From Opitutaceae bacterium (lineage in GTDB: Bacteria > Verrucomicrobiota > Verrucomicrobiia > Opitutales > Opitutaceae), in contig JAUYAK010000112.1 of assembly GCA_030693515.1 (NCBI GenBank), positions 1 to 64,000 of the forward strand: 64,000 bases of DNA, written 5' to 3'. Position numbers and translations under genes: made by a program. The notes under the pieces are model-generated. The model had not been told where the DNA came from and ran no database searches. It was given only the letters and a program-made list of their open reading frames with translations. How positions within the stretch are numbered: position 1 is the stretch's first letter; every line of letters starts with the position of its first letter. Shown in pieces: positions 1 to 64,000 of this stretch.

Positions 1-140
1 GCGACGAGCAATCGCGCCTCCTCGCGTTCCTCGAAGCCGTCCGATAATCCCGACATCATCGGTGTGCAGGGCGCCACCGCCTACTCGAAGGTGTCGCCAC
101 ATTCCCGCATCATGTCGGAGTTATCGGCATGTCGGGATAA
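1..140. mobile_element. terminal end of a putative tyrosine-recombinase-type mobile element
   Basis: The first 140 bases hold several related copies of a short motif around TAATCCCGACAT and its complement ATGTCGGGATAA. They lie at about 41-57 on the plus strand and at 111-127 and 129-141 on the minus strand. A short reading frame stops right at the first copy. The adjoining receptor gene loses its normal sequence exactly at base 140/141, next to the last copy. Clustered subterminal repeats followed abruptly by host coding sequence are what one expects at a mobile-element end. The repeat style resembles ends I associate with recombinase-type elements, but the family assignment is inference and most of the element lies outside the window. 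Confidence 0.45.
3..47 (+). CDS. C-terminal fragment of a putative recombinase/transposase (partial at window edge)
   Basis: Only the last 14 codons are visible, ending at TAA 45-47. The peptide ends in LLAFLEAVR, which resembles the short hydrophobic tails of tyrosine recombinases carried by insertion elements. The stop codon sits inside the first copy of the element-end repeat, as expected for the last gene of such an element. The identification is weak because so little is visible; it rests on position beside the element end and on the truncation of the neighbouring receptor. Confidence 0.3.
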   Translation, partial: DEQSRLLAFLEAVR

Positions 141-2390
141 GTCCTTCTGGAAGACCGCGGCGGAAATCAGGCCGAGCGACGGGAGGTAGCGCTCGATCGA
201 GGCGTCCCAGTTCACGGACTCGAGCGGCTTCAGGCGCGGGTTGCCCTCGGTGACGCGGCTCGTGGCGAGATCGACGCTGCGGCGGAGCGCGCTGTCGTCG
301 AAGGACGGGCGCGCGAGGGAATTGCTCCACGAGGCGCGGAGGAGCGTCTGTTTGTCTAGGCTGTAGCGGACGTGGAGGCCCGGCAGGTAGTTGTCGTAGC
401 TGCGCCCGCGGCTGACGGACAGGGCGGTCGTGCCAGTGATTTGGTTGCCCTTGTTCTCATACTGCGTGCGCTCGTAACGCAGGCCGCCGAGGACGTTGAG
501 CCGGCCCCAAGTCGCGCCGCCCATCGCGTAGAGCGCGGTGACATCCTCGGTGGACTGCCAGTCGTCCTGCGTGCTTTCGAGGAAGAGGCGCGAAGGCGCA
601 AAGGCGGCCGGGTTGTCGCGGAACGCCGCCAAGATTTTCGGTGCGCTGGCACGGACGCCGGTCGAGTAGAACGGATAGTCGTCGGGCGTCTGGCCTTCGA
701 GCATCGCGGCAAAGGTGAACGAGGCGGGCGCCGCGTAGTCGGTGGTCTCGTTGCTCGCATTCTTCTCCTTCTCGCGGAGCTGGGCACCGAACTTCAAGTA
801 GGCAGGCGCGTCGCCGAGCTTCAGGTCGCGGCGGACGTTGAAGCCGAGGTTCACCTCGGTCTCGTCGCCCGGGGAATTCACGATGCGGAAACGGCTGATC
901 TCGCTGTAGAGCGAGGGATCGGCGACGTTGGCGCCGGTGACACTGACGCGGGGAGCGTAGGTGCCGTCGGCGAAGGAGTAGGTCCAGTTGCTCACCCGCG
1001 CGCTCTTGCGGAAGCGCACGGTAGTCTCGTCGGGCCGCTCTTCCTCGCCCTTCGACCAGGCGGCGCGACCGTCGAATTTCCACGCGCCAAAGGTCCGCTC
1101 GCCGCCGGCGACGACGGAGTAGAGGCGCTGATCCTTCTGGCGGTAGCGCATGTCGTAGCGCTCCCGGCGCATCGCCGTGACCGTGGCGCCCGTCTCGCTG
1201 AGCGCGCTCAGCGTGCCCTCGACGAAGGGCACGGTGTAGACGTAGCGGATCTCGTGATCGTTGAACTGCGAGAAGGTGCCGCGCACGTAGTAGAGGGATT
1301 CGTTGTCGGGCTTGAACTCGAGCGCCGAGCTGGCGCCGTAGCGCGTGCGCGTGATCTCATATTCGCGGAACGCGATCCCATTCAGGAAGTAGGCCTGCTG
1401 GCCGGTGGTGGAGCCGGGGACCGGGCGCAGCGTGTAGCCGCCGTCTTCCTCGAAGTTGTTCGAGCCGAAACGCCGGGTCTGCCACGTCGGGGCGAAGATG
1501 AAGCCGAGTTTGCCGTCGAGAAACCGGTCGGCGTAGGTCGCGTTGAATTTGCTGCTCAGACGTTCGGTGAGGTCGTTGAACTGGCCTTGGGCGCTGAACT
1601 GGAGCTGGCGCCCCTCGGCGTCGAAGGCGCTGCGCGTGCGGACATTGATCGATCCGCCGAGGCCGTCGGCATCCTGATCGGGCGTGGGCACCTTGGTCAC
1701 CTCGACCGCGGCGAGCGCATCGGTCGGGAGGACATCAAGCGCGACCACGCGGTCACCGCGCTCGGGCGTGGCCATCGAGACGCCGTTGAGCTTCACGCTA
1801 TTCAGGTCGGGGCGGATGCCGCGCACGACGATGAAGCGCCCCTCGCCTTGGTCGCGGTAGAGCGCGAGGCCCGGGATGCGCTGCATCGATTCGGCGACGT
1901 TCTGATCGGGAAAGCGCCCGATCTCGTCGGAAGCGATGATGCTCGTGAGGGTGTCGGCGGCGCGCTGTTGGTTGATCGCGCGCGCGGAGCCGACGGCGCT
2001 GCCGGTGATGACGAATTTGTCGAGCGCGACGACCTCCGCGCCGAAGGCGGCGTTGAGCGTGGCGGTGGCGCCGGCGGCGACGCTCACCGTTTTGCGCACT
2101 TCGCCGTAGCCGACGTAGTTGAATTCCACCGTCGCGGTGCCGGCCGGCACATCGGACAGCCGGTAGTCGCCCGCCGGATCGGCGAAGGTGGAGAGCGCGG
2201 TGCCGACGACGCTCACCTGCACGCCGCTGAGCGCGAGCTTGGTCTGAGTGTCTGTCACTCGTCCGGCGATGGCGCCGGTCGGCTGCGCGAAGGCGGTTAT
2301 GGCGGAGAAGAGACTGGCGGCGGCCAAGCTCAGCGAGCGGAAGCGCGGGCCGGATAAAGCAAGCGAGTTAAACGAGGTCGATGAAGACAT
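81..2390 (-). pseudogene. TonB-dependent receptor, 3' end replaced by mobile-element sequence
   Basis: This is an outer-membrane TonB-dependent receptor. From the ATG at 2390 it has a signal peptide (cleavage after about residue 36, AFAQ), a carboxypeptidase-regulatory-like domain (about 38-115), a plug (about 125-240, with VITGS and a RGIRPDLNSVKLNG stretch) and much of the beta-barrel. The receptor sequence ends at ...AAVFQKDL. The last 18 residues are encoded by the element-end repeats. About 200 residues of barrel, including the terminal aromatic beta-signal, are missing, so a functional pore is unlikely. A GTG at 2432 would extend the N-terminus by 14 residues, but the signal peptide fits the inner ATG. 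No good Shine-Dalgarno is seen. The substrate is unknown; the neighbouring phosphate regulon may be relevant or coincidental. Confidence 0.8.
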
Positions 2391-2568
2391 GGTAGGAGGT
2401 GTTTGCACGGTGCGTATTTCCTGACTGCTCACGGCAAGACCGCGGTGCTTTCACCGTCAACTTCCCTGTGCCTGCGACGCGCGATCGTCACCGTCGCGAC
2501 GCGGGTTTGTCGAAAATCATGCCGACGGCCGGGTGGGGCGAGGGTGGGGCCCGGTGCTTTGTTCCGGC

Positions 2569-2597
2569 TTTGTCACCCCGGCGTCGCGAAGTTGTCG
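2569..2597 (+). promoter_or_regulatory. Pho-box-like direct repeats
   Basis: Three 7-mers lie in an 11-base register: TTTGTCA (2569), GGCGTCG (2580) and GTTGTCG (2591). This is the PhoB-box architecture of 7-base repeats separated by 4 bases. The match is weaker than at the pst promoter. It points rightward at the small ORF starting at 2624. Confidence 0.4.
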
Positions 2598-2623
2598 CGC
2601 TGGGGTGCGAGTGTGCGCCCGCC

Positions 2624-2812
2624 ATGAACACTGATGTGACCTTCGCCGCGGACGAGCGCATTCTCCGCTGGCTTCTCGAGATTGCCCGGCGCGCGGATGC
2701 GCGGCCGGTGAAACGGGCCGATGACGTCCGCCGGGGTGATCGGCTCGCTTGGCTGCGCGCGGAGCACGAGTTTTTTGAGATGCGGGAGCCCGCGCATGTC
2801 ACGGAATGGTGA
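2624..2812 (+). CDS. small hypothetical protein (62 aa)
   Basis: This short charged protein begins MNTDVTFAADERIL and ends FFEMREPAHVTEW, with no signal peptide, membrane segment or recognisable domain. It is rich in Arg, Asp, Glu and Trp and looks like a small soluble helical protein. Support comes from position: Pho-box-like repeats end 26 bases before the ATG and a strong hairpin lies about 100 bases after the stop. No Shine-Dalgarno is obvious. It could be a Pho-controlled small protein or a chance frame in GC-rich DNA. Confidence 0.3.
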   Translation: MNTDVTFAADERILRWLLEIARRADARPVKRADDVRRGDRLAWLRAEHEFFEMREPAHVTEW

Positions 2813-2911
2813 ACTCGTGCGCATGCGTGGAAAACGACTGAACGTTTTTCGGCCGATCTCGTCTTCCGCGGCGTTAGGTTGTGCTGGGTCAGTATTGGTC
2901 GGGTATAAAAT

Positions 2912-2945
2912 GGAAGGCCGCCTAAAGGGGTTTGGGCGGCCTTCC
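2912..2945 (+). terminator. perfect 11-bp hairpin, possible terminator
   Basis: GGAAGGCCGCC (2912-2922) pairs perfectly with GGCGGCCTTCC (2935-2945) around a 12-base loop. Only a loose T-rich tail (TCATTTCT) follows. It would separate the small ORF from the receptor operon downstream. Confidence 0.5.
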
Positions 2946-2965
2946 TCATTTCTCCCGCGTCCGGG

Positions 2966-2983
2966 TTGTCGCGGTTTTGTCAC
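2966..2983 (+). promoter_or_regulatory. Pho box upstream of TonB receptor
   Basis: TTGTCGC (2966) and TTGTCAC (2977) are separated by 4 bases, giving the 11-base PhoB register; a degenerate third unit may start at 2988. The box lies about 95 bases before the receptor ATG. It matches in form the double box before the pst operon, so this receptor probably belongs to the phosphate-starvation regulon. Confidence 0.6.
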
Positions 2984-3076
2984 GTATGTGACAGGGGGAT
3001 GGCGGTGTCGTGAAAGCTCCGTGACGGCGGGTCATTGGCGTTGCGGGTTTTCATGCGCAACGGGAGTGCTTCCGGC

Positions 3077-5941
3077 ATGAAGTCACTTTCTCCGAAAACG
3101 TGGATGGTTTGGGCGGGCATTGCGCTTGCCGTGCTGGCGGCCGGATCGCCCGAGGTGCGGGCGGCCACCGGCACGATCAGCGGGCGCATCGTGAGCAACG
3201 CGAGCGGCGCCGGGGTCTTTGGCGCTTCGGTGCGCGTGCGCGGCGCCGACGCGGCGACGAGCACGGACCTGAACGGCGCTTTCCGGATCGAGCAGGTCGC
3301 CGCGGGCGCGCACGACGTGCTGATCACGCGGAATGAATTCCAGTCCGCCACCATTGCCGGAGTGGCGGTCACCGCGGGCGAGGTATCCCGGATCGAATTT
3401 GCGCTCGTGCCTGCGACGGAGCCGATCCTTCGGCTTGAGGCGCTCACGGTCAGCGCGGATGTGGTCGCGAATTCGGGCGTGGGCCTGCTGGCGCAGCGGC
3501 AGAAGGCCGCCGGCGTGAGCGACGCCATCAGCAGCGATCAGATGAGCCGGCTCGGCTTCAACGATGCCGCCCAGGCGATGAAGGCGGTCACCGGCGCCTC
3601 CGTGGTCGATGGCAAATACGTTTACATCCGCGGCCTCGGCGAGCGCTACAGTTCCACGTCGCTTAACGGCGCCGAGGTGCCCAGCGCCGATCCCGAGCGC
3701 CGCGCGGTGCAGATGGATCTATTCCCGGCTGAGCTGATCGACGCGATCGTGACCTCCAAGACCTTCACGCCGGATCGGCCGGGGAATTTCTCCGGCGGCA
3801 ACGTGGACATCCGCACCAAGTCGCTGCCCGACGCGCGCACCTTCGCGTTCTCCGCCTCCACGACCTTCAACACGCAGTCCACCGGCGAGTCCCTGCTGCG
3901 CACCGGTGCCGGCACGGACTGGCTCGGGCGCGACGACGGTTCGCGTCAGCTGCCCGGCGAATTGCAGGCGATGACAATCCCGGCGCGTGGCACGGCCACG
4001 GACGCCGAAATCGGCCGGCTCTCGCGACTGCTTTCGCCAGTCATGGCGCCGACGCGCGGCCAGGCGCCGTGGAACCGCAAGCTGGCCCTCAGCTACGGCG
4101 ACCGGCTCGACTTCGGCACCCAGCGGGTCGGCGTGATCGCGTCGCTCACCTATGACCGCAGCTATTCCAGCTACACGGGCGGGCGCGTCGGCCGCCATGA
4201 GCTGCAAGGCGTGGGCAGCACGGCGCTTTCGACCACGGTGAGTCTCGACGACGAGCGCGGTGCGCAGGAGACGAGCGCGGGCGCCACGGCCAAGCTCTCC
4301 TGGCAGCTGAGCCCGGAGCACGAAGTGTCGATCAACGGCCTCTTCAACACCACGGGGGAGGATGTCGCCCGCGTGCAGCGCGGCCTCTACATCGCCGGCG
4401 GCGGCCTCGATAACGATCAGACCTACACGACGCGCACGCTGAAGTTCACCGAACGCGAACTCCGCTCAGGCCAGCTCACGGGCCGGCACCTTTTCTCCGG
4501 CTGGCGCGGGTTGCTGGCCGAGTGGTCAGCGTCGAGTGCGCGCAACACCCAGGACGAGCCCGACACGCGTTTCTTCAATCACTCGAGCCGCGAGATCGCA
4601 GGCCAGACCTATTACGAGTGGGAAACGTCGGGCCTCGCCAATCCGGCGCGCTATTACCGCCGGCTTGAGGAGACGCGCCGCGATTACGCCCTCGATCTCA
4701 CGCTGCCCCTCGTGATCGGCGGCCGCGATGCGAAGCTCAAGGCCGGCTCAGCGCTCGCCCGGATCGAGCGCGGCTTTCGCGAGCGCCAATACCTCTACCG
4801 GTCCCTCGGCCGCCGTTTCGACGGCAACGACCAGACGTTCTTCCTGCCCGCCAACGTCGGCGCCGTGAATCCGGCCACCGGGCGCTTTGCCAACGACACC
4901 CTGTTCCTCCAAGACACCTCGGCGCCGCGCAACAACTACGACGGCGCGATGGACGTGGACGGCCACTACTTCATGGCCGATGTGCCGGTGACGGCGCGCC
5001 TGCGCGCGATCGGCGGCGTGCGGATCGAGACGACGGATCTGCGCGTGATGAGCCAGGACCCCACGCGCCGGCCGGGCCTGCTCGATCTGCGCGACACGCT
5101 GCCCTCGCTGAATCTCGTCTACGAACTGCACCCGCGCATGAACCTGCGCGCCGCGTTTGGCCGCACGCTGGCCCGGCCGAATTTCCGCGAGATGGCGCCC
5201 TACGAGACCTTCGAGTTCGTGGGCGACTTCGTTTACATCGGGAATCCCGACCTGAAGCGCACGGTGATCGACAACTACGACTTGCGCTGGGAATGGTTCA
5301 CCGGCCCGGGTCGCATCGTGGCGGTGAGCGCATTCTGGAAGGACCTGAAGAACCCGATCGAAAAGGCGATCTTCGCGCCGACGGGCGTGATCATCAACCA
5401 AGGCGAGATCCAGTTCCAGAATCCGGAGAAGGGCCGCGTGTATGGCGCGGAGTTCGAGTTTCGGCAGCGGTTGGGCGGACTTTCGGAGCGGCTGAAATAT
5501 TTCACCTTCGGGCTGAACCTCACGTTCGTCGAATCGACCGTCACGGTGCCCGCGGGCGAGCTGCGGATGGCGCAGTTGTTCAATCCGGCGGCGTCCGGCA
5601 CGCGGCCGCTGGCGGGGCAGTCGAACCATCTCGTCAACGGCGACCTGAGCTACTCGAACCCGCGCACCCGCACGGCCGCGAGCATCTACTACAATCTATT
5701 CGGCGAGCGCCTCGCCCTCGTGAGTCCGCCCGGCACGCCGGACATTTTCGAGCAGCCGGCGGCGGAGCTCGATTTCATCCTGTCGCAGAAGTTCGGCGAC
5801 CGCTGGAAGGTGGGCTTCTCCGCCAAGAACCTCCTGAACCCCGCCGAGAAGGCGGTGCAGGAATTCCGCGGCGCCGACTATGTGCGCTACGAGCGCCGTC
5901 GCGGCCGCACGTTCTCGCTCAGCCTCGGCTACGGTTTCTGA
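3077..5941 (+). CDS. TonB-dependent receptor, probable Pho-regulated phosphate or organophosphate transporter
   Basis: This is a full-length TonB-dependent outer-membrane receptor (954 aa). It has a signal peptide ending VRAATG (about residue 31), an N-terminal carboxypeptidase-regulatory-like domain (TGTISGRI...), a plug (about 135-250, with the IRGLGERYSSTSLNGAEVP segment) and a 22-strand-type barrel closing in ...SLSLGYGF with the terminal Phe of outer-membrane proteins. The ATG at 3077 is chosen because the signal peptide starts there and GGGAG lies 10 bases upstream; in-frame ATG 3053 and TTG 3035 only add residues. A Pho box lies upstream and the secreted protein at 5987 follows after 45 bases. 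The plug's lack of resemblance to a known siderophore receptor and the Pho context suggest a phosphorus compound as ligand. That is inference. Confidence 0.85.
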   Translation: MKSLSPKTWMVWAGIALAVLAAGSPEVRAATGTISGRIVSNASGAGVFGASVRVRGADAATSTDLNGAFRIEQVAAGAHDVLITRNEFQSATIAGVAVTAGEVSRIEFALVPATEPILRLEALTVSADVVANSGVGLLAQRQKAAGVSDAISSDQMSRLGFNDAAQAMKAVTGASVVDGKYVYIRGLGERYSSTSLNGAEVPSADPERRAVQMDLFPAELIDAIVTSKTFTPDRPGNFSGGNVDIRTKSLPDARTFAFSASTTFNTQSTGESLLRTGAGTDWLGRDDGSRQLPGELQAMTIPARGTATDAEIGRLSRLLSPVMAPTRGQAPWNRKLALSYGDRLDFGTQRVGVIASLTYDRSYSSYTGGRVGRHELQGVGSTALSTTVSLDDERGAQETSAGATAKLSWQLSPEHEVSINGLFNTTGEDVARVQRGLYIAGGGLDNDQTYTTRTLKFTERELRSGQLTGRHLFSGWRGLLAEWSASSARNTQDEPDTRFFNHSSREIAGQTYYEWETSGLANPARYYRRLEETRRDYALDLTLPLVIGGRDAKLKAGSALARIERGFRERQYLYRSLGRRFDGNDQTFFLPANVGAVNPATGRFANDTLFLQDTSAPRNNYDGAMDVDGHYFMADVPVTARLRAIGGVRIETTDLRVMSQDPTRRPGLLDLRDTLPSLNLVYELHPRMNLRAAFGRTLARPNFREMAPYETFEFVGDFVYIGNPDLKRTVIDNYDLRWEWFTGPGRIVAVSAFWKDLKNPIEKAIFAPTGVIINQGEIQFQNPEKGRVYGAEFEFRQRLGGLSERLKYFTFGLNLTFVESTVTVPAGELRMAQLFNPAASGTRPLAGQSNHLVNGDLSYSNPRTRTAASIYYNLFGERLALVSPPGTPDIFEQPAAELDFILSQKFGDRWKVGFSAKNLLNPAEKAVQEFRGADYVRYERRRGRTFSLSLGYGF

Positions 5942-5986
5942 GCCGGCCCGATCATTTTTTCGTCCACCCATAATCCAAAACAGAGA

Positions 5987-7795
5987 ATGCGCATGAAACG
6001 TTCCTTCCTCCCCGCGCTGCTCGCGGTCCTGGCTCCCGCCGGAATCCAAGCGGCCGATATCGTCGTCACCGCTCCCATCACGGCCAGCACCACGTGGGTC
6101 CGCACCAACACCTACATCCTCGACACAAAAATCTTCGTCGAGGCCGGCGCGACGCTCACCATCGAGTCTGGCACCGTGATCAAGGGGCGGCCCAAGGCCA
6201 ACCCGGCCGACGCCACCGCCCTCGTCATCACGCGCGGTGCCCGCATCAACGCCGCCGGCACCGCCGCGCAGCCGATCATCTTCACGGCCGAGGCGGATAA
6301 TCTGAGCGCCACCGCGCCCAATCTCACCGAGTCCGACCGCGGCCTCTGGGGCGGCGTCGTGATCCTCGGCCGCGCGCGCATCAACACCGCCAGTGGCCAG
6401 GGCAACGTCGAGGGCATCGCCACCACGGATCCGCGGGGCATCTACGGCGGCACCGACGACGACGACAATTCCGGCGTCTTCCGTTACGTGCAGATCCGCC
6501 ACCCCGGCGCGATCGTGGCGCCCAATGTCGAGCTCAACGGCCTCACCATGGGCGCGGTCGGCCGCGGCACCACCATCGAGTATGTCGAAGTCTTCGCCAG
6601 CAACGACGACGGCTTCGAGTGGTTCGGCGGCACGGTGAACACGAAGTATCTCATCAGTGCTTTCAACGATGACGACAATTTCGACTGGGACGAAGGCTTC
6701 CGCGGCAAGGGCCAGTTCTGGTTCGCCATCGGCGCGTCCGACAAGGGCAACCAGGCGATGGAGATGGATGGCGGCACCTCACCCGAGAACGGCTCGCCGT
6801 TCGCCACGCCCGAGATTTTCAACGCCACGCTCATCGGCTCCGGCGCCACCTCCGGCCAGAGCCTGAGCCAGGGCCTCATCTTCCGTGACAACTCCGGCGG
6901 CCGCCTCATCAACTCGATCGTCCACGATTATTTTGGCTACGCCGTGCGCATCGAGACCGAGAGCGCGCAGACCGAGGACAGCGCCAAGCGCCTCGCCGCG
7001 GGCGACCTCCTACTCGCCGCCAATATCTTTGGCACCTTCGGCGCCGGCACGGCCGACGCTCAGCTCTTCCTGAGCCCCAACGCCACCGTAGGCGGTCCCG
7101 CGCCTGCGGCCAACTACACTGCGGAGCACATTCGCGCCGCCGCGCAGGGCAACCGCATCAACACCAACCCGCTCCTCAACGGCCTCAGCCGCACCCGCAA
7201 TCGCGGCCTCGATCCCCGCCCGGCCAACGGCAGCCCGGCGCGCACCGGCGCGCGCACCCCGCCCGCCGACGGTTTTTTCACGCAGACCGACTATGTCGGC
7301 GCGTTTAAGGACAGCAACTGGGCCAAGGGCTGGACCGCGATCTCGCAGCTCGGCTACCTCACCGAGGCCGACGCCCCCGCGACCGAGGAGCCCGTCGTGC
7401 TCGGCTCGCTCAGCAAGGTCATCAACATCTCCACCCGCGGCACGTTGGCCGCGGGTGGCACGCTCTTCGGCGGCTTCGTCATCGGTGGCCCGCAGTCGCA
7501 GACGGTGCTCATCCGCGTCGTGGGGCCCGGCCTCACGGCCTTCGGCGTTACCAACGCCCTCGCTGATCCCACGCTCGAGCTCTTCTCCGGCACGACCTCG
7601 ATCGCCAGCAATGACGACTGGTCGGGCACGCAGATCCCGGCGCTCACGGCCGCGGTCGGCGGCTTTGCGCTCGCCGCGGGCAGCCGCGATGCGGCCCTCG
7701 TGAAGACGCTCGCCCCGGGCGCCTACAGCGTGCAGGCCAAGGGCAAGGGCACCGCGGCCGGCGAGGTGATCCTGGAGGTTTACGAGGTGGATTGA
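5987..7795 (+). CDS. secreted beta-helix-like protein with Verrucomicrobia-type C-terminal module
   Basis: This exported protein (602 aa) has a signal peptide ending IQAADIVV (about residue 24). Repetitive beta-rich sequence follows (TLTIESGTVIKG..., DRGLWGGVVILGRARI, GTTIEYVEVFASNDDGFEWFGG), suggesting a right-handed parallel beta-helix of about 430 residues. Residues about 470-602 form a separate domain with NISTRG, VLIRVVGPGLTAFGV, NDDW and SRDAALVKTLAPGAYSVQ, closely related to the two C-terminal repeats of the protein at 28153. It lies 45 bases after the TonB receptor in the same direction, with a terminator behind, so the two are probably co-transcribed under the Pho box. Similar proteins accompany TonB receptors in Bacteroidetes. 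A surface ligand-capture role is inference. The ATG at 5993 is an alternative start. Confidence 0.7.
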   Translation: MRMKRSFLPALLAVLAPAGIQAADIVVTAPITASTTWVRTNTYILDTKIFVEAGATLTIESGTVIKGRPKANPADATALVITRGARINAAGTAAQPIIFTAEADNLSATAPNLTESDRGLWGGVVILGRARINTASGQGNVEGIATTDPRGIYGGTDDDDNSGVFRYVQIRHPGAIVAPNVELNGLTMGAVGRGTTIEYVEVFASNDDGFEWFGGTVNTKYLISAFNDDDNFDWDEGFRGKGQFWFAIGASDKGNQAMEMDGGTSPENGSPFATPEIFNATLIGSGATSGQSLSQGLIFRDNSGGRLINSIVHDYFGYAVRIETESAQTEDSAKRLAAGDLLLAANIFGTFGAGTADAQLFLSPNATVGGPAPAANYTAEHIRAAAQGNRINTNPLLNGLSRTRNRGLDPRPANGSPARTGARTPPADGFFTQTDYVGAFKDSNWAKGWTAISQLGYLTEADAPATEEPVVLGSLSKVINISTRGTLAAGGTLFGGFVIGGPQSQTVLIRVVGPGLTAFGVTNALADPTLELFSGTTSIASNDDWSGTQIPALTAAVGGFALAAGSRDAALVKTLAPGAYSVQAKGKGTAAGEVILEVYEVD

Positions 7796-7826
7796 GCCTC
7801 CCTTCGGCCTAACTTCATCGCTCTAG

Positions 7827-7857
7827 GCGGCGCCCGGCAGCGGGCGCCGCTTTTTTT
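7827..7857 (+). terminator. rho-independent terminator
   Basis: GCGGCGCCCG and CGGGCGCCGC form a perfect 10-bp stem with a GCAG loop, followed by seven T. It ends the receptor/secreted-protein unit. Confidence 0.9.
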
Positions 7858-7882
7858 GGTCGAATTCGAGCGAGGAGGGCGG

Positions 7883-7911
7883 CTGTCACGAGTCCGTCAC
7901 CGTTCTGTCGC
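7883..7911 (+). promoter_or_regulatory. Pho box 1 of the porin-pst operon
   Basis: Three units, CTGTCAC (7883), CCGTCAC (7894) and CTGTCGC (7905), are spaced exactly 11 bases apart. The first two are very close to the E. coli PhoB repeat CTGTCAT. This is the best PhoB site in the window. Confidence 0.8.
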
Positions 7912-7945
7912 TGATTTTAGCCCGAATCGGGCGGTTCGTTCCGGC

Positions 7946-7974
7946 TTCGTCACATTCCAGTCATCGGTTTGTAA
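7946..7974 (+). promoter_or_regulatory. Pho box 2 of the porin-pst operon
   Basis: TTCGTCA (7946), CCAGTCA (7957) and TTTGTAA (7968) lie in an 11-base register about 72 bases before the porin ATG. Together with the upstream box they imply tandem PhoB dimers controlling the whole porin-pst-pho cluster. Confidence 0.6.
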
Positions 7975-8045
7975 CATTGGGCGGCTATCTTAGGCGCGCC
8001 GGAGGCGATGTTTTCGCGGCCGATTCCACTCAGACCACTCTGCTC

Positions 8046-9326
8046 ATGCTCATCCGCCACCTTCCTCGTAGCCTCGCCCTTGCGGCCGGGATCTTCGTGT
8101 TCGCCCCCATCGCACCCGCCCAAGACAGCGCCGCGCTCGTGAATGCGCTCATCCGCAAAGGCATTCTCACCAATCAGGAGGCGGAGGATATCCGCGCCGA
8201 TCTCGTGCGTGAGGCGGCGGCCGTGATCCCGGCCCCCGCCCACGGCGGTGGCAAATCTACCGACCGTCTCAGCGTCGGCATGCGGATGCAGCTGCAATAT
8301 GCGGGCCTCGACACCGATGTGCGCGGCGCGGCCTTCGGCCCGGTCGCCACGCACCATTTTTTCACCCGCCGGATGTATTTCACGCTCAAGGCCGGCGTCG
8401 GCGGCAACTGGGGCGCGACGATGACCTATGATTTTGCCGGTGGCAGCTACGACGACGCGATTGTAGAGTGGCGCCCCACGCCCGACCTCTCGTTCAACTT
8501 CGGCCTGCGCAAGGTGAACGTCGCCTACGAGGAGCGCGCCACGAGCGGCCACCTCAAGTCCATCGAGCGCTCCGGCATCACGCGCTACTTCGTCGAGTCC
8601 AACAACGGCCGCCGCCTCGGCGCCGCGAGCTACCGCATCGGGGCCTTCCTCGACGGCAAAAAGGAGCTCAACGCGCGGACCAATTTCGTCTATAGCGCCG
8701 CCATCACCGACCCCGAGCGCAACGAGACCTTCACGCTGGCCTCCTCCTCCGGCGACAACACCAACAACAAGCTCGCGTTCTGGGGCAACGCCGGCATCGC
8801 CGGCCGCCTCGCGGACAACGGCGGCACCTGGATCGCCGGTGTCGGCGCCGGCTTCCTGCCTGATCAAGGTGGCTTAGGCACCGCGAATCTCGGCAAGGGC
8901 TTCGATCTCACCCTCTATTCAGTCTACTTCGACGCCCAGATTGGCCGCTACGGTCTGATGGCTGAATACCTCACGGCGGATATCGAGCGCGGCTCGGCCC
9001 TCGCCAACCGCGACGCGAAGCCCGCGGGCTGGTTCATCCAGCCGAGCTTTCTCGTCACGGACGCTTTCGAGCTGGTCGCGCGCTACCAGCAGCTCGATAC
9101 CGATGGTCGCGGCGTCAACCTCGCCGATGTGGTCCGCTCCGCGCCTGCGGGCCCCACGATGAACAAGTTCGAGGAATGGTATCTCGGCGCCAACTGGTAT
9201 CTCCGCGGCAATGATCTTAAGTTCCAGCTCGGTGCGCTCTCCGGCAAGACCACGGAGACCGTCACCGGCGCCCCGGCCGAGGCCAAGACCATGGGCGTCC
9301 GCTCCCAGCTCCAGCTTCAATTTTGA
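8046..9326 (+). CDS. phosphate-selective porin O/P family outer-membrane protein
   Basis: The 426-residue protein has a signal peptide ending IAPAQDSAA (about residue 25). A short helical N-terminus follows (LIRKGILTNQEAEDIRADL), typical of OprP/OprO-type porins, then alternating beta strands to a C-terminal ...RSQLQLQF with terminal Phe. In this family the trimeric barrel lets phosphate or polyphosphate cross the outer membrane using an arginine/lysine ladder. Placement directly before pstS and behind two Pho boxes fits. The ATG at 8046 is chosen because the signal peptide begins there; the frame extends upstream into the Pho box. Anion selectivity was not checked residue by residue. Confidence 0.85.
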   Translation: MLIRHLPRSLALAAGIFVFAPIAPAQDSAALVNALIRKGILTNQEAEDIRADLVREAAAVIPAPAHGGGKSTDRLSVGMRMQLQYAGLDTDVRGAAFGPVATHHFFTRRMYFTLKAGVGGNWGATMTYDFAGGSYDDAIVEWRPTPDLSFNFGLRKVNVAYEERATSGHLKSIERSGITRYFVESNNGRRLGAASYRIGAFLDGKKELNARTNFVYSAAITDPERNETFTLASSSGDNTNNKLAFWGNAGIAGRLADNGGTWIAGVGAGFLPDQGGLGTANLGKGFDLTLYSVYFDAQIGRYGLMAEYLTADIERGSALANRDAKPAGWFIQPSFLVTDAFELVARYQQLDTDGRGVNLADVVRSAPAGPTMNKFEEWYLGANWYLRGNDLKFQLGALSGKTTETVTGAPAEAKTMGVRSQLQLQF

Positions 9327-9357
9327 ACCATCCGTTCCCACCTCGAATTCTCTTCCC

Positions 9358-10164
9358 ATGAAAACCGCCCTTCTCCTCCTCGCCGCGCTTTCCGCCGTGA
9401 CCTTTGCCTTCGGCCAGAGGCTCGTCATCAAGGGCTCCGACACCCTCGGCGCCAAACTCGTCCCCACACTGGCCGAGGAATACAAGGCCCAGCACCCCGG
9501 CGTCTCCTTCGAGATCGCCGCGGAGGGTTCGACCACCGGCCTTACGGCGATCATCGATGGCACCGCGCAGATTGGCATGAGCTCGCGCCGGGCGAAGCCG
9601 ACCGAGATGTCCGCCGCCTCGGCCAAGGGTGTCACTCTCAAGCCCATCATCGTCGCCTATGACGGCATCGGTATCGTCGTCAGCTCCGCCAATCCGATCG
9701 CCAAGCTCTCCAAGCGCCAGGTCGAGCAGATCTTCTCGGGCGACATCACCGATTGGTCCGCCGTCGGCGGCAAGCCCGGCAAGATCTCCATCTACACGCG
9801 CAACACCTCCTCCGGCACCTACTCGGATTTCAAGCAGCTCGCGATGAACAACCGGGACTACGCCCGGGCCTCGCAGAAAATGGCCGGCAACGAGCAGATC
9901 GCGGCCGAGGTGGGCAAGAATCCCAATGGCATCGGCTACGTCGGCCTCGCCTACCTCGCGACCCCGGGCCTCAAGACCCTGCCCATCGACGGCCAGATAC
10001 CCACGAAGCCGAACGTGCTCAAAGGGCTCTATCCCTACGCGCGCCCGACCTTCTACTATACGAATGGCGAAGCCGCGGGTGAGGCGGCCAAGTTCGTCGC
10101 GTTTACGCTGAGCCCCGAGGGCAAGAAGATCGCCGAGAAGGTGGGCTTCGTCGCGCCGGAATAA
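9358..10164 (+). CDS. pstS: PstS-type periplasmic phosphate-binding protein
   Basis: PstS binds inorganic phosphate in the periplasm and delivers it to the PstCAB importer. The 268-residue protein has a signal peptide (MKTALLLLAALSAVTFAFG), then the PBP-like fold with IKGSDTLGAKLVP, IGMSSRRAK, the IFSGDITDW segment and the anion-contacting TRNTSSGTYSDF stretch. It lies 31 bases after the porin. The length suits the short PstS subgroup (about 270 aa) found in many non-enteric bacteria. Expression should follow the Pho boxes at 7883 and 7946. A palindromic repeat separates it from pstC and could set its higher transcript level. Confidence 0.93.
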   Translation: MKTALLLLAALSAVTFAFGQRLVIKGSDTLGAKLVPTLAEEYKAQHPGVSFEIAAEGSTTGLTAIIDGTAQIGMSSRRAKPTEMSAASAKGVTLKPIIVAYDGIGIVVSSANPIAKLSKRQVEQIFSGDITDWSAVGGKPGKISIYTRNTSSGTYSDFKQLAMNNRDYARASQKMAGNEQIAAEVGKNPNGIGYVGLAYLATPGLKTLPIDGQIPTKPNVLKGLYPYARPTFYYTNGEAAGEAAKFVAFTLSPEGKKIAEKVGFVAPE

Positions 10165-10174
10165 ACCTGCACCC

Positions 10175-10250
10175 CGTAGCGGCGGGCGTCCCTGCCCGCC
10201 GGTTCAGGGCGGTCGCCAAACCACGGCGGGCAGAGACGCCCGCCGCTACG
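10175..10250. repeat. intergenic palindrome (REP-like) between pstS and pstC
   Basis: CGTAGCGGCGGGCGTC at the left pairs with GACGCCCGCCGCTACG at the right, and inner CTGCCCGCCG pairs with CGGCGGGCAG. Such hairpins in operons can stabilise upstream mRNA, which would favour PstS over the permease. That role is inference. Confidence 0.75.
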
Positions 10251-10323
10251 CCGCCCGCCACACCTTTGTCACCACCTCTCCCTTGACGCTTCCGCCCCGC
10301 CCCGCCGTCGTGACCCGCAACGC

Positions 10324-11937
10324 ATGATCGAGACGAGTCCACCGCCTCAGCCCGCGCCGCCGCCGGTCTTCGCCGTGCAGAAACGCCGCCTGCGTTTCCT
10401 CGGGCTCACGCTGGACGACACCATCAAGGCGTTTTTTGGCGGTAACGCGCTCGTGGCCGTCGTCGTGCTCGCGCTTATCACGGTGTTTCTTTTCCGTGAG
10501 GGCGCGGGCTTCTTTGGGCAGAACCGCACGAACCTCGAGATCTACCGCCAAGCCGGCCTCGAGTATGTTGATTTCATCCGGCGCCAGACCGACGACCACA
10601 CCGCGCTCACGCGCTACCTCTCCGATCTGCGTCTGCGCCAGGTCATGATCCTCACGGAGCGTGAACGCCGCCCGCTGGACGAGGTCAACGCCGCGCTCGC
10701 GCCCTTCGATGCCTTCGCCGAGCAGTTCTCCGCCACGGTCGATCCGCTCCGCGCCCTGCTCTCGGACCTCACGGAACAAGTCACGGCCATCAAGACCAAG
10801 TTCATCGTCACGCAGGACCGGAAGGAGGAGCGCCGCCAGCTCCTCGCCGAGGGCAAGCCGGCGGAGGCCGACGCCGTGAAAATCGACACGATCGACTTCG
10901 CGACTGAGCTGAAGCCGATCCTCGGCGCGCTGCCGCTCTACAAGGAGACGAGCCGCGAGTTCAGCCGGAAGCTGGTCGCGTTGCTCGACTCCGTGCCGTC
11001 GCTGCCGTCGCCCGAGCTCCACCCGCGCATGGAGAAACTCAAGCAGCTCGCCCGCAACTACGCCGCGGGCTTTCCCGCCATCGAGCGCGACATGGAGGCG
11101 TGGGAGCACACGTTTCCGGTGCCAGCGTGGGAGACGTTCACGGCGTTCCTCTTCGGCCGCCAGTGGCTCACCGCGAGTTTCTGGCAGGACTGGTATGGCA
11201 TCCTGCCGCTGCTCATCGGCTCGCTCCTGGTCTCGGCCGTGGCGCTCGCGCTGGCCGTGCCGCTCGGCGTCGGCGCCGCGATCTACGTCAACCAGATCGC
11301 CTCCACGCGCGAGCAGCGGCTCATCAAGCCGTGCATCGAGTTCATCTCGGCGTTTCCCTCCGTGGTGCTCGGCTTCTTCGGCATCGCGGTGCTCGGGCAG
11401 GCGCTGCGCCTGCTTTCGCAGCAGCCCTGGCTCTCCTGGATGCCCGGCTTCCCCTACAGCGAGCGCCTGAACATCCTCACTGCCGGCTGCCTGCTCGCGC
11501 TCATCGCGGTGCCGACGATTTTCACCCTGGCGGAGGATGCGCTCAACAACGTGCCGCGCGCCTTCAAGGAGGCCTCCTTCGCGCTCGGCGCCTCGCGCCT
11601 CCAGACGATCACGCGGATCATCGTGCCCGCTTCCCTCTCCGGCATCATCTCCGCGGTGCTCCTCGGGCTCGGGCGCGTGGTGGGCGAGACGATGGTCGTG
11701 CTCCTCTGCGCTGGCAACCGTATCGCCATCCCGGATTTCACCTCGGGCCTCGCGGTCATCACCGAGCCCGTGCACACGATGACGGGCATCATCGCGCAGG
11801 AGATGGGCGAGGTCGTGCGCGGCAGCATCCACTACCGGGCGCTCTTCGTCGTGGGCCTCGTGCTCTTTGTCCTCTCGCTGCTCATCAACTACGCCGCGCA
11901 GAAAATCGTGCGCCGCTACAAGCTCTCCATCGGATGA
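10324..11937 (+). CDS. pstC: phosphate ABC transporter permease PstC with large helical insertion
   Basis: PstC is one of two membrane subunits of the phosphate importer. TM1 is at about residues 40-58. Residues about 60-275 form a hydrophilic, helix-rich insert ([48 protein letters not shown]). The permease core with its remaining membrane helices and the EAA-like loop ([20 protein letters not shown]) follows at about 290-535. Typical PstC is about 310 aa; longer forms with inserts occur in Pseudomonas and Vibrio. The insert probably faces the periplasm or forms a coiled coil near PstS. The stop overlaps the pstA start by 4 bases, so translation is coupled. Confidence 0.92.
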
Positions 11938-12971
11938 ACGCCGCGACGCATGTCTTCCGCTCCACCGCCGGCGCCCGGCGCGGCGAGCGCGCGATCTTCT
12001 GGCTCTTTCGCGCCGCGACGTGGTTCGTGCTGCTCTGCGGCGCGGCGGTCTTCCTCAACATCTTCGTCAAGGGCTCGCGCACGGTGTTCAAGGCCGAGGC
12101 GCCGTTCATCAACACCACCTTCCTCACCGAGGCGCCGGAGTCCCTCTACATCTTTGAGTGGGAAGGGAAAAAAAGGGAGATGGGCGACCGCGAGTTCCGG
12201 GCCTTCAAGGAGCAAAATCCCGCGGCCGCCCATGTCGCGACCGAGAGCTATGTCTACTCCGCCGGCGGCATCTGGCCCTGCATCGTCGGCACCGTCCTGC
12301 TGGTCGTCGGCTCGATGACGATCGCCCTCTGCCTCGGCGTCAGCGCCGCGATTTATCTCAACGAGTATGCGCGCGACGGCGCGTTCATCCGCTTCGTGCG
12401 CCTCGCGATTCTGAATCTCGCGGGCGTGCCCTCGATTGTCTTCGGCCTGTTCGGCTTCGGGATGTTTGTGATTTTCTTCGGGTGGAACGTCTCGCTCCTC
12501 GCCGGCTGGTTCACGCTCGCCTTCATGGTCCTCCCGGTGGTCATCACCGCCAGCGAGGAATCGCTCAAGGCCGTGCCCAAGGGTTTTCGCGAGGGCTCGC
12601 TCGCGCTCGGCGCGACCAAGTGGCAGACGATTCGTAAAAACGTCCTGCCCTACGCGCTGCCCGGCATCCTCACCTCGTCCATCCTCGGCATCGCGCGCGT
12701 GGCGGGCGAGACCGCGCCGATCATGTTCACCGCCGCCTATGTCGTGCGCGACAAGCTGCCGTGGGACGTCGACCGGCTCGGCGATTTCTTTTTCCAGGGC
12801 GTGATGGCGCTGCCCTACCACATCTACGTCGTCAGCTCCAAGATCCCGCAGAACGACTACACCGAACGGGTGCAATACGGCACGGCGTTCGTCTTCCTCT
12901 TCATCGTCGCGCTGATTGCGACCAGCTCGATTCTGCTGCGAAATCACCTGCGCAACCGCTACAAATGGTAA
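11934..12971 (+). CDS. pstA: phosphate ABC transporter permease PstA
   Basis: This is the second membrane subunit of the phosphate importer (345 aa). TM1 is at about residues 25-45. A polar loop of about 70 residues follows (containing [19 protein letters not shown]), then the permease core from about residue 110. The core includes the EAA-type loop [20 protein letters not shown] and a C-terminal helix ending [11 protein letters not shown]. The start ATG overlaps the pstC stop (ATGA). The stop overlaps the pstB start, so the three genes are translationally coupled. The extra loop between TM1 and TM2 mirrors the larger PstC insert, suggesting the two may touch. Confidence 0.93.
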
Positions 12972-13846
12972 ACGCCGCACCCGCCACCATGGAAACCCGT
13001 CCTCCCGCGCCCCCCTCCGCCCCGGCTTTGGCGGCCAAGGTCAGCCCACGTTTTCCGGCCGTGGCCGCCGCGGCGGCCTCCGAGGGCAGGAACGTCATCG
13101 TCGACATCGACGACGTGGATTTTTTCTACGGCGCCACGCAGGCCCTGCACGACATCACCCTCGGCATCGAGGCGAAGAAGGTCACCGCTCTCATCGGCCC
13201 CTCCGGCTGCGGCAAGTCCACCCTCCTTCGCTGCCTCAACCGCATGAACGATTTGATCGACGGCACGCGCCTCGGCGGCGGCACGATCAAGATCCATGGC
13301 GTGGACATCTATCAGCCCGACGTCGATGTGATCGAGCTGCGCAAGCGCGTCGGCATGGTCTTCCAGAAGTCGAACCCGTTTCCCAAGTCGATCTACGAGA
13401 ACATCACCTACGGCCTGCGTCTCCAGGGCCTGAAGGACCGCCGGAAACTCGACGAGATCGTCGAGCGGTCGCTCCGCGGCGCCGCCCTGTGGGACGAAGT
13501 CAAAGACCGCCTCCAGGCCAGCGGCCTCGGCCTTTCCGGCGGCCAGCAGCAACGCCTCTGCATCGCCCGCGCCATCGCCGTCGAGCCGGAGATTATCCTC
13601 ATGGACGAGCCCTGTTCCGCCCTCGATCCCGTCGCCACCGCGAAGGTCGAGGAACTCATCCAGCAGCTGCGGTCCCGCTACACCATCGTCATCGTCACGC
13701 ACAACATGCAGCAGGCTGCCCGCTGCTCGGACCGCACGGCGTTCTTCTACCTCGGCAAGCTCATCGAATACGCCGACACCCGCGAAATCTTCACCAACCC
13801 CGCCCACGCCCAGACCGAGGCCTACGTCTCCGGCCGCTTCGGCTGA
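12965..13846 (+). CDS. pstB: phosphate ABC transporter ATPase PstB
   Basis: PstB hydrolyses ATP to drive phosphate import. It has Walker [10 protein letters not shown] (about 78-86), a Q-loop at VFQKSNPF, the ABC signature LSGGQQQR (about 190-197), Walker B IILMDEP and the switch His in [11 protein letters not shown]. The LNRMNDL segment after Walker A is typical of PstB. The start is placed at ATG 12965, overlapping the end of pstA; ATG 12989 is an alternative. The first 40 residues are a Pro/Ala-rich extension absent from most PstB proteins. Together with PhoU it is expected to signal phosphate status to PhoR. Confidence 0.94.
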
Positions 13847-13942
13847 GAAAAGGACCAAGGGACCAGGGGCCAAAAGACTTTCATGAACACGAAACACCCT
13901 TCGTTTCCGCTGCCTTCGGCCCCTTGGTCTTTTAGTCCTTTC
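13847..13942. repeat. imperfect palindrome between pstB and phoU
   Basis: GAAAAGGACCAAGGGACCAG at the left pairs imperfectly with CCCTTGGTCTTTTAGTCCTTTC at the right. The stem separates the transporter genes from phoU within the operon. It belongs to the rich set of intergenic hairpins seen throughout the window. Confidence 0.6.
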
Positions 13943-13947
13943 AACCA

Positions 13948-14607
13948 ATGACCCAATACAACGAAGAACTCGCCAAGCTGAAGGAAAGCCTGTTCGCGAT
14001 GGCCAGCCACGCGGAGTCGGCCGTCAGCCGCGCCATCCGCGCGCTCGTCGAGCGCGACGACGCCCTCGCGCGCCAAGTCGAGGAGGACGACAACATCCTC
14101 GACCGCTATGAAATTGAGGTCGATGACACCGCCATCCACCTCCTCGCCAAGGCCCCGCTCGCCACCGAGCTCCGCCTCATCACCGTCGCGATGAAAATCT
14201 CCCACAACCTCGAGCGCGTGGGCGACGAGGCCACGACCATCGCGCGCCGCGCGCTGGACCTGAACACCGAGCCCCAGCTCAAGGCCTATGTCGATCTCCC
14301 GCGCATGGCCGCGATGTCGCTCGAGATGCTGCGCGAGGCGATCACCGCCTTCATCAACCGCGAGACCGACCGCGCCCGCGCCGTCATCCCCCGCGACCAG
14401 GATGTGGACGATCTCAACCGCCAGCTGCACCGCGAGCTCTCCAGCTTCATGGTCGAGCGCCCAACCACCATCACCCGCTGCCTCAAGCTCATGGTCATCT
14501 CCAAGTCCATCGAGCGCATCGCCGACCACGCGACCAACATCGCGGAGGAGGTCGTCTATCTCTACGAGGCGAAGGACATCCGCCACGCCGGGCAGAAAAG
14601 CCCATGA
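13948..14607 (+). CDS. phoU: phosphate signalling regulator PhoU
   Basis: PhoU links the Pst transporter to the PhoR kinase and keeps the regulon off when phosphate is plentiful. The 219-residue all-helical protein shows two PhoU repeats, each with the metal-binding signature: MKISHNLERVGDEATTIARR in the first and a SKSIERIADHATNIAEEVVYL-type motif in the second. Length and motif spacing are normal. Its stop overlaps the phoB start by 4 bases, coupling it to the two-component genes. The upstream hairpin may give it a different level from pstB. Confidence 0.94.
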   Translation: MTQYNEELAKLKESLFAMASHAESAVSRAIRALVERDDALARQVEEDDNILDRYEIEVDDTAIHLLAKAPLATELRLITVAMKISHNLERVGDEATTIARRALDLNTEPQLKAYVDLPRMAAMSLEMLREAITAFINRETDRARAVIPRDQDVDDLNRQLHRELSSFMVERPTTITRCLKLMVISKSIERIADHATNIAEEVVYLYEAKDIRHAGQKSP

Positions 14608-15290
14608 AGCCCAAGATCCTGGTCGTCGACGACGAGCCCGATGCCCTCGAAATCCTCGGCTTCAAGCTGAAGGAGGCCGGCTATCTCCCGCTGTTCGCCA
14701 AGGATGGCGCGCGCGCCATCACCCTCGCGCGGGACGAGCGGCCCGCCCTCATCGTGCTCGATCTCATGCTCCCCGAGGTGGACGGCCTTGAGGTCTGCAA
14801 GATCCTCCGTCGCGATCCCGGCACCGCCGCGATCCCGATTCTCATGCTCACGGCCAAGGCGTCCGAAATGGACCGCGTGATCGGCCTCGAACTCGGGGCC
14901 GACGACTACGTGACGAAGCCCTTCAGCCCGCGCGAACTCGTCCTCCGTATTAAGAAACTGCTCGCCCGCGCCCAGGCCGCCGACGAGCCGATCGCGGTGC
15001 TGCGCATCGGCGAATTGGAAATCGACGGCCCGCGCCACGCGGTGAAGATCGGCGGCGCCGAAGTGAGCCTCACCGCCACCGAATTCAAACTGCTTGAGCT
15101 GCTCGCCCGCCGCCGCGGGCGCGTGCAGACTCGCGACCGCCTGCTGCAGGACGTGTGGGGCTACGACAACCCGATCGACAGCCGCACCGTCGACACCCAC
15201 ATGCGCCGGCTCCGCGAGAAGATCGGCCCCGTCGCCGAACACCTCGAGACGATCCGCGGCGTGGGCTACCGCTTCAAGGCCGACGCGTGA
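14604..15290 (+). CDS. phoB: phosphate-regulon response regulator PhoB
   Basis: This OmpR/PhoB-family response regulator has 228 residues. The receiver domain carries the acidic pair D9/D10, phosphoacceptor D53 (IVLDLMLPEVDG) and K105 (DDYVTKPFS). The C-terminal winged helix (about 130-225) has LTATEFKLLELLARRRGRVQ and the recognition region SRTVDTHMRRLREKIG. It is expected to bind the 11-base-spaced Pho boxes at 2966, 7883 and 7946. It overlaps phoU upstream and phoR downstream. Identification as PhoB rather than another OmpR-like regulator rests on the surrounding pst/phoU/phoR genes. Confidence 0.93.
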   Translation: MKPKILVVDDEPDALEILGFKLKEAGYLPLFAKDGARAITLARDERPALIVLDLMLPEVDGLEVCKILRRDPGTAAIPILMLTAKASEMDRVIGLELGADDYVTKPFSPRELVLRIKKLLARAQAADEPIAVLRIGELEIDGPRHAVKIGGAEVSLTATEFKLLELLARRRGRVQTRDRLLQDVWGYDNPIDSRTVDTHMRRLREKIGPVAEHLETIRGVGYRFKADA

Positions 15291-16471
15291 GCGGGCTCGA
15301 AATCATCCTGCTGCTGGTCGCCCTCGCGCTCGGCGCGGCGGTCTGGTGGTTCCGCGATCAGCTGGTGCGTGAACAGCTCCGGCAGGCGCACGACCTCGCC
15401 GAAGTCGGCGCGCGGCGCGAGGCCGAGCTGGCGGCGCAGGCCGAGCGCACCGCGGCGCTCTTCGATCGCATGGTCGAGGGCATTGTCGTCGTGGGGGCTG
15501 ACGGCCGCATCCGCATCGCCAATCGCGCGGCCGGGGCGCTCTTCGGTTTCGCGCCGCCCGCCGTGGGCCGCACCGTGCTGGAGGCGACGCGCCACCACGA
15601 GGTCGCCACGCTGGTCGCGCGGCTCGAGCGCGAGCCGGCGGTCCTGAGCCACGAGCTGCGGCTCGAAGGCGTGGCCGAGACGCGCTACCTGCAGGTCAAC
15701 GCCCTCGCGCTGCGCACGCCCGCCGGCGCCGCAGATGGCGCGGTCCTCGTCTTTCACGATCTCACCCGGCTGCGCCAGCTCGAGGCTGTGCGCCAGGAGT
15801 TCGTCGCCAACGTGAGCCACGAGCTCCGCACGCCCCTCTCCCTGATCAAGAGCGCCGCCGAGACGCTGATCGACGGCGGCAAGAACGACCCGGCCGTGAC
15901 CGCGCGCTTCCTCGAGCTGATCGACAAGCACGCCAACCGCCTGACCCTGCTCATCGACGATCTGCTGCTGCTCGCGCGGCTCGATTCGGGCCGGATCGAG
16001 CTGAAGCTGCGCCCGGTGCCGCTGGCGGCCGCCGCGCAGGAGGCGATCGACGACGCCGCGCTGATCGCGCAGACGCGCCGCGTGACAATCGAGAATCGCG
16101 TGGCGCCCGAGGTCGCGGCCCACGCCGATCCCGAGCGCCTGCGGCAGGTGCTCGCCAACCTGATCGACAACGCGATCAAATACGGCCGCGAAGGCGGCCG
16201 CGTGATCGTGGGCGGTCGTGCGCTCGAGGGCGCGCGCGTGGAGCTGACGGTGCGCGACGACGGCCCGGGCATCCCGGCCGAGGCGCGCACGCGGATCTTC
16301 GAGCGGTTCTACCGCGTGGACAAGGCGCGCTCGCGCGAGCAGGGCGGCACGGGCCTCGGCCTCGCGATCGTGAAGAACGTCGTGCAGGCCCACGGGGGCG
16401 ACGTGCGCGTTGAGAGCGCGCCGGACAAAGGCACGGAGTTTTTCATCACCCTGCCGGCGGCACGAGCCTGA
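15287..16471 (+). CDS. phoR: phosphate-regulon sensor histidine kinase PhoR
   Basis: This membrane-anchored sensor kinase (394 aa) starts at a GTG overlapping the phoB stop. One N-terminal membrane helix (about 5-22) is followed by a charged linker, a PAS domain (about 55-160) and a HisKA domain with the phosphorylated H178 in FVANVSHELRTPLS. The ATPase domain has an N box (NLIDNAIKYG), G1 (DDGPGI) and G2 (GGTGLGLAIVK). With no sizeable periplasmic sensor domain it must sense phosphate through Pst/PhoU, as in E. coli PhoR. It is the last gene of the porin-to-phoR cluster. Confidence 0.92.
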   Translation: MSGLEIILLLVALALGAAVWWFRDQLVREQLRQAHDLAEVGARREAELAAQAERTAALFDRMVEGIVVVGADGRIRIANRAAGALFGFAPPAVGRTVLEATRHHEVATLVARLEREPAVLSHELRLEGVAETRYLQVNALALRTPAGAADGAVLVFHDLTRLRQLEAVRQEFVANVSHELRTPLSLIKSAAETLIDGGKNDPAVTARFLELIDKHANRLTLLIDDLLLLARLDSGRIELKLRPVPLAAAAQEAIDDAALIAQTRRVTIENRVAPEVAAHADPERLRQVLANLIDNAIKYGREGGRVIVGGRALEGARVELTVRDDGPGIPAEARTRIFERFYRVDKARSREQGGTGLGLAIVKNVVQAHGGDVRVESAPDKGTEFFITLPAARA

Positions 16472-16608
16472 GAGGGCGTCAAAAAGATCTGCGGTAGGAG
16501 CGCGCTTGCGCGCGATGGAATGCGGCGTCCCCCGATTGAGCCGGCGGCGAAATCGCCCGCAAGCGGGCTCCTACATTCCGAGCTGCGCCCCTTTTTTCGA
16601 CGCCCTCT
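16471..16608. repeat. nested palindrome downstream of phoR
   Basis: Outer arms AGAGGGCGTC (16471-16480) and GACGCCCTCT (16599-16608) enclose a second inverted repeat, GTAGGAG...(16494) to ...CTCCTAC (16574). The inner element has GCGCTTGCGCGCGAT and ATCGCCCGCAAGCG arms. The inner element recurs at 39492-39553. The T-rich right arm (CTTTTTT) may also help terminate the phoR transcript. Confidence 0.75.
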
Positions 16609-16625
16609 GAGCCTGGCGCCGCGCC

Positions 16626-17288
16626 TCACGCGGCTGCGTAAACCGCGCGCGCGGGCACTTGCACCAAGGTCCGCCCCGGCAGCACGCAGGCGGTCAGCGC
16701 GCCGCCCATGACGCAGGCGGTGTCGATGCCGAGTGACCATTTGGCCAGCGCAGGCTCGCGGCGGGGCGTGTGGCCGTAGATGACAAAGGGCGGTCCGCTC
16801 CACTGCTCGGACCAGTGGGGTGCGTGGGGAAACTCAGATCGTTTGTGCGGTTCGCCGTCGGGGCCCACGACTTGGATGCGTGTGACGATGCGCGCCGGCT
16901 GCCGGCGCCAAGGCCGGCCGGGCATAAAGCCGCCATGCACCATCACCGTCTTGAGCTCGGGCACATGATGCACCAGCGGCATCGCGGCGAGGTAGACCCA
17001 GTCCTTGGGGCTGAGCTGCTTTAGCGTCTCGTAGTCCGATCGCTTGAGGTGTGTGGGGTCGCCCGTCTTGCGGTAGTTGAGCAGGCGTAGTTCGTGGTTG
17101 CCGAGGAGCGAGCGGTGGGCGTGCGCCCGCGCGAGGGCGAGCACGCGGCCGCTGTCGGGGCCCCGGTTGATCAAATCGCCGAGCAGAATCAGCCGGTCGT
17201 GCCGGGTCAGCGCGAGTTTCCCGAGCAGCGCCTCGAATTCCACGGCGCAGCCGTGGATGTCGCCCACGGCGATGATGCGGCCTTGCAT
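16626..17288 (-). CDS. metallophosphatase of the ApaH/PrpE-like family
   Basis: This calcineurin-fold phosphoesterase (220 aa) has the full metal-site set: GDIHG (D10, H12), GDLINRG (D38), GNHE (N64, H65), VHGG and YGHTP. The spacing suits the small diadenosine-tetraphosphatase / serine-threonine phosphatase family (ApaH, PrpE, PphA-type). Candidate substrates are Ap4A, cap-like dinucleotides or phosphoproteins; the sequence does not decide. It is cytoplasmic, with no signal peptide. The ATG at 17288 is chosen because GRIIAVGDIHG normally lies at the extreme N-terminus; an ATG at 17318 would add ten residues. It converges with phoR and appears monocistronic. Confidence 0.82.
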   Translation of the reverse strand: MQGRIIAVGDIHGCAVEFEALLGKLALTRHDRLILLGDLINRGPDSGRVLALARAHAHRSLLGNHELRLLNYRKTGDPTHLKRSDYETLKQLSPKDWVYLAAMPLVHHVPELKTVMVHGGFMPGRPWRRQPARIVTRIQVVGPDGEPHKRSEFPHAPHWSEQWSGPPFVIYGHTPRREPALAKWSLGIDTACVMGGALTACVLPGRTLVQVPARAVYAAA

Positions 17289-17591
17289 GCGGGAGAAATG
17301 CGGGCCGCGCCGGCCCAAGGGAAGAAGTTTTCCGCGCGCACCGGGCGAGACGAGAATGCATCCGGCCGCAATTGCTTTGCGCGCCTCCCCGGCTACCGCA
17401 TCACGAAATGGATGTAGGTGACGCTGTTTACTCTCGGGGTCGCGCTCGTGATGGCTGGATCCACGCGCGCTGGCTCGTCGGTCCGATGGCGCGCGCTCAC
17501 GAACGCGCGCGCGGATTGAAACAGCGCAAAAAGTTTTCCCGCGCCGGCTCCGGCCATGTCGCGCGCTCGTGAGAGCGGGGCGTGGCTAAGC
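17289..17591. other. gene-poor interval with no recognised feature
   Basis: This interval of about 300 bases lies between the metallophosphatase start and the M50 protease stop. It is GC-rich with scattered runs of alternating CG and two short complementary stretches around CTCACGA/TCGTGAG (about 17505 and 17565). I see no credible gene, RNA or clear terminator in it. The promoter of the metallophosphatase must lie at its left end. Confidence 0.5.
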
Positions 17592-18692
17592 TCAGCGAGC
17601 GGCCGCACTGCTCTTTTCCAAGGCGGTGTTCACCATCGCGAGCTCGCTGATGTTTTCCATCGTCAGCACGCCGGTCAGCTGGCCGCGCTCCATCACCGGC
17701 ACGGCCGTGCAGCCGCCGCTTTGCAAGCGCTCGAAGGCGCGGTCCAGCCGCTCGTCCGCCTCGACCGTGGGGCACTCCCGCGTCATCGCGCTGGCGACCG
17801 TGCCGGTTTTCCCGTGCTCGGCCAGCGCCTTCACGAGGTCCTGGCGGCGCAGGATGCCGACGACCGCGCTGCCTTCGACGACCGGAAAATCGTGCTGGGC
17901 GCCGGCGAGCAGCTCTTCGACGGCCGCGGCCAAGGGAGCGTCCGACGCGAGGGTGCGAAATCGCGTCTGCATGGCGTCGCGCACGGTGAGCCCGCGAAAC
18001 AGCGAAGTGAGTTCGACCATCTGCGCCTCCGCCTGCGCGCCGAGATAGACGAACACCGCGATCAAAATCAGAAACGGATTGCGCGTGAGAAAAAAGCCGG
18101 CCGCGCCGAGCACGATCGCGAGCACCTGCCCGATGTTGGCGGCGATTTGCGTCGCCCGCCGCTGCCCCAGGTTGGCCGCCAGCAGCGCGCGCAACACCCG
18201 GCCGCCGTCCATCGGGAAGGCGGGCAGGAGATTAAACGCCCCCAGAAACACGTTCACCGTCATGAGCCGCGTCCAGAAGTCGCCGTGCTGCAGTTCGGCT
18301 TCCAGCGCGACGGGTGTGCCGCGGAACAGGAGGAGACCGGCAAAAATAACGATGGCGATGACGGCGTTGACTGCCGGGCCGGCGAGGGCGACCACCAGCT
18401 CCTGGCGGGGTTTTTCCGGCATGCGCTGCAGCCGGGCTACGCCGCCGATGGGCAGGAGGGTGATGTCGCGCGTGCCGATGCCGTAGCGCCGCGCGGCCAG
18501 CGCGTGGCCGAACTCGTGGAGCACCACGCAGCCGAAAATCGCGAGGATGAAGGCGACGCTGCGCAGCGCCGCGTCCACATTGCCGTCCGCGCCGAGCTGC
18601 GAGAAGAAAATCCACCCGAGCAGGATCAGGAACGTCCAATGGACGAACACATCGATCCCGGCAAAGCGGCCGAGTTTGAGGGACCATTTCAT
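17592..18692 (-). CDS. M50-family membrane metalloprotease with two CBS domains
   Basis: This site-2-type intramembrane zinc protease has 366 residues. The catalytic HEFGH motif (H59, E60, H63) sits in a membrane helix, and the second motif PMDGGRVLRAL gives the third zinc ligand D162. About six hydrophobic helices cover residues 10-225. Two CBS domains follow (about 240-300 and 305-360, ending LTGVLTMENISELA), which in this subfamily bind adenine nucleotides and gate activity. Such proteins resemble Bacillus SpoIVFB and rhizobial or archaeal M50-CBS proteases, which release membrane-tethered regulators. The substrate is unknown. The start ATG is well supported by the MKWSLKLGRFAGIDVFVHW N-terminus typical of the family. 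Confidence 0.9.
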   Translation of the reverse strand: MKWSLKLGRFAGIDVFVHWTFLILLGWIFFSQLGADGNVDAALRSVAFILAIFGCVVLHEFGHALAARRYGIGTRDITLLPIGGVARLQRMPEKPRQELVVALAGPAVNAVIAIVIFAGLLLFRGTPVALEAELQHGDFWTRLMTVNVFLGAFNLLPAFPMDGGRVLRALLAANLGQRRATQIAANIGQVLAIVLGAAGFFLTRNPFLILIAVFVYLGAQAEAQMVELTSLFRGLTVRDAMQTRFRTLASDAPLAAAVEELLAGAQHDFPVVEGSAVVGILRRQDLVKALAEHGKTGTVASAMTRECPTVEADERLDRAFERLQSGGCTAVPVMERGQLTGVLTMENISELAMVNTALEKSSAAAR

Positions 18693-18711
18693 AAGGGAGG
18701 AGGTTTGGTGC

Positions 18712-19127
18712 TTACCGCTGGTTTTCTGCCGGGATCAAAATCGGCGAACGCTGGGGAAGCAACCCCGGCTCGGCGCCCTCGCGCTCGGGCGCGAGGATGG
18801 CCTCGGGGAAGCGGCCCAATTCTGCCTGGGCGGCGGCGAGGGCGCTGAGCACAGTCGGATCGTTGGGCGCGGTGCGGGCGATGGGTTCGATCAGGGCGAG
18901 GGCGTCGCGCAGCGTGTCGCCGCGGGGGGCGAGAGCATTTCCTGCGGCGGCCAGAGCGAACGAATCGTCGGGTTGTCGCGAATCGCCGGCAGATCGTCGA
19001 AGACAAACGGGCCGCCGAAGCTGTTGTGATAGGCGGCCACCACGGCGGCCACGAGCAGCGCCCCGGCGCCGAGCACTGGCCAGCCAGCCCGCAGCTCCGG
19101 CGGATCGCGTGGGGGTGTTGCGCTCAC
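18712..19127 (-). pseudogene. remnant of a membrane/TPR protein (internal deletion and frame change)
   Basis: Two frames carry parts of one gene. From the GTG at 19127 comes an N-terminus with one membrane helix and NSFGGPFVFDDLPAIRDNPT, the start typical of large TMTC-like glycosyltransferase/TPR proteins. Near 18930 this frame is lost. The adjacent frame continues as DALALIEPIARTAPNDPTVL and AAAQAELGRFPEAI, which looks like the last TPR units. The normal protein has several hundred residues between these parts, so a large internal deletion with a frame change is likely. The gene is not functional. Confidence 0.55.
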
Positions 19128-19150
19128 GGGCCGAAGTTGAGCGCGGCGCG

Positions 19151-20311
19151 CTACCCGCGTGCCAGCGCCGCGAGATCGACCGTGCGCCACGGCTCGCGCG
19201 TCGTGCCGGCAAACATCGTCGCGGTCACCCGTGGGCCGGCGACCGTCACGACCGCGTAGCCCGGCAGATCGGCATAGGTGAAGTCGCGCACGTGGGCGCG
19301 CTCGGCCTCATAGACGGCGCGGCGCTCGGCGGCGTTGGCCGGCGAAAAGTTGGGCTCCACGGAAATTTGGTCGGACGTGTAGGCGGTAGCGCCGTCGAGG
19401 ATATCCTTTGGCTTCGGACCCGGGGTGCTGAGCACGCTGCTGAGCGCGAACTGCGCGAAGCGACCGCGGCCGGCGGCGCGCGAGAGGGTGTTGTAGCGGT
19501 GAATGTGGCCGCCGAGCACCAGCGCGCGCTGTTCGCCGAGGAGCGCGAGGAATTTTTCGCGGCGCGCGCGGTCGCGCTCGCTGGCGAAGACGTGCCACGT
19601 GGAGCGCGCGCCATAGGGCACGACGGGCGGATGCACCGCGACGAACAAATGCTCCGCCGTGCGGCGCGCTGCGATGGCCTCGAGCCACGCGAGGCTTTTC
19701 GCCGCCTCGTAGGCGTCGAAGAAAACGACCTGCGCGCCGCCGACCTCGACGGAGAAATTCGCGCCCGCCACCGCCTCGCCTCCCGGCGCAATGGCCCGCG
19801 CCTGCCCGGCGAGAAACGGATGAAACACACTCGCAAACGCCGCCACCGCGCCCGGCCCGGTGATGTCGTGGTTGCCCTTGGTGAAGAGCAGGGGCGCCCC
19901 GAGCTGGGCATCGCGAATCGCGGCCAGCGCCTCGGTGTTCTGCCGCACGGCGAGTTCCTCGCTGCCGCAGAGTCCTTCGACGAGATCGCCCGCCTGCAGG
20001 ACAAACGCCACGCGCGTGGCTGGCGTGCGGTTCAGCTCCGCGATCGTCTCGCGCACGGTGGCGAGCAGCCGCGGCGTTATCTCGGCCGTGATACGTGAGT
20101 AGTTTTTGATCTGCGAGATGTCGTTGGGTTTCTCCTTCTCGACCCACGCCATGTCGTGGTGCGCGAGCGCGTCGTAGTGCAGGTCGCCGAGCAGCACGAA
20201 GGAGAAGGAGGTCGCCGGGGCGGCGGCGCTGAGCGCCCGCGGGACGCAGGCGGCGGCGACGGCGGCGGCCGAGTGTTTGAGAAAGGTGCGGCGGGTGGGG
20301 CGGGGGTTCAT
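19151..20311 (-). CDS. Tat-exported calcineurin-like metallophosphoesterase
   Basis: This exported phosphoesterase (386 aa) has the twin-arginine motif RRTFLK at residues 7-12 followed by an Ala-rich hydrophobic segment. Metal-site motifs are GDLHYD (42-47), GDLVEG, KGNHD, a VHPP His and GGHIHRY. The fold matches purple-acid/CpdA-type phosphoesterases, but the substrate cannot be read from the sequence. Tat export implies cofactor loading in the cytoplasm. Its ATG overlaps the stop of the upstream PQQ-propeller gene by 4 bases, so the two are translated together and may work in one periplasmic pathway. No Pho box is seen upstream. Confidence 0.82.
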   Translation of the reverse strand: MNPRPTRRTFLKHSAAAVAAACVPRALSAAAPATSFSFVLLGDLHYDALAHHDMAWVEKEKPNDISQIKNYSRITAEITPRLLATVRETIAELNRTPATRVAFVLQAGDLVEGLCGSEELAVRQNTEALAAIRDAQLGAPLLFTKGNHDITGPGAVAAFASVFHPFLAGQARAIAPGGEAVAGANFSVEVGGAQVVFFDAYEAAKSLAWLEAIAARRTAEHLFVAVHPPVVPYGARSTWHVFASERDRARREKFLALLGEQRALVLGGHIHRYNTLSRAAGRGRFAQFALSSVLSTPGPKPKDILDGATAYTSDQISVEPNFSPANAAERRAVYEAERAHVRDFTYADLPGYAVVTVAGPRVTATMFAGTTREPWRTVDLAALARG

Positions 20312-21639
20312 GGGGTGGCGCGCAGATCGACGCGGATGAGCACGCGATCGTTGCGGACGAAAATGCTGCGCTCCGCAAACGCCGGGTGCGACCAGTGCAC
20401 GTCGCGCCCGCCGGCGCGGTTCGTCGGGTCGAGCAGGTGCGCGCGGCCGATCTCGTCGTAGCCCTGCGGCGTGAGGCGGGCGAGGATGAGGTCGCCGGTC
20501 TCGTTATAGATGAAGAAGCGGTCGGCGTGCTTGACGAGGAAGGCGGTGGTCCAGCGCGCGGGTTTGCCGGCGGGCGTGGTGGGCGCGAGCGTTTCCCAGA
20601 GGCGTGCGCCGTCGGCGAGGCGCAGGCCGCGTAATTGCCCGAAGCTGCACACGCCGTAGAGGTGGCCGTCCTCGATGAACGGCGTGCTCATCAGGCTGTG
20701 CAGGCCCTCGGAGCGCGTCTCGCTCACGCCCTTGATCCGCCAGACCTCGGTGGCGCGCGGGGCGGCCGCGTCGAGGCGCAGGAGCAACGAGCCGTCGAAG
20801 AACGACGACATGAACAACAGATCGCCATGCTGGCGCGGCGTGCCGATGGCGTGGGCCATTTTGGTTTTGAACGGCTGCGTCCAAAACACTTCGCCCGTCG
20901 CCGGATCGAGGCCGCTCACGGCTTCGCTGTCCCAGACGATGAGCTGGCGCCTCCCGCCGGCGTCGATGAACGTCATCGGCGCGTAGCCCGGCTCCTTGGC
21001 CGGCAGCGCGCGCCAGAGTTCTTTGCCCGTCTCGCGATCGAACGCGACCACCGTGTGGCCGGCGCCGCCCACGAGGCAGAACACGCGGTCGCCCTCGACG
21101 AGCGGCGGCGAGGCAAAGCCCCACGTCTGCGTGGTCACGCCGTAGTCGCTTTTGAAATTGCGCGTCCACACCACCCGGCCCGTCGCGGTGTCGAGGCAGT
21201 GGAGGTCGCCTTCCGCGCCGAGCGTGTAAACGCGGTCGCCTGCGACCGCCGGGCTCGCGCGCGGGCCCGAGGGGTAGGCGATCTCGTAGCGGGCTTCGTA
21301 GTCGTGGGTCCAGAGGAGGCGGCCGTCGCGCACGTCGAGGCAGAGCACGCGCTCGCGGCCGGCCTCGATCGTGCGCGCCAGCGCGGTGCCGGGGTTGCCG
21401 CGGGTCTGCGAGTCGGGCCGGTCCGTGATGAACACCCGCCCGCCTGCCACCGCCGGGCTGCTGTAGCCGGCGCCGACGGGCGCGCGCCAGAGGACGGGCG
21501 GGCCGTCGGCGGGGAATTTTTCCAGGATGCCCGTCTCGCGCCACACGCCGTCACGCTGCGGCCCCTGCCAGTGCGGCCAGTCGTCGGCCCGGGCGGTGAG
21601 GGCGATGATCGCAAGCAGGCAGGGGAAGACCAAGCGCAT
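20308..21639 (-). CDS. secreted PQQ-type beta-propeller protein
   Basis: The 443-residue protein has a signal peptide ending LTARADDW (about residue 18). Repeated beta-propeller blades of the PQQ-like type follow, each with a core such as VAGDRVYTLGAEGDLHCLD, TGRVVWTRNF or TGKELWRALP. The DWPHWQGPQRDGVW start is typical of the large PQQ-binding-like family in Planctomycetes and Verrucomicrobia. Most of these have no proven enzyme activity; quinoprotein dehydrogenase catalytic residues are not evident. It is first in a two-gene unit with the Tat phosphoesterase. It could be a scaffold or a substrate-binding protein. Confidence 0.8.
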   Translation of the reverse strand: MRLVFPCLLAIIALTARADDWPHWQGPQRDGVWRETGILEKFPADGPPVLWRAPVGAGYSSPAVAGGRVFITDRPDSQTRGNPGTALARTIEAGRERVLCLDVRDGRLLWTHDYEARYEIAYPSGPRASPAVAGDRVYTLGAEGDLHCLDTATGRVVWTRNFKSDYGVTTQTWGFASPPLVEGDRVFCLVGGAGHTVVAFDRETGKELWRALPAKEPGYAPMTFIDAGGRRQLIVWDSEAVSGLDPATGEVFWTQPFKTKMAHAIGTPRQHGDLLFMSSFFDGSLLLRLDAAAPRATEVWRIKGVSETRSEGLHSLMSTPFIEDGHLYGVCSFGQLRGLRLADGARLWETLAPTTPAGKPARWTTAFLVKHADRFFIYNETGDLILARLTPQGYDEIGRAHLLDPTNRAGGRDVHWSHPAFAERSIFVRNDRVLIRVDLRATP

Positions 21640-21734
21640 GGCCGGAACCTGACCGCCGCGGGGGCGCGCGTCAAAGCCGCGGTCGGAATTGGTTCGTGCC
21701 CGCGCGATTTTTTCGCCCGCATGGCCGCGCCCCT

Positions 21735-22529
21735 ATGCATCCTCTCCCTCGCTTCCTGTCCCGTGCCGCGTTCGTTTTCTCTGCCTGTCTCGCGTTTAGC
21801 CCGCTCCAAGCCGAGGTCGGGGTCGGCGCCAAACCCATCGCCGGCGCGGAGGTGATCTTCGATGGCACGCGCGAGATGCTCGACGCCAAATGGACCTACT
21901 GGACCGGCCCGCGCTTCGGTTCCGCGCTCCCGATCAAATGGAAGATCGTCGACGATCCCGTGGACCGCGGCGGCAGCGTGTTGCAGACCGACGATCCGGC
22001 GGTCGCCAAGGGCCGTTACGGCGTGGCCGACATCGTCACGAAGAAGGCCTATCGTGATTTCCGGCTGCACATCGAGTTCCTCGTCATGAACCCGCGCGGC
22101 AACAGCGGCGTCTATCTCCAGAACCGCTACGAAATCCAGATTCAGGACGGCGACGCCACGCGCCACGGCATGGGCGCCATCATCAACGAGAGCGAGTCGT
22201 CCTACTTCCTCTACAAAGGCCTGCGCCAGTGGAACAGCTACGACATCCAGTTCCGCGCGGCTCGTTTCAAGGACGGCAAACTCACCGAGAAGGCGCGCGT
22301 GACGATGTATTTCAACGGCGTGAAGATCCACGCGAACCAGGAAATCTCGCAGGTCTGGGGCGGCGCCAACTCCGGGATCGACGGCGGCAACGAAGGCGGC
22401 AAGGGCATCACCGACACCCCCGGAGGCCTCAAGCTCCAGTGCGAAGGCCACGACGTGCGCTACCGCAACATCTGGATCAAGGAACTCGATCTCGCGCGCC
22501 CGCAGACGACCTTCTCGCCGGAGAACTGA
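21735..22529 (+). CDS. secreted DUF1080 (3-keto-disaccharide hydrolase-like) protein
   Basis: This exported protein (264 aa) has a signal peptide ending FSPLQAEVG. A concanavalin-like jelly roll of the DUF1080 family follows: AEVIFDGTREMLDAKW, FRLHIEFLVMNPRGNSGVYL, then YEIQIQDG and a C-terminal VRYRNIWIKEL. DUF1080 members in Planctomycetes and Verrucomicrobia cleave 3-keto sugars or bind glycans. The family is identified with confidence, the exact activity is not. The ATG at 21735 is chosen because it begins the signal peptide; a GTG at 21696 would add 13 residues. It is divergent from the PQQ-propeller unit, and a palindromic repeat follows. Confidence 0.83.
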   Translation: MHPLPRFLSRAAFVFSACLAFSPLQAEVGVGAKPIAGAEVIFDGTREMLDAKWTYWTGPRFGSALPIKWKIVDDPVDRGGSVLQTDDPAVAKGRYGVADIVTKKAYRDFRLHIEFLVMNPRGNSGVYLQNRYEIQIQDGDATRHGMGAIINESESSYFLYKGLRQWNSYDIQFRAARFKDGKLTEKARVTMYFNGVKIHANQEISQVWGGANSGIDGGNEGGKGITDTPGGLKLQCEGHDVRYRNIWIKELDLARPQTTFSPEN

Positions 22530-22555
22530 GGGTTAATCTCACCGCGCGGGTCGCG

Positions 22556-22627
22556 GGTAGGGCGGCGACTCCGTTCCCCGCCGGTTTGCGTAAAGCCAAC
22601 GGCGCGGAACGGAGTCCGCGCCCTACC
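22556..22627. repeat. intergenic palindrome (GGTAGGGCG...CGCCCTACC type)
   Basis: GGTAGGGCGGCGACTCCGTT at the left pairs with AACGGAGTCCGCGCCCTACC at the right. It lies between two convergent genes, where it may also end transcription from both sides. Confidence 0.75.
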
Positions 22628-22672
22628 TGGGTGATAGTCCCAAGCCAACGGGTCGCTGGCATCACTCTGGAA

Positions 22673-23455
22673 TCACTCCAGCCAGCCGCCCGCAGCCTGG
22701 AGCGGCATGAGCGAACCGCGGCGCGTGACCCACGCGGCGAGGGCCTCGCGCTCGACCTTGATTTCGGCGCGCGGCGGCAAGGTGAGGCGCGCGGAGCGGA
22801 CCCCGTCTTTGAAGGCACCGAGCGCGGCGGTGGCCAAGCGCAGCGCGACGAATTCGTGCCGCAGCGTGCGGCCGGAATTTTCGCCGCGGCGCACGTCGTT
22901 CTCAATGCCCCCGCCGAGCAGGGCGACTGACACGTCGAATTCCATCCGGCCGGCGGTGCGGACGTCCGGTTGGGCGGGGGGCGCATACTCGACCACGCAC
23001 GTGTGATCATCCGCGTGCCAGCGGAGCGTGAGCAGGCCGGCATGGGCGTCGCCGGGGCCCTCGGGCGCGGCGCCGCGCGGCCGCCACTCCGCGCCGTTGC
23101 GCACGAAGCACGGCGTGTAAACCGATGACGCGCGCCACGCGCCGGCGTAGGCGTGCTGGCGTTCGGTGAACGCCTTGGAGGCGAGCGCGTCCTTCCAGCC
23201 GAGATGATCCCAGTAGTTCACGTGGAAGGCGACCGGCACGAAGTCGCGCCAGAGGCCCGGCGTGTCGCGCAGGTTGTTCAGCCATTTCTCCGCCGGCGGG
23301 CAGCTGCTGCAGCCTTCGCTGGTGAATAGCTCGACCAGCGCCACCCGCGCCGGGCCGCTCGCAAAAGTTTTCTCCGCCGCGCCGGCAGGGGCGCTCGCGC
23401 ACGCAGCCATCATCGCAACCCGGGTCATGAACGTCATGCCGATGAGAGCCGGCAT
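22673..23455 (-). CDS. DUF1223 family secreted thioredoxin-like protein
   Basis: This DUF1223 protein (260 aa) has an N-terminal signal peptide (cleavage near AGAAEKT, residue 27). The hallmark VELFTSEGCSSCPPAEKWL contains the C49-x-x-C52 pair of a thioredoxin-like fold. The conserved VNYWDHLGWKD and the later TPCFVRNG segment follow. The family is widespread and usually periplasmic; a redox role is suggested by the CxxC but not demonstrated. It is last in a minus-strand unit with the YCII/NTF2 and TRIC genes, 30 bases after the former. Confidence 0.85.
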   Translation of the reverse strand: MPALIGMTFMTRVAMMAACASAPAGAAEKTFASGPARVALVELFTSEGCSSCPPAEKWLNNLRDTPGLWRDFVPVAFHVNYWDHLGWKDALASKAFTERQHAYAGAWRASSVYTPCFVRNGAEWRPRGAAPEGPGDAHAGLLTLRWHADDHTCVVEYAPPAQPDVRTAGRMEFDVSVALLGGGIENDVRRGENSGRTLRHEFVALRLATAALGAFKDGVRSARLTLPPRAEIKVEREALAAWVTRRGSLMPLQAAGGWLE

Positions 23456-23485
23456 CGGGGGTTTTCTTCCCTGCGGATCCCGGGG

Positions 23486-24226
23486 CTACCTCGCCGCCGG
23501 TTCGCGATTCGCGGGAAAATACCACGCGCGACGCACCAAGCCTTCTCGCACCTCATAGACCGCGAGCGAGGTTTGCACGCGGCGCGTGCCGTCCTTGGCG
23601 GTCCACGTCGCGCGCTCGCGGTAGGAGACATGCGGGCCAGTCTGCGTGAGATCGAGGATCTCGGAGCGCACGTCGGGCACGGACTTGAAGTAGCCTTCGA
23701 GCCAGGTGAGGATCGCGGCGCGGCCGTCGCCGTCGAGCGACTGGCTGTCGGAGGCCACACCGAAGAGCTTCGCGTCCTCGGCGAGCAGTGCGGCGACGCC
23801 CGCGGGATCGTGGGCGTTGAAGGCGGCGACGAGCGCGCGCACCGCGGCGACCTCGGGCGTCGCGAGCGGCGGGCGGGTGTCGCCGTGCTGGAACGGCCGG
23901 TATTCGTCCACTGTCGCTTGGAAAACCCCTGCCGTGATCGACGGATCGCGGGTGAGTTCGGCGCGCACGGCGGCGGCATCGGCGGCGCGGATGAGGAGCA
24001 GGCCCTTGTCCGCGAAACGCCCGCCGATCACCGAGAGTCCGGCGGCGCGCAGGCGGGCGAGGTTGGCCGAGTGCTCCTTGAAGAAGGCCTGCTCGGCCGC
24101 GGGCTTGGCCGCATCCCACGCGGGCCCGGTCGTGATCGTGACGGCGAAGAGCTTCTCCGCCGCGGCAGAGGGCGCGCCCGCGAGCGGAGCGAGGCCGAGA
24201 AGGAGGGGGAGCAGGAAGCGTTTCAT
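23486..24226 (-). CDS. exported fusion of a YCII-like and an NTF2/SnoaL-like domain
   Basis: The 246-residue protein has a signal peptide (MKRFLLPLLLGLAPLAGAP). A YCII-like domain follows (about 25-120: ...AEQAFFKEHSANLARLRAAG, GGRFADKGLLLIRAAD, DPSITAGVFQATVDEYRPF). An NTF2/SnoaL-type cone domain follows (about 130-240: VRALVAAFNAHDPAGVAALL, LEGYFKSVPDVRSEILDL). Each fold is common alone; the fusion with an export signal is less so. Substrate and reaction are unknown. The start overlaps the stop of the TRIC channel gene by 4 bases, so translation is coupled. Confidence 0.72.
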   Translation of the reverse strand: MKRFLLPLLLGLAPLAGAPSAAAEKLFAVTITTGPAWDAAKPAAEQAFFKEHSANLARLRAAGLSVIGGRFADKGLLLIRAADAAAVRAELTRDPSITAGVFQATVDEYRPFQHGDTRPPLATPEVAAVRALVAAFNAHDPAGVAALLAEDAKLFGVASDSQSLDGDGRAAILTWLEGYFKSVPDVRSEILDLTQTGPHVSYRERATWTAKDGTRRVQTSLAVYEVREGLVRRAWYFPANREPAAR

Positions 24227-24903
24227 AAGGGTGGCGGCAGGGAGGGAGGTGGCGGCAGCGCCGACGCCGGCGCGACGGCCGTGGTGCGCCAGTTGAAGAC
24301 GATTGCGAGCGCGCGAAACACAAACGTGAGCGCGATGGCCAGCACGGCGGCGGGCGTGATGCCGACCCCCATCTGCCGCGAGAACACCACAAACGACGCC
24401 GCGCCTGCGAGCGCCGTCAGCACGTAGAACTGCCCGGGCCGGAACACCAGCGGCTCCTCGCGCACGATCACGTCGCGCAGCAGGCTGCCGCCCGCGGCGT
24501 TGACGACGCCCACAAGGATCGCGGCGGGCACCGCGAGCCCGGCTTGCAGGGCCTTCTGCGTGCCGAAGGTCGCGTAGGCCCCGAGCCCGATCGCGTCGAT
24601 GTAGGCGATGACGCGGCCCGCGCGCTTCAGGTGCGAGCCGAAGAGGACGCCGGCGACGGTCGCGACTGCGACGCATCCGATGTAGCGCGCATCCGTGAGC
24701 AACGGCGTGGGCTCCGAGCCCGGCAGCAGCACGCCGTCGCGCAGCAGGCCGCCGCCGATGCTGGAGACCAGCGCGAGGAAGAACACGCCCACGATGTCAT
24801 AGCCCCGGCCGATGCCGGCCAGCGCGCCGGTGAGCGCGATGGCGAAGACCGCGCCAAGATCGAACCAGACGGGGAGGGTGAAGACGGCCGGGGTCACGGG
24901 CAT
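24223..24903 (-). CDS. TRIC-type cation channel family membrane protein (UPF0126)
   Basis: This integral membrane protein (226 aa) is made of two repeats of three helices each, the architecture of bacterial TRIC channels. Conserved glycine-rich segments are present: FAIALTGALAGIGRGYDIVG, SSIGGGLLRDGVL and, in the second repeat, VVNAAGGSLLRDVIVREEP. Family members form homotrimeric K+-permeable channels; a transporter role for some remains possible. The ATG at 24903 matches the usual N-terminus (LPVWFDLGAVFAIALTG). It is first in the minus-strand unit with the YCII/NTF2 and DUF1223 genes. A Pro-rich tail ends it. Confidence 0.88.
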   Translation of the reverse strand: MPVTPAVFTLPVWFDLGAVFAIALTGALAGIGRGYDIVGVFFLALVSSIGGGLLRDGVLLPGSEPTPLLTDARYIGCVAVATVAGVLFGSHLKRAGRVIAYIDAIGLGAYATFGTQKALQAGLAVPAAILVGVVNAAGGSLLRDVIVREEPLVFRPGQFYVLTALAGAASFVVFSRQMGVGITPAAVLAIALTFVFRALAIVFNWRTTAVAPASALPPPPSLPPPL

Positions 24904-25127
24904 CCGCGTGAGGGCATTTCGGCCCGGGGGCAATCGTGTTGTGGCGCGGGGAGCCCCGCTGTCACGGCCCGTGGTCTTGCCTCGCCGGCGGCGCCGGGCC
25001 AGAGAGTGGACCGATGTGCCCGCCGCCCGTGCCCCCGTCCGCCCCGCGCGGCTCCGGGTCCGGCGCGGACGATTCCTGCAACTTTGCACCCTCGCCCGGG
25101 GTTCTGCCCCTGAACGATGACCCTTCC

Positions 25128-25724
25128 GTGCATACCTCCGACGCCGGCGTAGCTTCGCCGCCAGATTTCACGACTTTCATGCGCAACTACCAAGACATGG
25201 TTTTCTCCACCGCCGCGCGCCTCACCGGCAATGCGGCGCAGGCCGAGGACATTGCGCAGGACGTCTTTCTGAAGGCCTACGAAAACTTCCACCACCTCGC
25301 CACCAGCCCCACTGCCGGCGGCTGGCTCAAGACCGTCGCCACCAACCTCTCGCTCAACCACCTCACACGCTACCGCAAGCGCTGGCGCTTCTTCTCCGAG
25401 TTTCGCCGCGACGACGCCGGCGACGAGCACGAGGCGCCCGCCGTGGATTTCGCCGCGCCCGACACGTTCTTCAGCGGCCTCGATGCCGCTGATCGCCGCG
25501 AAGTCGTCGAACGAGCCCTCGATCAATTGCCCGAACGCCAGCGTGTGCCGCTGGTGCTTTTCCATTTCGAAGACATGCCTTACGACGAGATCGCCAAAAA
25601 ACTCGGCGTCTCGCTCGCTAAAGTGAAGACCGACATCCTCCGTGCCCGCGCCGCCCTCGCCGCCCTCCTCGCGCGCAGCGGCGCCTCGCATGAAAAAATC
25701 ACCCCGGAGAACCTCGCCTCATGA
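25128..25724 (+). CDS. ECF-type RNA polymerase sigma factor
   Basis: This extracytoplasmic-function sigma factor (198 aa) shows sigma region 2 (about 17-85: NYQDMVFSTAARLTGN, AEDIAQDVFLKAYENF, WLKTVATNLSLNHLTRYRKR). Region 4 (about 130-180) has LDQLPERQRVPLVLFHFEDM and the helix-turn-helix YDEIAKKLGVSLAKVKTDIL. There is no obvious extra sensor domain. The start is uncertain: GTG 25128 is used here, ATG 25179 is the minimal option and ATG 25014 would add a Pro-rich leader. It overlaps the next gene by 4 bases, the usual sigma/anti-sigma arrangement. It is divergent from the TRIC gene. Confidence 0.88.
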   Translation: MHTSDAGVASPPDFTTFMRNYQDMVFSTAARLTGNAAQAEDIAQDVFLKAYENFHHLATSPTAGGWLKTVATNLSLNHLTRYRKRWRFFSEFRRDDAGDEHEAPAVDFAAPDTFFSGLDAADRREVVERALDQLPERQRVPLVLFHFEDMPYDEIAKKLGVSLAKVKTDILRARAALAALLARSGASHEKITPENLAS

Positions 25725-26173
25725 CGCCCGATTCCCACGAGAAACTTGAGCAAGCCATCGACCGCACGCTGCGCATTCTGCCGCCGCGCCGCGCGCCGTT
25801 CGCACTCGAGCAGCGCGTGCGCGCCGAGATTGCGCGCCGCGCCGCGCGGCCGTGGTGGCGCCGGAGCTTCGCGCACTGGCCCGGGCCGGTGCAGGTCGGC
25901 TTTGTCGCCGTCTCCGCGCTGGCCGTCTATGCGGTGCTCGCCCTCGGCGGCGCCGTTCCTGTTCCGGCGGTCGGCGCGTTTGCCGGGCCGCTGGCCTGGG
26001 TCGAGGGCGGCCTCGCTGCGGGCCGCGGCATCGTCGGGGTGTGCGAGACCGTCGCCCGCAGCCTGCCGCCGCTGTTGCTCTATGGCGGCCTCGCCTTCTG
26101 CGCGGCCGTGTATGCCGGCATTGTCGGCCTCGGCGCCGCCGCCTGGCGCAACCTCCAGGCCGCCGGCCGCTGA
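25721..26173 (+). CDS. putative anti-sigma factor / small membrane protein
   Basis: This 150-residue protein has a charged cytoplasmic N-terminus of about 50 residues (EKLEQAIDRTLRILPPRRAPF...). Two or three hydrophobic segments follow (about 57-80, 85-100 and 118-140). It overlaps the ECF sigma gene by an ATGA, which together with its topology makes an anti-sigma role likely. No zinc-binding HxxxCxxC motif of the ZAS class is present, so it would be a non-canonical anti-sigma. The next gene is 33 bases away. Confidence 0.55.
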   Translation: MTPDSHEKLEQAIDRTLRILPPRRAPFALEQRVRAEIARRAARPWWRRSFAHWPGPVQVGFVAVSALAVYAVLALGGAVPVPAVGAFAGPLAWVEGGLAAGRGIVGVCETVARSLPPLLLYGGLAFCAAVYAGIVGLGAAAWRNLQAAGR

Positions 26174-26206
26174 ACCTTCTCCGTCTCAACCGAAAACTCT
26201 CCCGTC

Positions 26207-28051
26207 ATGAAGTCCTTTTCTCTGAAAAAAATCCGCTTGCTCGCCGTGCTCCTGGCCGGCGGTCTCGCGGCCTTTGCGCAACAACCCGCGGCTCCGGCCG
26301 AGCCGCCGTTGCGCCGCATCGACGAGCCGGCGGCCGCCGCGCCCGCGCCCGCCGCGGATCAGCCGCCGGCACCGACAAAAAAGAAACGTGGGCGCGTCGT
26401 CGCGGCCGAAACGGATGTTCCCTTCGGGGACAAAGTCGTCCCTGCTGGGAAATCCGTCAGGGAAGCGGTGTCGATTTTTGGTTCGCTCGAGGTTGCAGGC
26501 GAAGTGAGGGGGAACGCCGTGGCCGTGCTTGGGTCGGCCAAAGTGGCACCCGGCGCGAAGATCGGCGGCAACACTGTCGCGGTGTTTGGTCGCATGGAAA
26601 TGCTCGGCGAAGCGCGGGCCAACGTCGTCAGTGTTCTGGGCGGAACGTGCGATATCAACGGGCCCGTCGGCGGCAACGTGGTCGCCGTCTTCGGCAACTT
26701 CACCCTCGGCCCCAAGGCGGTGGTAGACGGCAACCTCGTTGTGATTGGCGGCCAGCTTGCCCGCGATCCGGATGCGGTGGTGCGGGGTTCGGTCATTAGC
26801 ATGTCGGCGTTAGGTCTCGGCGATTTCGAGTGGCTGGTCACCTGGCTGCGCGACTGTGCCGTCTTGGGGCGGCCGCTGGCCTTTGGCCGGGACCTCGGCT
26901 GGGCCTGGGCGATCGCATTCGGGTTCCTCGGGTTCTACGTGCTGCTGGCGCTGCTGTTCCCCCGCGGCGTGACGCAGTGCACGGAGACCTTCGAACGGCG
27001 GCCCGCGATGTCGATTCTTTCGGCCGTGCTCACGGTGCTGCTCTCGCCGGTCGCCGTGGTGATCCTCGCCATCACGATCGTCGGTGCGCTGGTGGTGCCG
27101 TTTCTGGCGGCGGCGCTGTTTTTCGCCGGGCTCTTCGGCAAGGTCGTCATGCTCGCGTGGCTGGGCCGGCGCTTCACGAAATTCTTTGGTGATGGCCCGC
27201 TCGGTGGCCCGGTGTTTGCCGTGCTGATCGGCGGGCTCGTGCTGATGCTCGTCTATACGATCCCGTTTGTCGGCTTCACGGCCTACAAGCTCGTGAGCTG
27301 GCTCGGTCTCGGCGTCGTGGTGCTCACGATCGCGGAGGCGATGCAGCGCAACAAGCGCCCGCCCGCGGCGCCGGTGGTCGCGCCGCCTTTGTCGCCGCCC
27401 CCGCCGCCCGTTCCCGCCGCCTCGGCTCCGGCTGCCGCGTTGGCCGCGGTGGCGCCGGCGAACGTCCCCGCACCCGTGGCCGTCGAACCGCCGCCGCTGG
27501 CGACGGAGGCGGCGGTCCCGCCGGAGGCGACCGGGCCCGCGCCGGCGGTGGCGGGTTTCGTCGCGCCCCCTCCAGCCTACATGACGCGGGCCGCCATCCC
27601 GCCGGTGCCGCCCCCGCTCACGCGCCCTGCGCTCGACGAGACCGTGCTGCCGCGCGCCACGCTCCTCATCCGCCTCGGCGCGCTCGCGCTCGATGGCGTG
27701 CTGGTGGGCGTGATCCTGGGCTTTCTCTCGGGCCTCACGCCGCGCTTCCTGCACTTTAATGACGGCCCGGGCGGCTTCCTGATCGTGCTCGCGATCTACG
27801 GCGCGGCGCTGTGGAAGACCAAGGGCACGACCATCGGCGGCATCATCTGCGGGTTGAAGGTGGTGCGTCTCGATGGCCGCGCGATCGACTGGCCGACGGC
27901 CGCGGTGCGCGCGCTCGGGTGCTTCCTCTCGCTGGTGGTGGCGGGCCTCGGCTTCATCTGGGTGGCCTTCGATCCCGAGCAGCAGTCGTGGCACGACAAG
28001 ATCGCGGGCACGATTGTCGTGCGGATGCCGAAAGGGACCCCACTGGTCTGA
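26207..28051 (+). CDS. bactofilin-like/polymer-forming domain fused to membrane and RDD domains
   Basis: The 614-residue protein starts with a signal-like hydrophobic segment (residues 8-24) and a Pro/Ala linker. Residues about 80-195 are short beta-repeats (VSIFGSLEVAGEVRGNAVAV, GGNTVAVFGRMEMLGEARAN) of the polymer-forming/bactofilin type. A block of about four membrane helices (240-380) follows, then a Pro-rich linker (385-470). A C-terminal RDD domain (about 485-605) has RLGALALDGVLVG, GTTIGGIICGLKVVRLDG and QSWHDKIAGTIVV. It follows the sigma/anti-sigma pair closely and is a plausible target or partner. The combination suggests envelope-stress sensing or a membrane scaffold; this is inference. 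Confidence 0.7.
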   Translation: MKSFSLKKIRLLAVLLAGGLAAFAQQPAAPAEPPLRRIDEPAAAAPAPAADQPPAPTKKKRGRVVAAETDVPFGDKVVPAGKSVREAVSIFGSLEVAGEVRGNAVAVLGSAKVAPGAKIGGNTVAVFGRMEMLGEARANVVSVLGGTCDINGPVGGNVVAVFGNFTLGPKAVVDGNLVVIGGQLARDPDAVVRGSVISMSALGLGDFEWLVTWLRDCAVLGRPLAFGRDLGWAWAIAFGFLGFYVLLALLFPRGVTQCTETFERRPAMSILSAVLTVLLSPVAVVILAITIVGALVVPFLAAALFFAGLFGKVVMLAWLGRRFTKFFGDGPLGGPVFAVLIGGLVLMLVYTIPFVGFTAYKLVSWLGLGVVVLTIAEAMQRNKRPPAAPVVAPPLSPPPPPVPAASAPAAALAAVAPANVPAPVAVEPPPLATEAAVPPEATGPAPAVAGFVAPPPAYMTRAAIPPVPPPLTRPALDETVLPRATLLIRLGALALDGVLVGVILGFLSGLTPRFLHFNDGPGGFLIVLAIYGAALWKTKGTTIGGIICGLKVVRLDGRAIDWPTAAVRALGCFLSLVVAGLGFIWVAFDPEQQSWHDKIAGTIVVRMPKGTPLV

Positions 28052-28152
28052 TCGGAGAAAATTGTTCCTGCTTTGTTGAAGATATTTTTCCGCGGAGACG
28101 GCGTCGATTTGTAACACAGGAATCGCGGCGGGAGTCATCCGGGCTGTCGCCC

Positions 28153-31100
28153 ATGAGCTTCCCTCTCTTCCCAGTCCGCGGTTTTCTGTTTCGCTTGGCC
28201 CTGAGCCTGCCGCTGCCGCTCGCCGCTGCGCCCGTGATCAATGAGATCATGTATCGCCCCGGCCCGGGCTACCCGGAGAACACCGCGCTCGAGTTCATCG
28301 AGATCCACAATCCGGATTCATCCGCGGTCGATCTCTCAGGCTGGGCCATCACGTCGGGGGCGAGCTTCACGTTTCCCAGCGGCACGACGCTGGCTGCGGG
28401 CGGCTACCTGGTGGTCGCCTCCAACCCCACCGCGTTGAAGGCCGCGAGCGCCGCCGCGGCGGCGGCCAACGTCCTCGGCCCGTGGAAAGCCGGCGCCACG
28501 CTCGCGAACAACGGCGAGAAAATCACCCTCGCCAAACCCGGCACCACCGCCGGCACGTTCACCACCGTCGATTCCGTCACCTATGCCAGCGAAGGCGACT
28601 GGGCCGGTCGCACCCGCGACACCCTCGGCGGCTGGTCGTGGGTGAGCGCCGCGGACGGCGGCGGCGCCTCGCTGGAGAAGCGCAGCCCTGCGCTGACGAA
28701 AAACACCGGCCAGAACTGGGGCGCGTCCACGGTGGCCGGCGGCACGCCCGGTGCGGTCAATTCCCTCCGCGCCGCCAATGTCGCCCCGCTCATCACCGGC
28801 GTGAAGCACTCGCCCGCGATTCCGAAGAGCACCGACCCCGTCACGATCTCGGCCAACCTCACCGATGAACTCGGCGTCGCCGACGCGAAGCTCGCCGCCA
28901 CGCTCCACTGGCGTGTCGCCACGACGGCGACTCCGGGGGCTTTCCAGACGGTCGCGATGGCCAACGACGGCACGGGCGCCTTCTCCGCCACGCTCGCGCC
29001 GCAGGCCGACAAGGCCATCATCGAATTCTACGTCTCCGCGACCGATGGCACCTTGACGCGCACCTGGCCCGCGCCGACGAGCGAGGGCCAGAACGCCAAC
29101 TGCGTCTACCAAGTGGACAACGAGGTCGTCGCCGGCCCGGCGCCCGCGTATCGGCTGATCCTTACGGGAGCGGAGAACGCCGCGTTTGCCACCTACACCG
29201 CCGGCACCACGGGCGGCGGGGGCGGCGGTCCGGGAGGCGGCGCGAGCATTGGCGATCGCCAGTTCAACTTCACGCTCGTCGCCAACACCGGGGACGACAC
29301 CACGATCCGCTACCTCGCGTCGATGCGCGTCCGCGGCAACAGCAGCCGCAACTACACCATCAAACCCCTGCGCATCTCGCTCCCGAACGACGACCGCTGG
29401 GGCGGCATCAGCGATTTTCTCATCAACTCGCGGGGCGCTCCCGTGCAGTTGCTCGCCCACCGCGCTCAACGCGCCGCCGGCCTGCTCGCTTCCGACGCCA
29501 CGCCCATCGAAGTCCGGCGCAACGGCGTGAAATACTCCGTCACCACCGCGACCGCCACCGCCAACACCGCCGACCACGGCCAGCTCGTCCGCGTCGAAGA
29601 GATCAACGGCGACTACCTCGACAACCACTTTCCCCTCGCCGCCGCGGCCCAGATTTATCGCAAGACCGCGATCACCTCGTGGGCCTACAACGCCACCGTG
29701 CCCACCAATCCCGAGACGATCTGGAGCGGTTGGTCGAAGCAGAGCGCGAGCGGCGCCAATAATTGGTCCGACGTCATCGCTTTCACCAAAACGTGGCAGG
29801 ACACCGCCGCGCCCTATTTCACCGGCGCCACCGCCGGTAATGTCGCCGCCGGCACTTGGAACGGCACGCCCTTCACCGACGCCGATGTCGCCACCCTTTC
29901 CACCGTCGCCGACCTCGACCAGATGGCCCGCTGGCTCGCCGTCATGACCGTCATGGCGAACAACGAGCCCAGCCTCTCCACCGGTGAAGACGACGACTAT
30001 GCGGCGGCTTTTATCTCCGACGGCACCCGCACCCGCATGGTCCTGGTCCCGCACGACATGGACACCACGTTCGGCCAGGGCGAACAGTCCTTCGCTGCCA
30101 ATTCCTTTGGTCTCTACGACGCAACGGAGACCGACACCATCCGACGCGACGGTGCCACCGCCACCACGCTCATGAAGCCACTGCTTCCACTGCTCGGTGA
30201 CAGCACCCGCACCGGCAACCCCGCTTTTCGCACGAAATACCTCACTTCCATCCGCGAGCTCCTCGGTTCCGTCTTCGATTCTGACACGACCGCGAACGCC
30301 AACCCCCCTTTCTATCAATTTGTGGACAACCACCTCGCGTGGACGCCGGCGAGCTACCGCACGCAGATCAAAACCTTCATGACCCAGCGACAAGCCTACC
30401 TGCTCGGTCTCATCGGCGCGGCAAAGATCACGCCCGCCGCCGGCACCAGCAACGCCACGCTCGCCGCGACCGCCACCCCCGCGCTCCGTATCAACGAAGT
30501 CCTTGCGGCCAACACCAAGATCGCCAACGGCGCCACCTTCCCCGATCTCATCGAGCTGCACAACGCCGGCTCCACGGCGATCGACCTCGGGGGCAAGAGC
30601 CTTTCCGACAACCCGGCCACGCCGCGCAAATATGTTTTCCCCGCGGGCACGAGCATGGCCGCCGGCGGCTACCTGCTGCTCTACGCGGACTCCGACACCA
30701 CAGCCTCCGGCCTGCACACCGGTTTCGCGCTCGATGCCGAAGGCGACACCGTCGCGCTCTACGATACGACCGCCGCCGGCGGCGCGCTGCTTGATTCGGT
30801 TACCTTCGGTTTCCAGATCCCTGATTTCTCGATCGCGCGCACCGGCACGGGCGGCACGTGGGCGCTCACGATGCCGACGCCCAATGCCATCAATGCCGCC
30901 GCCACCACCCTCGGCGCCATCAATTCAGTCAAACTCAACGAATGGGCCGGCCGGATCTCCTTCCGCGTCGACCACGATTTCCTCGAACTCTTTAACTCCG
31001 CCGCGCAACCCGTCGCCCTCGGCGGTGTCCGTCTCACCGACGACACCACCAACTACCCGAGCCGCTTCGCGTTTCCCGCACTCAGTTTCATCGCGGCCGG

Positions 31101-32946
31101 CGGATTCCTTCCTCTCTATGGCGCCGATCTGCCCTTCGGACTCGATGCCGATTTCGACGTCGTCTCCCTCCTCGGGGCCAACGGCGCAGTCATCGACACC
31201 ATCGACTTCGTCTCTCAGCCAGCCGACCACTCCACGGGCCGCGCCACCGACGGCGGCACCGCCTACGCCGATTTCGCCGTGCCCACGCCCGGCTTGTCCA
31301 ACGCGACCGCGCTGCCCGCCGCCTACGCTGCCCTGCTGAACAATCTTCGCATCAGCGAAATCATGTATCAGCCCGTCGCCGCCACCAGCGCAGGCGACTA
31401 CGAGTTCATCGAGCTCGTGAACACCGGCACGACCGCGCTCGACCTGTCCGGTGTCCGCTTCACCAACGGCATCGACTATGTGTTTCCGGCCGGCACGACG
31501 CTCGCGGCCGGGGCCTACACGGTTGTCGCGAAGAACCGCACGGCCTTCACCTCGCGCTATCCGACGGCCTTCGCGACGCTGGCGTCCGCTCAATTTTCCG
31601 GTGCGCTCGACAACAGCGGGGAGACCATCGCCCTCACGCTGCCCGCGCCGTGGTATGTCCACATTCTAAATTTCCGCTACGAGTCCTCGTGGTCCGCCCT
31701 TGCCTCGGGCGGGGGGTATTCGCTGGTCGCCCGTTCGGCCGCCACCACCGCCGCCCGCGATTGGGGAAAGAAAGCCACATGGCGCGCCTCCACGGCGGTC
31801 GCGGGCAACCCGGGCGCCGCCGATCCCGGCGGCACGAGCATCGCCCTCGGCCAGGCCGCCGCCGTCACCACCACCGCCGGCAATGCCACGACCCTGAGCG
31901 TCCGGGCCACCTCCGACAGTGCGCTCACCTACCAGTGGCAGACGCTGGTCAACGGCCAGTGGGTGAATGTCGCCGGCGCCACGTCCGCCAGCCTCGCGAT
32001 CGCGAGCACGCAGGCCTTCAACGCCGGCACCTACCGCGTGCTCGTTACCGCCGCGGGCAGCAGTGTCGCGAGCGACGCCATCACGCTCACGGTTGCCGCC
32101 GCATCCACCGCCGGCGCGCGGCTGACCAATCTCGCGACGCGCGCGACCTCGCTCACCGGCGCCAATGCGCTCGTGCCGGGCTTTGTCGTCACCGGCACGG
32201 GCACCAAGCGCGTGCTGCTGCGCAATGTCGGCCCCACACTGGCCGGCTTCGGTGTCACCGGGGTGCTCGCCGATCCGCAGCTCACGCTGAAACGCTACGA
32301 TCAGGCCGCGGCCGCCTATGTCGATGTCGCGGCCAACGACAACTGGGGCTCCAACACCCCGCTGCTCACGCTCATCAGCACGACCGCCTCGCTCGGGGCG
32401 TTTCCGCTCACGACCAGCAGCGCCGACTCCGCCCTGCTGGTTGATCTCCCGCCCGGCCAGTATACCGCGAGTGCCGGCGGCGCCAACAACGGCACCGGCA
32501 TCGCGCTCCTCGAACTTTACGACGCGGACCCCGCCGCCGCCTCGACGGCCAAGCTCAACAACATCGCCACGCGCGGCTTCGTCGGCACCGGGGCGAACAT
32601 CATTATCGCCGGCTTCGTAATTTCCGGCGAAGGCGCGAAGACGATCCTCGTCCGCGCGGTGGGCCCCACGCTCGCCGCCTTCGGCCTCACCGGCCTGCTC
32701 GCCGATCCGCAGCTTGCGATTTATCGGGGCAGCGAATCCATCCTCACGAACGACGATTGGTCCACTGGCAACACCGCGGCCACGACCGCGAACATCGCCG
32801 CGCAGGTCGGCGCGTTTGCGCTGCCCAGCGGCAGCAAGGACGCGGCCTTCGTCGTCACGCTCCCCGCGGGCGCCTACACCGTGCAGGTGAGCGGCGTGGC
32901 TGGCACGACGGGTCTCGCGCTGGTGGAGATCTACGAGGCACCGTAG
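28153..32946 (+). CDS. giant secreted lamin-tail / CotH-kinase surface protein
   Basis: This exported 1597-residue protein has a signal peptide (cleavage near LPLAAAP, residue 26). In order it carries: lamin-tail domain 1 (about 27-170), a CotH kinase-like domain (about 390-760; MRVRGNSSRNYTIKPLRISL), and three more lamin-tail domains starting near 777, 926 and 1062 (INEVLAAN, LNEWAGR and ISEIMYQP). An Ig-like segment (about 1230-1314; LTYQWQTLVNG) follows, then two copies of a roughly 130-residue C-terminal module (1322-1461, 1466-1596). Bacterial CotH-like proteins phosphorylate partner proteins in spore coats; in Verrucomicrobia this architecture is common on large extracellular proteins of unknown role. 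The ATG at 28153 gives the signal peptide. It appears monocistronic, and an AT-rich palindrome lies just downstream. Confidence 0.85.
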   Translation: MSFPLFPVRGFLFRLALSLPLPLAAAPVINEIMYRPGPGYPENTALEFIEIHNPDSSAVDLSGWAITSGASFTFPSGTTLAAGGYLVVASNPTALKAASAAAAAANVLGPWKAGATLANNGEKITLAKPGTTAGTFTTVDSVTYASEGDWAGRTRDTLGGWSWVSAADGGGASLEKRSPALTKNTGQNWGASTVAGGTPGAVNSLRAANVAPLITGVKHSPAIPKSTDPVTISANLTDELGVADAKLAATLHWRVATTATPGAFQTVAMANDGTGAFSATLAPQADKAIIEFYVSATDGTLTRTWPAPTSEGQNANCVYQVDNEVVAGPAPAYRLILTGAENAAFATYTAGTTGGGGGGPGGGASIGDRQFNFTLVANTGDDTTIRYLASMRVRGNSSRNYTIKPLRISLPNDDRWGGISDFLINSRGAPVQLLAHRAQRAAGLLASDATPIEVRRNGVKYSVTTATATANTADHGQLVRVEEINGDYLDNHFPLAAAAQIYRKTAITSWAYNATVPTNPETIWSGWSKQSASGANNWSDVIAFTKTWQDTAAPYFTGATAGNVAAGTWNGTPFTDADVATLSTVADLDQMARWLAVMTVMANNEPSLSTGEDDDYAAAFISDGTRTRMVLVPHDMDTTFGQGEQSFAANSFGLYDATETDTIRRDGATATTLMKPLLPLLGDSTRTGNPAFRTKYLTSIRELLGSVFDSDTTANANPPFYQFVDNHLAWTPASYRTQIKTFMTQRQAYLLGLIGAAKITPAAGTSNATLAATATPALRINEVLAANTKIANGATFPDLIELHNAGSTAIDLGGKSLSDNPATPRKYVFPAGTSMAAGGYLLLYADSDTTASGLHTGFALDAEGDTVALYDTTAAGGALLDSVTFGFQIPDFSIARTGTGGTWALTMPTPNAINAAATTLGAINSVKLNEWAGRISFRVDHDFLELFNSAAQPVALGGVRLTDDTTNYPSRFAFPALSFIAAGGFLPLYGADLPFGLDADFDVVSLLGANGAVIDTIDFVSQPADHSTGRATDGGTAYADFAVPTPGLSNATALPAAYAALLNNLRISEIMYQPVAATSAGDYEFIELVNTGTTALDLSGVRFTNGIDYVFPAGTTLAAGAYTVVAKNRTAFTSRYPTAFATLASAQFSGALDNSGETIALTLPAPWYVHILNFRYESSWSALASGGGYSLVARSAATTAARDWGKKATWRASTAVAGNPGAADPGGTSIALGQAAAVTTTAGNATTLSVRATSDSALTYQWQTLVNGQWVNVAGATSASLAIASTQAFNAGTYRVLVTAAGSSVASDAITLTVAAASTAGARLTNLATRATSLTGANALVPGFVVTGTGTKRVLLRNVGPTLAGFGVTGVLADPQLTLKRYDQAAAAYVDVAANDNWGSNTPLLTLISTTASLGAFPLTTSSADSALLVDLPPGQYTASAGGANNGTGIALLELYDADPAAASTAKLNNIATRGFVGTGANIIIAGFVISGEGAKTILVRAVGPTLAAFGLTGLLADPQLAIYRGSESILTNDDWSTGNTAATTANIAAQVGAFALPSGSKDAAFVVTLPAGAYTVQVSGVAGTTGLALVEIYEAP

Positions 32947-32993
32947 GCTCTCGGTGCTGATTCCTCTCAAGAGGCGAGTTCAGGCAATATTTT

Positions 32994-33021
32994 AATTGCG
33001 CATTTTATTTAATGCGCAATT
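32994..33021. promoter_or_regulatory. AT-rich 11-bp palindrome before the tandem ATPase genes
   Basis: AATTGCGCATT (32994-33004) and AATGCGCAATT (33011-33021) are perfect inverted repeats around TTATTT. This lies 12 bases before the chosen ATG of the first ATPase, in a locally AT-rich stretch. It could be a repressor operator over the promoter, or a weak terminator for the CotH gene. Confidence 0.5.
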
Positions 33022-33032
33022 TTCCCGTTGCT

Positions 33033-34232
33033 ATGAATATCAAGCTCGGCCCGCCCGTTTCGGATGATAACTTCTATCCCCGGCCCGAGCTGATCGGTCG
33101 GATACTCCGGGCTTTGGAGCATGCGCATGTGGCCTTCTTGGGTCCGCGCCGCACCGGAAAGACCTCCTGCTTACGCCATATCCTCGGCACTCCCCCGACC
33201 GGTTATGTGCCCATTCTGATCAACCTTGAGCAGTTCGACAGTGTCGAGGCATGGCTCCGGGCGATGCTGGAGCAGGTCCGACTTGAGTTGGAAAAACCGG
33301 GGCCCAAGGCGCCCTGGCTGGTTGAGAAAAGCACGAATTTCCTGAAACGCATTGAGCAAATCACGATCGCGGGCAGCGGACTCAAGCTGTCACCGGCGGC
33401 CGGGAAATCCGCTGCCTGGCGCGCGCAGGCCGACGAATTTCTCGGGCTGCTCAAGGAGACCAACGCACCGGTCATATTCCTGCTCGATGAGTTTCCCGTC
33501 TTCCTGAATCTCGTGGCCCGCAAACGCGGCAAAGAGGAAGTGGAGGCATTGTTAAACTGGTTTCGCGCGGCCCGGCAGGACTTGGTGAATCACGCCCCAC
33601 GGTTTCTCGTGACCGGCTCCATCGGGCTCAAGGGTGTGGTGCGCCGGCTGGGCCTGGCACCGACGATCAATGATTTCGACACGTTGGAAATCCCGCCGTT
33701 GAGCGACGCCGAGGCGCGGGACTTTCTGAAAACCCTGGCGCGAGACAACGCCGTGCCCCTCACCGCTCCCGGTGGCCGCCATATCCTGCGGCTGCTCGGC
33801 GGGCCGTGGCCGATTCTGCTGCAGCTTTTCGTTTCTGAAATCCGGGAAGCTCAGCTCAAAAAAGCGCCGACCACGGCGCAGCTTGACCGCATCTATCGCG
33901 ACGGTCTCGTAGGCGGGCCGCGCAACGAGTATTGCGCCGGGATGTTCACGCGGCTGAAGGACGTGTTCTCCCCGAGCGAATGCCGGCTGGCGCAGGAAAT
34001 CTTGAAAGCGCTTTGCCGCGCGGATGCGGGCCTCTCGCGCGAGGATTTCGACTCGATTCACGCCAAGCTCGTGCCGCTGCCGGAGCAACGCGCCTTGCAC
34101 GCCGACGAACTCGACTACGTGCTCGATGCGCTCAAGCACGACGGCTACCTGCGGCAGGAGAGCGAAGGCGAGCAACGCACGCACTTTGCTTCGCACATCC
34201 TGCGCGACTTCTGGCGGCGGAAAACATCCTGA
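33033..34232 (+). CDS. P-loop ATPase (archaeal-ATPase/AAA-like), first of a tandem pair
   Basis: This 399-residue cytoplasmic ATPase has Walker A GPRRTGKT (37-44) and Walker B VIFLLDEF (about 147-154). A sensor-like FLVTGSIGLKGV follows and a C-terminal winged-helix region (about 300-390: DAGLSREDFDSIHAKLVPLP...VLDALKHDGYLRQ). The layout resembles archaeal-type ATPase and STAND NTPases that act as signalling switches. The ATG at 33033 is chosen because an upstream ATG (33012) sits inside a palindrome. The next gene starts within its stop codon (TGATG), so both proteins should be made together. Function is not known; a role in defence, stress sensing or replication-like processes is open. Confidence 0.75.
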   Translation: MNIKLGPPVSDDNFYPRPELIGRILRALEHAHVAFLGPRRTGKTSCLRHILGTPPTGYVPILINLEQFDSVEAWLRAMLEQVRLELEKPGPKAPWLVEKSTNFLKRIEQITIAGSGLKLSPAAGKSAAWRAQADEFLGLLKETNAPVIFLLDEFPVFLNLVARKRGKEEVEALLNWFRAARQDLVNHAPRFLVTGSIGLKGVVRRLGLAPTINDFDTLEIPPLSDAEARDFLKTLARDNAVPLTAPGGRHILRLLGGPWPILLQLFVSEIREAQLKKAPTTAQLDRIYRDGLVGGPRNEYCAGMFTRLKDVFSPSECRLAQEILKALCRADAGLSREDFDSIHAKLVPLPEQRALHADELDYVLDALKHDGYLRQESEGEQRTHFASHILRDFWRRKTS

Positions 34233-36367
34233 TGCCGATGTCCTCCGCCGTCCCCTTCGCGCTCTACAATCCCGCGCTGCTTTCCGCGGACGCGCTGCTC
34301 GGCGAGTTTGTCGCCCGGCAGCCGTTGCTTGAGACGCTGCTCGACACGATTCGGCAGAACATTTCCGGCCAGGCGCCCCAGCATGTGCTGCTCGTCGGCC
34401 CGCGCGGCATGGGCAAGACCACCACGCTCTGGGCCGTCGCGCATCGGGTGGCGCGCGACCCGGATCTCTCTCGCGCATGGCAGCCGGTGGTTTTCGACGA
34501 GGAGAGCCGGCGCATCGGCGACCTCGCGGATTTCTGGCTTGAGGCGATTCGCCAATGGGAGCACGCGACCAAGGATCCGCGGGATCGCACGAAAGCGCTG
34601 CTCGACGAGGCCGCCGCTGACATCGAGGACCGCGCGCGGCGCGCCTTTCTCGACGCCGTGGCCGATAGCGGACGGCGCGCCCTGCTGCTCATCGACAACC
34701 TGAACGACGTGCTCGGCTCCATCCGCGACCCCGGGCCGCTCCATCGTCTGCGGGCGTTCCTGATGGAGGAGTCGCGCGTGATGGTGATGGGCGGGGCCAC
34801 GCGTTTTTTCCCCGAAATTACCGACGTCGATCAGCCGTTCTACGATTTCTTCCGCACCTTCGAACTGAAGCCACTCTCGCTGGAAGAGATGAAGGAGTGC
34901 CTGCTCTCGCTCGCCCGCACACGCGGTGACCAGACCGTCGAGCAGGCCGTGCGCGAGCGCGAAGGCACGATGCGCTCGCTGCACCTGCTCACCGGCGGCA
35001 ATCCGCGCTTGATAAAAACCTTCTACCGGCTGCTGGCCGAAGGCCTGCGCGGCGATATCCGCGCCGATCTTGAGCGGTTGCTCGACGAGTTCACGCCCTA
35101 CTTCAAGTCCATCGTCGACGCCCTGCCCGTGCAGCAGCAGCGCATCTTCGATGCCGTCGCGCTCAACTGGGACCCGGTCGATGTCGCCACCATCGCCCGC
35201 CTCACCCGCGTGCCAAGCAACCAAGTCAGCGCGCAGCTTCGGATGCTCGTGAAAGCCGGGCATGTGGCCGAGCCCGCCGGCCATCCTAAGCGTCGCAGCT
35301 ACCTGCTCGCCGACCGCTTCTCCAATATTCACTATCTCATGCGGCATGGTCGCGCCGCGCGCAGCAGGTTCGACTGGTTCGTCGCCATCCTGCGACTGAT
35401 TTTTCCCGACAAAGCGCACGCCGACACGCTGGCGAAAGTTGCCCGGCAGACCGCCGAATGCGGACCCGATGGCATGCGCGACGCCCGCGACCTCCTGCAC
35501 AGCGCACTCACACGGACGGAGTCTGCCGATTCGCGCCGCCAACTCGTTGAAGCGACGCTGCGCGAAAGCTGGGACAGCGATGCGCTCAACTCGCTCTCGA
35601 CATGGTTCGACTTGGCGGAGGCGAAGCAGCATCTGCCCGAGACGGACATTCTAGCCTTCTTTCAGCAGATGCCGACCGAACTGAGAAAAAAACTGGGATT
35701 TAAGCCAGAGAGCGCAGCGTGGTGGCTTGGCCTCACGGAATTTCTATATGAAAAGGACGCTTGGTCCTTGGCCGAGGCGGCATGTCGGAAATCGATCGAA
35801 CTCGATCCGCTATTTCATAAGGGATGGGTCTTACTTGGCGTTACGATAAGCTGCTGGAAGAGCCGCGATGTTGAAACCGAGAAGGCTCTTCGAGAAGCGA
35901 TTCGGATTGTCCCGCATAATCCGATTCAGTGGGCATGCTTGGCCTGTGTTATCGCGCGAAACAATGATCGTCGCGAAGAAGCTAGGAGATGTGCCATAAA
36001 GGCCGTGAAATTGGAGCCTGAGTGGTCCTCGGTTCAGCATGCGTTTACGATTGTGTGCTCAAATGTGGCGGAAGATTGGCAGGCCGTCTTGCCTAACCTT
36101 GCTCGCTGGTGCTCAGAGAACCCGCAGCATGATCAGACCTTTCAATTTACTCTCGGTGGTTTCATCCGCCTCACCCAGCTCACTGAACCCGCCACCGCGC
36201 TCACAATCCTTGAGAGTGTGCCCGAGGCGGCCCTCGCATTCGAGACCCTGCGCGATGCGCTCATTGCGCACGGCGATCGCGCGCACCTCGACAAGCTCGC
36301 GCCCGAGCGCCGCGTCGTTGCCATCGAACTTCTCAAAAAAATCACAGAGCCGGTGGCCAAGAGTTGA
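34232..36367 (+). CDS. P-loop ATPase with winged helix and TPR-like C-terminus, second of a tandem pair
   Basis: The 711-residue protein has Walker A GPRGMGKT (56-63), Walker B ALLLIDNLND (about 150-159) and a following VMVMGGATRFFPEI sensor strand. A winged-helix segment (about 300-375: QQQRIFDAVALNWDPVDVAT, ...SNQVSAQLRMLVKAGHV) is next. From about residue 490 there are helix pairs reminiscent of TPRs (SLAEAACRKSIELDPLFHKG, ETEKALREAIRIVPHNPIQW, AIKAVKLEPEWSS). This is STAND-like: NTPase, wing, superstructure-forming repeats. Bases about 35640-36150 are visibly richer in A/T than the rest of the gene. The start overlaps the first ATPase stop by one base. Partner binding and activation mode are unknown. 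Confidence 0.75.
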   Translation: MPMSSAVPFALYNPALLSADALLGEFVARQPLLETLLDTIRQNISGQAPQHVLLVGPRGMGKTTTLWAVAHRVARDPDLSRAWQPVVFDEESRRIGDLADFWLEAIRQWEHATKDPRDRTKALLDEAAADIEDRARRAFLDAVADSGRRALLLIDNLNDVLGSIRDPGPLHRLRAFLMEESRVMVMGGATRFFPEITDVDQPFYDFFRTFELKPLSLEEMKECLLSLARTRGDQTVEQAVREREGTMRSLHLLTGGNPRLIKTFYRLLAEGLRGDIRADLERLLDEFTPYFKSIVDALPVQQQRIFDAVALNWDPVDVATIARLTRVPSNQVSAQLRMLVKAGHVAEPAGHPKRRSYLLADRFSNIHYLMRHGRAARSRFDWFVAILRLIFPDKAHADTLAKVARQTAECGPDGMRDARDLLHSALTRTESADSRRQLVEATLRESWDSDALNSLSTWFDLAEAKQHLPETDILAFFQQMPTELRKKLGFKPESAAWWLGLTEFLYEKDAWSLAEAACRKSIELDPLFHKGWVLLGVTISCWKSRDVETEKALREAIRIVPHNPIQWACLACVIARNNDRREEARRCAIKAVKLEPEWSSVQHAFTIVCSNVAEDWQAVLPNLARWCSENPQHDQTFQFTLGGFIRLTQLTEPATALTILESVPEAALAFETLRDALIAHGDRAHLDKLAPERRVVAIELLKKITEPVAKS

Positions 36368-36392
36368 TTACGAGCGAGTCACGCAGCCCTCT

Positions 36393-37631
36393 CTATGGCA
36401 GCGATGGCCGGCTTGTTTTGGCGGTGACGGGGGAAAGGCCGCGCAGGACCGCGGGATCGTTTTCGTTGAAGAGGTGCAGGCCGTCGGCGCCGGCGGCGAA
36501 CCAGCGCAGGGCGCGGGCGCGGTATTGATCGAGCGTGAGCTGGCCGCGCTTGGGCGGCGCCATCTTTCCCGCGGCGACGAGTTTGTCTTCGGCGGCGGTG
36601 AGATCGTGGCCGGTGGTAATCGCCTCTTCGCCGAAGAGCACGGCGCAGCCGGAGCCGCGGGCCAGCGCGACGAACGGCGCGAGGTCGAACTCGTAGCCGC
36701 CGAGCGTGCGTTGCGCGAGGGTGACGTAGTCGAGCAGACCTTCACGGAGCCACGCTTCGAGGTCGCAGCCGAGGGAGAGGTATTCGCGGTGGTCGATCCG
36801 CGCCCCGAGGCCGAGGCGGCGGCCTTTTTTCGCGCCGGCCTCGTCGAGCAGCGCGCGCACGTCGCGGACGAAACCGGTCATGACTTCGGCGCGCAGTGCG
36901 ATCCAGCGGGCATCGGTGGCGGGGAGGGTGCGGGGATCGAGGCCGTGCTTTTCGCGGAAGGCGTGCACGAGCGGCTCGTCGTAGCCGAAGAACGGCGGGT
37001 GGCGGAGGAAATCGAGGTGGAGGCCGTCGATGTCGCGGAGCGCGGCCTCGCGGAGGTGGGCGAGCTTGTGCGCGCGGACTTCGGCGAAGGCGTAGGAGAG
37101 CTTCGTGCCGGGCGCGCCCTTGGCGTCGCGCACGCGGAACTCCGGGTGCGCGTGCCAGAAGTCGCCGTTGAACTGGCGCGGCAGCGTGGGATCGGAGCCG
37201 GTGGGCGAGTAGTCGCCGTTCATGCGCATGGAGGCGTAGCAGAGGAGGCCGGCCTCGTGGCTCGCGCGGGCGACGACCTCGAGGGTATCGGTCCCCTCGG
37301 CGGCGAGCCGGCGAAAGGTTTCGGTCACGAGCTGATCGCCGCGGCGGCCAAACTCGCTCTGGCCGGCGCCGACGAGCTCGACGGCGCGCGAGGGGAAATT
37401 GGTGCGGCTGCCCTGCACGATGCACCATTCGAGCACGGCGACGGGCGTGTCGCGGAAGCGAAGCACGTGGGTGCGCAGGTCCTCGGCGGTGCGGTAGCGG
37501 CCCTCGAAGAAGCCACTGAAGCCGTCGTCGTTGATGACGACGAGTTTTTCGCCGTGGCGCGGCGCGGGCGGCACGGCGGGCGACAGCGGCGAAAACGACG
37601 CGAGCAACAGAAGGGACAAAAGGCGGCGCAT
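36393..37631 (-). CDS. exported glycosyl-hydrolase-like (GHL10/TIM-barrel) protein
   Basis: This exported protein (412 aa) has a short signal peptide ending [13 protein letters not shown]-barrel-like body follows, with [15 protein letters not shown], the [18 protein letters not shown] stretch and [16 protein letters not shown] near the end. The [11 protein letters not shown] motif resembles that of glycosyl-hydrolase-like family 10 and related DUF proteins, where it lies in the active-site pocket. The substrate is unknown, probably a polysaccharide. It is divergent from purE and convergent with the second ATPase gene, so likely monocistronic. Confidence 0.72.
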
Positions 37632-37764
37632 GGGGCGGGCGCGGGGTGAGGTCAGGCTTGGCTGGCCGAGAATGGGGCGGGAGTCGCGGCCCGGTGCAAG
37701 CCCGGCTTGGGGCGGTTTTCGGTTTGCGGCGCGCGCGCGCGGCCGCGAGCGTGCGGGCCTTCAC

Positions 37765-38260
<496 letters not shown>

Positions 38261-38265
<5 letters not shown>

Positions 38266-38355
38266 GAGCCCAGAGGCTGGAGCTGAGAGCAAAACCATGG
38301 CGGTGACGGAGCCGGGGCTTGCGGCGCTAGACTCTCAGCTCTCAGCTCTCAGCTC
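38261..38355. repeat. GCTGAGAGC-type inverted repeat between purE and purK
   Basis: Two copies of GCTGAGAGC (38261, 38282) face several overlapping copies of its complement, CTCTCAGCTCTCAGCTCTCAGC (38332-38353). They can form alternative hairpins just ahead of purK. Confidence 0.6.
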
Positions 38356-38358
38356 CTC

Positions 38359-39495
38359 ATGATCCCTCCCGGCAAAACCCTCGGCATCCTTGGCGGCGGG
38401 CAGCTTGGGCGGATGCTCGGGCAGGCGGCGCAGTCGCTCGGCTACCGGATGCACGTCTTTGAGCCGGCGGGGCCGTGCCCGGCGGGCGCGGTGGCGAACA
38501 AGGAGGTCATCGCCAGCTACGACGACACCGCGGCGCTCACGGCCTTCGCGCGCGAGTGCGCGGTGGTGACGTATGAATTTGAGAACATCCCGAGCGCGCC
38601 GCTCGCCGCCATCGCGCCGCTCGTGCCGCTGCGCCCGGCGGCGGAGGTGCTGCACACGACGCAGAACCGCCAGCGCGAGAAGGCGTGGCTGCGCACGCAC
38701 GGCTTTCCGCACGCGCGCTACGCGGAGGCGCTCGATGGCGACATCGCGCCGGCGGTCGCGGACGTGGGCCTGCCCTGCGTGGTGAAGACCGCGGACTTCG
38801 GCTACGATGGCAAAGGCCAGATGAAGATCGCCGATGCGGCGGACCTGGAGCGCGCGGTGGCGATTTTCCGCGGGCGGCGCTGCGTGGTGGAGCGCTGGGT
38901 GGAGTTTGCCTGCGAAGTCTCGGTGATTGTGGCGCGGAGCACGACGGGCGAGACGCGGGCCTTTCCCGTGGCGGAAAACATCCACACCCACCACATCCTC
39001 GATTTCTCGATCGTGCCGGCGCGCGTGGCGCCGACGGTGTCGCGCGAAGCGGAGCTGCTCGCGGCGGCCATCGTGGAAAAACTCGGCGTAGTCGGCCTGC
39101 TCGCGGTGGAGATGTTTGTCACGACCGCCGGGGCGCTGCTCGTCAACGAACTCGCGCCGCGTCCGCACAACAGCGGCCACTGGTCGATCGATGGGTGCGC
39201 GACGAGCCAGTTTGAACAGCACGTCCGCGCCGTGTGCGGCCTGCCGCTCGGCGCGGTCGACGTGCGGGAGCCGACCGTGATGGTGAACATCCTCGGCGAC
39301 GCCTGGAAATGGGAGAATGAAAAGGTCGTCGGGGATCCGAACTGGGCCGCCCTTCTCGCGGAGCCGCGCGCGAAACTGCACCTCTACGGCAAAGCCGAGC
39401 CGCGGCCGGGCCGGAAGATGGGGCATTTCACGGTGCGGGCGGCGGACGCCGAGACGGCGCTGGCGCGGGCCCGGGAGCTGAAAGCGCAATTGTAG
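38359..39495 (+). CDS. purK: 5-(carboxyamino)imidazole ribonucleotide synthase PurK
   Basis: PurK carboxylates AIR to N5-CAIR using ATP and bicarbonate, feeding PurE. The 378-residue ATP-grasp enzyme has the N-terminal LGILGGGQLGRMLGQAAQSLGY, VTYEFENIP, the substrate loop KTADFGYDGKGQMKI and the metal-site region ALLVNELAPRPHNSGHWSID. The ATG at 38359 immediately follows the GCTGAGAGC hairpin. The C-terminus ends KAQL where a REP-like palindrome begins. It is expected to be co-transcribed with purE. Confidence 0.94.
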   Translation: MIPPGKTLGILGGGQLGRMLGQAAQSLGYRMHVFEPAGPCPAGAVANKEVIASYDDTAALTAFARECAVVTYEFENIPSAPLAAIAPLVPLRPAAEVLHTTQNRQREKAWLRTHGFPHARYAEALDGDIAPAVADVGLPCVVKTADFGYDGKGQMKIADAADLERAVAIFRGRRCVVERWVEFACEVSVIVARSTTGETRAFPVAENIHTHHILDFSIVPARVAPTVSREAELLAAAIVEKLGVVGLLAVEMFVTTAGALLVNELAPRPHNSGHWSIDGCATSQFEQHVRAVCGLPLGAVDVREPTVMVNILGDAWKWENEKVVGDPNWAALLAEPRAKLHLYGKAEPRPGRKMGHFTVRAADAETALARARELKAQL

Positions 39496-39553
39496 GAGCT
39501 CGCTTGCGAGCGATGGATTGCGTCGTCCGAATCGCGCGCAAGCGCACTCCTAC
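39492..39553. repeat. REP-like palindrome, same family as the copy after phoR
   Basis: GTAGGAGCTCGCTTGCGAGCGAT at the left and ATCGCGCGCAAGCGCACTCCTAC at the right form an inverted repeat related to the inner element at 16494-16574. It lies between convergent purK and the MocA-like gene. Confidence 0.75.
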
Positions 39554-40230
39554 CTTGCGCGGGAAACGCGTTCCGTGAACGCGGCCACATCCGCCGGCGT
39601 GTCGAGATCGAGAGCGAGTTCGGGTAGATCGACGGTGGCCACGTTTCCCGGGTCGGCGTTGAGCAACGCGCGGGCGCCTTCCTCGCCGGTGAGCGCCGCC
39701 AGGGCGGCGAAGTGGGCGCGGAGAAATAGGGCCGGCGCGCCCGGCCGCCCGCCGTAGCGCGCGGCCACGATGCTGCGCCCGGTGGCGCGTTGTGCGGCGA
39801 CGAGCTGCGCGATGGTGGCGGCGGAAAACGCCGGTTGGTCGCACAGCGCGACGAGCGCGGCGTCGATGCGGCGGGAGAACTGGCGCAGGGTCGTCACGCC
39901 GGCGCGTAGGGAGGAGGCCATGCCCTCGGCCCACGTGGGGTTTTCGGCGACGAGCACGGGCAGGCGGGCGAGGGCGGGGCGGATTTTCTCCGCGTGCGCG
40001 CCGAGCACGACGACGACCGGCCACGCGGGTGAGGCGAGCGCGGCCTCGACGGCGCGCACGAGCAAGGGACGGCCGCCGAGCTCGAGGAGCTGTTTCGGCG
40101 TGCCGAGCCGCGTCGAGGCGCCGGCGGCGAGGATGATGGCGCCGAAGCGGAAGGAATCTGTTTTTACAGGAGGCAACGGAGGGAACGGAGCGAAGATGAG
40201 GAAAAGGCCGGACTCATGCCAACATCCCAT
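39550..40230 (-). CDS. MobA/MocA-like nucleotidyltransferase (molybdenum cofactor)
   Basis: This protein is of the MobA-like NTP-transferase family (226 aa as drawn). The nucleotide-binding N-terminus is AIILAAGASTRLGTPKQLL, and VALCDQPAFSA and GRPGAPALFL match the MocA (molybdopterin cytidylyltransferase) pattern. Its neighbour upstream is XdhC-like, which inserts the finished cofactor into xanthine-dehydrogenase-type enzymes; the two often co-occur. The true start is uncertain: the first 20 residues, before the glycine-rich loop, look non-coding, and a TTG at about residue 20 is possible. No molybdoenzyme gene is in the window. Confidence 0.78.
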   Translation of the reverse strand: MGCWHESGLFLIFAPFPPLPPVKTDSFRFGAIILAAGASTRLGTPKQLLELGGRPLLVRAVEAALASPAWPVVVVLGAHAEKIRPALARLPVLVAENPTWAEGMASSLRAGVTTLRQFSRRIDAALVALCDQPAFSAATIAQLVAAQRATGRSIVAARYGGRPGAPALFLRAHFAALAALTGEEGARALLNADPGNVATVDLPELALDLDTPADVAAFTERVSRAR

Positions 40231-40249
40231 ACTGACTGGACTATTCCGG

Positions 40250-40335
40250 GGTGGGGCTGGCTCTCCGAGCCGGCCTGAGTTTCGGGGTGATGTGCACGCT
40301 GGAACTCAGGCCGCTTGCGGAGAAGCGGCCCCACC
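40250..40335. repeat. REP element related to those flanking the RAYT
   Basis: GTGGGGCTGGCTCTCCGAGCCGGCCTGAG at the left and CTCAGGCCGCTTGCGGAGAAGCGGCCCCACC at the right give the same core design as the REPs at 53060 and 53624 (GTGGGGC...CTCTCCGAG... and ...CGGAGAA...GGCCCCACC). It is a solitary copy between the MocA-like and XdhC-like genes. Confidence 0.8.
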
Positions 40336-40396
40336 CGCCAGAAGTCCAAACTTCAAAGGACGTTGGCATTGGTTCTCTCCGTTTCCTCCGGTGAAT

Positions 40397-41392
40397 TCAT
40401 TCGTGGATGGGCCGGGTGCGTTCGCGCAAGGGGCGGGCGTCGCGGCCGGCGAGGGCGGCCTGCATCTCGGCGAGGATGGCGAGGGCGACCGGCTCGGGAC
40501 CATCGGCGCCAAGGTCGAGTCCGACCGGGGCGTGGAGGCGCGCGCGTTGCTCGGGTGTCGGTGTGAAACCGTCGGCGGCGAGATCGGCGAGGATCTTCTC
40601 CGCGCGTTGACGCGGGCCGAGCAGGCCGAGGTAGGCGAGGGGCCGGGCGAGCAGGTCGCGGAGCAGGGGCACATCATGCACGTAGTGGTGAGTCATCACG
40701 ACGGCGAGGGTGGTGGCATCGGGAGCGGCTTGGGCCACGAGTTCGTTCGCCGGGCCGACCAGCAGCCGATGGGCGGTCGGGAAACGCGCCGCGGTCGCGA
40801 ACGCCGCCCGCGGATCCGCGACGGTGACCCGCCAGCCGAGTTCGTGGGCGAGCCGGGCGAGGGGCTGGGCGTCGTCGCCGGCCCCGAAGATGACGAGAGC
40901 GATCGGCGGCGCGACGGTTTCGGCGAAGAGCCGCCCCGGATCGGCGCAGTCGCCGGGCGCGGCGAGCCGGGTGCCCCAGGCGCTGCGGTCTTCGCCGCCG
41001 TGGATGATGCTGAGTTCGGCCGCTCGGCGTTGTTCGAAGCGACGCGCTAGGGCTTCCGCCCAAGCGGGTTGGGGCGCCAGAAGCTCGATGAGCACGCGAA
41101 CGACGCCATGGCAGCCGAGGCCCACGCCCCAGACGAGGTCGTTCTCGCTGCTGGTGTCATAAACCACCGCTTCGGCCTGCCCGGTGGCCCGCACCGCCGC
41201 TGCCCGGGCGATGACGTCTTCCTCCAAGCAGCCCCCGCTGATGGACCCCACCCGGCGGCCGTCGGCCAACAGGAGCAGGCGGGCTCCCGGGCGGCGGTAG
41301 GACGAGCCTTCGGCTGCCACGAGCGTGGCGAGCACGGCGCCCTTTTCCGGAGCCGCGAGCAGGGCGGCGACGATGGCGGGGAGTTCTTTCAT
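40397..41392 (-). CDS. XdhC/CoxI family protein
   Basis: This XdhC/CoxI-type protein (331 aa) binds molybdenum cofactor and helps load it into xanthine-dehydrogenase-like enzymes. It has an N-terminal XdhC-like domain (ATLVAAEGSSYRRPGARLLL, RVGSISGGCLEEDV). A C-terminal Rossmann segment follows with LVIFGAGDDAQPLARLAHEL, VVMTHHYVHD and LAYLGLLGPRQR. The ATG at 41392 is used since an upstream extension to 41467 has no family similarity. It lies upstream of and in line with the MocA-like gene, a REP in between. No target enzyme is seen in the window. Confidence 0.86.
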   Translation of the reverse strand: MKELPAIVAALLAAPEKGAVLATLVAAEGSSYRRPGARLLLLADGRRVGSISGGCLEEDVIARAAAVRATGQAEAVVYDTSSENDLVWGVGLGCHGVVRVLIELLAPQPAWAEALARRFEQRRAAELSIIHGGEDRSAWGTRLAAPGDCADPGRLFAETVAPPIALVIFGAGDDAQPLARLAHELGWRVTVADPRAAFATAARFPTAHRLLVGPANELVAQAAPDATTLAVVMTHHYVHDVPLLRDLLARPLAYLGLLGPRQRAEKILADLAADGFTPTPEQRARLHAPVGLDLGADGPEPVALAILAEMQAALAGRDARPLRERTRPIHE

Positions 41393-41582
41393 CGCGGTCC
41401 CCGACGACGCCCGACCGGGCCGGAAAAGCAAGCGCGCGACTCGGGGTGAACTTTCATCGGCAAACAAGGTCGTTCAATAATAGCTTGTGTTATGACACTA
41501 GTTTTCACCTTTTGCCGGTCCAACTAACGCGGCTTTTGCCGCATTGGCTGTTCCCACAACCACACAACCAACGAACACTACT

Positions 41583-44337
41583 ATGAACATCCGCACGCGG
41601 AAGTTAATGGCGACGCTTGCCCTTTTTGCCGGCGCGGCCGTTGTCCCCTCGGCGCTGGCTCAGCCCGCCGCCAATAAACCCGAAGAGACCGTCAAGCTCG
41701 AGAAGTTCACCGTCACCGGCACCCTCATTCCGGTGGCGGCGGGCTCGACCACCGTGCCCCTGACCATCATCGGTGCGCCGGAGCTTGAGAGGACCGGCAT
41801 CACGACCGACCTCATCGACGTGCTGCGTTCCAGCATGCCGTCCTTCTACGGTGGCAACAACCTGGGCTCGGACGTGGCCAACACGAACTCCGGCGACAGC
41901 AACGGCGGCTCCGCCATTTCACTGCGCAATCGCTCGACCCTCGTCCTCATCAACGGTCGCCGTGCGGCGAGCTCTCCCGTGGTCGCCACCGGCGGCAACA
42001 ACTTCGTCGATGTAAGCACAATTCCGTTCTCGGCCATCGAGCGTGTGGAAGTCCTCACCGACGGCGCCTCCGCCACCTACGGTTCCGATGCCGTCTCGGG
42101 TGTGGTGAACATCATCCTGAAGAAAAACTACAACGGTGCCGAGATCGGCGGCTCCTACAGCTTCAGCACCAATCAGGGGCATTGGGCCAACCGCTCCTAC
42201 TATATGGTCGGCGGCGCCAGCAACGCTAAGACCAGCGTGCTCTTTACCACCGAGTGGAAGCGCAGCGACCCGCTCTACCAGTATGAGCGTCCGTATTCCA
42301 CCGGTCTCTTCCGCACGCCCTCCTACGCCGGCATCGTCAGTATCGGGAATGATTTCTATTATCTGAACCCGAGCGCCAATGCTCCCGCCCTCAACGTCAA
42401 CCAGACGCCCGCGCAGCTGATCGCCTCCGGGGTTTACCGCGGCCCGCTCGATCAGACTGCCGCCTCGCAGTTCTTCGACCTGTCGCGCTACTCCACGTTG
42501 CTCGCCAAGGCGGAGCGCCGCAGTTTCACCACGGCGATCGAGCATCGCCTCACAGAGGACATCACCCTGTTCGGGCGACCTCATCTACTCGCTCAATGAG
42601 ACGCTGACCTCGCTCAACGCCCAGCCTGTCACCGGCAGCGTCCTGGCCAGCAACCCTAACAACCCGTTTAATGTCACCGTCACGGCGCGGAATCGCTTTA
42701 TTACCTTCCCCCGCCTCTACGCCAATGAGACCACGAATTTCCACGGCGTCGTTGGGGTAAAGGGTAAGCTGCCCATGGGCTGGAGCTACGAGGCGGGTGC
42801 CAACTTCAACAAGTCGATCCACCGCTTCCGCAACCGTAACCTGATTGACGGCGCGGCCTATAACGCGGCGGTGGCAAATCTCACCTTTAATCCGTTTGCG
42901 CGTAACCAAGCCCCGGGCGTGATCGAGGGCATGCTCGGCACGCAGGTGCGCGACTTTCTCAGCACGCTGCGCCAGCTCGATGTGCAGGTCTCCGGCCCGC
43001 TCTTTCGTCTCCCGGCCGGCGAGGTCCAGATGGGTGTGGGTGCCGGTTTCGTCTGGGAGCTGGTCGACTTTGTCAACGATCGCAACGACCAGATTTTAGG
43101 CGGTTGGCGTGATGCCACGCCACGTCAGCCGTTCAACGCCCGCTCCAACATCGACGGCTACTACGCCGAAATCCGCGTGCCGATCTTCAGCGAGCGCAAC
43201 GCCATCCCGTTCGTCCGCACGCTCGAGGCCTCGATCGCCGGCCGCTACGACAAGTATAGCACCACCTCGGACCCGACGACCCCGAAGTATTCGCTCCGCT
43301 GGATGCCGTTCAACGATGAGCTGATGTTCCGCGCCACCTACTCGGAGTCGTTTGTCGCCCCGACGCTCTTCGACCTCTATGGTCCATTGTCGCAGGGTTT
43401 CACGGCCACCATCAATATCCCGCGCTACAACTCCAGCGGTGCGGCGCTCGGAACGAATTCAGGCACGCGCCAATATCGCTCGCAGAGTGGCTCGAGCTCA
43501 ACGCTCAATCCCTCGCAGTCCCGCAATTGGACGGCGGGTGTCGTCTGGTCGCCCAAGGCCATCAAAGGCCTCTCGGTCACGGCCGACTGGTTCAACATCG
43601 ACGAGCGTGACCTCATCAACACGGTCCCTGCGATCACCATCGTGACCGACGTTGAGCGCCTCGGGCCGGCCTCCCAATATGCTTCGCTCGTCCGCCAGGC
43701 GGTCAGCGTCGGCGGCGAGTCCCATTTCGGCACCGGTGCCCCGATCACGGCGCCGGGCCAGGTCACCGGTCGTCCCTCCGATGAGATTTGGATCTCCAAC
43801 TCCAAGGTGAACGTCGCCGGCTACAATCAGGACGGCATGGACCTCAAGGTCACCTACGACTACCCGACCCAGAGCTGGGGCAAGCTGCGCGGCTCGGTCC
43901 TGGGCACCTACCTGCGCAACTACTACGTGCAGGATCTGCCCACCGTGGCGCCCCGTGGTTACCAAGACGGCTACTATCCCCGCGGCACCAATAGCTTGGG
44001 TGTCTTCCCTCGCTATCGCCTGAACAACCGCCTCGACTGGTCCTCCCGGGGCTGGGGCGCCGGCATCGGCCACACCTATGTGCCCTCGCTCGATGACCTC
44101 GGCAGCAACCCGAACGTGCGCGTCAGCAAGTATCACAAGTTCGACGTGCAGTTCAGCCACTCGTTTGGTCCGAACAGCAACCGTTGGGTCAAGGGCCTCT
44201 CGGCCACCGTCGGCATGAACAATGTCTTCAACAAGTTCCCGCCGCGCATCCCCTCCGAGGGCAACCAGTCGCACGACATCAACTCCTACGACCCCCTCGG
44301 CCGCCTCATCTACGTGCAGGCGAAGTATAAGTTCTAA
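41583..44337 (+). pseudogene. TonB-dependent receptor with a single-base frameshift
   Basis: Two frames join into one receptor of about 917 aa. The first (from ATG 41583) gives a signal peptide ending SALAQPAAN, then the plug with EKFTVTGTLIPVAAGS, STLVLINGRRAASSP and TDGASATYGSDAVSGVVNII. It runs to a stop at 42597. The other frame takes over exactly and continues through the barrel to ...GRLIYVQAKYKF with terminal Phe. At 42573-42575 the sequence TTCGGGCGACC has one G too many; removing it restores LFGDLIYSLNETLTSLNA. It may be a real mutation, a phase-variable G run or a base-calling error. It begins the receptor/peptidase region. The terminator at 44382 follows. Confidence 0.85.
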
Positions 44338-44381
44338 GGCGATCCCTGCCGATCGACCGGGGCCTGTGCCCCGCTCCATTG

Positions 44382-44415
44382 AAAGACCGGGCCTCTCACG
44401 GGGCCCGGTCTTTTT
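44382..44415 (+). terminator. rho-independent terminator
   Basis: AAAGACCGGGCC and GGCCCGGTCTTT form a perfect 12-bp stem, loop TCTCACGG, followed by a T run. It closes the frameshifted receptor gene. Confidence 0.9.
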
Positions 44416-44568
44416 CTTTGGGTTGTGGCGAAGCCCCGCGCGTGGATGACAATATTGCGACTTCGGCGTTGCCAAATGAGGCTCCGGTCGCTGTGTCATA
44501 AACCGTCACCACAACACCGGTTCGCCACCCAGCGGGCCGGCGACGCTTCCACCACACCACTGCTACCC

Positions 44569-47301
44569 ATGAACTCACCGCTCCCGGCGGCCGCGTCTGC
44601 GGCTGCCCGCCTTGGTCTTGTCGCATTCCTCTTGGCCGGCTCCCTCGCGGCCCAGACCGCTCCAGCTCCTGCTCCGACTGCCTCCGCACCGGCGGCTGAC
44701 ACGAAGAAAGAGACGCCCGCCAAACTGGAGGCCTTCGAGGTCACCGGCTCGCGCATCAAGCGGCTCGATTACGAGACCGCCTCGCCCGTGGTCACCTACA
44801 CTGCGCAGGCGATCGAGGACAAGGGCCTGGCCACGCTGGGCGAATTCGTCCAGAGCCTGCCTTACAACAACAGCACGGCGGTCTCCGAGTTCACGACCGG
44901 CAGCTTTGTCACCGGTGCGGCCACCATCAATCCCCGCGGGCTCGGCTCCAACCGCCTCCTCACGTTGGTCAACGGGCGCCGCGGCGTGCCCTACGCCCTC
45001 GCCAACAGCTCCAGCGGCACTCCGCAGACGGTCTTCAATTTCAACAGCATCCCGCAGGCGGCCATCGCGCGGCTCGAGTTCCTGAAGGATGGCGCCTCCG
45101 CCATCTACGGCTCGGATGCCATCACCGGCGTGATGAACATCATCCTCAAGAAGAGCTACGAAGGCTCCTCGGTGGACTTCACCGTCTCCAGCGCCCTGCG
45201 CCACGACACGCTGCGCAAGACCCTGAATATCTTTACCGGCCTCTCCAAGAACGGCTGGGAAATCACCGCCGGTCTGAGCCTCCAGAATCGTCACGACAGC
45301 TTCATCAAGGACTATGGGGTGACCACGACCAACTACACCTACCTCGGGCAGAAGGGCCAGAACATGACCAGCACCATCTTCTTCCCGTCCTACCTCTCGC
45401 TTACGGCGGCGCAGGCGGTGTCCTCGGGTTTTGGCACCGCGGGCGGCATCTACTACATCCCCAACGGCACGCCCACCGCCAATCCCACCCGCTCGAGCTT
45501 CGTCTATGCCGGCACCTCCACGGCTGCGCTCCCGCAAAGCAATCGCTTCGATTTCGCCAACGTCACCCAACTTTTTCCCGAGAGTGAGAGTCTGGGAGCC
45601 AACGTCAGCATCAGCCGCGTCCTGATGGAGAACGTCACGCTCTTCGCCAACGGTATGTTCAGCCGGGGCATCACCAACTACATGCAGCAGCCCTACGGCT
45701 TCACCACCACCCTCGCGGGCCTCACGCTGCCGGCCAGCAACCCCTACAATCCCACCGGCCTCAACCTCACCGCCACCGCCACCAGCGCACCCTTCTCTTA
45801 TCGCAGCAGCTATCTGCCCCGGCGCGAGGTGAAGACCACCACGATCTCCGGCGTGGCTGGCCTGCGCGGCACCGTCCTGCGCAAGTGGAACTGGGAGGCC
45901 GCCGTCAGCTACGGGCAGAACGACTCCACGCGTGATTCCGACCTCATTCTGTCCTCGACCTTCCAAAACGCCCTCAATGGCACGACCCGCGCCACGGCCT
46001 GGAACCCCTTCGGCCCCTCCGAGGATCCGGAGTTGGATCGCAAGCTCTACACCCGCTCCCGCGGCCACGACGGCAAGATCGACAGCCTCGGCTACGATGC
46101 CTCCATCAATGGCGCCCTCCTTGAGCTGCCGTGGCGGGGTGGCGGCGATCTCGGTATCGCCACCGGTGTCGAACACCGTCGCGACAACCTCCGCTCGGAC
46201 CCGGAGCCCAACAACTACCTCGGCTACACGGGCGTCCCGTCCTTCAAGGGCCGCCGCAACAGCGACTCGGTTTACGCCGAAGTCACCGCCCCCGTGCAAA
46301 AGTGGCTCGAGTTCCAGCTCGCCGTCCGCCACGAGCGCTACAGCGATTTCGGCAACACCACCAAGCCGAAATATGGCGTGAAGCTGCGCCTGCCCGACAC
46401 GCGCTTCCTCAACGTCGTCCTGCGCGCCTCGTATTCCGAGTCCTTCAAGGCTCCCGACCTCGGCCAGCTCTACGCCCCGCAGTCCAATGCCATCACGAGC
46501 ACCAGCCTGCTCGATCCGCTCCGCCCCCAGGATGCGGCCCGGCAGCTCCCCACGCGGGTCGGCGGCAACCCCAACCTCAAACCTGAGGAGGGCAAGGTCC
46601 AGTATGCCGGCGCCGTCTTCGAGGTTCCGGCGATCAAGGGGCTGAGCTTCAGCATCGACTACTTCGACACCCAGATCACCAACGTCATCAGCTCGCTCGG
46701 AGCCACCTACCTGCTCTCCGCCGAAGGCCGCCGGCTCTTCCCCAACGCCATTGAACGCGAGGCCACAACCGACGGCACTCCCGGCCGGATCGTCCGCATC
46801 GCCTCGATCTCCAACAACCTCGGCCTGCAGCTCTTCCGCGGCCTCGATTACGGCATGCGCTACACCCTGCGCAACACCCGCACCGGCACCTACACCTTCA
46901 CCGCCGATGTCCAGCAGGTGATCAAGAAAGGCTCCGATGCCGGCACCGGCCTGGGCTTCTTCAACAACACCGGCCTGGCCTTCGACATCGAGTGGCGCTA
47001 CAACTACAGCCTCGGCTGGAGCTACAAGAACTGGAGCGCCCGCACCACCGTCGATGTCGTCGGGAAATTCTTCAACGACAACTGGACCACCGCCGGCTGG
47101 GGCGAGAACGTCTTCACCCTCGTGAACCCCTCGATCAGCTACCGCGGCTTCCAGCGCACCTCGATCACGCTCGGCGTCACCAATGTCTTCGACACCCAGC
47201 CGCCGCCGAACGGGTTCCGCAGCCTCGGTTTCGACGACCGCATCTACGGGGCCGGCGCGCTCGGCATCTCCGGCTACCTCCGCGCGAGCCGCCGCTTCTA
47301 A
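44569..47301 (+). CDS. TonB-dependent receptor paired with S9 peptidase
   Basis: This is a full-length TonB-dependent receptor (910 aa). It has a signal peptide ending AGSLAAQTAP, a short Pro/Ala linker, and a plug (about 65-180) with EAFEVTGSRIKRLDYETASP, LLTLVNGRRGVP and LKDGASAIYGSDAITGVMNI. The barrel ends GYLRASRRF. The NPRGLGSNRLLTLVNGRR plug motif matches the receptor family usually annotated as peptide or plant-polymer transporters rather than siderophore receptors. The next gene, after a terminator, is an S9 peptidase. A peptide ligand is a reasonable guess, not proven. The ATG at 44569 is chosen for the signal peptide. Confidence 0.87.
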   Translation: MNSPLPAAASAAARLGLVAFLLAGSLAAQTAPAPAPTASAPAADTKKETPAKLEAFEVTGSRIKRLDYETASPVVTYTAQAIEDKGLATLGEFVQSLPYNNSTAVSEFTTGSFVTGAATINPRGLGSNRLLTLVNGRRGVPYALANSSSGTPQTVFNFNSIPQAAIARLEFLKDGASAIYGSDAITGVMNIILKKSYEGSSVDFTVSSALRHDTLRKTLNIFTGLSKNGWEITAGLSLQNRHDSFIKDYGVTTTNYTYLGQKGQNMTSTIFFPSYLSLTAAQAVSSGFGTAGGIYYIPNGTPTANPTRSSFVYAGTSTAALPQSNRFDFANVTQLFPESESLGANVSISRVLMENVTLFANGMFSRGITNYMQQPYGFTTTLAGLTLPASNPYNPTGLNLTATATSAPFSYRSSYLPRREVKTTTISGVAGLRGTVLRKWNWEAAVSYGQNDSTRDSDLILSSTFQNALNGTTRATAWNPFGPSEDPELDRKLYTRSRGHDGKIDSLGYDASINGALLELPWRGGGDLGIATGVEHRRDNLRSDPEPNNYLGYTGVPSFKGRRNSDSVYAEVTAPVQKWLEFQLAVRHERYSDFGNTTKPKYGVKLRLPDTRFLNVVLRASYSESFKAPDLGQLYAPQSNAITSTSLLDPLRPQDAARQLPTRVGGNPNLKPEEGKVQYAGAVFEVPAIKGLSFSIDYFDTQITNVISSLGATYLLSAEGRRLFPNAIEREATTDGTPGRIVRIASISNNLGLQLFRGLDYGMRYTLRNTRTGTYTFTADVQQVIKKGSDAGTGLGFFNNTGLAFDIEWRYNYSLGWSYKNWSARTTVDVVGKFFNDNWTTAGWGENVFTLVNPSISYRGFQRTSITLGVTNVFDTQPPPNGFRSLGFDDRIYGAGALGISGYLRASRRF

Positions 47302-47336
47302 TTCGGCGCGCGGTCCGGTCCGCCCGTTTCCCTCCG

Positions 47337-47370
47337 GCGCGCTTCCCTCAACCGGAAGCGCGCTTTTTTT
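47337..47370 (+). terminator. rho-independent terminator
   Basis: GCGCGCTTCC (47337-47346) and GGAAGCGCGC (47354-47363) pair perfectly around CTCAACC, followed by seven T. It lies just before the S9 peptidase start at 47376, so the peptidase either depends on read-through or has a promoter within this short gap. Confidence 0.9.
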
Positions 47371-47375
47371 ACCCC

Positions 47376-49358
47376 ATGCACTTCCTGCCCCTTCGTGCCG
47401 GCCTTGCGGCCTGCGGTCTCCTAGCCTCCGCCCTTCGCGCCGCGCCGCCCCCCGAGCTGCCCGTCGAGACTTTCTTCAAGAAATCCAACCTCGCCCAGCT
47501 CACCTTCTCGCCCGACGGCAAACGCCTCGCCTGCCTCGTGCCCTATGAGCGCCGCCTGAACCTCGCGGTGATCGATCTGGAGAAGAAGACCAAAAAACTC
47601 CTCACCAACTTCAGGGACAACGACGTCAGCTCCCTGCTCTGGGCCAACGACGACCGGCTGATCTTCACCAAGACCACCGATGGCCAGCCCGGCGCCACGG
47701 TTTACGCGATTAACCGCGACGGCCAGGACGGCGTGCTGCTTGTCGGCGGCGCGGGCGAGGCCGGCACGGAGCGCCAGGCCAATCCCCAGTTTCGCGGTCT
47801 GCTCGCCCGTCTGCCGAAGGACCCGAAGCACTTCCTCGTCCTCGGCAACCTCACCGACGCGCAGGGGCCGGATGTCTGCCTGATGAATCTCAAGACCGGC
47901 AAGCTCACCCTTGAGGTCGCCAACCCCGGCTGGGTCCGCCGCTGGGTGCTCGACCGCCAGCGCGTCGTGCGCGCCGGCATCGCAGTGCAGGGCCTGACCA
48001 CCACCGTCCTGCTGCGCGATCCCGCCAAGGGCACCTTCACCCCCGTCCACACCCGCCAGGCGGACGAGCCCGGCTGGACGCCGCTGGCCTTCGACGGCGA
48101 CGACCGCACGCTCTTCGTCTCCTCCAACCTCGGCCGCGATACCACCGCCGTCTACCGCTACGACACCGTGACGCGCACGATGGGCGAAATCGTCCACGGC
48201 GATCCCATCTACGATGTCGAAAGCGTAGTCCTGGATGAGGTGAAAAACAAAGTCGTCGGCCTCCGCATCAATGCCGACCTCCCCCGCCAGCACTGGCTCG
48301 ACCCGGAGACCGCGCAGCTCCAGCAGCGCATCGATGCGTCGCTCCGCGGCACCGTCAACCGTCTCCTCCACGCCGCACCGGACGGTTCGCGCCGCCTGAT
48401 CTTCGCCTCCAGCGACCGCGATCCCGGCGTCTATTACCTCTTCGATGCCGCCACCCGGAAGATCGAGGAAATCGCCGTGCTCAAACCCGGCATCGATCCG
48501 GACCAGATGGCCCCCATGAAACCGATCACGTTTCAGGCGCGCGACGGACTTACGATCCACGGCTACCTTACGCTCCCAGTCGGACGGGAGCCGAAAAAAC
48601 TACCGCTCATCCTCCATCCCCACGGCGGACCCTATGGCGTGCGCGACAGCTGGGGCTTCAATGCCGAGGTGCAGTTCTACGCCAACCGCGGCTACGCCGT
48701 CCTCCAGGTCAATTTCCGCGGCTCCGGCGGCTACGGCGACATGTTCGAGCGCGCCGGCTGGAAAAAATGGGGTCTCGAGATGCAGCACGATCTCAGCGAC
48801 GCCGTGCAATGGGCCGTTACCGAAGGCTTCGCTGATCCCGCCCGCGTCGTGATCGCCGGCGCGAGCTACGGTGGCTATGCGACGATGGCCGGACTCGTGT
48901 TTACGCCGGAGCTTTACTGTGCCGGCATCAACTACCTCGGCCGCGTGGACATCGCCGGCAAGATCCGTGATCAGGAAACGAAGGAGAGCCGGCACTGGTT
49001 CCAAACTCGCCTCGGCGATCCGGATCGGCCCGCGGACCGGCAGCGCCTGCGCGACACCTCGCCGGTTTATTTTGCCGATCGCATCGTGGCGCCGGTGCTC
49101 ATGGCCTACGGGAAAAACGACACGCAGGTGCGCATCGACCAAGGCTACGACATGGAGGCCGCGCTCAAAAAAGCCGGCAAGACCTACGAAATGATCATTG
49201 AGGAGAAGGAGGGCCACGGCTTCCGGAAGGAAGAGCTGAGCATCGCGTTCTTCACGCGCGTGGATGCCTTCCTGAAAAAATACGTCCCGCCGCCCGGCGG
49301 CCGCGTCGAAATCGGTCCGGCCAAGGTGGTCGAGACGCCGGCCTCATCGCCCCGCTGA
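47376..49358 (+). CDS. exported S9-family prolyl-oligopeptidase-type peptidase
   Basis: This S9C-type peptidase (660 aa) has a signal peptide ending SALRAAPPP. A seven-bladed propeller region (about 35-385) is followed by the alpha/beta-hydrolase domain (about 400-645). The catalytic triad can be placed: S497 in GASYGG, D582 in YGKNDTQV and H614 in KEGHGF. The oxyanion-side motif HPHGGPYGVRDSWGF is intact. It follows the receptor at 44569 with only a terminator between. It is a paralogue of the peptidase at 53725, sharing even the tail (IGPAKVVE vs IGPTKVVE). Periplasmic cleavage of imported peptides is the likely role. Confidence 0.9.
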   Translation: MHFLPLRAGLAACGLLASALRAAPPPELPVETFFKKSNLAQLTFSPDGKRLACLVPYERRLNLAVIDLEKKTKKLLTNFRDNDVSSLLWANDDRLIFTKTTDGQPGATVYAINRDGQDGVLLVGGAGEAGTERQANPQFRGLLARLPKDPKHFLVLGNLTDAQGPDVCLMNLKTGKLTLEVANPGWVRRWVLDRQRVVRAGIAVQGLTTTVLLRDPAKGTFTPVHTRQADEPGWTPLAFDGDDRTLFVSSNLGRDTTAVYRYDTVTRTMGEIVHGDPIYDVESVVLDEVKNKVVGLRINADLPRQHWLDPETAQLQQRIDASLRGTVNRLLHAAPDGSRRLIFASSDRDPGVYYLFDAATRKIEEIAVLKPGIDPDQMAPMKPITFQARDGLTIHGYLTLPVGREPKKLPLILHPHGGPYGVRDSWGFNAEVQFYANRGYAVLQVNFRGSGGYGDMFERAGWKKWGLEMQHDLSDAVQWAVTEGFADPARVVIAGASYGGYATMAGLVFTPELYCAGINYLGRVDIAGKIRDQETKESRHWFQTRLGDPDRPADRQRLRDTSPVYFADRIVAPVLMAYGKNDTQVRIDQGYDMEAALKKAGKTYEMIIEEKEGHGFRKEELSIAFFTRVDAFLKKYVPPPGGRVEIGPAKVVETPASSPR

Positions 49359-49404
49359 GGAAGTCGCTTTGCGCCCGGCACGGGAAGTGGTAGGAAGGCG
49401 GGCG

Positions 49405-49908
49405 TTGAGCACCGTCCTCATCCGCCATATCTTCCTTTCGCCGGGGCATAATTTCTTTGGCCGGCACGGCTTGCCTGCGGGCACGCATCCCGTGGTCGAT
49501 GTGGCGGCGGTGCGCTGCCGCGCCGGCCTCGGCCTGGAGGGCGATCGATTCTTCGGCTACCGGCCCGACTACAACGGGCAGGTGACGTTTTTTGCGTGGG
49601 AGACGGTGCTCGCGGCGCAACGCGAGTTCATGCGCCCCGGGCTGCGCCCCGAGGTATTTCGCCGCAATGTCATCACGCAGGGCGTCGACCTCCCCGCGCT
49701 GGCCGGCGTGCGTTTTGTGCTCGGCGGGATCGAGTTTGAAGGGGTGGGCGAGGCCAAGCCCTGCCACTGGATGGATCAGGTCGTGGCGCCCGGGGCCGAG
49801 GTGTGGCTGCGCGGGCGCGGGGGGCTTCGCGCGAAAATCCTCACCGCTGGCGACCTGCGCTGCGGCGAAGTCGTGTTGCGCACGCCGGAGCTGCTGGCGC
49901 TGGGTTAG
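49405..49908 (+). CDS. MOSC-domain protein
   Basis: This single-domain MOSC protein (167 aa) has RAGLGLEGDRFFGY, the DYNGQVTFFAWE segment and the conserved Cys in GEAKPCHWMD that can hold sulfur or bind molybdenum cofactor. MOSC domains carry sulfur for metal-sulfur cluster assembly or bind Moco; the small solo type is often linked to Moco-dependent detoxification. The TTG at 49405 is chosen as start because AGGAAGG lies 7 bases upstream and no ATG gives a better N-terminus. Codon usage is ordinary. Its link to the MocA/XdhC pair 8 kb away is possible but not shown. Confidence 0.82.
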   Translation: MSTVLIRHIFLSPGHNFFGRHGLPAGTHPVVDVAAVRCRAGLGLEGDRFFGYRPDYNGQVTFFAWETVLAAQREFMRPGLRPEVFRRNVITQGVDLPALAGVRFVLGGIEFEGVGEAKPCHWMDQVVAPGAEVWLRGRGGLRAKILTAGDLRCGEVVLRTPELLALG

Positions 49909-49920
49909 GCTTTTCTCCGA

Positions 49921-50002
49921 GGTGGGCGGGCGCGTCCCTGCGCCCGCATGGATGGATTTCCGCGCCCGCAACCATGCGGGCCCAGGGCCGGGCCCGCCCA
50001 CC
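49921..50002. repeat. intergenic palindrome (GGTGGGCGGGC...GCCCGCCCACC type)
   Basis: GGTGGGCGGGC pairs with GCCCGCCCACC at the ends, and inner TGCGCCCGCATG pairs with CATGCGGGCCCA. It lies between the MOSC gene and the next receptor. Confidence 0.75.
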
Positions 50003-50089
50003 TGCCGTCGTCATTTGGCTTGCCGGGCCACCGCGCCCGCGCGCTTCTTCCTGCCGCCGGCTGACCTCACCTTCACCCTCATCTTCCCT

Positions 50090-53032
50090 ATGAAACTGAT
50101 CCGCTCGCGGATGTTCATGGCCGGACTCGCCCTTCTCGCGGGCGCGCGCCTGGCCCCGTTGCCTATCCTCGCCCAGGCCGCCCCGTCGGCCGAGCCGCAG
50201 CAGAAGCTCGAGGCGTTTGTCGTCACCGGCTCCTACATTCCTTCGGTGGAGTCGTCGGTCGAAGCCGGCGCTTCCCCGGTCGTGCGCGTGGATCGCAAGG
50301 CCATCGACGAGTCCGGCCTCACGAGCACCGCTGAGCTCCTGCAAAAGATCACCGTCTCCAACGCCAACGCCGTCCCGATCTCCAACAACGCCCTCGGCTT
50401 CACGCCCGGTGCCAGCACGATCTCCCTGCGCGGCCTCGGGCCGGAGGCCACGCTCATTCTGATCAATGGCCGGCGCGTGGCGGCCTATCCCGTGGGCGTC
50501 GGCGGTGCGACCGCGTTTGTCGATCTCGGCTCGATTCCGCTCGCGGCGGTCGAGGCCATCGAGGTGCTCAAGGACGGGGCCTCGGCCATCTACGGCGCCG
50601 ATGCGGTGGCGGGCGTCGTCAACGTGAAGCTGCGCCGCGGCCTGAGCGGCAGCGAGGCCAGCCTCAGCTATGGCAACACGACGAACAAGGACTCGCACGA
50701 ATTCGTCGCCTCCCTCGCTACGGGCGTGAACACCGGGCGGGTCAGCCTCCTCGTCGGCCTCAATCTCTACCGCAAGGGCGGCATCAAGGATGCCGACCGC
50801 GACTACTCGCGCGTCGCGCCGTTCTCGAGTGCCAACTCCAGCCCGTTCAACCTCGAACTCTCGCGCTTCTCCGCCGCCGCCGCGATCGGCCAGCCCGTCG
50901 GCGCGCCCATCCGCGGCGTGGCCAACTTCGACTTTTCCTTTTTCGCCAATTCCGGGGCCGATGCCGGCAACACCGGCGCCCGCCCCGCCGCGCAATACAC
51001 CTACTCGCGCGACCGCGCCTCCACCTTCAATCCCAACGAATTTTCCTCCTCGTATCCCGAGGTGCGGCGCGGCGGCGGCATGCTGTCGGGCGAGGTGAAG
51101 CTGTTCCGCACGGACAACATCGCCGCCTACGGCGACCTCTCGTGGCAGCGCGTCAACGTGGACTACGAGCTCGCGCCCACCGCCACCGGCGACTTCGAGA
51201 CGCCCGGCCAAGTCTCGCTCGTCATCCCCGCCCGCACCGCCAACCCGATCCTCACGGTCCTCGATTTCAACACCTTCTCGCTCCTCTCCGTGCTGCCCGG
51301 CTTCCCGGTGCGCCTCGGGATGTTCCCCGGCCCCGGCACGCGCTTCGTCAATGGCACCGCGCAGCGCCTCGCGCCCGCCGGCGCGAGCAATCCCTTCAAC
51401 CCCTTCAACCAGGACATCTCGGGCGATTCCCGCGGCCGCCTCGCGGAATTTGGCAACCGCCTCATCCGCTCCCGCAACGATGCCGGGCTCATCACCGCCG
51501 GTATCAAGGGCGACAACGTCGCCGGCAAATGGAACTTCGACGCCTCCATCACCGGCAGCTCCATCCGTGACGTCACACGCAACCGCGCCACGTCCGCCAC
51601 GCGCTTCAACCAGGTCGTCAACGCCGCCTCCCCCGTCTTCGATCCGCGCAGTCCTTCCTACCTCGGCACGAGCACGCCCTACAACCCGTTCGGCTACTAC
51701 CGCAACCCGATCGCCGGCAACGCCGCGCTCGCCGACTACGCCCATGTCCCCTTCAGCGACGACCATAAATCCACGCTCGTGCAGCTCGCCGCCGTGGGCT
51801 CGACGCGCGAACTCCTGCGCCTGCCCGGCGGCGCCGTGGGCCTCGCGTTTGGCGCGGAGTTCCGCCGCGAGCAGCTTAACCAGAACCCGAGCGAGTTCGG
51901 TCTCGCGGGCGATCTTGTGGGTTTCGCGCCCAGCGCCGTCACCCGCGCGCAGCGCAAGGTCAGCGGCTTCTTCGCCGAGCTCCGCGTGCCGATTCTGGCG
52001 AGCCTCGAGGCCGGCCTCGCCGGGCGCCACGAGGTCTTCCACACCAGCGGCCAGGAGAAGACGGTGCCCAAGGCCACGCTCCGCTGGCAGCCCTTCTCGC
52101 GGCAGCTCACGCTCCGCGCCAGCTACTCGGAGGGTTTCCGCGAACCCTCGCTCTTCGAGCGCTACTCGTCGCCGATCTCCGCGCTCTCGCCGATCCTCGA
52201 TCCGCGCGATTTCTTCCTCGAGCCCGAGCAGCGCATCACGCTCCGCGGCAACCGCCGCCTCGCGGCCGAGAAGACCGACTACTTCAACACCGGCTTCGTG
52301 TGGTCGCCCACCCAGCCCCGAATCAAGGGCCTCACGCTCGGCGCGGATTTCTGGGCGGTCACCCGCACGGGCACCGTGCAGGCCAATCCGCAGAACACGG
52401 TGTATCGCTTCTTCGGCCTCACGCCCGGCGGGATGCTGCCGGGCGAGAGCGTGCAGTTCTCGTCGAGCGGCAGCATCAGCAGCGTCAACGCGCTTTTCTA
52501 CAATGTGGGCCGCACCGTCGTGGAAGGCTGGGATTTCAGCGGCGGCTACCAGCTGCTGACCGATGCCCTCGGCCGCTTCGACTTCTCGACGATTTGGACG
52601 CTGACGACGCGCTTCGACCGCGCGGCGGTGGCGGGTGCGACGCTGCGCAGCGTGCTCGGGCAGGATTCCACCAGCACGGCGGCCGACGGCTACCTCAAGC
52701 TCAAGGGCCGCGGCATCGTGAACTGGAGCTATCGCAACTGGGGCGTCGTGCTCGTGTGCCACTACACGGACGGCTTCGATGACTTCGATCCGCTCGGCAA
52801 CGCCTACCGCGTGCGCGACCGCTACCTCACGGATGCGCAGGTCTCCTACACCTTCCGCGGTTCACAAAAAGCGTGGCTGCGCGACACGCGCCTCACGCTC
52901 GGCGCCCGCAACGTCGCCGACTGGGACCCGCCGCAGGCCTACGGCAACGGCGGCAACTCCTCCAGCTACCCCGGCGGCCTCTACACCTCCGAAGGCCGCT
53001 TCATCTACTTCTCCGCGAACCGGAAATTCTGA
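50090..53032 (+). CDS. TonB-dependent receptor
   Basis: This is a full-length TonB-dependent receptor (980 aa). It has a signal peptide ending PILAQAAPS, then EAFVVTGSYIPSVESSVEAG leading into the plug (about 45-175) with LRGLGPEATLILINGRRVAA and LKDGASAIYGADAVAGVVNV. The barrel ends GRFIYFSANRKF with terminal Phe. It belongs to the same receptor group as those at 41583 and 44569. The ATG at 50090 gives the signal peptide. A RAYT flanked by REPs follows; beyond it on the other strand lies the second S9 peptidase. A peptide ligand is inferred from that company. Confidence 0.88.
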   Translation: MKLIRSRMFMAGLALLAGARLAPLPILAQAAPSAEPQQKLEAFVVTGSYIPSVESSVEAGASPVVRVDRKAIDESGLTSTAELLQKITVSNANAVPISNNALGFTPGASTISLRGLGPEATLILINGRRVAAYPVGVGGATAFVDLGSIPLAAVEAIEVLKDGASAIYGADAVAGVVNVKLRRGLSGSEASLSYGNTTNKDSHEFVASLATGVNTGRVSLLVGLNLYRKGGIKDADRDYSRVAPFSSANSSPFNLELSRFSAAAAIGQPVGAPIRGVANFDFSFFANSGADAGNTGARPAAQYTYSRDRASTFNPNEFSSSYPEVRRGGGMLSGEVKLFRTDNIAAYGDLSWQRVNVDYELAPTATGDFETPGQVSLVIPARTANPILTVLDFNTFSLLSVLPGFPVRLGMFPGPGTRFVNGTAQRLAPAGASNPFNPFNQDISGDSRGRLAEFGNRLIRSRNDAGLITAGIKGDNVAGKWNFDASITGSSIRDVTRNRATSATRFNQVVNAASPVFDPRSPSYLGTSTPYNPFGYYRNPIAGNAALADYAHVPFSDDHKSTLVQLAAVGSTRELLRLPGGAVGLAFGAEFRREQLNQNPSEFGLAGDLVGFAPSAVTRAQRKVSGFFAELRVPILASLEAGLAGRHEVFHTSGQEKTVPKATLRWQPFSRQLTLRASYSEGFREPSLFERYSSPISALSPILDPRDFFLEPEQRITLRGNRRLAAEKTDYFNTGFVWSPTQPRIKGLTLGADFWAVTRTGTVQANPQNTVYRFFGLTPGGMLPGESVQFSSSGSISSVNALFYNVGRTVVEGWDFSGGYQLLTDALGRFDFSTIWTLTTRFDRAAVAGATLRSVLGQDSTSTAADGYLKLKGRGIVNWSYRNWGVVLVCHYTDGFDDFDPLGNAYRVRDRYLTDAQVSYTFRGSQKAWLRDTRLTLGARNVADWDPPQAYGNGGNSSSYPGGLYTSEGRFIYFSANRKF

Positions 53033-53059
53033 GCGGCCGAATGCGAACGATGCCTTGCG

Positions 53060-53162
53060 GTGGGGCCCGCTCTCCGAGCGGGCCTGGGTTCCAAGGCTAA
53101 TTGCACCTCAAGCGAGAGAGCCTCCCCTTCAACCGAGGCCGGTTCGGAGAACCGGCCCCACC
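53060..53162. repeat. REP element, left flank of RAYT
   Basis: GTGGGGCCCGCTCTCCGAGC at the left and CGGTTCGGAGAACCGGCCCC at the right bracket a short spacer. The copy at 53624-53725 has the same arms nearly base for base. Such paired REPs around a Y1-type transposase are diagnostic of REPtrons. Confidence 0.88.
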
Positions 53163-53177
53163 TCACCGGTCCCCCTC

Positions 53178-53618
53178 ATGCGTTTCGTGCCGCGAAAACA
53201 TCTCCCTCACGATGTCCCCGCATGGGTGCCGAGCGGCACGTTGTTTTTTGTCACGCTGCACTGCGCGGTGCGTGGCCACACCCAACTGACGTGTTCGCCG
53301 GTCGGTGAAGCGCTGCTCGACGCGGTGGCGCACTATCACTCGGAGAGCCGTTGGTTCGCGCGCTTGTTTCTGCTCATGCCCGATCATGCCCACGCGCTCC
53401 TCGCGTTCCCGCGGAGTGAGGACCTGCGCGGCGTGGTTTCGGATTGAAAACGATTCACCGCGCGCCGTGCCGGCGTCGCATGGCAGCGGGGATTCTTCGA
53501 CCACCGCATCCGGGAGGGTGAGAACTGGCAACTGAAGGCCGACTACATCCGGGCCAATCCGGTCAGGCAGGGGCTTGTGGCGCGCGAGGCCGACTGGCCG
53601 TGGCGATTCGAGGCCTGA
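53178..53618 (+). pseudogene. REP-associated tyrosine transposase (RAYT) with in-frame stop
   Basis: This Y1-family (HUH) transposase mobilises REP elements. The first 89 codons give MRFVPRKHLPHDVPAW, TLFFVTLHCAVRG and the HUH motif LLMPDHAHALLAF (H70, H72). At 53445-53447 a TGA replaces what in RAYTs is normally a Trp codon (GVVSDW). The same frame then continues, KRFTARRAGVAWQRGFFDHR, to the catalytic-Tyr motif DYIRANPVRQGLV (Tyr at codon 123) and ends at 53618. The truncated product lacks the nucleophilic Tyr, so it should be inactive unless the stop is read through. Two matching REPs flank it at 53060 and 53624. Confidence 0.9.
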
Positions 53619-53623
53619 TCGAG

Positions 53624-53725
53624 GTGGGGCCCGCTCTCCGAGCGGGCATGGGTTGGCGAGTGATTCGAGGATGCCGCGTGAAAATAATCCTGAAACCCAG
53701 GCCGGTTCGGAGAACCGGCCCCACC
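53624..53725. repeat. REP element, right flank of RAYT
   Basis: GTGGGGCCCGCTCTCCGAGC and CGGTTCGGAGAACCGGCCCC repeat the arms of the left copy; only the inner spacer differs. Its right arm abuts the stop codon of the S9 peptidase on the opposite strand. Confidence 0.88.
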
Positions 53726-55725
53726 TATTTCTTTGCCGGCTCGACGACCTTCGTGGGGCCGATGGTCACGTGTGGATTCTTCAGGTGCGCGTCGAGGAAG
53801 CGCTCCAGCGCGGCGGCGAACGAGAGCGATTCGTTTTCGTTGCGGAAGCCGTGGCCTTGCTTGCCCTCGACGATCACTTGGTAGTCCGCGCCGTATTTTT
53901 TCAGCTGCGGCTCAAGGCGCGTCCAGTGGTTGATCTTCACGCGCGGATCCTCGGCGCCATAGGCGTGGAGCGTCGGAATCTTCAGGCGATCGACGAGCAG
54001 GATGGGGGAGGTGGCATCACGATAGGCGCGGTCGGGGCCGACCCATTCGGTGCGGTAGCTGAACTCGTCGCGGTCGCGCCACGCATCCTCGCCGGGCGAC
54101 CAGAACGTGATTTCAAGATCGGAGGCGCCCACGTAGTTCACGGCGCAGGCGTAGAGGTCGGGCGTGAGCATCGCGCCGGCGAGCGCCGCGTAGCCGCCGT
54201 AGCTCGCGCCGTAAATCGCGATGCGCTTAGGATCGGCGATGCCCTGCGCGATGGCCCATTTCACGCCGTCGGTGAGATCATCCTGCATGGCGCGGCCCCA
54301 TTGTTGGCGGCCCTTATTGATGAAGTCGCGGCCGTAGCCGCCGGAGCCGCGGTAGTTGGGCTGGAGCACGGCGTAGCCGCGGCTGGCGAGGAACTGCACG
54401 TCGCGGTCGAAGCCCCAGCTGTCGCGCACGCCGAAGGGGCCGCCGTGCGGGTGCACGACGAGCGGGATCTTTTTCCCCTCCAGGCCGCGCGGCACGGTCA
54501 GGTAGCCGTGGATCTCGAGGCCGTCGCGCGCGGTGTAGCGGATCGGCTGCATCGGCTGGAAGCGCGCGGGGTCGATGTTGGCGATGCGCTTGAATTGCGT
54601 GAGCGAGCCGTCCTTCTGGTCCAGGATGTAATAGACACCGGGCTCGCGGTCGTGGCCGACCCAGATGATCTCCACGCTGCCGTCGCGCGAAGTGCTGACC
54701 GTGCGGATGTCGCATCCGGTGAACGTGGCCGCGAGTTTGGCCTGCAGTGCGCCGCGGGCGGCGTCGAACCAGTGGTAGCGCTCCCGCGCGGCCTCATAGC
54801 GCACCCCGAGGAGGCGGGCCCGGTCGTGCGAGACAATGAGCTGGGCGATCTCGCCCTCGGGCGGGACGAAGAGCGCGGGGCCGCGCTCAAACGTGCGGGT
54901 GTCCAGCGCGTAGAGCGCGCCGCGGTCGTGCTCCTCGCGCGAGATGAGCCAGAGGGTGGTGTTGTCGGCGGCGAAGGCCTGCGGGTCCCACGTCTCCGCA
55001 TAGCCGTGGAAGGGGTGGGTGGCGACGGCGCGAAACCGCGCGCTGTTGTCGTCGCGGTGCTCCCAGATGATCTGCTTGCCTTCGAGGCGAGAGCGCAGAC
55101 GGAGCGCGCCACGGTGGTCGAAGTGCCAGTCCTTGAAGCGGTCGGACTCGCGCAGCTCCACGAGCGTGGAGCGGCCGCCGTTGCGCACATTGAGCAGGCC
55201 GACGGTGGGGGCCGTCCCGACGAAGGTCGCCTGGTCGATGTTGCCGGCGAAGATGCCGATGACGCCGAGTCGCTCCGGATCGGAAGGCAGGTGATCGACG
55301 ATGCCCGCGAAGTCGCCGGTGAGGTTGTTCTGGAGGCGCTGCGATTCGGCGAGGCGCACGACGGTCTTGCCGGTGAGATCGGTGGAGCCGATGAAGAACG
55401 ACTCGTTGCCCGAGACGTCGGCCTCGAAGATGATGCGGTCGTTTCCCTTCCAGAAAAAGCGGGCGAGGCTTTCGTCGGCCCCGCGCAGAATCATGCGCGA
55501 TTCCTTGGTCGCGCGGTCGAAGAGGCCGAGGGCGAGCTTCTTCTCGTGGGGAAACAGGAACGCGATCTTGGTGCCGTCGGGCGAGAGGCGGGGCTGGCGG
55601 AGCGCGGGGGTCGAGAAGAAGTCCTCGATTTTGAGCGGCTCAGGCGGCGCTTCGGCGGCGGGGGCGGGGGTGCCGAGCAGGAGGACCGCGAGCAGCGCGG
55701 TGGCGCGCGGGAGCGGGAGTTTCAT
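53725..55725 (-). CDS. exported S9-family prolyl-oligopeptidase-type peptidase
   Basis: This 666-residue S9 peptidase has a signal peptide ending TPAPAAEAP. An N-terminal propeller (about 35-400) is followed by a hydrolase domain with HPHGGPFGVRDSWGF. The nucleophile is S508 in GASYGG; the Asp lies in AEDPRV and the His in KQGHGF. It is closely related to the enzyme at 47376, including the DGLEIHGYLTVPRG and EPGVYYILD segments, so the two arose by duplication. It is convergent with the RAYT and its stop is adjacent to a REP. Its own receptor would be the one at 50090, though on the opposite strand. The cca gene lies 12 bases upstream on the same strand, suggesting co-transcription. Confidence 0.9.
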   Translation of the reverse strand: MKLPLPRATALLAVLLLGTPAPAAEAPPEPLKIEDFFSTPALRQPRLSPDGTKIAFLFPHEKKLALGLFDRATKESRMILRGADESLARFFWKGNDRIIFEADVSGNESFFIGSTDLTGKTVVRLAESQRLQNNLTGDFAGIVDHLPSDPERLGVIGIFAGNIDQATFVGTAPTVGLLNVRNGGRSTLVELRESDRFKDWHFDHRGALRLRSRLEGKQIIWEHRDDNSARFRAVATHPFHGYAETWDPQAFAADNTTLWLISREEHDRGALYALDTRTFERGPALFVPPEGEIAQLIVSHDRARLLGVRYEAARERYHWFDAARGALQAKLAATFTGCDIRTVSTSRDGSVEIIWVGHDREPGVYYILDQKDGSLTQFKRIANIDPARFQPMQPIRYTARDGLEIHGYLTVPRGLEGKKIPLVVHPHGGPFGVRDSWGFDRDVQFLASRGYAVLQPNYRGSGGYGRDFINKGRQQWGRAMQDDLTDGVKWAIAQGIADPKRIAIYGASYGGYAALAGAMLTPDLYACAVNYVGASDLEITFWSPGEDAWRDRDEFSYRTEWVGPDRAYRDATSPILLVDRLKIPTLHAYGAEDPRVKINHWTRLEPQLKKYGADYQVIVEGKQGHGFRNENESLSFAAALERFLDAHLKNPHVTIGPTKVVEPAKK

Positions 55726-55737
55726 CGTGGTTTCGAA

Positions 55738-57168
55738 TCAGGGCGGAAGCGGCGGGGAGTCAATGCCCCGGCCGAGGCGTTGGTGCAGCCAGGCGACGGC
55801 GCCGGCCTCATCGGCAAACGCGCCGTCGAGCTGCGCCTCGAAGGCGGCATCAATGATGGGCTGGAAATCCGGGCCGGGCGTGCGGCCGAGGGCGATGAGG
55901 TGGCGGCCGAGGAGGATGCGTCTGGGCGCGGCATCGGCCAGCGCGAGGGCGCGGGCGGCGGCGGCGAGTTCGTCGATGCGCGCATGGACTTCCGGCGAGG
56001 CGAGGGGCGGGCGGCCGTTGGCGTCCGCGCGCATCACGAGCGCGAGGTCGTCGATGGTGGCGGGCGCGAGGCGGCGCGCGAGGCGGCGCACACTGGTGTC
56101 GGAGAACGCCGTGCCGCCGCGATGGTGCGCGTGATGGTTGACGACGAGCGCCGCGACCGGCGGATCAAGATCGAGCGGTGCGCCGATGCGCCGGAGAAAC
56201 GCCGCCGCCAACGGGCCGCCGGCGGCGTCGTGGCCGGGGCTCGTCCAGCGCGGCACGCCGCGTTTCTCGGCCCGCACGGTGGTGGCGGGTTTGCCGAAAT
56301 CGTGGGCGAGCACGGCAAACAGGAGCATGCGCCGCCGCGGCGCGGGACTCTCCGGCCAGGCCGGGAGCGCGGTGAGGGCGTCAAGGCAGTGCTGCGTGTG
56401 GGTGAACACGTCGCCCTCGGGGTGCCACTCGGGGTCCTGCGGGGTGCCGCGGAGCGCCGCGATCTCGGGAAAGTGCGCGAGCCAGCCGCTCTCCTCGAGG
56501 ACGGCGAGGCCGCGCGAGGGGCGGATGGCCTTGGTGGCCCATTTCTCCCACTCGCCCCAGATGCGCTCGACGGGCAGTTCGGCAAACGTGCCGGCGATAC
56601 TGCGGCAGAGGGCGGCCGTCTCGGGGGCTAGCCCGAGGTCGAAGCGCGCCGCGAACTGCATCCCCCGCAGCACCCGCAGCGGATCCTCGGCAAACGCCGC
56701 ACTGGTGTGCCGCAAGACGCGCCGCGCGAGGTCGGCCTGCCCGCCGTGCGGATCGATCAGGGCGCCGGTGAAGGGATCGAGGGCGATGGCGTTGAGCGTG
56801 AAATCGCGCCGGGCCGCCGCTTCCGCGTCGCTCAGCAGGGGATCGGGGGCGACGGCGAAGCCCCGGTGGCCGGCACCGGTCTTGGATTCGCGCCGGGGCA
56901 ACGAGAAATCGTATTCCGAGCCGCTCGCCCGGCTGCGGACCTTGAGGACGCCGAAGCTGCGCCCCACGACATCGGTGGAGCCGAACGGCTCAAGCACGCG
57001 GTGCAGCGACTCAAAATCCACGCCCGCGACCTCAATGTCGAAGTCCTTGGGCGTGAGGCCGAGCAGCCAGTCGCGCACACCGCCGCCCACGAGGCGGGGC
57101 CGGCCGATGCGCCGCACCGCCTCCAGCATCGCGCGCAGATCGGCCGGGAGCGTCAGGGTGGCGGTCAT
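55738..57168 (-). CDS. CCA tRNA nucleotidyltransferase / poly(A) polymerase family protein with HD-type domain
   Basis: This class II nucleotidyltransferase (476 aa) is of the tRNA CCA-adding / poly(A) polymerase family. It has the LVGGGVRDWLLG motif near residue 27, the catalytic DIE in TPKDFDIEVAG, RRDFTLNAIALDP and the flexible EDPLRVLRGMQFAARF loop. A metal-dependent HD-type domain follows (about 250-400; FTHTQHCLDAL, LAHDFGKPAT, VVNHHAHH). CCA-adding and poly(A) forms cannot be separated by sequence alone. An HD domain is typical of CCA enzymes of this length. It overlaps the DUF423 gene by 4 bases and is followed by the S9 peptidase. Confidence 0.88.
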   Translation of the reverse strand: MTATLTLPADLRAMLEAVRRIGRPRLVGGGVRDWLLGLTPKDFDIEVAGVDFESLHRVLEPFGSTDVVGRSFGVLKVRSRASGSEYDFSLPRRESKTGAGHRGFAVAPDPLLSDAEAAARRDFTLNAIALDPFTGALIDPHGGQADLARRVLRHTSAAFAEDPLRVLRGMQFAARFDLGLAPETAALCRSIAGTFAELPVERIWGEWEKWATKAIRPSRGLAVLEESGWLAHFPEIAALRGTPQDPEWHPEGDVFTHTQHCLDALTALPAWPESPAPRRRMLLFAVLAHDFGKPATTVRAEKRGVPRWTSPGHDAAGGPLAAAFLRRIGAPLDLDPPVAALVVNHHAHHRGGTAFSDTSVRRLARRLAPATIDDLALVMRADANGRPPLASPEVHARIDELAAAARALALADAAPRRILLGRHLIALGRTPGPDFQPIIDAAFEAQLDGAFADEAGAVAWLHQRLGRGIDSPPLPP

Positions 57169-57566
57169 CCGTTTTTCCGCATCGCGGCCACCGCGAGGAG
57201 CAGCCAGCCGGCCATGAAGGCCACGCCGCCGAGGGGTGTCACCGGGCCCAGCCAGCGCGGACCGCCGAGCGCCAGCCAGTAGAGCGAGCCGGAGAACAGC
57301 ACCACGCCGCCCATCCAGCAGCGCGTGGTCCAGGCGGTGAGGCGGGCGGAGGTCCCCGTGGCATCGGCGCGCGCCCAGGCGGCCAAGGCTAGCAGCGCCA
57401 CCGCATGGAGCAGATGGTATTTCACGGCACTATCCCAAACGGCGGTCATGCCCCGTTCGACGAGGGTGGCCTTGAGGGCATGGGCGCCGAAAGCACCGAG
57501 CGCGATGCCCGTGAGGCCGACCAAGCCGGCGGCAAACAGCGGGGCGCGGGAGGAGGCGGCGGTCAT
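57165..57566 (-). CDS. DUF423 small membrane protein
   Basis: This 133-residue membrane protein has four hydrophobic helices and the family marks GLTGIALGAFGAHAL, YHLLHAVALLALA, GVVLFSGSLYWLAL and TPLGGVAFMAGWLLLA. DUF423 proteins are widespread inner-membrane proteins without known function. The ATG at 57566 gives the usual N-terminus; its stop overlaps the start of the cca gene (ATGA). It is divergent from rplM, with 153 bases between. Confidence 0.9.
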   Translation of the reverse strand: MTAASSRAPLFAAGLVGLTGIALGAFGAHALKATLVERGMTAVWDSAVKYHLLHAVALLALAAWARADATGTSARLTAWTTRCWMGGVVLFSGSLYWLALGGPRWLGPVTPLGGVAFMAGWLLLAVAAMRKNG

Positions 57567-57719
57567 GGCGGGAGAACGTTGCACAATGCCGGGGCGAAAC
57601 AAGACCGGGTTGCGACTCGAGCCGCCTGGAACTGGGCCAGATTCGGCTGGGCGGATGCCGAGGGCAGAAATGGGCGTTGACAGGCTTTCTTTTGACCTTA
57701 GCTCTTGGCCTCTTTTCGC

Positions 57720-58151
57720 ATGAAAACGTTCCTCGTCACGAAGGAGACTGCACAACCCGCCAACTGGTATCTCATCGATGCCGCCGGTGTGCCGCTCGGT
57801 CGCCTCGCCGTCAAGGCCGCCAATATTATCCGCGGCCGCAACAAGGCTTCCTACACGCCCAACTGCGACACCGGCGACTACGTCGTCGTCATCAACGCCG
57901 AGAAGGTCGCCCTCACCGGCAAGAAGGAAGTGCAGAACGAGTATATGTTCTTCTCCGGCTTCGTCGGCGGCGAGAGCTACCGCAAGGTCTCCCTCATGCG
58001 CCAGCGCCACCCCGAGTTCATCATCGAGCACGCCGTCAAGGGCATGATGCCCAAGAACCGCATCGCCCGCCGCATGCTGACCAAGCTCCGGGTCTTTGCG
58101 GGCGCGGAACACACCCACACCAGCCAATCGCCCGAGAAGATTTCCGTCTGA
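57720..58151 (+). CDS. rplM: 50S ribosomal protein L13
   Basis: This is ribosomal protein L13 (143 aa), an early-assembly large-subunit protein. Signatures are WYLIDAAGVPLGRLAVKAA, VVVINAEKVALTGKKE and the C-terminal AVKGMMPKNRIARRMLTKLRV. It is followed by rpsI after 14 bases, the conserved L13-S9 operon. The ATG at 57720 matches the family start; an in-frame ATG at 57705 lacks support. A TTGACA hexamer at 57677 could serve as the -35 box, with TTAGCT at 57698 as a weak -10. No L13-binding leader structure was recognised. Confidence 0.97.
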   Translation: MKTFLVTKETAQPANWYLIDAAGVPLGRLAVKAANIIRGRNKASYTPNCDTGDYVVVINAEKVALTGKKEVQNEYMFFSGFVGGESYRKVSLMRQRHPEFIIEHAVKGMMPKNRIARRMLTKLRVFAGAEHTHTSQSPEKISV

Positions 58152-58165
58152 TTCCTTTCTAGCCC

Positions 58166-58570
58166 ATGAGCGCCGCCACCACCGCCACCATCTTTGCCTG
58201 CACCGGCCGTCGCAAGACTTCGACCGCCCGGGTCCGCATCTCCGAAGGCACCGGCAAGCTGACCGTCAACGGTCGCACCTTCGACAGCTACTTCTCCCAC
58301 GAGAACTTCGCCAAGCAGGCCTATGCCCCGCTCCTCACGGTCGAACTCAAGGATAAGATTGACGTGAGCGTGAACGTCGCCGGTGGCGGGGTCGCCGGCC
58401 AGGCTGGCGCCACGGCGCATGGCATCGCCCGCGCGCTCCAGAAGATGAACGCCGAGCTGCGCCCCGCCCTCAAGAAGGCCGGCCACATAACGCGCGACGA
58501 CCGCATGAAGGAGCGTAAGAAGCCCGGCCAGCCCGGCGCCCGCAAGCGCTTCCAGTTCTCCAAGCGTTGA
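58166..58570 (+). CDS. rpsI: 30S ribosomal protein S9
   Basis: This is ribosomal protein S9 (134 aa) of the small subunit. It has ACTGRRKTSTARVRISEGTG at the start, VAGGGVAGQAGATAHGIARA in the middle, and the C-terminal KKPGQPGARKRFQFSKR, whose final Lys-Arg reaches the P-site tRNA. It is in operon with rplM and closed by a terminator at 58624. Spacing and order are as in most bacteria. Confidence 0.97.
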   Translation: MSAATTATIFACTGRRKTSTARVRISEGTGKLTVNGRTFDSYFSHENFAKQAYAPLLTVELKDKIDVSVNVAGGGVAGQAGATAHGIARALQKMNAELRPALKKAGHITRDDRMKERKKPGQPGARKRFQFSKR

Positions 58571-58623
58571 TCCTTCGGCTGGAGCGGGACCTCCGTGGCC
58601 TGCCCGGCTGGATTTGCCTTTCG

Positions 58624-58654
58624 CACCGCCCCCCTTACCGCGGGCGGTGTTTTT
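58624..58654 (+). terminator. rho-independent terminator of rplM-rpsI
   Basis: CACCGCCC (58624-58631) and GGGCGGTG (58642-58649) form an 8-bp stem followed by five T. Confidence 0.85.
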
Positions 58655-58703
58655 GTTTTTCGGGATTGGCGGTCTGGAACGTGCCTTGCTAGCGAAAGGA
58701 CCC

Positions 58704-58949
58704 ATGAAAACCTCCGCGCGCCTCGCTCTCGCCGTCTTTGCCGCCGCCCCGTGGTTGCGGGCTCACCCCGGCCACGACGGCGACCACGGGCTCACGTGGG
58801 AGTTTGCCCACCTCGCGCAGCACCCGCTGGTCACGCTCGGCTGGGCGGCCCTCGGCCTCGCCGTGGTGGGAGCCGGGACGTGGTGGGTGCGCCGGCGGAC
58901 GCCACCGGCTCAGAGCTTGCGCACCTCGCAGGCGAGCCGCGGAAAGTAG
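58704..58949 (+). CDS. small exported His-rich membrane protein next to urease genes
   Basis: This 81-residue protein has a signal peptide ending WLRAHPGHDGDHG, so the mature N-terminus would begin with a potential metal-binding HPGHDGDH cluster. One membrane helix (about 45-62) and a basic tail follow. It resembles the N-terminal region of HupE/UreJ-type nickel transport proteins, but the rest of such a protein is missing. A GAAAGGA ribosome-binding site lies 5 bases upstream. It converges with, and overlaps by 40 bases, the end of ureD. A role in nickel handling for urease is inference. Confidence 0.5.
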   Translation: MKTSARLALAVFAAAPWLRAHPGHDGDHGLTWEFAHLAQHPLVTLGWAALGLAVVGAGTWWVRRRTPPAQSLRTSQASRGK

Positions 58950-59734
58950 CCAGCCAGAATCCGGCGCACGTCGCGCAGCGTCCGTCGCAACCGCACCGCG
59001 TCCGGGGCGACGATTTTCACGCTGTGGCCGCCGTGCCGCAGTTCGCTCACGCCGAGCCATAGGCCGTCGCCATGCAACGCCGCGAGCGCGGGCCGCCATG
59101 CGGTTTCGTGGCCGGAAGGCGGCGCGATCAAGATGGCGTTGGCGAAGCACGCGGCCGGCCCCGATCCGGCGAGCGCCGCCAGATCGCGCAGCGCCGCCCC
59201 GTTATGGTCGAAGCGCTCGCGCAGGATGAGATCACCGCCGAGGCGCACTTCGAGTGCCAGGGTGAGGCGGTCCCAGGCCCAGGCCTCGCCGTGGGCCACG
59301 CGCCCCGGCATCAGTTGATCGACGAAAAACAAGCCGCCGCCCGCCGCGATCGAGACCTCCGTGTGCTGCCGGTAGGTGCAGCCGTGGTGCGGCACCAGCG
59401 GCTCGGGCAGGACCTCAAGCCAGGCGCCGTCGGCCACGGTGAAGCGTTGTTCGCACGCGGCCGCGCCACCGCGCATCCGAAAAACGCGGCTCGCGCTCGG
59501 CGTCGTGACAAGCAGCGCCGCGCCGGACTCCACGGCGATGTCGGAGGTCAGCCGATCACCGGCGAGGATGCCGGCGGTGGGGTTCACGATTTGCGCGACG
59601 AGCGTGCGCGCCTCGGCGTCCCAATAGGGTTTGCCCAGATGGAAGGGCGCGCGAAACGCCTGCGCGGCGAGGACGGTGCGGCCATCCGCGCGTGGCGCGG
59701 CGCGGAGCGAGAGATGGCCGGAAAATTCGGGCAT
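58910..59734 (-). CDS. ureD: urease accessory protein UreD
   Basis: UreD (UreH) forms the scaffold with UreF and UreG that delivers nickel to apo-urease. The 274-residue protein has FRAPFHLGKPYWDAEARTL, NPTAGILAGDRLTSDIAVES, LVTTPSASRVFRM and the conserved EPLVPHHGCTYRQ segment. Length matches the family. It is the last gene of the ure operon, 38 bases after ureG, a gap that holds a palindromic repeat. Its 3' end overlaps the small His-rich gene on the other strand. Confidence 0.93.
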   Translation of the reverse strand: MPEFSGHLSLRAAPRADGRTVLAAQAFRAPFHLGKPYWDAEARTLVAQIVNPTAGILAGDRLTSDIAVESGAALLVTTPSASRVFRMRGGAAACEQRFTVADGAWLEVLPEPLVPHHGCTYRQHTEVSIAAGGGLFFVDQLMPGRVAHGEAWAWDRLTLALEVRLGGDLILRERFDHNGAALRDLAALAGSGPAACFANAILIAPPSGHETAWRPALAALHGDGLWLGVSELRHGGHSVKIVAPDAVRLRRTLRDVRRILAGYFPRLACEVRKL

Positions 59735-59741
59735 GAGGGGT

Positions 59742-59806
59742 AGCGCGAGGCTTCAGCCCGCGCATGGAATGCTCAGGCTTTTCGCAGCGCGGGTTGAAGC
59801 CCCGCG
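59742..59806. repeat. palindrome spanning the ureG-ureD gap and the ureG 3' end
   Basis: GCGCGAGGCTTCAGCCCGCG pairs with CGCGGGTTGAAGCCCCGCGC. The right arm codes for the last residues of UreG (AGLQPALR), which are absent from ordinary UreG proteins. Confidence 0.8.
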
Positions 59807-60426
59807 CTCCCCTTGGCTTGCTGCGCGAAGAGCACGGCGTGCTCGATCCAGGCAATCACGGCGTCGAGGTTATGCTCGCGCTTGAGATCACAGAACAGGA
59901 AAGGCCGGGCGCCGCGCTGCATCTTGGCGTCGCGGTCCATCACGCCGAGGTCGGCGCCGACGAGCGGAGCGAGATCGATTTTGTTGATGATGAGCAGATC
60001 GCTGTGGCGGATCGCCGGTCCGCCCTTGCGCGGGATTTTGTCCCCTTCGGCGACGTCAATCACGTAGATAAACGCATCGACGAGCTCAGGGGAAAACGTG
60101 GCGGTGAGGTTGTCGCCGCCGCTTTCGACCAGGAGAAGTTGGAGATCCGGGAACTTCGTCTCGAGTGCGCGGCAGGCCTGCTCGTTCATGGTGGTGTCGT
60201 CGCGGATCGCGGTGTGGGGGCAGCCACCGGTCTCGACGCCCATGATGCGTTCCGCGGGCAGCGCGCTGTGGCGGACGAGGAACTGCGCGTCCTCCGAGCA
60301 ATAGATGTCGTTGGTCACGATCGCCATCGAGAGGCGCGCGCGAAGGCGCTGCGCGAGCTTGAGGCAGAGCATGGTCTTGCCGGAGCCGACGGGGCCGCCG
60401 ATGCCGATGCGGGGAGAACGAATCAT
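59773..60426 (-). CDS. ureG: urease accessory GTPase UreG
   Basis: UreG is the SIMIBI-class GTPase whose hydrolysis powers nickel insertion into urease. The 217-residue protein has P-loop GPVGSGKT (11-18), [15 protein letters not shown], the metal-dimer motif with CPH ([14 protein letters not shown]), [15 protein letters not shown] and the guanine-specificity NKID ([10 protein letters not shown]). There is no His-rich N-terminal extension. The C-terminus [10 protein letters not shown] comes from a palindromic repeat and adds about ten residues beyond the usual length. It lies between ureF and ureD in a minus-strand operon. Confidence 0.95.
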
Positions 60427-60440
60427 AATAGTTTTTAGAA

Positions 60441-60527
60441 TTAAGCGCGAAGACGCGAAGGCGCGAAGATCGGAGCAAAGGGTCTTCTTATGATCGCACT
60501 TAGCGCCTTGGCGTCATTGCGCTTCAT
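60441..60527. repeat. imperfect palindrome between ureF and ureG
   Basis: Left arm TTAAGCGCGAAGACGCGAAG pairs imperfectly with CTTGGCGTCATTGCGCTTCA-type sequence at the right. It has an internal CGCGAAG(A/G) tandem periodicity. The layout is like dispersed intergenic repeats reported in many environmental genomes. Confidence 0.65.
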
Positions 60528-60532
60528 CATTT

Positions 60533-61246
60533 TCAGGAAATGAACATCCGCGCATCCGCGGTCTCATGGCGGGCGGCGGCGATGTCGAGCCAGGGGTTGA
60601 ACCAGCCGATGTCCTCGAACGCCGTCGTCTCCGCGGCGGCGATGTGTCCGGGCAGCGCGGCGAGCGCCTCCGTGAGGAGCGATTGTGAGGCGTTCTGGCC
60701 GAGGCGCAGGATCTTCATCGCCGCCGAGACCAGCGAGGAGAGCGTGGCGTAGCCGATGCCGGCGAGCACGGCGCCGAGCGGAGCGCCGAACACGCGGCCT
60801 TCGAGCGCCGCGGAGACGGCGGATGAATGCGGCCAGTTTTCCGCGGCGGCGCGGCGGAGAAAGTCCGTCGCGAGCGGATCGGCGCGCAGTGTGGCCAGCA
60901 GCTCGGCGCGCTGACGGCCGATTTGCTCCGACGCGGCGCGGGCCTCGCGGGCGGTCTTGAGCGCGGACGAGAGCACGCAGAGTTCGCCGATGCGCGGCCA
61001 GTTCGCCTCGCCAAACGCGCGCCAGGCCTGCGCGGCCAGCGGGAGATCCGCGTGGCGCAGCGCCGGGAGGGCCGAGAGGAAAATAAATTCACGCAAGGTC
61101 GCCCGATCGTGGACGACGCCCGCCTGCACGAGCGGCTCAAGGCCGAACGAGTGCGCGTAGCTGCCGGTGGGATAAAAAGAATCCCCCGCTTGGAGCTGGC
61201 CGAGGATCCACGCGGCGTCAGTGCTGGTGGCTGGGGCCGAGGTCAT
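60533..61246 (-). CDS. ureF: urease accessory protein UreF
   Basis: UreF acts with UreD as a complex that recruits UreG to apo-urease. The 237-residue all-helical protein begins ...WILGQLQAGDSFYPTGSYAHSFGLEPLVQAG, the signature of the family, and continues with REFIFLSALPALRHADLPLA and LGAVLAGIGYATLSSLVSAA. Its start overlaps the end of ureE by 29 bases, so the two are likely translated in a coupled way. A palindromic repeat separates it from ureG. Length is normal. Confidence 0.93.
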   Translation of the reverse strand: MTSAPATSTDAAWILGQLQAGDSFYPTGSYAHSFGLEPLVQAGVVHDRATLREFIFLSALPALRHADLPLAAQAWRAFGEANWPRIGELCVLSSALKTAREARAASEQIGRQRAELLATLRADPLATDFLRRAAAENWPHSSAVSAALEGRVFGAPLGAVLAGIGYATLSSLVSAAMKILRLGQNASQSLLTEALAALPGHIAAAETTAFEDIGWFNPWLDIAAARHETADARMFIS

Positions 61247-61679
61247 GCGTGGGTTGCGGGCCGCGAGCGAAACGGCCGGGACGGAAGATCGCCGTCGTGG
61301 GCCGGAACGGAACCTTCAAGCGGCCGAGGAGCTGGCGCACCGCGGGCTCGTCCGGGGCGAGGAGCCGCGTGGGCTCCGCTTGCAGTTCGAGGTGCAGGTT
61401 GCCCACGGCCCAGCCGATGCCGGCCGCGGCGGAGGGCGCGATCTCGAGGGAGATTTCGACGACGGGCTCGGGATGCTGGGCGATGACGTAGCGGGCGGTG
61501 GCCGAATGAAAACATTCGTCGCCGGGTTTGAGCGGAGCCTCGAGCTCGAAGCCGAATTCCTGCCCGTCCTCCGCCGTGCCGCGCCAGCGGCGTTTCGCGA
61601 GCGTGAGCCGATCGATGATCAACTTGATTTCCGGCAGCGCCGGAGCGGGCACTGCGACCTGGGCGGTAATCAGATGCAT
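61218..61679 (-). CDS. ureE: urease accessory nickel chaperone UreE
   Basis: UreE is the nickel metallochaperone that feeds UreG. The 153-residue protein has the N-terminal peptide-binding domain (KLIIDRLTLAKRRWRGTAED). The metal-binding domain follows, with VIAQHPEPVVEISLEIAPSA and AVGNLHLELQAE. The C-terminus ends in the short His-containing PTHDLGPSHQH rather than a long His tail. The ATG at 61679 is preferred; an in-frame GTG at 61697 adds six residues. It overlaps ureF by 29 bases and follows ureC across a repeat. Confidence 0.9.
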   Translation of the reverse strand: MHLITAQVAVPAPALPEIKLIIDRLTLAKRRWRGTAEDGQEFGFELEAPLKPGDECFHSATARYVIAQHPEPVVEISLEIAPSAAAGIGWAVGNLHLELQAEPTRLLAPDEPAVRQLLGRLKVPFRPTTAIFRPGRFARGPQPTHDLGPSHQH

Positions 61680-61690
61680 CGGAGGGAAGT

Positions 61691-61763
61691 GAACCACCGA
61701 GGCAAAAAGAGCACAGGGAAAACCCAGCGGCTCAGACCTGGCGGCTTCGTGTCTTTGTGGTTC
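61691..61763. repeat. inverted repeat between ureC and ureE
   Basis: GAACCACCGAGGCAAAAAGA at the left is the imperfect complement of TTCGTGTCTTTGTGGTTC at the right. It resembles dispersed repeats of the form 'accacaaagacacgaag' seen in many genomes. Confidence 0.6.
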
Positions 61764-61766
61764 AAA

Positions 61767-63533
<1,767 letters not shown>

Positions 63534-63549
63534 GGGAAAATCGGATTTT

Positions 63550-63638
63550 AGCCACAGAGGGCACGGAGGTTGGCACAGAGTTCACTGAGATGCTGAATTG
63601 CTCCGTGACCTCATTTCCTTCTCTGGGACCTCTGTGAC
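63550..63638. repeat. inverted repeat between ureB and ureC, overlapping the ureB 3' end
   Basis: AGCCACAGAGGGCACGGAGG at the left pairs imperfectly with CCTTCTCTGGGACCTCTGTGAC at the right. The last nine codons of ureB (SSQRSQRRK) are written by the right arm. Confidence 0.7.
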
Positions 63639-63970
63639 GAGGGTTTGGTTTTTGATTTCAAATCGAGGAATCCGTTGATCTTGGCGTTGAGGCCGAAGAC
63701 CTCGCGGGTGCCGGCGAGGGCGACGAGCTCGACTTCCTTGGTGTCGCCGGCCTCGAAGCGCACGGCGGTGCCGGCGGGAATGTTGAGGCGAAAGCCGCGC
63801 GCGGCGGCACGGTCGAAGCGGAGGGCCTCGTTCGTCTCGAAGAAATGGTAGTGCGAGCCGACTTGGATCGGGCGGTCGCCGGTGTTGGCCACGGCGAGGG
63901 TGAGCGTCGCGAGGTCGCGATTCGCGGGGAGTGGGCCGGAGTCGGCCACGATGATTTCGCCGGGGATCAT
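63611..63970 (-). CDS. ureB: urease beta subunit UreB
   Basis: UreB is the small beta subunit packing against UreC in the urease trimer. The 119-residue protein begins [14 protein letters not shown] and has the hallmark [22 protein letters not shown] and [16 protein letters not shown]. Typical UreB is about 101-106 aa; the extra C-terminal residues [13 protein letters not shown] include a stretch supplied by an intergenic repeat. It is upstream of ureC in the minus-strand operon; ureA is presumably just to the right of the window. Confidence 0.95.
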
Positions 63971-64000
63971 GGGGCGAAAAAGAAGAAATGCGGACGGAAA

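Follow-up and report, generated by a model that had tools for sequence, protein, structure and literature searches.

The RAYT (REP-associated tyrosine transposase) gene of a REPtron in an Opitutaceae bacterium (genome G000) was very probably inactivated by a nonsense codon that arose after a long period of purifying selection. The REPtron occupies positions 53060–53724 of the analysed window, a 64,000-nt stretch of contig JAUYAK010000112.1, and consists of a REPIN, the RAYT gene, and a second REPIN. It lies between a TonB-receptor-like gene ending at 53032 and a minus-strand peptidase gene ending at 53725 (names read from the translations). The term REPtron, for a RAYT plus REPs, follows PMC3733652, which describes GTAG REPs and REPtrons of Opitutus terrae as well as GTGG-headed REPs.

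The REPtron and its RAYT gene

The RAYT gene (53178–53618, plus strand) runs from an ATG at 53178 to a TGA at 53616–53618, giving 146 codons plus the stop, and a TGA at 53445–53447 is its sole internal stop. This TGA is codon 90 and falls between the HUH motif His70-Ala-His72 (53385–53393) and Tyr123 (53544–53546), the catalytic-tyrosine position, which lies 3' of the stop. The first-pass annotation had described a frame with one lesion, a TGA in place of a Trp codon, broken between the HUH motif and the catalytic tyrosine and clean after the stop, and our reading of the frame agreed on each point. The codon-90 column contained Trp in 28 of the 33 aligned genus relatives (Phe in 2, Ile in 2, and Leu in 1) and in 29 of the 38 family relatives (Phe in 9). 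His70 was kept in 37 of the 38 family relatives, and His72 and Tyr123 in all 38.

The translated frame was compared with profiles and structures. With the TGA read as Trp, it scored 88.1 bits against the NCBIfam model REP_Tyr_transpos (NF047646; cut-off, 80), and the genome search reading through stops gave 84.8 bits. The score against Pfam Y1_Tnp (PF01797) was 17.9 bits, below the gathering cut-off of 23; among the comparison frames, the open RAYT of genome G220 also stayed below it (16.9) and that of locus L048 just passed (23.2). Among PDB entries, a profile built from 11 relatives matched E. coli TnpAREP 4er8 best (E 2.4e-14). The HUH motif and the single Tyr in the YIxxNPV region are both present (His70, His72, and Tyr123). 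The gene is single-copy with its own flanking REPs, the next RAYT in the genome being 50% identical. Because of the RAYT profile match, the 4er8 match, and the flanking REPINs, we assigned the locus as a REPtron, whose RAYT, with no open full-length frame, is a pseudogene member.

The product is likely an 89-residue fragment that carries the HUH metal site and no tyrosine nucleophile. Judging from established HUH Y1 chemistry, such a fragment would be unable to cut or join single-stranded REP DNA, because the nucleophile is missing.

Two ways around the stop were considered. Reinitiation yielding the Tyr-bearing half was judged unlikely, as no in-frame ATG, GTG, or TTG lies between the stop and Tyr123, where only ATC (codon 111) and CTG (codon 119) were found. 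Recoding of TGA as Trp was rejected, since the RAYT terminator is itself TGA and the six other Trp codons of the gene are all TGG.

The flanking REPs form two inverted pairs, 53060–53161 and 53624–53724. The upstream REPIN (102-nt class, 53059–53165), recognised by its repeats and REP head matches, folds with a z score of −3.6 (equalled in 1 of 200 shuffles) and contains REP 1 (53060–53084, plus strand) and REP 2 (53137–53161, minus strand; core match and fold). The downstream REPIN (101-nt class, 53623–53726; z score −4.7, equalled in 0 of 200 shuffles), whose end lies beside the peptidase stop codon on the minus strand, contains REP 3 (53624–53648, plus strand; head match and fold) and REP 4 (53700–53724, minus strand; core match and fold). 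The four REPs share an unpaired GTGG head and a TCC loop of 3 nt; the stem measures 8 bp in REP 3 and 9 bp in the others, and for every one of them an equal fold was seen in 0 of 200 shuffles. The motifs GTGGGGC-CCGC-TCTCCGA-GCGG and GTGGGGC-CGGT-TCTCCGA-ACCG occur in the same order on each side, so that the REPs with the same arms noted earlier on both sides of the gene are four REPs arranged as two REPINs. The outer parts of the two REPINs are direct repeats (97% over 32 nt and 92% over 38 nt), and their spacers differ. The 21-nt REP core, allowing up to 3 mismatches, matched 5 times at 3 places in the window, with 0 matches expected from shuffles.

The REPs resemble in shape those of the TnpAREP group 3 REPtron Sm of S. 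maltophilia, for which PMC8266576 gives a perfect short stem, a 3-nt loop, and a tetranucleotide directly before the stem. The two were compared by REP shape only, and the head is GTGG here and GTAG there. A promoter scan of 52900–53800 found 0 promoters, and 2 terminator-like sites in this region were little above the shuffle mean of 0.8. Rfam gave no matches in 39000–55000.

Selection on the RAYT and explanations of the stop

We estimated how long the gene could have evolved neutrally. In an alignment of 38 relatives, all without stops, 21 columns were conserved in at least 95% of the sequences, and the window RAYT keeps 21 of 21. These columns set a 95% upper limit of about 0.057 neutral changes per site since loss; a limit based solely on the lack of further stops would be 0.22. 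The nearest relative, on contig C48 of G220, is 70% identical, with a dN of 0.236 and synonymous change near saturation. The dN was 0.286 before the stop and 0.166 after it. The gene was therefore under purifying selection, and nothing in it points to prolonged decay. Searches turned up no intact copy in a close strain, the best relatives being 53% (genus) and 70% (family) identical. The earlier description of the break as recent thus stands as a rough bound of under about 0.06 changes per site, with no closer dating.

Single nonsense codons recur among RAYTs of the family. RAYT matches at E 1e-25 or better were present in 89 of 252 family genomes, 151 matches in all as the sum of per-genome counts, and at least 9 of the 151 carry one in-frame stop among the matches listed (two in G000 and seven elsewhere). 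The ten broken RAYTs that we read, these nine and one from the genus survey, had TGA in 7, TAG in 2, and TAA in 1. When 12 loci of interest were aligned beside 10 genus relatives, 6 of the 10 stops lay at Trp columns of relatives and three of these on Trp102; the stop of L055 was assigned to its Trp column by eye, from its closest relatives. Nonsense decay therefore looks like a regular, ordinary fate of RAYTs in the family.

The second RAYT of G000 with a stop (L010, C89:59061–59486; 46% identical) is interrupted once, by an in-frame TGA at a different Trp column, and the inverted repeats around this gene are only weak. The Trp102 stops belong to L116, L117, and L122, from three different genera (TGA, TGA, and TAG). 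Clustering on Trp columns was considered as a signal and taken as ordinary, TGG being close to two stop codons. Another G000 locus (L004, C89:49884–50102) holds a different type of Y1_Tnp gene, in which an in-frame TAG stands in the place of the Trp of its relative L002.

Broken RAYTs with persisting REPs are also known in Pseudomonas and Stenotrophomonas. PMC3686654 reports RAYTs disrupted by nonsense or frameshift mutations, gives the number of REPs per class, and models how REPs decay once the RAYT is lost. Compared with those cases, the present one is from another phylum, and a single REP family can be traced through genomes in which the RAYT is broken, missing, or damaged.

A sequencing or assembly error, with the gene intact in the organism, is an unlikely explanation of the stop. 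The single TGA at a Trp column in the second G000 RAYT (C89:59061) could hint at a systematic problem in this assembly. However, seven of the nine listed single-stop RAYTs lie outside G000, a background of 9 in 151 would be far above the usual per-base error, and the neighbouring long genes are open. It is very unlikely that the UGA is leaky, so that slight read-through to full-length RAYT makes the stop a brake rather than a loss. Such leakage would suit the A that follows the stop, the kept downstream part, and the prevalence of TGA (7 of 10) in the broken RAYTs read, but most of the ten stops are at different columns and the nearest relative has none at this one. Moreover, the gene's own terminator is also TGA, and the mixed stop types and columns look like plain mutation.

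We give hardly any credence to the idea that the 89-residue HUH fragment has been kept as a REP-binding protein or regulator. The HUH region is retained, as this would require; however, the part after the stop has not changed faster at the amino-acid level than the part before it, which a long fragment-only function would not predict, and Y1_Tnp is matched by the isolated fragment at just E 0.21. Loss of the RAYT by a nonsense mutation is the reading that we follow below.

Distribution of the REP family and neighbouring RAYTs

We counted the REP head GTGGGGCNNNNTCTCCGA in the genome, as the first-pass annotation had proposed, and found 48 copies, with 0 for the reversed control. Scripted REP counts merge identical copies, leaving 47 of the 48 in G000 and 21 and 22 of the 37 in G220. 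In G000, 39 of 47 REPs have a partner with up to 2 mismatches outside the variable arm. The stem arms covary at the positions left free by the head pattern: 64 of 68 cells were paired over 17 distinct REPs in G000 (maximum of 1000 shuffles, 58); the values were 57 of 60 in G011 (shuffle maximum, 51) and 40 of 40 in G220 (shuffle maximum, 37). The family has the GTRG head, hairpin, many copies, and inverted pairs of REPs and REPINs. REPINs in G000 are 101–102 nt around the RAYT, and most others are 82–85 nt, many with a right-arm loop variant. A candidate reading that they have decayed, given that few pairs match the exact head, was dropped because a single loop variant is common to many of the imperfect partners.

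Exact heads were present in 37 of 252 family genomes, nine of which had seven or more: G000 (48), G011 (38), G220 (37), G123 (16), G005 (14), G228 (11), G056 (9), G227 (9), and G040 (7). The reversed-head control gave single matches in seven of the 252 genomes. G040 and G056 contain exact heads, yet neither has a RAYT match at E 1e-25.

We then asked which RAYT genes adjoin these REPs. Among 101 loci scanned, duplicates included and RAYT-like loci taken with flanks of at most 1.5 kb, exact heads were found near the window RAYT (L008 and L216) and its G220 relative (L074 and L229). The others were at L233, a Y1 gene of G000 that scores under the RAYT cut-off and has a REP at a distance of about 0.7 kb, and at L336 and L337, both fetched for their REPs alone. 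No exact head was found near the RAYTs of G123, G227, and G228 (six loci fetched) or G011 (five rows). Head-like matches were likewise absent from up to 1.5 kb per side at 33 more RAYT/Y1 loci, among them three of G005. An open RAYT elsewhere in the genome, which the earlier proposal had also called for, does exist (C38:90004, the 50% identical gene); its REPs have a different head. Overall, no clearly sound RAYT was found beside this REP family in the short flanks of the genomes surveyed. Because no second RAYT found in G000 adjoins the family, its REPs there are now without a recognised dedicated mobiliser, and action in trans by a non-adjacent RAYT might still occur.

Other RAYTs have REPs of their own. 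In 12 of 14 neighbourhoods, REP-like inverted repeats lay on both sides of the gene, most with a GGTRG-like head by eye; the exceptions were L010, with its weak repeats, and L050, which was cut at the wrong place, its gene being elsewhere in the locus. By eye, the RAYTs of this clade at L047, L048, L049, L051, L063, L064, and L009 have their own inverted REP pairs, and several of these loci share a GGTRG-like head and a CTCCG-containing apex.

The RAYT of G220, a member of another genus, has an open frame, but ACG stands at the position of the window ATG. Between this codon and the preceding stop the frame offers no ATG or GTG; its one alternative is a TTG 40 codons upstream. The protein also departs at F107 and H109, columns kept by the other 37 relatives. 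From these sequence features, the G220 RAYT looks impaired.

The same-genus genome G011 (listed at 100% completeness and 7% contamination, in 30 contigs) has the orthologous spacer. Its alignment to G000, at 88.6%, extends from the TonB end to the far side of the first REP and picks up again near 53717, within the last REP of G000. The G011 spacer contains one left half-REPIN and no RAYT. A deletion of the RAYT in G011 and a gain in G000 both fit this arrangement. The latter history, in which the RAYT never reached the G011 site and G000 gained it with a second REPIN beside an existing one, has a slightly less than even chance in our estimate and is compatible with loss by nonsense mutation. 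In line with gain, neither REP heads nor RAYT matches were found in the spacers of five genus members with both neighbours present (G019, G007, G009, G005, and G025), whose TonB ends are 58–68% identical. G010, whose peptidase is the closest to that of G000 (83%, against 79% for G011), has 0 REP heads in its genome; no TonB neighbour was found next to its peptidase. On the other hand, the left half-REPIN at the G011 site fits a deletion equally, and the outer direct repeats of the flanking REPINs could recombine. Horizontal transfer may also have played a part.

A MITE-like carrier of the REPINs

A further relative of the flanking REPs had been noted at 40250. The element is real; rather than a plain counterpart of the REPs beside the RAYT, it is a REPIN of another size class within a MITE-like element. 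This element (40217–40368) has ends TGCCAAC.../...GTTGGCA and was delimited by family alignment, genome copies, and spacers without it. Its central REPIN of the 84-nt class (40251–40334) has the same REP head and the right-arm loop variant CTCCGC; folds equal to the left and right REPs occurred in 0 and 6 of 200 shuffles, respectively. The spacers of G010, G011, and G014 are without the 40217–40368 element.

In G000, at least 12 of 34 paired REP loci lie inside an element with ends like TACCAACGTCCCGT and GGGACGTTGGTA. The share was 9 of 28 in G011 and 1 of 7 in G220, with near-identical copies merged at thresholds that we set and with the G000 ends as queries, so that G220 is undercounted. 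The terminal repeats are inverted, as in MITEs. Matching TNA 3-nt flanks were seen at 7 of 8 copies in G220, 6 of 12 in G000, and 0 of 10 in G011, where the ends are mostly more degraded; for G220, 12 loci were given and 8 copies yielded both ends (16 rows, each copy in both directions). The window copy at 40217–40368 has no matching 3-nt duplication. For hand-picked REPIN cores of G000, the median identity was 0.905 for the MITE type (11 copies), 0.735 for same-size non-MITE copies (10), and 0.653 for the 101-nt class (6).

Part of the REP family thus rides a MITE-like element, which would offer a route to mobilisation with no need for a RAYT. Tentatively, and with considerable doubt, we propose that the REP family changed vehicles. 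With the RAYT broken in G000, damaged in G220, and not found in G011, the most alike copies are the core of an IS5-like MITE, in which the hairpins may now spread or persist. If real, this route would help explain how REPINs outlive their RAYT. The REP family can be compared across G000 (nonsense codon), G011 (no RAYT found next to the REPs), and G220 (no start codon found in place and two otherwise invariant residues changed). The REPIN persistence model of PMC8049555 names RAYT evolution as a main issue outside the main study and gives it an elementary treatment in an appendix.

The closest published likeness of the carrier is QMITE2 of Coxiella burnetii, which, according to PMC5896051 and the review PMC10969869, is a 150–190 bp MITE with a GTAG REP and short copies that resemble REPs. 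QMITE2 has duplications of 7–11 nt, whereas the element described here has 3-nt TNA duplications in many copies and an inverted REP pair of a known RAYT. The TNA target and 3-bp duplication are those given for the IS1031 subgroup of the IS5 family in PMC12016507; the likeness is in the TNA target rule alone, and no transposase with matching ends was found. No parent IS with the MITE ends ACCAACGTC was recognised by eye in nine loci of the 22 places found. RAYTs broken by nonsense mutations whose REPs linger, and a MITE with a REP inside it, have been published before, and we found no report in the accessible open-licence PMC literature of a REPIN of a known RAYT nested in a TNA-duplicating MITE.

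Elements of about 150–165 bp are common to G000, G011, and G220 (L104, L105, L024, and others), and one exact-head copy occurs in G025 (L137). By eye, the same MITE ends flank another palindrome in two G220 loci (L340 and L346), which hints at an exchangeable core. Finally, L042, L045, L100, L113, and L114 contain REPINs of 82–83 nt, some with GAGGGCGTC-like or GACGCCCTC-like arms, which are perhaps a second MITE-like carrier (by eye).
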